A DNA stretch of 28,746 nt. Source: a virus. The stretch covers positions 1 to 28,746 of the IMG/VR virus record IMGVR_UViG_3300017719_000128; one strand, written 5' to 3'. Below are positions 1 to 28,746 of the stretch, in pieces. The position numbers and the translations under genes are program-made. Position 1 is the first letter of the stretch, and every line of letters begins with the position of its first letter. The notes beneath the pieces were generated by a model. That model ran no database searches. It had not been told where the DNA came from and saw only the letters and a list, made by a program, of their open reading frames with translations.

Positions 1-3000
1 CTCCAATGCTTCGGTATAGCTTTCCCCAAATGCAGCCTTTAACTTATTCATTGTTTTGTCGGTAAAGAAAGCGTCTTTAGCTGCTTGCCACGGTTTTAAG
101 TACTCAGATCTTTCAGTTTTGTTTACATACGTTAAAAGATCAGTAGTCATTGAACCGGCATCCCAACCATTATCAGGCTCAGGGTAGCCCATAATAGATA
201 TACCTTGTACGTTTTGAGCAAACGCCAATAAATCTTCATTACCTTTAACAAGTTTTACGTGAGGTGCAATATCTTTCTTTTGCATACCAGGAATAGTATA
301 GCCTAAGCTATTCCATATATATATTCTTACTGAATCCTCGTTTGTAAATCCTGTTTCGTTTTTCCTTGAAAGGCGGGTAGGCGTTCTGCGTATTAACTTT
401 TTAAGTTCTCTAAAGTCTGCCAAGCGCTTTTGTTTTGCCGCGTCAAACTTTCTTATTGCTTTACCAAATGGATCAAATAAGTTTTCTTTTAAAAACTTTA
501 AATCATCGTTACCCTGCTTGCCTTTTCCAACCATATAGTACATAAGACCCGCAAAGTCATCGGCTGAAGGAGGTATAAAAAATCTAAATCTACCTTTATT
601 TTTACCAAGCATTGTAGCAACCTTGTCAGATATTTGTTCGCGTGTGCCAAACCCAGTTGCTCGTGCAATCATTTTATTAAACTCGGGCGCTGCACTTTTG
701 CTAAGTTTTTGAGTTATTTCTTTTGGTTCTAACGGTGTTAATCTTTCTTTTATACCTGTCTTATCATATCGAGTTGACTCTTCCCCAACTTCTTTATAGC
801 CTAAGGTGGTTAGCTCATTATCTGTTTGCTTTGAAACTAATGCTACCTTGCTGTTTTCTAGCTTTTCAAAAAGCAAATCTCTGCTTATTAGTTTATCGCT
901 AATTAAATATGACATAGCCATACGAGCCAGCAAAGATGATGGCGTCATGTGCTCGTACACTAAATTATTAAAGTTGCCTTTTTCAATATAAGAAACAGTA
1001 GCTAATAATTTTAGAGCTGTTCGCATATCACCAGTTTCTAACTGCAGATATGTTCTTGCCATATTAATATTCCCTTTGCTTTTAAGATAATCTATTCTAT
1101 CTTTAAAGTACTCTAATGCTTTTTTAGATTGAATATCAAATTCTGGCTTGAACTCTTCGACACCCATTCTAAATTTTTTATTAGTAGGGTCTTTTATGGC
1201 TGTTATTTGACCATTGCCAATATATATTCTGCCGTTTTGTATTCTAAATATATTTTGGAACTCAGGTGTTTTTTCAATTATTTTGCTATACACATTATCC
1301 CAAGCCTGCTGGTTGGTGGTAAAATACATAGACCCTTGCCGTATGTTTCTTCCTTCAAATGTAATAAAATCTGTAAATCTTTGAAAATGATCACCTGTTT
1401 CTTCATCAATAGCTTGTTGAATATAATTTACAGCAAAATCAATTTGTTGTTTAGCATACTCTTGCCCGTTAGGTGTTAACTCTCCGTTTTTATCTATTAA
1501 GTTTAATGTTAACCCGCCAGAGACTGTAGCAATACCGTCTATTACAGAAATTAAATTAAACTGATTGTCGTTTATATACTCTATTTGGTCTTGACCGTAT
1601 TGTTTATTGCCATTTGCAGGAAATTCACTTTTTAGTCTGTCGACCATTGCCTCAACATAGCTTTCAGGTACAGCTAATTTTGATGCAATTTCAGAATTAG
1701 AAAGACCATCTTTTATATATTTAACAAGTTCAGCACTATCTATTGCTCTTGCGTTTTTTCCTGATAAAGAAAACTTTTGCCGTAAATCTCTATTTACTTT
1801 TAATGCTATTTTAGCGGCTTCCTGCTCTGTATAAGGTTTTGTTTGAATTACACCAGGCGTTGCGTCCGATGCTGTTTGTAACCCTATATTAGCTCCTAGC
1901 TCCGACTTTCTAGCCGCTAATGTGGAAGGCGAAACGGTGTAGCCAAGGATGTCTGACATTGACTCCCCACTGACAGGTCCAGTAAAAAACGCTTGTATTT
2001 GCTCATTAGTAGGGTTTAATACTTGGTACAGCTCTGGGCCATCAGCATCATTTTCTGTGTATACTCTACCAAGAGCAGTATATTTATCTATTTCCGCTTG
2101 CGTAGTTAATCTTTTAACATATTTAGTAAAAATCTTTTGCGTATCTGGCAACAGTCTTTCAATCTGCACCCAATAAGAAATAGGTAAACCTTCTAATAAG
2201 TCTTGTTTGTTTTCTACAACAAAATCTGCTAACTTCTTTTTATTACCTAATGCCTTTTTAATTATAGGCATAAGCTTTTTCTTATATGAGTCAGTAACAA
2301 ATTTTCTAAAATCGCGACTATCTATAGGTGGCAAATCACCTTCAAAAGTTTCATTAGCTGCTGTTCTAATTTCTTGTGCAAGCTCAGGTGTAATAAACGG
2401 TTGTCCGCCCACAGTAAGCGTAGACTTTAGCTGTGATTCAAAAGTTTGCTGCTCTTCTGTTAAATTCCTATCTACAATTTCTTCTATCTGTGCAGACTCT
2501 GTGTCTACTGCTTCAAAACCTCTGCCTTCTGTTTCAACATCTGTAGATATGGTTTTAATTCGCTTAGCATATTCTTTTTTAACATCTCTAATAGCAAAAT
2601 CAACTATAGGTTTAGTTCCAAACAAATATCCAAATAAACTTTCGTTTTTAGCAGGGTCAAAATTCTTTATAAATCTTTCAACTATAACATCTTTAATTTT
2701 TATTATAGCTTGTTTTTTTATGTCTTCGTCAAGACTCCCAAGATTTTCATCAGCATTAACAAGGCCTCTTATATATTTACCCATAGGGTCGCCTTCTAAA
2801 ATTTCATTATATGCATCAAGATAATCTTCGGATTTTTTAAAAGCATCTAAAGTTTTGTATTTTCTTTCGCCCTTTGGCGTTTGTACAAACTTATCAAATA
2901 TACTTTTAAGATCTTTTTTATCAGGCGATACGCTTCTGCTAAACTTAGGTTTTAATCCGCCTTTATCAAGCAAGTCTTCGATTAGCTCTAGCTTTTGATC

Positions 3001-5418
3001 TGCCGACAATGCCTCATACGTACTAAACTGGCCAGATTTTACTTTATCTTGACTTGCAACATCTGGAAACATTGTGTTAGCTGCAACCTGCACAAAGTCA
3101 TATTGATCAAACGGCGATAGATCACTTGCAAATATAGGCTTTGCATCTTTAAGTATTTTTTGAGCTTGTTTACTAAATTTAGCGACTTGAATAGGATCTG
3201 CATCTTTTAATACTTTACTTTTTAAATTAACAAGTAAACCTCTTCTTTGTAATATTTTATTTTTAGAATTTATATTTTTATTATAATTTCTAATAAAGTT
3301 AAATACGTCTTCACCTACGTTTAGTTCAATGCTGCCAAAACCTAAGCCATTATAAAATCTTTTAAGTGAATTTTTTGCTTTAGTAATTAGACCTTCGTTT
3401 ACGGATATTTTCTTTTTATCAACCAAATCTGAAAAAACATTCATATATTCTTCCAAATTACCTTCTTTTATTCTACCAGTTTTTGGATCAGAATAAAATT
3501 GATCAATTCTAGTTTGAACAGACTTGTATATTTCAGGGTGATTTTTTTCTAAATATGTTTTAAAATCATCAACAAGAGACTTCATTGAAGCGTTGTCTGT
3601 TTTAAAAGCTCTAGACATTAAATAGTGCAATAATTCGTGCCCTATAGCATTTGTTTGCCCCGTAGCAGCGGCAACTTCTGTATTAATATAAATTATATCT
3701 TTACCGTCTACACCACCTTCTTTTAAAAACATAGCGTCGGCGTTAGGACCCATACCTTCTATTTCCTCCGCTTGCTTGGTAGTTATTTTTTGGATATCAA
3801 CGTCGTCTGGCAAAATACCTTTAGCTCTTTCAAATCTTTCTTCAATTAAAGAGCTAGCGTCTAAAACTTCTTTAATAACATTTTCAACAGTAGGATCGTA
3901 AAAATCTGTATCACCTATTATGTTATCATTTGCTTTAAAAGCATTTAATACTTTTTCTTTTGCGCTTTGTTGTTGTTCTTCACTGTATCTGCCATCGTTT
4001 ACAATACTAATATTATTATCAATAGTATTTAGGTTATCAGCATAGTTGCGAAGCTCTTGCTTACTTAAAGAATCAAACTTGTCGTTTATAGCTTTCTTTT
4101 TGTTTGAAACGTCCTGCTGTAGATTATCTACTAATACCTGCTGGGCTTCTTTTTTAGGCCCGTCTGGTAAGTTTTCAAGCGTTTGCTTAGCGTTAGCAAG
4201 ATTTATATTAAGATTAGCTATTTCTTGTTTAGCTTTATTAGGAGCTATATATTGATATATTGCATCTTTTTGTTGTTTTGTTTTGGCTGTTTGGGCTACA
4301 CCTGTAACTCCAGATACACCGCCACCTAATAACCCCCCTACTACAAAGTTGTTTACAAATCCTCTAAAATAATCTATATAATCTTTTTCGTCGCCATATA
4401 CCAGTTGATCTGTAGCTTGTTGAAAAGTATCAGTAAGGCCTTCAGTTCCGCCTTCACTTATAAAACCTAAGCCGGCTTTTGATAAAAATTCTTTTATATA
4501 GCTACTCGTAAATTTTTTAACAGCGGTTTTACCTACCCCTGTTTTATTAAGCGCATTTACACTTCTAAATAGTTTACCTCCTAGCCATTCAGTACCAAAC
4601 TCAGCAAAACCTTTCGCGCTTGCAGCTTTGTATATATCTCCAAGTGTTGCGTCAGGTCTTTCTTTTAATGCTGTTTCAAATTCTTTTCCAGCAGTTGACA
4701 TTCCTAAAGCGGCGCTTCCTAATAAAGGAAAAGCGTATGTCACAGCAAGAGACGGGGCTGCGCCAATAGCTTGATCCACTGCAAGCTTTGCAGCATCATC
4801 CATTCTATTTTTAGTAACAAGCTGATCAAACTCTAGCTGCTGACCGTCGTCGTCATAATATTTTAGCTGAAGATCGCTAAGCTTATCGCTTAGTTCATAC
4901 ATTTGCGTAAAGTCTATACCTTCACCTTTTGCTTCAAATTGCTTTTGAAACTCAATTAATTTTTCAGGATCTTTTTGAGCCAACCCGCCAATAAGACGAG
5001 TAGCATTACGTAAATCTAGTCCTGCAGTATATCTTTCAAGGCCATCTATAAGGCCTGGCGCGGTTTCTGTAAAAAACTTTGTAATACCAGCAAGCTTTGA
5101 AACGCCCCCGGGCCCAATAGGCATTGCGCCTACTGATAAATTGCTTAATGTGCTGGCAACAACTTCTCTTTTTAATAAATCTTGTTGTGATAATTGTTCA
5201 CCCGGCGTTAATCCCGATGAAGTATTTACCAAATCTAAGCCCATACTCTGACTTGCGGGTGCTACAGTTTCCTCCACAACCGCACCCGGCGCTGTGGGAG
5301 ATGTCTTTCCCGGCTCAGTTTGTTTTAGCAGAGCCTTAGGATATTTCTGGAGAAATTCCTCTTTTCGAGACGAATGGACTTTAAATTCTCTACCGTCTAC
5401 AATATATATTTCAATCAT
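1..5418 (-). CDS. Giant phage protein with HELLH zincin motif, C-terminus off window
   Basis: The frame is open for 1806 codons from ATG at 5418 to the window edge, so the true protein is longer. The N-terminus (about residues 3-30) is a short beta/helix-like piece containing VDGREF and EEFLQKYP. Hydrophobic, Ala/Gly-rich stretches lie near residues 217-237 and 350-370. A zinc-metallopeptidase motif HELLH sits at 594-598, and E656/E657 are possible third ligands. A helix-turn-helix-like stretch (GLSNSEIASKLAVP) lies near 1227-1262. The distal part (GFTNEDSVRIYIWNSLGY near 1688) resembles a block I recall from giant proteins of uncultured marine phages. It is the last of three genes after the tail genes, where podoviruses encode internal virion proteins. 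I infer an ejected or polyvalent effector protein, possibly with peptidase activity. The specific function is unknown. Confidence 0.75.
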   Translation of the reverse strand, partial: MIEIYIVDGREFKVHSSRKEEFLQKYPKALLKQTEPGKTSPTAPGAVVEETVAPASQSMGLDLVNTSSGLTPGEQLSQQDLLKREVVASTLSNLSVGAMPIGPGGVSKLAGITKFFTETAPGLIDGLERYTAGLDLRNATRLIGGLAQKDPEKLIEFQKQFEAKGEGIDFTQMYELSDKLSDLQLKYYDDDGQQLEFDQLVTKNRMDDAAKLAVDQAIGAAPSLAVTYAFPLLGSAALGMSTAGKEFETALKERPDATLGDIYKAASAKGFAEFGTEWLGGKLFRSVNALNKTGVGKTAVKKFTSSYIKEFLSKAGLGFISEGGTEGLTDTFQQATDQLVYGDEKDYIDYFRGFVNNFVVGGLLGGGVSGVTGVAQTAKTKQQKDAIYQYIAPNKAKQEIANLNINLANAKQTLENLPDGPKKEAQQVLVDNLQQDVSNKKKAINDKFDSLSKQELRNYADNLNTIDNNISIVNDGRYSEEQQQSAKEKVLNAFKANDNIIGDTDFYDPTVENVIKEVLDASSLIEERFERAKGILPDDVDIQKITTKQAEEIEGMGPNADAMFLKEGGVDGKDIIYINTEVAAATGQTNAIGHELLHYLMSRAFKTDNASMKSLVDDFKTYLEKNHPEIYKSVQTRIDQFYSDPKTGRIKEGNLEEYMNVFSDLVDKKKISVNEGLITKAKNSLKRFYNGLGFGSIELNVGEDVFNFIRNYNKNINSKNKILQRRGLLVNLKSKVLKDADPIQVAKFSKQAQKILKDAKPIFASDLSPFDQYDFVQVAANTMFPDVASQDKVKSGQFSTYEALSADQKLELIEDLLDKGGLKPKFSRSVSPDKKDLKSIFDKFVQTPKGERKYKTLDAFKKSEDYLDAYNEILEGDPMGKYIRGLVNADENLGSLDEDIKKQAIIKIKDVIVERFIKNFDPAKNESLFGYLFGTKPIVDFAIRDVKKEYAKRIKTISTDVETEGRGFEAVDTESAQIEEIVDRNLTEEQQTFESQLKSTLTVGGQPFITPELAQEIRTAANETFEGDLPPIDSRDFRKFVTDSYKKKLMPIIKKALGNKKKLADFVVENKQDLLEGLPISYWVQIERLLPDTQKIFTKYVKRLTTQAEIDKYTALGRVYTENDADGPELYQVLNPTNEQIQAFFTGPVSGESMSDILGYTVSPSTLAARKSELGANIGLQTASDATPGVIQTKPYTEQEAAKIALKVNRDLRQKFSLSGKNARAIDSAELVKYIKDGLSNSEIASKLAVPESYVEAMVDRLKSEFPANGNKQYGQDQIEYINDNQFNLISVIDGIATVSGGLTLNLIDKNGELTPNGQEYAKQQIDFAVNYIQQAIDEETGDHFQRFTDFITFEGRNIRQGSMYFTTNQQAWDNVYSKIIEKTPEFQNIFRIQNGRIYIGNGQITAIKDPTNKKFRMGVEEFKPEFDIQSKKALEYFKDRIDYLKSKGNINMARTYLQLETGDMRTALKLLATVSYIEKGNFNNLVYEHMTPSSLLARMAMSYLISDKLISRDLLFEKLENSKVALVSKQTDNELTTLGYKEVGEESTRYDKTGIKERLTPLEPKEITQKLSKSAAPEFNKMIARATGFGTREQISDKVATMLGKNKGRFRFFIPPSADDFAGLMYYMVGKGKQGNDDLKFLKENLFDPFGKAIRKFDAAKQKRLADFRELKKLIRRTPTRLSRKNETGFTNEDSVRIYIWNSLGYTIPGMQKKDIAPHVKLVKGNEDLLAFAQNVQGISIMGYPEPDNGWDAGSMTTDLLTYVNKTERSEYLKPWQAAKDAFFTDKTMNKLKAAFGESYTEALE

Positions 5419-5432
5419 GATTAAATATTTGT

Positions 5433-6944
5433 TTATCTTTTTGGTGGAGTAACAAGATTTCTATATTCTCCTGGTACAGTTGCTGTGTTATCATCAAATG
5501 AAAAAGCTGGCTGTGCTGGAGTAGCAAATTCATTTTCTTCATTTATATTTTCAACAATCCCATCAACTAATTTTTTCATTTGTCTAAACTCTTTAGCCCC
5601 GGCTTGACCTCGTTTTGCTCCAAATTGAGCTTCTAATATTAAGTTATAAACAAACGCTAAATTAGCGGGTTCGCTAAGATCATATACTCTAGGAACTAAT
5701 GATGTTTCATTTGTATCTGGGTCTTCGTATTCTTGCATAATAGTAAATGTTTTATTATTTGCATCCCATTTACTTTGATATCCGGTTGCTGATGAATACA
5801 TATATGCTGGATCATTTTGAATACCCTCAAACACTTCCCCTACAAATGTGTCAGGAATATTTTCTTTCTCTTGGGCCTTTTTAGTGGTTGCTCCGCGCAT
5901 AAAATATTGATTTGACTTTTCGTCATATTCTATGCCCATATTTTCTAACACTTTGGAGGCTTGTTGAGTGGCCATATTATCTGCTATTTTGTCCATGTCT
6001 GACTTATCCACATCGGCCCACTTATTATTATCCCAGTTTCCTAAGGTGTAATTCCAATAGCCACCAATTAATGAAGGACTATCCACATAGCTTTTTACTT
6101 TATTACTAACTGTTATACCAATAGATTCTAATATAGCTTCTCCATCTACAACTTGATCGGTTCTTTCTAATCCATCACCAACTGGTATTGTTCTTGCTCC
6201 TTTTAAGTATTTTGGTAATAAGGCTCCTTCGTCGTTTTTCAATATTTTTTCAGTAGATTTAATTATTTCCTTTGTGGTCTGGGGGGCATCGTTTACAATA
6301 TCTTGCCCGTCATTAACCATTTTCATGTAAGAATCCATGTTTAGTGAAGCACTCGCGCTAACACCCGCGATATTACCAGATGTATTTAACACAAGACTAT
6401 TGCCCTTTCTTGCAAAATTAGCCTTAGCACCAGGAATACGATCAGACATTGCATTTAAAATAAAAGTATTATTTGCAACTTCGTCATTAGTATTGCCGCT
6501 AACCCAGTTGTTAAAGCCTACGCTTGATGCAGGAGTGTCCATCCAAAGTTTAACACCACCCTCAAATTCAGGTACTACGTTTTTTACGTGGTCTCTAAAT
6601 ATTTTTTGGTCAGAAATGGTTTTTAAAAGCTCTTGTCTTCTTTCTTTGTCTAAACCAAGATTCGTGTTTAGTTCGTAATTTGAATTTTTAGTTAGCTCTA
6701 AAGACTCATTTATTAAACTTAATATATCTTCTCTAGCTGTTAAAGATTGTGGTATTTCTTTTGATAAATCACCATATGCTTCTACATGAGCTATATCAAG
6801 CATATTTTTAGTCTTTTGTTGCTCTTTTATAGTAGCCACGTACTTATCAATACCGCTTAGCACATTTTCGCCAAACTGTTGAAAACCTTGCTGCAATATC
6901 TGCGCAGATCTGTCTACTATTATTTTTGGATTTTTATAACTCAT
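5433..6944 (-). CDS. Putative internal virion/structural protein (503 aa)
   Basis: This soluble 503-residue protein has no signal peptide or membrane segment. The N-terminal ~45 residues (DRSAQILQQGFQQFGENV, then a Gln/Lys-rich helix) form an amphipathic helix of a kind I recall at the start of internal proteins in marine podoviruses. The middle is mixed alpha/beta without a recognisable catalytic motif. The C-terminal ~40 residues are Pro/acidic-rich and probably disordered. It lies between the 224-residue Ala/Gln-rich protein and the giant HELLH protein, the position of internal virion or ejection proteins in T7-like gene order. No Shine-Dalgarno is visible; the leader is TAATAAAAAATT. The role is inferred from position only. 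The reading frame itself is certain. Confidence 0.6.
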   Translation of the reverse strand: MSYKNPKIIVDRSAQILQQGFQQFGENVLSGIDKYVATIKEQQKTKNMLDIAHVEAYGDLSKEIPQSLTAREDILSLINESLELTKNSNYELNTNLGLDKERRQELLKTISDQKIFRDHVKNVVPEFEGGVKLWMDTPASSVGFNNWVSGNTNDEVANNTFILNAMSDRIPGAKANFARKGNSLVLNTSGNIAGVSASASLNMDSYMKMVNDGQDIVNDAPQTTKEIIKSTEKILKNDEGALLPKYLKGARTIPVGDGLERTDQVVDGEAILESIGITVSNKVKSYVDSPSLIGGYWNYTLGNWDNNKWADVDKSDMDKIADNMATQQASKVLENMGIEYDEKSNQYFMRGATTKKAQEKENIPDTFVGEVFEGIQNDPAYMYSSATGYQSKWDANNKTFTIMQEYEDPDTNETSLVPRVYDLSEPANLAFVYNLILEAQFGAKRGQAGAKEFRQMKKLVDGIVENINEENEFATPAQPAFSFDDNTATVPGEYRNLVTPPKR

Positions 6945-6953
6945 AATTTTTTA

Positions 6954-7031
6954 TTATACAAATAAAGGATTTGTTACTTTAAAAGTATCCGCTAAGTTTG
7001 AAGGGGGGCTTATTGGCGTTGCCTTTACCCC
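6954..7031 (-). other. Possible -1 frameshift site and 24-codon extension
   Basis: The final codons of the 224-residue gene read GAT TTG GGG TAA, so T TTG GGG fits the X XXY YYZ slippery pattern and touches the stop codon. Reading on in the -1 frame (GTA AAG GCA ACG CCA...) gives 24 sense codons, ending in NLADTFKVTNPLFV and then TAA at 6956-6954. The extension fills most of an 80-base gap, longer and less AT-rich than most gaps here. No strong downstream hairpin or pseudoknot is obvious; only a GGC-AAC-GCC mini-stem is seen. A missing G in the homopolymer run of the assembly would give the same picture. Confidence 0.4.
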
Positions 7032-7699
7032 AAATCAAGATCTTTGTAATTTCCTATTGCAGCACCTGCTAAACTCCCGAGTCCTGACATCATACCCGAT
7101 GTTGCTGCCGCCCCGGCTTCTGCAGCACCTGCCGCCATCGCTCTTTGTTGATCAATTTGACCCGCCATTCTGTCTAGTTTCGCCACGTCTCTAGTTTCTT
7201 GAGCTTGAAATTCAAATTGCTTACCAGCAGCTTGCAACTTCATTATGTCCATTACTTGCCCTTGTTTTTGTACTTCGCCTTGCGCTCGTAATTTCGTATT
7301 ATCAGCTTCTTGTTTTTCAATACTAGATGATATACCCTGTTTACTTTTCGCAGCCGCCTGGGCTAACGCAGTGGCTCCTGCGGCACCCGCGCCAGTGGCT
7401 ACTAAAGTATCTAACGTGCTTGCTAGTGCCATGTCAGTTTCTTCTGCTTGCATTTCCGCTGCTTGTGTAGCAACTTGCAAGTTTTGGTATGGATTTGTCA
7501 CTTTTGTTTCCATACCAGTAAAACTTTCATAAGGATTAACAACTTCTTGTCTTGAATCTTCGAAATTTTTCATTTCTGTATTCAATCTGTCAATTTCCTT
7601 TTGTGCGTTTCTAGCTTTTTTCTTAGCTGCTGAACTTCCGAATAACCCGCCTAAGATTTGTACCCCGGCTGATATTCCCATTAATAGTGGTGCTGCCAT
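7025..7699 (-). CDS. Ala/Gln-rich helical internal virion-type protein (224 aa), possible -1 frameshift extension
   Basis: The protein opens with a glycine-rich hydrophobic segment (residues ~1-22, containing ISAGVQILGGLFG) and continues as long Gln/Ala-rich helices (~23-195, for example NLQVATQAAEMQAEETD). A second Gly/Ala-rich hydrophobic segment (~190-215) follows. This resembles the T7 gp14 type of small internal core protein, which has membrane-active ends and a helical middle; the link is by pattern and position, not proven homology. It is first of three presumed ejection-protein genes after the nozzle partner, from which it is separated by 6 bases. The annotated stop (7027-7025) directly follows a T-TTG-GGG heptamer, and the -1 frame stays open for 24 more codons to 6954, so a longer product is possible. 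Confidence 0.65.
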   Translation of the reverse strand: MAAPLLMGISAGVQILGGLFGSSAAKKKARNAQKEIDRLNTEMKNFEDSRQEVVNPYESFTGMETKVTNPYQNLQVATQAAEMQAEETDMALASTLDTLVATGAGAAGATALAQAAAKSKQGISSSIEKQEADNTKLRAQGEVQKQGQVMDIMKLQAAGKQFEFQAQETRDVAKLDRMAGQIDQQRAMAAGAAEAGAAATSGMMSGLGSLAGAAIGNYKDLDLG

Positions 7700-7705
7700 A
7701 TTTTT

Positions 7706-9184
7706 TTAAATTACTTCTGTGCCAGCAGTAAACAACTCTTTAAATGTTTGTCTAATATCTGCTGTGTCTGTTTTTGTTTCAAATCTTACCTTAGCGGTTT
7801 TACCTTTTACACCGGTAACTGATACTCTTTCTAATACAACTCCTGTATCATAAGGCTGTGAAAAACCTGAAGAGTTAACTATATTTGCATAATAGCCGCC
7901 GTCTTTTTTATTAAACCCTGAAAACTCAACATTACCAGTTATAGGGTTAGCATATTGGCCAGATGGGTATGCTTCAATTTGCATTACAGCCCCTGGCTCT
8001 GTATTTTGTGAGTTTACAATGTCAGTTGTTATATTATTTACTTTCCAGTAATCGGTTCCGGTATATGATATTGTATTGAAGTTTTTAGTTTGAATAGGTG
8101 ACTCATTAAATATTGTAGTTACAAAACTTTTAGAAACTTGCTCAAACTCTGAGTTTGCTAAGCCTTCTTCGTAAAACTTATTATAATCACTAGATATATA
8201 ATGTTTGTATAAATCAAATCCTATATCTTGCCCTGAAAAACCTCCTTTATAAGCATTAAAGCTATATACTTCGTTGTCAAGACTACCTGCAAATGACGGC
8301 ATAAAACCGTAAAAAGAAACCCATCCTTTGACTGAATCATCAAATCCAACAGTACAAAACACACCGCCTGCATCAGTAGTTTTAGTAGGGTCACTAACTA
8401 AAGGCGCTTGAAAAGTGTTGCCTGCGTCTATAGTTGAAAAAGATCCAGCTGTTGATCTGTTGGTAGAGGAGTTCAGTACAGAATCTTCTTGCATTGAAAT
8501 TACATACTTATCATGGTGGTTATCCCAATAGCCCACAATTTTATTACCAGTCCTGGTTGCGTTTTTAAGATTGTCTCTAAAAAAGTCACGCATACCATAA
8601 CTTGATATAGGCGTTACGCCATCTCTTGATAATCTTAATACATCACCTGAATTAGTATCAACGAAGTATTTTCTTGTACCATGCACCGCAAACGACTCTG
8701 GCACTTTTGATATGCCCCACTCACCTGCATAAGAAATAACTTGACCTATAACTTGGCTCCCTGTAGACGTAAGCCCTGTGCCTTCAGCTGTGTATATAGC
8801 ATCTTTATCTATAAGTGCCTGACTAACTTTTCTTTCTTGGAATATAATTAAGTTAGTGTCTTCTGCGTATAGCTTTTGTATGGACCCATTATTTTTATCA
8901 ACAGCTCTAGTTATTTTTTCACCTGAGCTAAATTGATTTGTTTCATTAACATCTGTTCTAGAGTTTATTACACCAGAATATATAATAGCGTTTTCTCTTT
9001 GAAGTCTAGCGTATCTTTCATTAGTAGCATATGCTTTAACCCCAAAGCTCACAGATTTGCCATTAAAAGCACCTTTAATTCTAGATTCTTCTATATGCCA
9101 ACCTTTACTATTAGCCGGGGCTGCACTATTATCTTTTCTTAATATGAAAGTATTAAAATATTTTACTTTTACTGTAGCTGGCAT
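7706..9184 (-). CDS. Tail nozzle partner, beta-propeller-like (492 aa)
   Basis: The protein is rich in short beta strands and aromatic/Gly/Asn turns, with repeated blade-like stretches such as LYAEDTNLIIFQ (near 105-116), PESFAVHGTRKYFVD and YWDNHHDKYVIS. Such stretches, together with the phrase DVLRLSRDGVTPIS, recall the propeller part of T7 gp12/nozzle-type proteins in crAss-like and marine podoviruses. There is no signal peptide or membrane segment. It begins 20 bases after the stop of the 1396-residue nozzle-like gene, so the two probably work together, and may represent a nozzle divided over two genes. The final residues (TADIRQTFKELFTAGTEVI) are helical. The assignment to the tail is inference from pattern and context. 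Confidence 0.55.
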   Translation of the reverse strand: MPATVKVKYFNTFILRKDNSAAPANSKGWHIEESRIKGAFNGKSVSFGVKAYATNERYARLQRENAIIYSGVINSRTDVNETNQFSSGEKITRAVDKNNGSIQKLYAEDTNLIIFQERKVSQALIDKDAIYTAEGTGLTSTGSQVIGQVISYAGEWGISKVPESFAVHGTRKYFVDTNSGDVLRLSRDGVTPISSYGMRDFFRDNLKNATRTGNKIVGYWDNHHDKYVISMQEDSVLNSSTNRSTAGSFSTIDAGNTFQAPLVSDPTKTTDAGGVFCTVGFDDSVKGWVSFYGFMPSFAGSLDNEVYSFNAYKGGFSGQDIGFDLYKHYISSDYNKFYEEGLANSEFEQVSKSFVTTIFNESPIQTKNFNTISYTGTDYWKVNNITTDIVNSQNTEPGAVMQIEAYPSGQYANPITGNVEFSGFNKKDGGYYANIVNSSGFSQPYDTGVVLERVSVTGVKGKTAKVRFETKTDTADIRQTFKELFTAGTEVI

Positions 9185-9204
9185 ACTTTATATTTTTACA
9201 CTTT

Positions 9205-12200
9205 TTAAGGCACTCTTACGTACCATACTCTATTTAATACAAATGCAGAATTATTATTTATTGTCCCGATTTTAAATTCGCTTAATACCCTGTAATTTAC
9301 TGCGCCTACGATCATGTTTTTTCCAGTATCTAGTAATATATTGTTGCCAACACTTAAAGATCCAGTAGCAGCGCCTATTCTATCAACCACACTGCCACTT
9401 GCGTCGTATACAGGAAACCCTTGGCCACCAGCGTTAGTTACATTATAATCATAATTTTGAAAAATAGGTGTTTTGTTGCCTCTATTAGTAACTTCTACTT
9501 CAAAATCTGATACGGGGGATAGCATTGATCCTCTATTAACTCTAAATTGATATCTTGTAGAATTTTTTTGACCCGATGCAAATTCTGATCCTCCCCCAAA
9601 TTGACAATAGTTTATTTGTATATCATTTGGCAAAGTAATTATATTATTAGCTAAAGGCTCTGCAGATGAAGATGCAAACGAATAATATTGAGTACCATTT
9701 CCACCTTTGCCCGACGATACTCTAACTACAGTCAAACCTAAACCAAAACCTCCGTAGTCGCCTAAATCAGCGCCATAATTTACTTTAGTTCCGGTGCATT
9801 GATTTCTAGTCCATTTTGTACAATAGCTAACATCTGGAAATATACCATTACAACCATCCCCGCCTCTTTCTGCTGGCTGAGTAAGTTCTGTTGTGCCAAA
9901 ATAATTAGCTCCACCAACCGTTAAAGTACAATCCTGAAAAGCGCTGCTGCTGTAGTACTCTCCATTTGCGTCTTTAATAATAACTTTGAAATCATAACTT
10001 CCCGTAGGAATAGTATTTCCTGCAATTATATGACCTGTATTTCTATTGATTTCTAAATATGTATTTGCTACTGCGGTGCGTTGTTTATTATAATAAAAAG
10101 GCGGATCGAGTTCAAAAACTATATCTTCTGTTTGGTTTATAATTGAGCCGTTGACACCTGTTACAGCGTGGTCTAATGCCGTCATTGGAGGGGACTGGCC
10201 GGGTAGTGTAAATTGATTTGAGCTTGTAATTGACGGATTTTCATTTTTTAATCTTGTGCTCGCTATCAGGCCTGGGAGTGTTTCTGTAGTATTATGAATA
10301 ACATCAAAATTAAAAGTATAATTAGCGGGACCTAATTCATATGTAAATGTTTTATTAGTTAATGTTTTTATTTTAAAACCAGTAGATACTGCTTCAAATT
10401 CAAAATCACTAGTAACTGTAGCTCCTGAGCTATTTGTTACACTGTTTAAATTTAAGTTATCAATAATCCCAGCAGGAGCCGGGGCTAATAAATTGTCTTT
10501 AGTATCATATATTTTAACTTCGCCTACATATGTGCCGGCTACCGTGTAGTCTGCATTTTCGCTAAAGTCAGTTGTTGGATCTATAGTAAATAAAGCGTAT
10601 GAAGGCTCTGTGGGCACGTCGGAAAGCTCGTTCAATTCATGTACATAGCCACTTGTAGATGTTTCATAATATATATCTAGCACAGATTCAAATGGCTCTG
10701 TTTCAAAAGCATGGAGCACTGGGTCTAACGCGTATGAATATTTTTTAATGCTAATCGCTTCAGAAGTATTAACATTATATTCTTCTTCGCTTACAAAATT
10801 ATCGCATGTAATAACTGTATCAGGAGCTGTAGTAACTATAATTGATTCGACTTTTACTAAATCAGTAGATCTTCCTTTTAAATAATCGCCAACCGCTATC
10901 TCATTTGTTCCGGTTGAAGATAAGTCGACCCCTTTAACTGTTACCGTAAAATCTGTTTTACCAACTACAACCTCATTTACGGTTGGAGATGCTTTCGCAG
11001 AAAAAGAAATATCTGTACCCTTTAAATCAGCTTGACTAACCTGCACCCCCATTCCAGTTGTGCTAACCTTATATGGTATTTGCGAAACTAACATATTTTT
11101 ATTAGCTTCATACAAAAACGCAGATGGTATATCATTTGCATTAACCAAATCTTGTTGTCTGGCAGTACCTACATTGAGAACACTCATTAAGTCACTGTCT
11201 GAGTTTCCGTCTACTGGAGGCGGAGTGTCCGTTAGTCTTATAACTTTTGGAAAAACATTAACAGATGAAGTACCCAGATTTAATTCTTGAATATCATCAG
11301 CGAGCGGATCCCTTGGTATTTTGTTTATGTTTCCACCTACACCTGTCTGAACATAGCTTTTAAATTCACCACTTTCATTTTCTACATCAATAATACCAGG
11401 GGTGTATACGTTATAATATTCTTGTTGATTTTGTTTTACAACGATTCTATAAGAGTACCATCCGTATGGGTTTATATCGTAAGCAAACAAATTAGCGTCA
11501 TTTGATTGAGGCGATAAATTATGATATACACCAGATATTTGCTGATCATCATCTAACCCGTGCAATATCTCAATTATTGTATTTGTGCCATTATATACTG
11601 AAGAAGTAATAGGCCCCACGAAATCTTTGCTTTGGCCTTTTAAATATTTACCTACAGCAAATTCAGTTGTTGCATTACCGTTAGTTATTGTTAACCTTTC
11701 AACAATAGTAGTTGAAGACGGTGTTGCTTGCGAAACAGTAGTTGACCAATTTGCACCCGGTGAAGTGCTGGTACCAGGAAGCGTTAATATTGTGGGTGAA
11801 GCATAAGGCTCTTGGATAGGTTGATTAAATATGCACTCTAGAGCGTCTCCACAGTAATCAGCATTGCCATTATTGCCTGTAGAGTTAGTGTTCCAAAAAT
11901 AATTATAAAAATTTTCATCTCTAGCGGGTACATAAACAGAATGCGCTCCAGTTGTAGACAGTAATACAGGCGATTGCCTGCCATATTTATCTGCTAAAAC
12001 TACGCCTATTTGATAAGATCTTCTTGACTTTATACTATGCAATGGATATTCTTTATGTATTGCATAATCAGCTTCTCTAGTAACAGTAGAATCATTATAC
12101 TTTACATTATAATTAGCTATATAATTTAAGCCTGCTACGCCACTGGTTTTTATTAGGTTTCTGTCTTGTTGAAAGTTACCATACATTATTCTATTACCAG

Positions 12201-13395
12201 ACATTTCTTGAGTTTCAGCTCTGTATGGTACATTATCGTAAACTCTTGTAATTTGTTTTTCAGGTAATGTTTTTGTAGGAAGTATAGAATTGTATACATA
12301 TTTATACATGCCATCTGATGGCATATTTTCGCTACCTCCCGCTAAATTTACTAGCTCTAGCGACTTTACAGATTGTTCGTCAGATTGTTTGTATAGTATT
12401 TCTAAACCAGTAATATCGTAATCATAAGCGGGCTGCTGTGAAGGCATTTTAATATAAATATCTATTTGATTAATTTTATTAATCATACCTTTTTCTTGCC
12501 CGCTAGTTGTGTCATAAAAAGAAACCTCGCCGCTTTCAGCTATTTCTTTTTCTTCGTCAACACCAATTAAAGCAGACTTTGGCACAAAGCACGTGTTTGT
12601 AAACGGGGCCATTGTAGAATATTCTCCGTCAGAAAATCTAAATCTATATGAAAATCTTACAAATTTTTCTTTTAAATAATCTTTATCTATAGACGCTGCA
12701 GCAGATTCATTCATGCTTGAAACATCTGAAAACGCCCCGTCAGGCCCTCCCGCAGAGCTATAGGTATAGTCTAGCAGCATAGGTGCAAATATAGGCGCAA
12801 ACTTAGCTACAGATATCTTATGTTCTGCGTTATAAAAAGCTGGAGTTGTTTTAGCTGTAGATATATTTATTTTTCTTGGCTGGTTTAAGTTATCAGTCCA
12901 AAATAATTGATCCTCTATAATATTTACATTATTTATTGGGTGCGTTATAGAAAAATTTAAAAAACTTCCTGTAACTATTTTAGCTGCAGTAGCAGACCCT
13001 TTTTCCCAACAATATATAGAGCATAATGCAGTAGATGGTGCGAATGGCACTCCTCCAGGTTGCCCTGGTAAATTATCAAATCCAGGGTAAAAAACTTTAT
13101 TTATAGAATCGTATTGATCTGATGATATTTGAAAGTCTGTTGTAAAAAATATAATTCTTTTTTTATTATTATCAAAATACGCACCAATAACAGCAGAACC
13201 ATCTAAAGAACCATCTGAAGAAAAATTTGTTATTTTTTCAAATCCTTTTAATTGCTCAACTGTGCCTGAATCGCTACCTTCTGATTTAGTAACAGAAATA
13301 TTACCAGCCTCTCTATATTCTCCTTTAGGTATTATCTTATCATCAAGGTCAAGATTCATCTTGCCTTTCAGAAAATTATTATTTAATTTTGGCAT
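9205..13395 (-). CDS. Large tail nozzle/tubular-like protein with Ig-like insertions (1396 aa)
   Basis: The N-terminus (NNNFLKGKMNLDLDDKIIP, then GEYREAGNISVTKSEGSDSG and a GFEKITNF strand) matches the opening I recall for T7 gp12-like nozzle and crAss-like tail-tube proteins, in which a conserved loop precedes the beta-propeller. A propeller-like first half includes blades such as EDQLFWTDNLNQPRKINIST. From about residue 800 to 1250 the protein turns Thr/Ser/Val-rich with repeated beta-sandwich signatures (for example FTVTVKGVDLSSTG; VKIYDTKDNLL; LEINRNTGHIIAGNTIPTGSYDF, cadherin/Ig-like). These suggest several inserted or appended Ig-like domains that could face the host surface. The start ATG overlaps the upstream stop as TAATG, so the two are translationally coupled. 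Length is well above T7 gp12 (about 800 residues). Confidence 0.65.
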   Translation of the reverse strand: MPKLNNNFLKGKMNLDLDDKIIPKGEYREAGNISVTKSEGSDSGTVEQLKGFEKITNFSSDGSLDGSAVIGAYFDNNKKRIIFFTTDFQISSDQYDSINKVFYPGFDNLPGQPGGVPFAPSTALCSIYCWEKGSATAAKIVTGSFLNFSITHPINNVNIIEDQLFWTDNLNQPRKINISTAKTTPAFYNAEHKISVAKFAPIFAPMLLDYTYSSAGGPDGAFSDVSSMNESAAASIDKDYLKEKFVRFSYRFRFSDGEYSTMAPFTNTCFVPKSALIGVDEEKEIAESGEVSFYDTTSGQEKGMINKINQIDIYIKMPSQQPAYDYDITGLEILYKQSDEQSVKSLELVNLAGGSENMPSDGMYKYVYNSILPTKTLPEKQITRVYDNVPYRAETQEMSGNRIMYGNFQQDRNLIKTSGVAGLNYIANYNVKYNDSTVTREADYAIHKEYPLHSIKSRRSYQIGVVLADKYGRQSPVLLSTTGAHSVYVPARDENFYNYFWNTNSTGNNGNADYCGDALECIFNQPIQEPYASPTILTLPGTSTSPGANWSTTVSQATPSSTTIVERLTITNGNATTEFAVGKYLKGQSKDFVGPITSSVYNGTNTIIEILHGLDDDQQISGVYHNLSPQSNDANLFAYDINPYGWYSYRIVVKQNQQEYYNVYTPGIIDVENESGEFKSYVQTGVGGNINKIPRDPLADDIQELNLGTSSVNVFPKVIRLTDTPPPVDGNSDSDLMSVLNVGTARQQDLVNANDIPSAFLYEANKNMLVSQIPYKVSTTGMGVQVSQADLKGTDISFSAKASPTVNEVVVGKTDFTVTVKGVDLSSTGTNEIAVGDYLKGRSTDLVKVESIIVTTAPDTVITCDNFVSEEEYNVNTSEAISIKKYSYALDPVLHAFETEPFESVLDIYYETSTSGYVHELNELSDVPTEPSYALFTIDPTTDFSENADYTVAGTYVGEVKIYDTKDNLLAPAPAGIIDNLNLNSVTNSSGATVTSDFEFEAVSTGFKIKTLTNKTFTYELGPANYTFNFDVIHNTTETLPGLIASTRLKNENPSITSSNQFTLPGQSPPMTALDHAVTGVNGSIINQTEDIVFELDPPFYYNKQRTAVANTYLEINRNTGHIIAGNTIPTGSYDFKVIIKDANGEYYSSSAFQDCTLTVGGANYFGTTELTQPAERGGDGCNGIFPDVSYCTKWTRNQCTGTKVNYGADLGDYGGFGLGLTVVRVSSGKGGNGTQYYSFASSSAEPLANNIITLPNDIQINYCQFGGGSEFASGQKNSTRYQFRVNRGSMLSPVSDFEVEVTNRGNKTPIFQNYDYNVTNAGGQGFPVYDASGSVVDRIGAATGSLSVGNNILLDTGKNMIVGAVNYRVLSEFKIGTINNNSAFVLNRVWYVRVP

Positions 13396-14558
13396 TAATG
13401 CTTAATTATTTTTGATTTATTCCTGAATACCTGTGTAATTTCTTCTAATTTAATATTAGATAATCTTATTTTAGCATTACGTATTTTAGCTCTTTTTTCT
13501 TTTCTTAGCCTATTAATTATATACTCGGGTAAGTTATTTTTAGATGAAGCAATTGCATACAATATATATGAATAAACAGCATCTTCAGCTAGCTTAGGAA
13601 TTTGCATATCTGCGTCATAAGCAAGCCCATCTGAAATATACTCTAATATTATTACCTTATCAACAAGGTCACTCGAAAAAGAAAGCTTACCTTCTCTTTC
13701 ATTTATTGTAAAAAATCCATTAAGTTGTGTTGTCTCAGGGTTCGCGCCATATCTTTGACCTACGCCCACACGATTGAATGTAAAATTATCAATGCTAGCG
13801 TCCGTAAATTGCTCATCATAGCCGCCTGTTATTTTTTTCATATCAGCCCCACTCCAATTTTCTTCAGTAATTGAAGTCGCTGTTATGTTTTCGCCATAGC
13901 TGTCTTGCACAGGAACACCACTCCCGTCCTGCACAGGAACTTCTGTAGGATTCGAAGTTAGTCTTGTAGGATATATAATATGCGCAACCCCTAAATCATC
14001 AATCCAAGATGCTTTTACATGATTAACATAATCTTGTGGTATAGGCACAGTTAAATTATTAGGAATAGCAAGCTCTTGTTTTTTAATGCTTTTTAAAACA
14101 TCATAGCTAAACTCTTGGAGTGCTCGTTTAGCATGAAAAGCTATTTCATTTTTTTTAGCAGACGGCAAAAGTCTGTCAAACCCAACATAGCTAAAATAAA
14201 AATTATTGATTACATCCGTTATAGACGTGTACCTATAATTGCCGTATTGCTTTTCTTTTAATGTAACTCTGTAATAACCAATATCCCAGTTACCTACCGT
14301 TTTTACAAATATATTTGAATTTTTGCCACCCTCGACTGAGTATTCAATATTAACATCAGTAAATGTTGTATTATTAACGCTAAATTCTAATGTAAAATTG
14401 TTTTTATTATAGTCTTCGTTGGAAGGCACCCAAGAATCTGCACTGTAAAGTTTTAATACAGTATCAAATGTAGATATAAATTGACTTACCGATGTAACAA
14501 CATGAACTGCTTGCTGCCCTGCGTAATATTGTTCGTTTGTTTCTTTTATAAGCGTCAT
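13395..14558 (-). CDS. Head-tail connector/tail stabilisation-type protein (387 aa)
   Basis: The N-terminal half (~1-135) is beta-rich and Ig-like (EFSVNNTTF, GYYRVTLKEKQYG). A helical segment follows at ~140-170 (KKNEIAFHAKRALQEFSYDV), then a beta stretch with PIPQDYVNHVKASWIDD. The C-terminus is strongly basic and helical (~345-387, RLRKEKRAKIRNAKIRL). The helix plus following strand pattern recurs in presumed adaptor/ring proteins of crAss-like and marine podoviruses, and position between capsid and nozzle genes fits a connector ring. An internal eight-residue tandem repeat (VPVQDGSG/VPVQDSYG) is present. It lies 3 bases after the 264-residue gene and shares TAATG with the nozzle gene. Exact ring identity cannot be stated. 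Confidence 0.55.
   Translation of the reverse strand: MTLIKETNEQYYAGQQAVHVVTSVSQFISTFDTVLKLYSADSWVPSNEDYNKNNFTLEFSVNNTTFTDVNIEYSVEGGKNSNIFVKTVGNWDIGYYRVTLKEKQYGNYRYTSITDVINNFYFSYVGFDRLLPSAKKNEIAFHAKRALQEFSYDVLKSIKKQELAIPNNLTVPIPQDYVNHVKASWIDDLGVAHIIYPTRLTSNPTEVPVQDGSGVPVQDSYGENITATSITEENWSGADMKKITGGYDEQFTDASIDNFTFNRVGVGQRYGANPETTQLNGFFTINEREGKLSFSSDLVDKVIILEYISDGLAYDADMQIPKLAEDAVYSYILYAIASSKNNLPEYIINRLRKEKRAKIRNAKIRLSNIKLEEITQVFRNKSKIIKH
13902..13940 (-). repeat. Two-copy 24-base in-frame tandem repeat
   Basis: On the plus strand gtcttgcacaggaac (13902-13916) recurs as gtcctgcacaggaac (13926-13940) with one mismatch and a period of 24 bases. In the 387-residue protein this encodes the consecutive repeat VPVQDGSG / VPVQDSYG. 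It is probably a recent duplication in a surface loop. Confidence 0.75.
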
Positions 14559-14561
14559 TTA

Positions 14562-15356
14562 TTAAATTTTTTCAGTTTGCTCTTGTTTATTAATTTCATT
14601 TGTAGCAGCTTGTATAACTAAAGGATCTTTAATTATAATACCTGAATATGCAAGTATTTTTAGTACAACATCTGAAAACTCAGAATCGCTTAATTCAAAA
14701 TTATTTGAACCATTAGCAGAATATTCAAAAACACCAGTAGTCGCATTTTGATTATAGCCCCAAATAGGAGCAGATGGATATGTTAAATATTCCATATCTA
14801 TTGTATCAATACTTTCTGGCAAAACTTTTATTGTATTTTCTGATAAAAAACAATATATAGGAAAATCTTTTGTAGGTTGTGCAAGTGGAGACTGCAGTGT
14901 AGAGTAAAATTCTCGTCTTGTTACTTTTTGAATTAAAGGAGCACCAAACGCAGCCGCAAGATCAATTCTGTCTTTATTATTGTTTTCCTGCTGTCTATTT
15001 ATAGCAGCCAAAGACTCTTCTTTATAAAAATTTTCAAGAATAGAATTATCATTTCCATCAGTATTATCTAATAAAAATACACTATTATTATTAGGATCTA
15101 CTGAATTTTTAAATATTCTTACATAATCGTAAAACGGTTCTAATTTAGTATAAACATCTTCAGTTTTATTAGCTAAAGTATCATATACTTTATTAAGTCT
15201 TGTTTGAATATTTAATTCTTCACAGTAATTATCAAAAATTTGGCGTTGAACCTGATTTGCTACCGCATTAAACTCATCGGGCGTCATGTAACCTCTCTGT
15301 TCTTTATTAAGTATTAAAAGAACTGTTCTATATACTGTATTTACGTTTATCGCCAT
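14562..15356 (-). CDS. Head-tail adaptor-like protein (264 aa)
   Basis: The N-terminal ~60 residues form helices (VNTVYRTVLLILNKEQRGYM, then TPDEFNAVANQVQRQIFDNY). That opening is one I recall from a conserved structural protein of marine Bacteroidota phages. The middle is mixed; near 180-200 there are strands ending in EYLTYPSAPIWGY. The C-terminal helix carries FSDVVLKILAYSGIIIKDP, followed by Gln/Glu-rich residues. Helical adaptor proteins of the gp4/gp6 type in other podoviruses and siphoviruses have this size and position (after capsid, before tail genes), so an adaptor/ring role is inferred. The gene follows a 59-base gap that contains a GC-rich hairpin and is closely followed by the 387-residue gene. 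Confidence 0.5.
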   Translation of the reverse strand: MAINVNTVYRTVLLILNKEQRGYMTPDEFNAVANQVQRQIFDNYCEELNIQTRLNKVYDTLANKTEDVYTKLEPFYDYVRIFKNSVDPNNNSVFLLDNTDGNDNSILENFYKEESLAAINRQQENNNKDRIDLAAAFGAPLIQKVTRREFYSTLQSPLAQPTKDFPIYCFLSENTIKVLPESIDTIDMEYLTYPSAPIWGYNQNATTGVFEYSANGSNNFELSDSEFSDVVLKILAYSGIIIKDPLVIQAATNEINKQEQTEKI

Positions 15357-15373
15357 ATCTATATTATAATAAG

Positions 15374-15398
15374 GAGCGGCAACATAACGCTACCGCTC
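15374..15398 (-). terminator. Intergenic hairpin, possible weak terminator or processing site
   Basis: In the minus-strand RNA a 25-base element folds with GAGCGG pairing CCGCUC, extended inward by U·G, A-U, G·U and C-G pairs, and a five-base loop GUUAU. It is followed by CUUAUUAUAAU rather than a clean U run, so termination would be weak. It lies in the gap between the 274- and 264-residue genes. Confidence 0.45.
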
Positions 15399-15415
15399 TA
15401 TATTAGTATTACGCG

Positions 15416-16240
15416 TTATGCAAACTTTTTTTCTATTGATTTATAAACTTCTACGCCTTCATCTGTTTGCAAGAAGGAAGCAAAAGCTGAATATGGGTTT
15501 TCATCAAATGGCACTGTCATTAGCTTTTTGTCATTTGATGCCCAAGAGAAGATTCTCTGGTCCTGCGAAAGTTTAATAATATTTGCTTCTTTTGCTTTAA
15601 TTGCAAAATTACGAAGCTGAACATTATCATCGTTTGCTAGCTCTAAAAATAGCATTGGATTTCTTTTAGCAAATAAAAGTAAATCTCTCTTCAATTCTTT
15701 AGAACTCATTTTTGAAACCGAGCTACCAAGCTCAACCCGAACAATAGCTTCAGCCATATCGACATCCATTGTCATTGCAGCATTAAGAGCTTCTAGTTCT
15801 ATTTCAATACTTTCAAGCTGATCTTTTGCTTCAACAATAGAATCATGTTCTGTATATCTTTTATTTAAAAATGGGTGATATAAAGAAAGCAGCTTTTGTA
15901 ATGCTTGCTTTTCTTTGCCTACGAATAAGTGGCCATTCTTAAACATAATATGTCCTAATGTAGCCTCGCCCTTTTGTTCATCAACAAATGGAGAATTTTG
16001 ATTAGTTGCATATCTAAGCTCTCTTTGTTCATTTTTTTCTGAATCAAACCAAAGCAATGATCTATGTCTAGAATGCCTGGCTGGTACAGTATAAGTTAAT
16101 GGAGACGAACCTACTAAATAGTAGTGTCTATCTTTAATTTCCCATTGTGGTCCTTTTGGCTCTTTTTTTACAGTTTTAGCCTTAACTATTTCTTGAGGTG
16201 CAACCTCAACTGTTTCTTCTGCTGTAGCTTTTTTTGCCAT
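15416..16240 (-). CDS. Conserved head/neck-region protein (274 aa), function unknown
   Basis: The N-terminal ~30 residues are low-complexity Ala/Glu/Lys/Val and probably disordered. Residues ~33-125 contain a beta-rich module (WEIKDRHYYLVG, PLTYTVPARHSRHRSLLWFD, GHIMFKNGHLFV). Then come helices with an acidic hydrophobic heptad pattern (~135-165) and a helical part with KELKRDLLLFAKRNPMLFLE. The C-terminus carries KKLMTVPFDENPYSAFASFL. I recall close relatives downstream of capsid genes in uncultured marine phages, always without a named function. It is the first gene after the MCP terminator, so its expression may be partly uncoupled from the capsid gene. There is no visible Shine-Dalgarno in its A/T leader. 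It could be a neck, decoration or chaperone-like protein. Confidence 0.5.
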   Translation of the reverse strand: MAKKATAEETVEVAPQEIVKAKTVKKEPKGPQWEIKDRHYYLVGSSPLTYTVPARHSRHRSLLWFDSEKNEQRELRYATNQNSPFVDEQKGEATLGHIMFKNGHLFVGKEKQALQKLLSLYHPFLNKRYTEHDSIVEAKDQLESIEIELEALNAAMTMDVDMAEAIVRVELGSSVSKMSSKELKRDLLLFAKRNPMLFLELANDDNVQLRNFAIKAKEANIIKLSQDQRIFSWASNDKKLMTVPFDENPYSAFASFLQTDEGVEVYKSIEKKFA

Positions 16241-16271
16241 GATATAATATAATAAAAGTTTTAATAAAAGT

Positions 16272-16307
16272 AAAAATTACCCCCGTAATTAAACGAGGGT
16301 AATTTTT
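16272..16307 (-). terminator. Intrinsic terminator after the major capsid gene
   Basis: In minus-strand RNA AAAAAUUACCCUCG pairs with CGGGGGUAAUUUUU around an eight-base loop (UUUAAUUA). That gives about 14 pairs with a single U·G wobble, followed by ACUUUU. On the plus strand the same position would be a C·A mismatch, so the structure favours transcripts running right to left. It lies 15 bases beyond the MCP stop codon and would cap the capsid transcript, lowering expression of the following genes. Confidence 0.8.
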
Positions 16308-16321
16308 TTTAAAGGTAATGC

Positions 16322-17776
16322 TTATTTCTTCAACAATACGAAGTTGTTAGCACCTTGAACACACAAACATCTTTCTGACAAGAAGTGTACATTCATTGCA
16401 TCCTCGCTTGAAGTGAATGCTCCACCTACTGAACCTGTAATCCAAGTTTTAAGTCTTCGATCATCAGCTTCAGATGCACGGTAACGTACGTGAAGGAATG
16501 GTCGTCGAATGTTAGTACCAAGGATTTGGTCATATACAGTAGAAGTACCAGCTGGAATAAGAACACCATCAATTGAATCTTCGCCCGCAGTATTATAGCT
16601 GCTGTCAAATCCACGTGTTGATGCATCATTTAAGTATTTCCAGTCAGTCTTATAGAAATCATAAGAACCTCTGCGGAAGCCAGTGAATCCAAGATTCAAA
16701 GCCATTTCTTCAGAGTTTTCAAATATACCATAAGCAGATCCAGATCCAGTATTTCCACCGTTTAGCCCTGCAAGCATATCATCAAAAGCTAGATTGGTAG
16801 TACGATCTAAGAAAAGCATGTTTTCTTCAATTGCACCTTGCCCGTCTAGGTTTTTAAGGATTTCATCAAAAGAATCTAATGTAGCAGGAAAAGCTGAATA
16901 TACATTTCCACGGCTATTAAGCGCAGCGAAAAGTCCTTCAGTACCTTTTACATTTTGTTTGTAAGCGGAAATAGAACCTGCAGTATCAGTTGCTACATCA
17001 GATTTTTCAGCCTCAACCATTGTCATCTCTAAGTAATCTTGATAACGTAGACGTGTTTCTGATTCAGCTTTTAGATACCATAGATATCCAGAAGTTCCGT
17101 CTTCAGTAGCAACTTCAACCCATCCAATCTGAGCAGTGTCAGAACCATTAATACCATAATGATCTTTAATGATAATAGGTGAATTATTAAACTGAGTAAA
17201 CTCAGGCTCTACTGAACCTTCCATTCCAGAAGTTCCTTTTCCAAATTCAGAACCAAATACAAATACTTTTAAAGCATCTGCAGCGACGAGAGCAGCTGTC
17301 CATGTTGCTGACCCAAACGGGTGAGCTTCAACGGTAGTACCTGTAACAGCGCTTACAAAAGCTTTTTGCTCAGTACCTGTGTCAGGATCAAGAACAACAA
17401 TCAATGCATTCTTACGAATTGCATGGTGTTTTCCAGTGCCTCCAACAATACTAGATCCTCCAGTGGCGTTGTCTCCAATAACTACAGTAGCAGCATCAGC
17501 GGCTGCAATTGTACATGCGTTATACGAAATGTGTAAACGATTTTGCTCAGACCAAATTACTTGATCGGAACTCATCGGCATCTCAGCTCCTACCATTTGA
17601 AGAAATCCAGAAAGCGTACGGTTTCCGTATCGCTCTACTTCAGCTTCATAAATTTCAGGTAGATATTGTTGAGAAAAGTCATTACCAGCACCACTTGTAA
17701 AATCAAGATAGTTTGAAGTGCCGGTTTGTTTTGCGGCCGTTGGGATCAACGAGCCGTACAAAGGTGATAATGCCAT
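16322..17776 (-). CDS. Major capsid protein (484 aa)
   Basis: Position (portal, scaffold, this gene, then connector genes), length and composition identify the major capsid protein, expected to have the HK97 fold. The N-terminal arm is flexible (residues ~1-35, Thr/Ser/Gly). It is followed by a helix with YLPEIYEAEVERYGNRTLSGF, then alternating strands and Gly/Ala/Thr loops, a helical region near 230-290, and a C-terminal stretch ending in ERCLCVQGANNFVLL. Base use is less AT-biased than in its neighbours by eye (23 G/C of 60 in 17041-17100), as expected for a highly expressed gene. An intrinsic terminator follows directly. The leader AAAATTTATAAAAA has no Shine-Dalgarno. I recall similar N-termini in marine Bacteroidota podoviruses, but homology was not searched. 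Confidence 0.8.
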   Translation of the reverse strand: MALSPLYGSLIPTAAKQTGTSNYLDFTSGAGNDFSQQYLPEIYEAEVERYGNRTLSGFLQMVGAEMPMSSDQVIWSEQNRLHISYNACTIAAADAATVVIGDNATGGSSIVGGTGKHHAIRKNALIVVLDPDTGTEQKAFVSAVTGTTVEAHPFGSATWTAALVAADALKVFVFGSEFGKGTSGMEGSVEPEFTQFNNSPIIIKDHYGINGSDTAQIGWVEVATEDGTSGYLWYLKAESETRLRYQDYLEMTMVEAEKSDVATDTAGSISAYKQNVKGTEGLFAALNSRGNVYSAFPATLDSFDEILKNLDGQGAIEENMLFLDRTTNLAFDDMLAGLNGGNTGSGSAYGIFENSEEMALNLGFTGFRRGSYDFYKTDWKYLNDASTRGFDSSYNTAGEDSIDGVLIPAGTSTVYDQILGTNIRRPFLHVRYRASEADDRRLKTWITGSVGGAFTSSEDAMNVHFLSERCLCVQGANNFVLLKK

Positions 17777-17795
17777 TTTTTATAAATTTTAAGTT

Positions 17796-19004
17796 TTAAC
17801 GTTTTGTTTTAATTTTAAGTCTTGAAGAATCCGCACCGCTAACAGATTTGACCCTATAGCCATTAACAAACACATCGCCGCTTTGCGTTGATCGTGGTTC
17901 ATTGCTAATATTTTTTGATTTAGCTGTTAAATCACGAACTGCGTCAGCACGACCCTGTTCATAAAAATGGTTTATAATACGGTCAGGATTGTTAGCTACG
18001 TATAAAGCTTTATGATATCCACTTAAATCTGACACTTCACCTTTGTCATTCAAGAACTTCTTGATAAAGTTACTTATATCTGATTGTTGATTTGCGACTG
18101 AAGAATTATCTTTTAGTCCGTACCTAAATTGTTTTTCACCGAGCTTAAAATCAAAACCTTTGAAATCGTCGTTGAAATAATTTTTTGTACGTCCTTGAAA
18201 ATCGTTAGTTCGCTGCTTTATAGTTTGCTGTTCTTCATTGTATCGATTGAAAAAGTCAACTGCATTTTGTTGTTCCTGAGTTACGCCCGGTCTCAACTTG
18301 ATCTCGTCGTAATATTTATCTTTCAGTCCCTCTAAAAAACCTTTAGCTTTCGCAACTTCTTCTTTATACGCAATTTTTTTCTTACGTATATCTTTTTGAT
18401 CATCAAGCTCTTCATCCCATGTAAAGTCTTCTAAAAGAATACTCACATCTTCGGAATCTAGATGAGGTTTGTTTTGGCGGTAATATTCCCGCAAAAGTGT
18501 ATTGTTATCTATATTAGAGTAATCTGCATTTAATCTTACATAATCTTCTAATGTTCCACCGGTTTCACTCATAAAGTCCACAACTTTTTGAATGTTTTCC
18601 GGTAATGGTTCGGCAGTGTCTTGCAACCCCTGCACTGCATCCTCAACCTGCTCTTGCAAGGTTTCAGTTTGCTTTTGAACCTCTTCTTCTGTTACTTCTT
18701 GTATTACAGGTGTGTCCTCTACCGTTTCTTCGGGCTGCCGTACTTCTTCAACCACTTCTTCGCTACCTTGCGAGTTTCCGGATTCTTCGATAGGAGCATC
18801 GCCCTCATCTGCTGTACTGACTTGAACGGCATCTTCTTGTTCTGTTTTTTCGGTAATGTCTACCTTAATGGTATCACCTGTTTCTTGAGTTTCTTCCGGC
18901 TTTTGAGACAAATCTACTTTAATAGTTTCAGGTGTTTCAGAAAGCTTTTTCATTTTTCGAGGTTTAACTTTAAATGCTCCCTCTTGCTTGACTGTTTCTG
19001 TCAT
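17796..19004 (-). CDS. Capsid scaffolding protein (402 aa)
   Basis: The gene lies between portal and major capsid protein, the usual scaffold position. The N-terminal ~130 residues are very acidic and low in complexity, with runs of Glu, Gln, Thr and Val, and include a degenerate internal duplication (TIKVDLSQKPEE and TIKVDITEKTEQ). Residues ~140-330 are predicted helical (LEDYVRLNADYSNID, EEVAKAKGFLEGLKDKYYDE, QEQQNAVDFFNRYNEEQQ). The end is basic (SRLKIKTKR), as in scaffolds whose C-terminal basic helix binds the capsid protein. No protease motif is visible, so the scaffold is probably expelled, or cleaved by a protease encoded elsewhere. The start follows an A/T leader; 19 bases separate its stop from the MCP start. 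Confidence 0.75.
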   Translation of the reverse strand: MTETVKQEGAFKVKPRKMKKLSETPETIKVDLSQKPEETQETGDTIKVDITEKTEQEDAVQVSTADEGDAPIEESGNSQGSEEVVEEVRQPEETVEDTPVIQEVTEEEVQKQTETLQEQVEDAVQGLQDTAEPLPENIQKVVDFMSETGGTLEDYVRLNADYSNIDNNTLLREYYRQNKPHLDSEDVSILLEDFTWDEELDDQKDIRKKKIAYKEEVAKAKGFLEGLKDKYYDEIKLRPGVTQEQQNAVDFFNRYNEEQQTIKQRTNDFQGRTKNYFNDDFKGFDFKLGEKQFRYGLKDNSSVANQQSDISNFIKKFLNDKGEVSDLSGYHKALYVANNPDRIINHFYEQGRADAVRDLTAKSKNISNEPRSTQSGDVFVNGYRVKSVSGADSSRLKIKTKR

Positions 19005-19031
19005 GATAAAATATTATAAAATTAATAAAAA

Positions 19032-21440
19032 TTACTTAGGTTCAAATTGTCCTAAGTCAAAACCGCCTAACACATCAAATCCGGCAGATTCAAAGTTTTT
19101 TGGCAGTGTATCGTTTTTTCGCTGATCAATTAATTCTGATTGTTGTGTTGCTTGTATTTTAGTGCGCTCGTCTTTTCTGTCTTCTTTGTAAGCTTCTTTA
19201 TTTTTTAAAGAATCAGATTGAGCTTGCGTTAGTTTAATATTATACATAAATTCCTCCGCCATTAATTCCTTTTTAATAGTAGCTTCTTCCCTTAGCTTTT
19301 GTATTTCTAATTGTAATTTACTATTTTCAATTTGAATCTTTGTTTCAGCTATTACTTGCTGTTTTTGAGCTTCTGCCAACGCGGCTTTTTCTGCTGTTTG
19401 AGCGTTTGCCTGAGCTTGAGCTTGTATGTTTGCTTGTTGAGCTTTTTGATCTTGCTCTTGTTTTTGCTTGCGTTTTTGCTTTAATAATTTATTCGCTAGC
19501 TTTATATTTTTAACGTCTCGTATTTCAATAGCATCTTCTAAATATAATTGGTTAGCCTGTAAAGCTATTTGAATATTTTTTTCTAATATTTGTTTATCTT
19601 CTTCATCCGGCTCCATTTCCATAAATATACCAAAATCAAAAACATTTTTATCTGCTATTTCAGATAAAGTAGCGACATTATATACAGATATAGAATCTAT
19701 TAAAGCCTGTTTGGTTAACGGAAATTGCAAAGCATCACCAACTCGTAAGGATATTTTTTCACAAGTATCTAATGTTATAGCCATCATGGCTCTTAGAATG
19801 TGCCTAGTAGCTGTATTGCTATTCGCGGCTGCTAATTTTTGCAAGCCTACTAAAGCATTTTTATCTGGCTGACTGCCATCGCGAGCTTCGTTTAAGCCTG
19901 TTGCATCCCTTATCATTTGTAAATAGTATTGATACGTATTTATTAATGAATTAATTTTAGCCTGACCGTTTGAAGTTTGTAACTCTTGAATAGGCACCTT
20001 ACCAGGATTCATATCGCCATCTTGCGTAAATGACCGCCCTACTATGCTACCAGTTTGGAAATACATGTTCAATGCTTCTGCTGGATTATAGTTTGTGCCA
20101 TTGCCCAAATCTACCTCAGCAAGCCCATCAACATCTACATAAACACCGTCTGGAACAATTCTAGACATTACCTGCTGCAGTTTTAAATGTGTAATCTGTA
20201 TCATATCAGCAAAACCCATCATTCTGCTAACTAATGAATTTATTTTACCTTTATAAATTTTAGGTGCTACAATACTGTAATTCATTTTAACCTTGGCTGT
20301 GTTCGACACTGGGCGCGTCATGTTTTCAGCCATTTGCCAAGATAACATCTTTTCCTTGCCTAATACCTTTGCTCCGCTATATAAGACCTCTATTGTTCTT
20401 TCTATTCTTTCAAAGTTATCATTTGAAGGCGGGTTAAACGTATCAGGTTTTTCTAAAGCTTTTTGTAAACCTTGATCTGTTTCTTTTATTTTAAAAACCT
20501 GCTTATTAAAAGTTTTGTATTCAAAGTATAATACACTTATCGTATTGTTATCATTTTGCCCGTAATAGTTTCTTAAATAATCATTATTACCAGGGTATTT
20601 TTGTATTTCTGCTAAATCAGATTCGGTAAGATAGGGAAATTGTTTTGCTAAATCAGATAATAAAATCTGTTTTACTTCGCCAACATAATATAAATCATCA
20701 AAATTAGGATCTTCTGTGTAAGAATAAACTAGATTAGCAGGATCAACATATTCTATCTTTACACCCTCTGATTTATTAAAAGAAGTTTTTGAAACGCCAA
20801 TACCTAAAACAACTAAATCTTCAACAATTCTTTTTTCTATATAATTATATTTGTTGTTGTCTAATACGTTATTTATAACTTCTTCTTGCGCAATTTCTAC
20901 AGCGTCTTTATAGCTCAATTGCATATGTAACTCAACCTCCTCCTTATTGGAAGGAAGAGTGTCTTGGTTCATACCTGAAGAAAAGAAATTAGAATTAAAA
21001 TCGTTATTAGCTTCTAATATTTCGTTTGCGCTAAACATATCAGTTAGAATGTTTTGCGTATACTGCGTTCTTTTTTGAGTAGAATAAGGGTCTTGTGCAT
21101 ATGCATTTAAAGAATAACCTTTATCTGTCATGCCGTTAACAACTATGTCCACGAACTTTGGTATAACAGGTATCGGCTTCCAGTCTAAATTAAGATAAGA
21201 CAGATCGCCATTAATAGATAGTTCGTCTTTATATTTTTGTATAGATTGTTCACCTCTAGCATATAGTCTTCTTGTATGGTATTGTTGGAAATTTGCAGTA
21301 AATCTATCGCCGCCACGGTTATTTCTAAACCATTCACCTTCAATAGCTCTAGCAACTTGTAGGCCGTACTCTAAAGTCTGCTTTTCCTCATTAGGTACCA
21401 CCTGATCGGGAAACGAGCTGTTGTAATTAGTATTAACCAT
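19032..21440 (-). CDS. Portal protein (802 aa)
   Basis: This 802-residue protein directly follows terL (3 bases apart). It has the portal hallmarks: N-terminal helices, a wing/stem region with WKPIPVIPKFVDIVVNG near residue 87, a stretch with IRDATGLNEARDGSQPDKNA (~510-530) of the kind found in the crown/stem helices of podoviral portals, and a long Gln/Ala/Glu-rich helical C-terminus (~640-775). In P22- and crAss-like portals such a tail forms an internal barrel. The final ~30 residues are Gly/Phe-rich (FDVLGGFDLGQFEPK) and may contact scaffold or terminase. Twelve copies would form the DNA entry channel at the capsid vertex. The start ATG has only an A/T leader (AATAATATAATAA). Confidence 0.85.
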   Translation of the reverse strand: MVNTNYNSSFPDQVVPNEEKQTLEYGLQVARAIEGEWFRNNRGGDRFTANFQQYHTRRLYARGEQSIQKYKDELSINGDLSYLNLDWKPIPVIPKFVDIVVNGMTDKGYSLNAYAQDPYSTQKRTQYTQNILTDMFSANEILEANNDFNSNFFSSGMNQDTLPSNKEEVELHMQLSYKDAVEIAQEEVINNVLDNNKYNYIEKRIVEDLVVLGIGVSKTSFNKSEGVKIEYVDPANLVYSYTEDPNFDDLYYVGEVKQILLSDLAKQFPYLTESDLAEIQKYPGNNDYLRNYYGQNDNNTISVLYFEYKTFNKQVFKIKETDQGLQKALEKPDTFNPPSNDNFERIERTIEVLYSGAKVLGKEKMLSWQMAENMTRPVSNTAKVKMNYSIVAPKIYKGKINSLVSRMMGFADMIQITHLKLQQVMSRIVPDGVYVDVDGLAEVDLGNGTNYNPAEALNMYFQTGSIVGRSFTQDGDMNPGKVPIQELQTSNGQAKINSLINTYQYYLQMIRDATGLNEARDGSQPDKNALVGLQKLAAANSNTATRHILRAMMAITLDTCEKISLRVGDALQFPLTKQALIDSISVYNVATLSEIADKNVFDFGIFMEMEPDEEDKQILEKNIQIALQANQLYLEDAIEIRDVKNIKLANKLLKQKRKQKQEQDQKAQQANIQAQAQANAQTAEKAALAEAQKQQVIAETKIQIENSKLQLEIQKLREEATIKKELMAEEFMYNIKLTQAQSDSLKNKEAYKEDRKDERTKIQATQQSELIDQRKNDTLPKNFESAGFDVLGGFDLGQFEPK

Positions 21441-21443
21441 TTA

Positions 21444-23657
21444 TTATATTATTTTTGAACTATATCCTTTATTGTTATATTTTTTAAAACTTAGGGGCAC
21501 AGACTTAATTGCTTTTTCAGCAGATGGTCTATACCTGTTCTTATTACAAGCCATAATAGCTAATCCAGAACTAATTGTTGCGTCAAATTTTGTTCTATTG
21601 TTTATATTAAATCCAGCCCAGTCTTCTAGCGTTTTTTGAAAATAGGTATCACCATATACACCTTCGGCAACTTGGCCAACATAATTTTCTATATAACTTT
21701 CTATTGCTGCAGCGTGCGCTTGCTTAATGTCTTCAGACGAGTTTGGTATACCGCCTATATCTTTTTCTGTAACAGAAAGCTTATTCCAAAGCTTATCTGG
21801 TCGGTTCATTGAGAACCCTCTATAGCCTCTTCTTTTTAAATAATATAATAGTCGAGGTTTATTATTTTCGCATAATAGCGGCATTCCGTAAAACGCTAAT
21901 GCCATAAGTACATCTTCAAAAAATATTTCAGCTGTTTGAGGCCGTGCAATATATTCTAAAAAAAACATATTAGGTGGCGCATCTTCCATGCTGAATTTTG
22001 TTAAACCATGCAAAGACCCCTTTGATCCTCTTTTGTCAACTGTTCCTGATATATCATATGAGTCACAACCGAAAGCACCAATGTGCTCATTACCTGGGTA
22101 TTTCACACCATTCTTTACTATTACACAGTTTTGTAATTTTTTAGGAGGCACCCAAGATACTTTAAATCTTCCATTAGTATTTGGCGCAAATATTACATTG
22201 CTATCTTGTTCTCCACCTTCCCATTGAAAATTGCCTTGTGTAACCTGCATGCCATTTTGAACCTCCTCGTTATAATCTATCTGTTCGTAGATCTTAGTCA
22301 GATTGAATAAAGACTCTTTTGCTTCATCTCTAAAAGCGTGCTGCTCTGTTCTTGGAAATTGTCTGTAATATTCGTTTAAGCCGTCCTGGTCATTTTTAAG
22401 ACCATCAACTTCATTTTGCCAATGCTCAATTACCCCTTGGTCAATAAGCTCTCCATATGGCCCTTCAACTGGTTCTTCTGGTGTATCGAAGACAGGGTTT
22501 CCATAAGTATCAATGAATCCTTCGTAGTTCCACTCCATAGGTATAAACAAAGAATATAATCCCGAGCTAGTCTGTCCATTGCGGTTTCGTTTAGTAACGT
22601 TTGAATTCTCGTATAACTTTTTGAAATTTGCTCCACCTTTGTCTAATGCATTTGAAGTCGAGCCCATCATACACTTACCTACAATTCTAGACCCTAATCT
22701 AAGTGTTGTTTTTGTAACTCGCCAGTTATTTAAAATGTTGTCCGGCCTCTCCCATTTGCCCGATTCGTCGTGTACGAGGAGTTTGAGCTTTTCACCGTCA
22801 TACGAGTTGTCCCCCGTGTTCTTCCAGTCGATTGTTGTATCGAGCCCTTCGAGCTCCTCCGGCTTTTCACCTTGATCAAGTTTTCTTCTGGTAAGCTTCG
22901 ACGCTGGTACTCTGTAGGCAAGCTCTGTTTTTGGGCGGTCCATACCGTCTTGTATGGGTTTGAAAAAGAATGGGTAGTTGACGGATATCGGTACAACCTT
23001 ATCGGTGAACATTTTTTTAGCGTCAGCCCCGGACTTGGACAATATACCGAACCGTGAGTCGGATGATATTGTAGCCATGTTAACAGTTTCTCCCGATGCC
23101 ATGAATGAAAATCCAGATCGTCTGTTCTTAAGATAGCACATTCCGTAGCAACGCGGGTCAGCTTTGCACGCTTCCCAGAATATAAAGAAAAGCCTATTTG
23201 ACTCTCTGAAATCGGCTGCGCCAACATCAATTTTACTCCACTGCAAGTACATGTAATGAGTGCCAGTAATATAAGTAGGATTGCCTTTGTTAACGAATGA
23301 AAACCCCTGGTCACGGCGTTTAAACTCTTCGTCAATATAGTCATAATATTTTTCTTTAAAGTATTCAGGCATTTGGTTCCACTCAAATACACTTTTTATT
23401 TTTTCAAGTTCTTTAGGGTAGTCTATTTGATTCCACGTATTTTTTTTAAATTTATACGGATCAGATATTTTTGGTAAAGCTATCTTAAGATTTTGTATGC
23501 TATACACATCTCCAATCTCACCGGTCTTACTTATAACTACAACATCACTTTCTTTATCGTAGCCGTATTTCCATTGCTTATACCTATTTTTTTTATTAAG
23601 AACTTTCTTGCTTATATAATCGGGCAGAACTTCAAACAGCGTCTGTGCATAATTCAT
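21444..23657 (-). CDS. terL: Terminase large subunit (737 aa)
   Basis: This is the packaging ATPase/nuclease. The Walker A region is deviant: K177-N-R-R-S-G-F-S (177-184) lacks the usual GK[ST], resembling the lambda gpA type in which the lysine is at the start of the motif. Walker B is LKLLVHDE at 291-298 (D297, E298). A C/coupling motif GSTSN lies at 332-336. The RNase H-like nuclease has candidate metal ligands D532 (GCDSYD), E597 (LLCENN) and D692 (TKFDATIS), in the D-E-D order expected. The start overlaps the previous stop as ATGA; portal follows after 3 bases. The DNA for the ATPase half (~22700-23250) is distinctly richer in G+C than the rest of the gene. Identity is firm. Confidence 0.93.
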   Translation of the reverse strand: MNYAQTLFEVLPDYISKKVLNKKNRYKQWKYGYDKESDVVVISKTGEIGDVYSIQNLKIALPKISDPYKFKKNTWNQIDYPKELEKIKSVFEWNQMPEYFKEKYYDYIDEEFKRRDQGFSFVNKGNPTYITGTHYMYLQWSKIDVGAADFRESNRLFFIFWEACKADPRCYGMCYLKNRRSGFSFMASGETVNMATISSDSRFGILSKSGADAKKMFTDKVVPISVNYPFFFKPIQDGMDRPKTELAYRVPASKLTRRKLDQGEKPEELEGLDTTIDWKNTGDNSYDGEKLKLLVHDESGKWERPDNILNNWRVTKTTLRLGSRIVGKCMMGSTSNALDKGGANFKKLYENSNVTKRNRNGQTSSGLYSLFIPMEWNYEGFIDTYGNPVFDTPEEPVEGPYGELIDQGVIEHWQNEVDGLKNDQDGLNEYYRQFPRTEQHAFRDEAKESLFNLTKIYEQIDYNEEVQNGMQVTQGNFQWEGGEQDSNVIFAPNTNGRFKVSWVPPKKLQNCVIVKNGVKYPGNEHIGAFGCDSYDISGTVDKRGSKGSLHGLTKFSMEDAPPNMFFLEYIARPQTAEIFFEDVLMALAFYGMPLLCENNKPRLLYYLKRRGYRGFSMNRPDKLWNKLSVTEKDIGGIPNSSEDIKQAHAAAIESYIENYVGQVAEGVYGDTYFQKTLEDWAGFNINNRTKFDATISSGLAIMACNKNRYRPSAEKAIKSVPLSFKKYNNKGYSSKII

Positions 23658-23929
23658 TTTGATCTACCTTCTGCAAAGCCTTTAAATGATTTAGCTTTAG
23701 CCGCTTGATTCTCACCTTCTAATAATGATCTTTCTTCGTCTATGCGTGTTAATATTTCAAACGCATCAAAGATTGCTAACTTTTTAGTGGCCGCGGCATT
23801 CTTAAGTCTGTCAGCTGAAAGGTCGTCTTCAGTGTCTGTTATAATCTGTTCTTCAGCAACGCGAATTAATTCATTAACCGCTTTTTGCCCAGCTCGGATT
23901 ATATTCTTCTTCGTGTCCTTTACGTTCAT
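23654..23929 (-). CDS. Small helical protein before terL, candidate small terminase (91 aa)
   Basis: This wholly helical, charged 91-residue protein is built around ELIRVAEEQIITDTEDD and AADRLKNAAATKKLAIFDAF. Its stop overlaps the terL start (ATGA), and its N-terminal 56 bases overlap the end of the GroES-like gene in another frame. Small terminase subunits are typically helical, DNA-binding oligomers encoded just upstream of terL, so that is the leading hypothesis. A clear helix-turn-helix is not obvious, however, and 91 residues is short for the family. I recall similar unnamed proteins before terL in uncultured marine phages. No later Met start exists, so the overlap appears real. Confidence 0.5.
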   Translation of the reverse strand: MNVKDTKKNIIRAGQKAVNELIRVAEEQIITDTEDDLSADRLKNAAATKKLAIFDAFEILTRIDEERSLLEGENQAAKAKSFKGFAEGRSK

Positions 23930-24479
23930 ACTTAATAGCTATATCATTTGATTTCATACAATAAAGACGCTCATCGTCTATAATAAATTCCCATTCGCTA
24001 CTAGGCGTAAAGCCAACCAAGTCGCCTGGGTTAATTTGAAGTGCTTCTAGCACGTTATTACTATACTTTAGTATACCAATATGCTTTTGCTCTTTTTCGT
24101 TTGAATATGAGCTTGTTTCTTTAATAGGCTTTATAAAGCATCTATTATTAATCATAACCCAATTGTTATTTTTTTTATACCCATAAACTTGGTCTACGTT
24201 AACGAAATACATATTATCTTTAAAATACATACTTCCATTCTTTTCGGCTCCTTTCATGTCATACCATCTTCTAAATATATTGTGATGTATTAAAACGGTA
24301 TCACCTATATTTATATTGGTATTAAACGCTGCTGGAGTCGAAATGACTATAGCTTCTTTGTTTATGTGACGAAAGCTTTCTATACTTGTATTTAGTAGTA
24401 GGCTAGTGTCGCCTACCTTTTTAGTATTATTGTATCTTTCGCCTTTGGGTTTAACTATAAATTGGTATAATGATTTCAT
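23874..24479 (-). CDS. Tandem GroES-fold protein (201 aa)
   Basis: Two GroES-like units can be read by eye. Unit 1: FIVKPKGERY at 7-16 (beta-1 and start of a loop), AIVIST at 43-48, INIGDTVLIHH at 56-66 (compare E. coli GroES VKVGDIVIFND) and NVDQVYGYK at 94-102. Unit 2: FIKPIK at 115-120, HIGILKY at 133-139, INPGDLVGF at 149-157, IDDERLYCMKSNDIAIKY at 167-184 (compare GroES IDNEEVLIMSESDILAIV). Spacing of the GD turn and the terminal [SV]xD[IV] strand matches the family in both halves. Lengths around the mobile loop vary, and no clear hydrophobic tripeptide for GroEL binding is certain. It is coupled to the gene before it by TAATG. A capsid-related co-chaperonin variant, as T4 gp31 is, is an inference. 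Confidence 0.6.
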   Translation of the reverse strand: MKSLYQFIVKPKGERYNNTKKVGDTSLLLNTSIESFRHINKEAIVISTPAAFNTNINIGDTVLIHHNIFRRWYDMKGAEKNGSMYFKDNMYFVNVDQVYGYKKNNNWVMINNRCFIKPIKETSSYSNEKEQKHIGILKYSNNVLEALQINPGDLVGFTPSSEWEFIIDDERLYCMKSNDIAIKYERKGHEEEYNPSWAKSG

Positions 24480-24703
24480 TAGTACTCAAGATCGTACTCA
24501 ACGGAGATTGCCATGTTAGAGTTAAATTTCTTCCATGGCAAAACCTCTGAGTTTTTCTTAATATAGATATTGTACGAAGCATCCTCGCCCTCAAATAGTA
24601 TGGCAGATATTTCATGTCCACCATACACTTGCTGACCTACTGAATAATGCATTGCGTCATTCTTATAGTCTGACCCAATACTAATCTTCCTTATCAGCTT
24701 CAT
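24479..24703 (-). CDS. Small beta-rich conserved protein (74 aa), unknown function
   Basis: The 74-residue protein has alternating strand-like hydrophobic residues (MKLIRKISIGSDYK, HEISAILFEGEDASYNIYIK, MAISVEYDLEY) and no membrane segment. Its start lies inside the last 23 bases of the preceding coiled-coil gene, and its stop overlaps the GroES-like start as TAATG. The three genes are therefore likely translated together. I recall similarly sized proteins beginning with IRKI-IG-DYK-DAMHY-VGQ in uncultured marine phages, always unnamed. The composition would fit a small sandwich or barrel subunit. A function cannot be assigned. Confidence 0.6.
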   Translation of the reverse strand: MKLIRKISIGSDYKNDAMHYSVGQQVYGGHEISAILFEGEDASYNIYIKKNSEVLPWKKFNSNMAISVEYDLEY

Positions 24704-24929
24704 TTTCCTCTATTTTAGAATATTCGCCTGTTTGTAAATTAATGTTAACAGGCCCATATTCTTTTTCAAGCTCAGCTTTGAACTCTTCAGTCTCTTGATT
24801 TACACCTGCAATTTCGTGAAGCAGTGCGTGTTTCTGAGACTCTACGATACCAATCTTGTTTAGTAATGAATTTAATGCAGTTTGTTGCTTATGTAACTTT
24901 TCTAACTGCTCATCTGTAATTTTCGACAT
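24681..24929 (-). CDS. Small coiled-coil protein (82 aa), unknown function
   Basis: I chose the ATG at 24929 rather than one further upstream at 24998, because the longer form would overlap the holin-like gene by 59 bases, while the internal start sits 10 bases past that gene's stop. The 82-residue product has heptad-like helices (LEKLHKQQTALNSLLNKIG, VESQKHALLHEIAGV, QETEEFKAELEKEYG), then PVNINLQTGEYSKI and an acidic tail. It looks like a prefoldin- or bZIP-like dimeric coiled coil with a short strand. It overlaps the next gene by 23 bases. No function is recognised. Confidence 0.65.
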   Translation of the reverse strand: MSKITDEQLEKLHKQQTALNSLLNKIGIVESQKHALLHEIAGVNQETEEFKAELEKEYGPVNINLQTGEYSKIEENEADKED

Positions 24930-24939
24930 TTGATTTAAT

Positions 24940-25338
24940 TTAATTGTTATTGTTGGATTTTTTTGATTTTTCCCACGTGCGCCCAACAAAATACGCACCG
25001 TATACTGTTATTAATAATGATTGAAAAATTGGGATATAATCTTCCGCTACTACAAATCCACCTACATTACCATCCGCAAATGCTAGAATAGTAAATATAG
25101 ATGTAAGATACACCAGCACAAGTGGCCGAATGTTTTTAGATAAAAATGAATCTGATTCCATATCCATTTTCCATCTTTCAGTCACCTGTGTCTGTGCGTC
25201 TTGATCTGCTTTTTCCAATAACTCTTGAATCTTTTGTTTAGCAGCTAATCTTTCTTCATCTGTAGTTGTAAGTTTATCAATTACATTACCTACGTCTTTA
25301 ATTATACCACCTGATAAAAGACTTAAAAGTTTTTTCAT
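24940..25338 (-). CDS. Holin-like membrane protein (132 aa)
   Basis: An N-terminal amphipathic segment (GGIIKDVGNVIDKL) is followed by charged helix ~25-58. The conserved-looking phrase WKMDMESDSFLSKNIRPL (56-73) leads into two hydrophobic segments (72-88, 101-118) and a Lys/Asn tail. This is the layout of the GTA-type 3TM holin superfamily (phrase W-DM-SDS-LS-NIRPL), which permeabilises the inner membrane for lysis. The stop/start overlap TAATG at 25338 couples it to the 66-residue membrane protein upstream. No endolysin is recognisable in this window, so lysis genes must be elsewhere or novel. The superfamily assignment is by pattern recall; the membrane topology is seen in the sequence. 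Confidence 0.65.
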   Translation of the reverse strand: MKKLLSLLSGGIIKDVGNVIDKLTTTDEERLAAKQKIQELLEKADQDAQTQVTERWKMDMESDSFLSKNIRPLVLVYLTSIFTILAFADGNVGGFVVAEDYIPIFQSLLITVYGAYFVGRTWEKSKKSNNNN

Positions 25339-25538
25339 TAAATAATTTTTTTAGTAAATAATTTTAAAGCCAGCTTGTAAGCCCAACCTAAAAATAAAAA
25401 AATAGTGCTAAATCCTAAAACATATGCCATTATATCATAATGATTTTGTCCCATATAAAATAGCTTTGTGTTAAATAAATTTAAAATAACACTGCATGTG
25501 ATAAATATAAATAAAATTAAAATGGTTACTTTTTTCAT
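25338..25538 (-). CDS. Small two-TM membrane protein (66 aa)
   Basis: The 66 residues contain two hydrophobic segments (4-22, VTILILFIFITCSVILNLF; 36-58, including YVLGFSTIFLFLGWAY), separated by a polar loop with Gln-Asn-His-Tyr-Asp, and a basic C-terminal end (KLFTKKII). It is adjacent to the holin-like gene and overlaps its start by one base (TAATG). It could be a second holin, an antiholin or another lysis membrane protein; the sequence does not decide. A lipoprotein signal is not evident, since the Cys at position 15 lies within the hydrophobic core and lacks a lipobox. Confidence 0.6.
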   Translation of the reverse strand: MKKVTILILFIFITCSVILNLFNTKLFYMGQNHYDIMAYVLGFSTIFLFLGWAYKLALKLFTKKII

Positions 25539-25553
25539 TGTTTAAAAAATTAA

Positions 25554-26021
25554 TTAACGCATAAATGTAGGCTTTTGAATATTTTTATCTTTTAAAGATC
25601 CAGGGTTATTTCTTTTAGATTTTTTACCTATCCCAAATATATTACCATAGCCAGAGTCGTCAAAAGCATTTGCTGCGCTAAAATATGTTTCGCCTTTTGC
25701 CACACGATCCCTAGAAATGTCATAATTTTTTTGCTCCGCATTCTTTACTAGTTGCATATTAAGTCTGTCTTTTCTTGATGTTGCAGCTGAGATTCTTTTA
25801 GGATCAGGAGCTATCATGTCTAACGCCTGATAACCTACGTCTTTTACAAGTTGCCCTGCAGTATTAAGAATTTTTTTACCAGTACTGATTTCAGGCTTTT
25901 TTTTCTTTAGGTTTGCACCCCTCATCATTAAGCCAGATTCGCTATCTTTAAGCATAAGTCCGGCTGCTTTGTTTTTCATTTGCCCTTTTAGTACACTCAT
26001 GGGCGATTGTTTGTATGCCAT
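25554..26021 (-). CDS. Basic hypothetical protein (155 aa)
   Basis: The protein is strongly basic and Lys/Met/Ser-rich. It starts with MAYKQSPMSVLKGQMKN, which shares the short SP[FLM]-type opening seen in several genes upstream. Its middle has an Ile/Gly/Ala helix (GKKILNTAGQLVKDVGYQAL), and its end is polar and basic (NPGSLKDKNIQKPTFMR). There are no membrane segments or catalytic motifs. It follows a 37-base gap containing an ATT trinucleotide run. A DNA- or capsid-associated virion protein would be consistent with charge and context, but that is inference. Confidence 0.55.
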   Translation of the reverse strand: MAYKQSPMSVLKGQMKNKAAGLMLKDSESGLMMRGANLKKKKPEISTGKKILNTAGQLVKDVGYQALDMIAPDPKRISAATSRKDRLNMQLVKNAEQKNYDISRDRVAKGETYFSAANAFDDSGYGNIFGIGKKSKRNNPGSLKDKNIQKPTFMR

Positions 26022-26058
26022 TTGTTTGTTTTTAATTATTATTATTATTACCTATTTT

Positions 26059-26373
26059 TTACTTTTTTGACTTATTATAAGCTTCTTTTTCCCAAGGTAA
26101 ATTTTTATCACCTTCTTTAATGCTAGATCTAGGTATTATTCTACCCATCCAATATATATTTTTATCATCATAATCAAGATCACCTCTGCGCATTTGATCT
26201 ATATGCACTCTTTCATGCTTAATAACATCTTTAGCTTCTAATGGCGATAAATTCTCATCTACTATTATTGTGCCGTTATTATTAGCTTTGCCTAAAACCC
26301 CCTCTTCCATGTCTACATAGTACACCGGAGTTTCATCCATTTTAAATGGAGCAGATTTCATTTTAAAAGCCAT
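26059..26373 (-). CDS. Small zincin-like metallopeptidase (104 aa)
   Basis: The protein opens with MAFKMKSAPFKMDETP, then strands (PVYYVDMEEG, GTIIVDENL). Residues ~51-60 read VIKHERVHIDQM, an HExxH zinc-binding signature in an amphipathic helix. About 35 residues later PWEKEAYN offers a glutamate as third ligand (gluzincin pattern). The rest (GDLDYDDKNIYW, then WMGRIIPRS) is a short strand region. At 104 residues it is a minimal zincin, with no signal peptide. Possible jobs are virion protein processing or peptidoglycan/peptide cleavage; neither is shown. It sits between two small genes of the operon, 3 bases after the 54-residue gene. Confidence 0.6.
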   Translation of the reverse strand: MAFKMKSAPFKMDETPVYYVDMEEGVLGKANNNGTIIVDENLSPLEAKDVIKHERVHIDQMRRGDLDYDDKNIYWMGRIIPRSSIKEGDKNLPWEKEAYNKSKK

Positions 26374-26376
26374 AAT

Positions 26377-26541
26377 TTATTTTTTAGCGTATGGTACAAC
26401 TTTATTAAGATATGCTTGACGCTCTTTACAACCGCAACCACCTGGTATATTTAAACCATTAGCAACTTGTTCTGCAAACTTATCTATGCCTGTAGCTTTA
26501 GTAGCGCGCGCTATAGTATCACCTAAGCCTCTATCTTTCAT
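26377..26541 (-). CDS. Small Cys-motif phage protein (54 aa)
   Basis: The gene runs from ATG at 26541 to TAA at 26379-26377. The product has an amphipathic N-terminal half (GLGDTIARATKATGIDKFAE) and a cysteine pair in GGCGCKERQAYLNKVVPY. I recall many small phage proteins in this style (GDTI-KATGID ... CGC-R---LN--FPY), all unnamed. The Cys pair could bind metal or dimerise. The start overlaps the preceding stop as TAATG, and the next gene begins 3 bases after its stop, so it fits exactly in the operon. Confidence 0.75.
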   Translation of the reverse strand: MKDRGLGDTIARATKATGIDKFAEQVANGLNIPGGCGCKERQAYLNKVVPYAKK

Positions 26542-26846
26542 TACTTAAGATCTTCTACTGATTTAATTGTTTTAGCATCTGGATAATCTTTTTTATATTG
26601 CTCCATTGCATAATCCATATTACTTTTACCTCCGGCATAAGCTTTTTGGGAGCTTAACAACATACCACCTACACCAAAAGCTGTAGACACAGCCTTTTGC
26701 CCAAATGATTTTAACGCTTGCTTAATACCTTGCTTTGCCGCAAATTTTCCTACTTTTTTTGTTTTTTCCACTGCATCAGTTTGCATTAATGGACTTGTAA
26801 ACCTTGAAGGTGTACAGTGTTTTGATGTAAACGGTTTATATTTCAT
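26541..26846 (-). CDS. Small basic protein with SP[FL] signatures (101 aa)
   Basis: I chose ATG 26846 over an upstream ATG at 26912, because the shorter form starts one base after the previous stop, while the longer form would overlap the preceding gene's conserved-looking end by 65 bases. The product begins MKYKPFTSKHCTPSRFTSPL, where TPSRF and SPLMQ echo other small proteins here. Then comes a basic helical stretch (VEKTKKVGKFAAKQGIKQAL), a Gly/Ala/Ser segment (VSTAFGVGGMLLSSQKAYAG, weakly hydrophobic) and a polar tail (YKKDYPDAKTIKSVEDLK). No enzyme motif is visible. It is coupled to the 54-residue gene by TAATG. Confidence 0.6.
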   Translation of the reverse strand: MKYKPFTSKHCTPSRFTSPLMQTDAVEKTKKVGKFAAKQGIKQALKSFGQKAVSTAFGVGGMLLSSQKAYAGGKSNMDYAMEQYKKDYPDAKTIKSVEDLK

Positions 26847-26847
26847 A

Positions 26848-27162
26848 TTAGCAATTCCATTTTCTTCGTGCAGCTCTGCCTCTTTCAGACTTCCATCCTT
26901 TAGATCGTGCACAAAATGATTTTCTGCGTTTCCACGCTTTACTTCCTTTTTTAAGCTTTGATGGATCCCTTGTTACAGCAGTTGATAGTGTGCTGCCCGG
27001 GTTATCTTTACGATATTTCTTTACGCCTTTTTCTGTCATACCACCCCCGGCATCTGAACCAGTACCGCCATCTTTTTTCACTTCAGCGTAATAGCCTTTA
27101 GATTTCTTCCTAGATGGAGCATCGCCTTTTTTAGTGAACGGTGAGCTGTGCTGAACGTACAT
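26848..27162 (-). CDS. Lys/Arg-rich small phage protein (104 aa), DUF6321-like
   Basis: The N-terminus MYVQHSSPFTKKGDAPSRKK carries an SPF signature. The Gly-rich middle has GGGMTEKGVKKYRKDNPGST, then SKLKKGSKAWKRRKSFCARS and an extremely basic end (RGRAARRKWNC). The phrase pattern (Gly-[Leu/Val]-xx-Tyr-Arg-xx-Asn-Pro-Gly ... KKGSKAxKRRKSFCAR ... RKWNC) is one I associate, from memory, with the phage domain of unknown function DUF6321, widespread in marine phages. Nucleic-acid binding is suggested by charge alone. It begins 2 bases after the 61-residue gene stop. Confidence 0.6.
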   Translation of the reverse strand: MYVQHSSPFTKKGDAPSRKKSKGYYAEVKKDGGTGSDAGGGMTEKGVKKYRKDNPGSTLSTAVTRDPSKLKKGSKAWKRRKSFCARSKGWKSERGRAARRKWNC

Positions 27163-27164
27163 AA

Positions 27165-27350
27165 TTATTGTTTTGCTCGTTGTGTAATAGGTGGGTTTAA
27201 GTCATAAGACTTGCAAGGGTATTTTTTAATTTGCATACCGTTTGCACCTGAACTACTACCTTTTCCCATAGGGAAACCTGATGTATCGATAGGTCCGTCC
27301 CATACGTGAGACTCTCCTACTATTCCGCCTTTTAATGGTTGTTTTTTCAT
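27165..27350 (-). CDS. Small Gly-rich hypothetical protein (61 aa)
   Basis: The polar, glycine- and serine-rich 61-residue protein reads as a flexible chain (GESHVWDGPIDTSGFPMG, SSSGANGMQIKKYPCK), with one cysteine. Its start MKKQPLKGG is basic, like those of its neighbours. It is spaced 10 bases after the 95-residue gene and 2 bases before the next, in the same operon. No known family is recognised. Its reading frame is supported by tight packing and lack of any better frame here. Confidence 0.5.
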   Translation of the reverse strand: MKKQPLKGGIVGESHVWDGPIDTSGFPMGKGSSSGANGMQIKKYPCKSYDLNPPITQRAKQ

Positions 27351-27360
27351 AATTATTTAT

Positions 27361-27648
27361 TTATTCTTTATAACCTTCTGTTCTAGCTTTTATAACGTCA
27401 GCTTGTGTAATTTTGCCATCGCCTGTTTGATCTTTCATAAACAAAGGTGCATTCATACCGCCTGCTGCATATTGACGCATTTCAGGTGACCCTGCCATAC
27501 CTTGTATATTTTGCTGAACTTGAGGTGTAAACCCTCCGCCCATTGGTGCCATTTGAGGAGGTACCATTGTTGTTTGCATTGGCTGCCCTGTCATAGGATC
27601 TATTTGAGGATTACCCAAACGCATTATTGGATTTTTTGTATAAGCCAT
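27361..27648 (-). CDS. Small Pro/Gln/Met-rich protein with EF-hand-like loop (95 aa)
   Basis: Residues 1-60 are low complexity, rich in Pro, Gln, Met and Gly, and probably disordered. The C-terminus has D73-Q-T-G-D-G-K-I-T-Q-A-D84, which fits the 12-residue EF-hand/dockerin-type calcium loop (oxygen ligands at positions 1, 3, 5, 9, 12, glycine at 6). A helix follows (VIKARTEGYKE). Only one loop is present, so calcium would bind through dimer pairing or as a dockerin-like half. The segment just before it (NAPLFMKD) resembles signatures in the neighbours. The gene starts 2 bases after the winged-helix gene. The role is unknown. Confidence 0.6.
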   Translation of the reverse strand: MAYTKNPIMRLGNPQIDPMTGQPMQTTMVPPQMAPMGGGFTPQVQQNIQGMAGSPEMRQYAAGGMNAPLFMKDQTGDGKITQADVIKARTEGYKE

Positions 27649-27650
27649 AG

Positions 27651-28094
27651 CTATCTTTCTTTATCGTTATTTATTCTTTTTATCGCAACCTGAAGCATCC
27701 TGTCTGTATACGCTTTACTTTTAATTACACTTTGTGTTGTGCTGCTGGGGATATCTTCTTCACCTGTAAGTATTCTATAAACACGAGCTAATAGCTGTGT
27801 TGCTTTTAAAGATACTTTATATAGACTGCCTTTGCTGTCTGATTTGTTACCTCTTCGCCATAATACTATCCAGCCTTCTTTTAGAAGTCGTGAGAACCTA
27901 TTATTATCCCAGCTGTATGCATATGTATTAAGTTTAAAATCTTTTTTGCTAAAAAAGCCTTGACAGTCTAAAAATAAAAGAAGCTCCAGATCTGCGTCTT
28001 TTATTCCGTAATTTCTGCACGCCCATCTTCTAACTATACGGTAGTGCTTTAACACGTTTGAGTCACGCAAATCTGAAGCCCTTATTGTTTTCAT
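27651..28094 (-). CDS. Winged helix-turn-helix protein, MarR-like (147 aa)
   Basis: Helices at ~12-30 (NVLKHYRIVRRWACRNYG), 31-45 (DADLELLLFLD) and ~48-75 (SKKDFKLNTYAYSWDNNRF, SRLLKEGW) are followed by a wing-like beta hairpin (WIVLWRRGN...GSLYKVSLKA) and a long helix (TQLLARVYRILTGEED). This is the order of a winged helix of the MarR kind, with the recognition helix probably near SWDNNRFSRLLKEG. The C-terminal 30 residues are basic and may be a tail. A phage transcriptional regulator is the natural reading, although no operator can be named. The start overlaps the groES stop (ATGA), so it is translated with the chaperonin genes. Confidence 0.65.
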   Translation of the reverse strand: MKTIRASDLRDSNVLKHYRIVRRWACRNYGIKDADLELLLFLDCQGFFSKKDFKLNTYAYSWDNNRFSRLLKEGWIVLWRRGNKSDSKGSLYKVSLKATQLLARVYRILTGEEDIPSSTTQSVIKSKAYTDRMLQVAIKRINNDKER

Positions 28095-28351
28095 AATATA
28101 ACGACTACATCCTGCGCTTTAATTACATTGTATACTTTATTTTCAAGTTCAATGGAATGGCCGGCGTGCCTATCATAATAAATAGCATCGCCAGCCTTTA
28201 TTCCAACTATATCGGCGCCCGCTGATATTACGCTTGCTTTTGCGTATCTTATATCTTCACGGGCATTTTCTGCAATTAGCAGACCGCCTTCTGTTTTTTG
28301 TGAACCTTGTTTTTCTTTTTCTACTATTAAGTAATGCCCGATTGCTTTCAT
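28091..28351 (-). CDS. groES: Co-chaperonin GroES (86 aa)
   Basis: This heptameric lid of GroEL is recognisable over its length: YLIVEKEK (7-14), a mobile-loop region ending in GGLLIAEN (22-29, with the LLI hydrophobic tripeptide at 24-26 that replaces the IVL that contacts GroEL), AKASVISAG (37-45), IKAGDAIYYD (51-60, the GD turn), and IELENKVYNVIKAQDVVVIL at the end (67-86), as in GroES proteins. It is 86 residues against about 97 in E. coli. Its ATG overlaps the groEL stop (ATGA), so groEL is translated first, reverse of the bacterial groES-groEL order. It likely helps fold capsid or other virion proteins with the phage or host GroEL. Confidence 0.9.
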   Translation of the reverse strand: MKAIGHYLIVEKEKQGSQKTEGGLLIAENAREDIRYAKASVISAGADIVGIKAGDAIYYDRHAGHSIELENKVYNVIKAQDVVVIL

Positions 28352-28746
28352 AACTGTTCTACTCTAACGTTATTAATTACACAATCGGTTGATATGATTG
28401 TTGTGGCTACTGAAGCCGCGTTCCGAAGAGCGCTTTTAGTAACAAGTAGCGGGTCGATAATTCCAGATTTAATCATATTCACCATACCCCCTGTAACAAC
28501 ATTTAACCCTTTGCCTTTAATAGTAGGCTCTTCAAATTCTTCAATACCTGCATTGCTAAGTATCGTATAGAAAGGCGCTTTAATTGATTTATAAAATAGT
28601 TCTTCGCCTTTACTGACAGCTTTTATTTTCTGTGCAGCATTTAAAAGGGCTATTCCACCACCTGGTACTATACCTTCTTTAATCGCGGCTTTTGTAGCAC
28701 ATATAGCGTCTTCAACTCTATCACGCTTTTCTTTTAACTCAACTTC
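28348..28746 (-). CDS. groEL: Chaperonin GroEL, C-terminal part
   Basis: The frame is open from the window edge for 132 residues, then TGA. It matches the last quarter of GroEL: EVELKEKRDRVEDAICATKA (here the Asp at residue 13 corresponds to E. coli D398, needed for ATP hydrolysis), KEGIVPGGGIALLNAA, and SGIIDPLLVTKSALRNAASV, followed by ATTIISTDCVI. The usual GGM-repeat tail is missing: the protein ends at VINNVRVEQL. The intermediate region is also shorter and diverged (EEFEEPTIKGKGLNVVTGGM). Missing N-terminal domains lie beyond the right edge. It would fold virion proteins, probably with the adjacent GroES. Phage-encoded GroEL is known but rare. Confidence 0.93.
   Translation of the reverse strand, partial: EVELKEKRDRVEDAICATKAAIKEGIVPGGGIALLNAAQKIKAVSKGEELFYKSIKAPFYTILSNAGIEEFEEPTIKGKGLNVVTGGMVNMIKSGIIDPLLVTKSALRNAASVATTIISTDCVINNVRVEQL

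Follow-up and report, generated by a model that had tools for sequence, protein, structure and literature searches.

Probable programmed −1 frameshifting at the very end of a putative ejection protein gene in crAss-like phages

The window, that is, the whole 28,746-nt stretch of viral DNA analyzed here, carries on its minus strand a set of crAss-like genes (table 1). A crAss-type muzzle is present, with matches to PF25731 and PF25729 above their cut-offs; the terminase and the portal match PHROGs 6681 and 6547, respectively, and a virion structural gene (PHROG 13704) was taken as the capsid in our comparisons. By capsid and terminase, the nearest named records are MW202828, the Flavobacterium elemo phages, Maribacter phage Panino and Cellulophaga phages, and six of the ten homologous loci found in GTDB lie in MAGs labelled Bacteroidetes, Crocinitomicaceae, Flavobacteriaceae or Saprospiraceae. 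The window virus is probably a marine crAss-like phage with a host among marine Bacteroidota. Two genes at 28091-28746 look to us like GroES and the C-terminus of GroEL, which presumably suggests a phage-encoded chaperonin. The muzzle itself is split in the window (7706-13395) into genes of 1396 and 492 aa, against a single protein (gp44) in crAss001, and no X_XXY_YYZ heptamer occurs at the end of the first, 1396-aa gene.

The muzzle genes are followed by three genes coding for 224, 503, and more than 1806 aa, in the order small, medium, large. The podovirus ejection clusters described in PMC8954989 comprise gp14-like (181-240 aa), gp15-like (431-982 aa) and gp16-like proteins; like T7 gp14 and P22 gp7, the 224-aa protein would be encoded by the first of three ejection genes, and the first two window proteins fall within the gp14- and gp15-like size ranges given there. 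In crAss001, the cargo proteins gp45 and gp46 are numbered after the muzzle gp44, and the C-terminal domain of gp45 is bound to the portal (PMC10172136). The 224-aa protein shares with gp45 its position after the muzzle but not its size, crAss001 gp45 being a protein of 90.8 kDa (PMC10172136). Proteins occupying the same slot, namely elemo gp20 and Panino CDS0072, are annotated as virion structural proteins. Searches of a named phage collection with both the DNA and the protein of the 224-aa gene returned no match, and its function could thus not be read from an isolate. Similarly, the protein has no Pfam or PHROG match at E ≤ 0.001, and a profile search of solved structures (PDB) gave a best E of 0.57. 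Its AlphaFold2 model consists of long helices (mean pLDDT 69.9, pTM 0.40), for which Foldseek returned nothing at E ≤ 0.001, the best values being 0.48 in the PDB and 0.084, to an uncharacterised phage protein, in BFVD; weak BFVD matches named internal virion or DNA transfer protein had E above 2 and were not used. Since neither the PDB profile search nor Foldseek revealed a relation in sequence or fold to T7 gp14, P22 gp7 or crAss001 gp45, we say that the 224-aa protein works like gp14 and do not class it as a homolog. Gene order and size make it likely that it is a gp14-like ejection (cargo) protein. The adjacent 503-aa protein matches nothing in Pfam, and PHROG only at E ≥ 0.027.

In its own frame, the 224-aa gene ends in GAT TTG GGG TAA (minus strand). 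A slip back by one base on T_TTG_GGG would give access to 24 further sense codons, VKATPISPPSNLADTFKVTNPLFV, which stop 9 nt before the ATG of the next gene at 6944. Both the heptamer abutting the stop and the 24-codon extension filling the gap had been pointed out in a first-pass annotation, and both are confirmed. Because the −1-frame TGA abuts the heptamer, the open stretch of that frame starts at the heptamer itself, its codons directly after the TGA being TTT GGG GTA. ATG, GTG and TTG are all absent from the window's tail in this frame, and a slip at the heptamer is thus the direct way in. The same observation weighs against the idea that the tail is a separate small protein started within the −1 frame. 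In the set of 35 tails defined below, a start codon (ATG, GTG or TTG) giving at least 20 codons is found in 15, the window not among them, and 18 contain no ATG whatever; moreover, such a protein would leave unexplained both the co-occurrence of tails with heptamers and the in-frame versions of tails reported below, and we consider it most improbable.

The openness of the tail is by itself weak evidence. The 80-nt gap has a GC content of 0.325, and 24 open codons are expected at that composition with P ~0.15, so that openness alone proves little; the G/C-richness of the gap, taken in the first-pass annotation as a sign of coding, does not hold overall, only its first 27 bases being so (15/27, by eye). 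It is the comparison with relatives that lifts the tail above chance. Among the 26 gene ends checked in the window, an X_XXY_YYZ heptamer no more than five codons from the stop was found at three, this one included; of the remaining pair, one has a −1 frame of 4 codons before a stop and the other of 9. The heptamer TTTGGGG recurs in the related locus L012, there followed by AAG TAG. The frameshifting review cited here as PMC5009743 is that of Atkins et al. 2016. A run of six C lies at 7003-7008, 17-22 nt past the stop codon; frameshifting in T7 gene 10 is reported to be affected by a distant CCCC (PMC5009743).

Table 1. Features at the end of the 224-aa gene and in its surroundings, in window positions.
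Feature	Position	Strand	Basis or remark
Muzzle, N-terminal part (crAss_MUZ)	9205..13395	minus	Pfam
Muzzle, C-terminal part (crAss_MUZ_C)	7706..9184	minus	Pfam
224-aa gene, first of the putative ejection (cargo) slot	7025..7699	minus	Short form; 0-frame stop TAA at 7027-7025
−1-frame TGA fixing where the slip must occur	7035..7037	minus	Read from sequence
Putative slippery heptamer T_TTG_GGG, abutting the stop codon	7028..7034	minus	Read from sequence
Hairpin candidate GGC-AAC-GCC, 3 bp, after the stop	7015..7023	minus	Sequence; weak, function doubtful
24-codon −1-frame tail VKATPISPPSNLADTFKVTNPLFV and its stop	6954..7028	minus	Sequence, L240 comparison; stop TAA at 6956-6954
503-aa gene, gp15-like in size and placing	5433..6944	minus	Starts 9 nt past the tail stop
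Very large gene, >1806 aa, gp16-like by position	1..5418	minus	Runs off the window

Relatives of the 224-aa gene were gathered by scanning IMG/VR seven times and GTDB once, several of these scans giving the best 80 matches (in one case the best 80 of 545). The matches listed amount to 473 sequences including the window, of which 11 reach the contig end without a stop and 172 have duplicate ends, leaving 290 distinct gene ends. These were classed by the gap and the −1 open frame alone: among the 290 ends listed, 34 have both a −1 tail and a long gap, in 244 less than 50 nt separates the stop from the next gene, and the other 12 fit neither class. An in-frame X_XXY_YYZ at most three codons from the stop is found at 27 of the 34 tail loci versus 11 of the 244 no-tail loci (Fisher p 2e-22, with all 34 tail-class loci and without L049, L158 and L331). 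GGGAAAN stands at the gene end of 21/34 tail loci and of none of the 244 others, the 11 with a heptamer included, and inside genes it occupies 8 of 69,720 codon positions; GGGG directly followed by the stop is found at 5/34 versus 0/244. Seven heptamers are represented among the tail loci, GGGAAAG, GGGAAAC, GGGAAAT, GGGAAAA, AAAAAAG, AAAAAAC and TTTGGGG, the commonest being G_GGA_AAG, and the T_TTG_GGG of the window is rare even here (2/34). Seven tail loci have no heptamer: three (L017, L237 and L239) make up the GGGG-stop group, the sites of two more (L077 and L285) are irregular, and the last two, L045 and L329, look chance-like. Among the 12 ends of neither class, L049, L158 and L331 do combine a heptamer with a −1 tail, the first two lying at contig ends with the next gene out of view and the third having had its next-gene start misassigned in the classification; L027, L028 and L030 are tailed in the +1 frame, and the remaining six show neither pattern. 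Dropping the two chance-like loci and adding these three −1 cases gives the set of 35 tails used for the tail pairs, folding energies, start-codon counts, tree, stems, C-terminus test and duplicate-end check. The +1 loci were kept apart, except in the tail-pair scores, the tree and the C-terminus test (the last without L028). Tail length across the family ranges from 16 to 60 residues.

In a FastTree tree of the 254 proteins (of 290) that remained after thinning, 251 of them with a state and the +1 loci counted as tailed, the tail state changes 22 times. Over 17 independent pairs on this tree, the slip site (heptamer or GGGG-stop) follows the tail state in 14.5 on average and opposes it in 0.2. 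By comparison among relatives, slip site and −1 tail thus occur together, and a scattered set of relatives very probably makes an extension of this kind with different slip sites. The programmed frameshift suggested in the first-pass annotation is supported: where relatives carry a tail, the stop is accompanied by a slip site and the −1 frame encodes a related peptide. Homologs devoid of both heptamer and tail had been named there as an adverse outcome: by that measure, the absence of the tail from 244 of the 290 ends would speak against its conservation, but those ends, the 11 mentioned apart, lack the slip site as well.

Alternatively, the window tail might once have been in frame and have been cut off by an indel through sequencing, assembly or real mutation, no slippage being involved, as the first-pass annotation had also considered for the homopolymer. 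The tail of the window is known from a single record, and the loci L083 and L089, described below, differ in the length of a run of A, so that L083 could be such a case. On the other hand, in L240, the closest of the tailed relatives, the end of the tail is identical, likewise out of frame, and preceded by a different heptamer, and the placing of GGGAAAN at the stop in 21/34 tail loci and 0/244 others is not expected of random indels. In addition, each of six tail loci is represented in two IMG datasets by identical 180-nt ends (L017/L018, L077/L078, L266/L267, L285/L287, L313/L314 and L030/L031, the last a +1 case). Overall, we hold an indel in the window to be very unlikely.

Some members of the family (L003, L005, L007, L009 and others) possess an in-frame C-terminal domain with SDRRLKKNI...VDYS. 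In L003 this domain weakly resembles the endosialidase chaperone Peptidase_S74 (Pfam E 0.0095, below the cut-off; PHROG 6121, E 8.5e-13), an unexpected partner for a protein in the ejection slot. In L111 (3640-3690), the −1 frame past the 0-frame stop reads INKIDVEFKRIS, similar to the end of the same domain, as if the rest of a chaperone-like domain had been lost.

The tail peptides themselves are related to one another. In all, 23 of 703 tail pairs outscore the best of 3000 shuffled pairs. The tails of the window and L240 have LADTFKVTNPLF in common, that of L240 following GGGAAAT; over 12 codons, all 12 residues (the last 12 of the window tail before its final Val) are identical and the five base differences are all synonymous. 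L352 has a related ELSDIFKVVNPI, likewise in the −1 frame. Judged by the comparison with L240, the window tail is under purifying selection. Pooled over 12 tail pairs, pN/pS is 0.42. Since these pairs were picked and aligned by protein, which favors the −1 frame, nine of them were re-aligned as DNA, and the differences then fall on the three −1 codon positions as 66/52/99 (p 3e-4). Little constraint is apparent in some pairs, with pN/pS values of 1.16 for L315/L377 and 0.78 for L017/L237. A second KVTNP is found in the body of the 224-aa protein (residues 66-70, window 7490-7504), echoing the FKVTNPLF of the tail, and may be due to chance.

These values are also relevant to a scenario in which the slip serves translation rather than the tail, slipped ribosomes restarting at the nearby next start and so determining how much of the following ejection protein is made. 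The 9-nt distance between the window tail and the next ATG, the weak constraint on some tails, and the no-tail relatives, which also stop near the next gene (gap < 50 nt in 244 of the 290 ends listed), would suit such a role. The exclusively synonymous differences between the window tail and L240 argue against it, and coupling alone would need no in-frame motif of the kind found in L474 and L476 (see below). We therefore give this scenario little credence.

Several tails occur in more than one frame. As the first-pass annotation had proposed to check, relatives encode tails in frame: the −1 tail of L181 is in frame in L170, and that of L083, whose slip region is a run of A (AAAAAAAAAC), is in frame in L089, the difference in run length between these two being a possible indel. 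In the +1 loci L027, L028 and L030 the tails follow GCC TTT GGG TAA C, and the +1-frame C-terminus VSTLTPQGYSF of L027/L028 is identical to the end of the −1 tail of L022, so that slippage seems to have switched direction. A scan of IMG/VR with a degenerate DNA pattern for DTFKVTNP gave three matches, namely the tail of L240 itself, L474 and L476. In the latter two the motif is read in frame, close to the end of a 260- or 264-aa protein in the same slot: the gene order is crAss_MUZ_C muzzle protein, 172-aa gene, DTFKVTNP gene and 633-aa gene, followed in L476 by a very large gene related to that of the window (E 4e-10), while the L474 contig ends inside the counterpart of the 633-aa gene. No relation between the bodies of these two proteins and the window family was detected beyond the motif. 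In a test of tails against in-frame C-termini, L476 scored P < 0.001, having been picked by that very motif, and the end FAVTNPLF of L451 is only suggestive (P 0.078). Applied to named relatives, the same test gave P values of 0.052 for Panino, 0.28 for elemo and 0.89 for MW202828, and was not used. In MW202828, Panino and elemoF an out-of-frame tail would not fit, since the gene either overlaps the following one or is separated from its start by at most 3 nt.

We also investigated RNA structure around the slip sites. At the 28 of the 35 tail loci with GGGAAAN or AAAAAAN, on which the stem count and the energy profile are based, a strong stem begins 3-9 nt past the heptamer in 16, compared with a mean of 3.6 and a maximum of 10 of 28 in shuffles and 2-3 of 28 at displaced positions; it is absent at the remaining 12. 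In 26-nt windows, the mean folding energy reaches −6.7 kcal/mol at the end of the heptamer; upstream, in the windows from 60 to 8 nt before it, the values are −1.9 to −4.5 kcal/mol, and downstream, beginning at 12 nt, −0.8 to −1.9 kcal/mol. In dinucleotide z-scores the signal is modest, with a mean of −0.57 after tail slip sites versus +0.24 after no-tail stops (p 3e-4). These z-scores fail to separate slip sites from gene bodies (−0.57 versus −0.31, p 0.21), for which raw folding energy gives p 0.01, whereas the position-specific stem count does separate slip sites from shuffles. The 40 nt downstream of the window's own site fold weakly (−4.4 kcal/mol, z +0.68), with no strong stem. Slippage by RNA polymerase, instead of the ribosome, could be envisaged at the few sites that are A runs, such as AAAAAAAAAC in L083 and the AAAAAAG loci. 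Nevertheless, the window offers only GGGG, the GGGAAAN sites have no long run, and X_XXY_YYZ in phase with a downstream stem is a ribosomal signature; transcriptional slippage is accordingly among the least plausible of the explanations weighed here.

Taken as a whole, the comparative evidence makes it highly probable that, in this crAss-like phage, ribosomes undergo a programmed −1 frameshift just before the stop codon of an ejection protein gene that is gp14-like by its order and size. Most ribosomes would stop at the TAA and release the 224-aa protein. With tRNA-Leu and tRNA-Gly on T_TTG_GGG and the stop codon next, a fraction would slip back by one base and add the 24-residue tail, ending 9 nt before the next gene, so that a short and a tailed form would be made in a set ratio. 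In the window and the L017 group, a single tRNA might instead slip on GGGG with the stop in the next site, yielding the same product. Of the canonical features of −1 frameshifting, the window has an in-frame X_XXY_YYZ and an open −1 tail under selection, the latter not being evident in every tail pair; L077 and L285, tailed and lacking a heptamer, count against this reading, as do the weak fold past the window's own site, the rarity of T_TTG_GGG, the canonical loci devoid of a strong stem, the tails with a start codon of their own, and the three named relatives with no space for a tail. The ribosomal nature of the slippage and its rate are inferred, and both forms may enter the virion. The tail, in turn, would be a docking peptide needed in few copies. 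Along these lines we tentatively put forward, as one possible scenario, that the two isoforms exist in a ratio fixed by frameshifting, that the docking peptide of the rare tailed form places a few copies at a unique site (the portal, the muzzle or the next ejection protein), and that this ratio is preserved in the lineage even as slip sites are freely exchanged and the tail moves between −1, +1 and in-frame encoding.

The mechanism is of a known kind. G_GGA_AAG is rated as highly shift-prone in Escherichia coli in PMC5009743, where phage structural genes are described as extended by −1 (T3, A2, A118, A500, and also T7) or +1 (PSA) frameshifting, and where in-frame versions of such extensions are noted, with Ig-like tails in frame, −1 or +1. 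As in T7 gene 10 (10A/10B), T3, Lactobacillus A2, and Listeria A118, A500 and PSA (PMC5009743), a virion gene would here be extended C-terminally near its stop. In those cases the gene codes for the capsid or the tail tube, whereas that of the window lies in the ejection slot, and the window family differs further in its tails of 16-60 residues and in a slip site that changes repeatedly within one family. A parallel can also be drawn with lambda gpG/gpGT and other tail assembly chaperones, in which a low-level −1 shift near the 3′ end gives a minor longer product; those chaperones, however, are absent from the mature virion and serve long tails (PMC5009743), in contrast to the window gene, which follows the muzzle in a podovirus-like crAss-type gene set. 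Among the nearest named phages by capsid and terminase, MW202828, Panino and elemoF differ in having no space for such a tail at the gene end. The word frameshift is absent from the main texts of PMC8954989 and PMC10172136, and no frameshifted ejection protein was apparent in the titles and abstract openings of the matches listed from the openly licensed literature. What is new is the gene, the shortness of the tails, and the speed at which a single family exchanges its slip site and frame.

The frameshifted phage genes cited here from PMC5009743 code for capsid, tail-tube and tail-chaperone proteins, to which a gene heading a putative ejection cluster would now be added, in a group of crAss-like phages well represented in IMG/VR. 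One implication is that, for a set of virion proteins, the C-terminus escapes standard gene prediction. Additionally, a single family in which the tail is −1, +1, in frame or absent, and is reached through seven heptamers, provides a natural series for the evolution of recoding, and why only some copies of the protein would carry the tail becomes a testable question.
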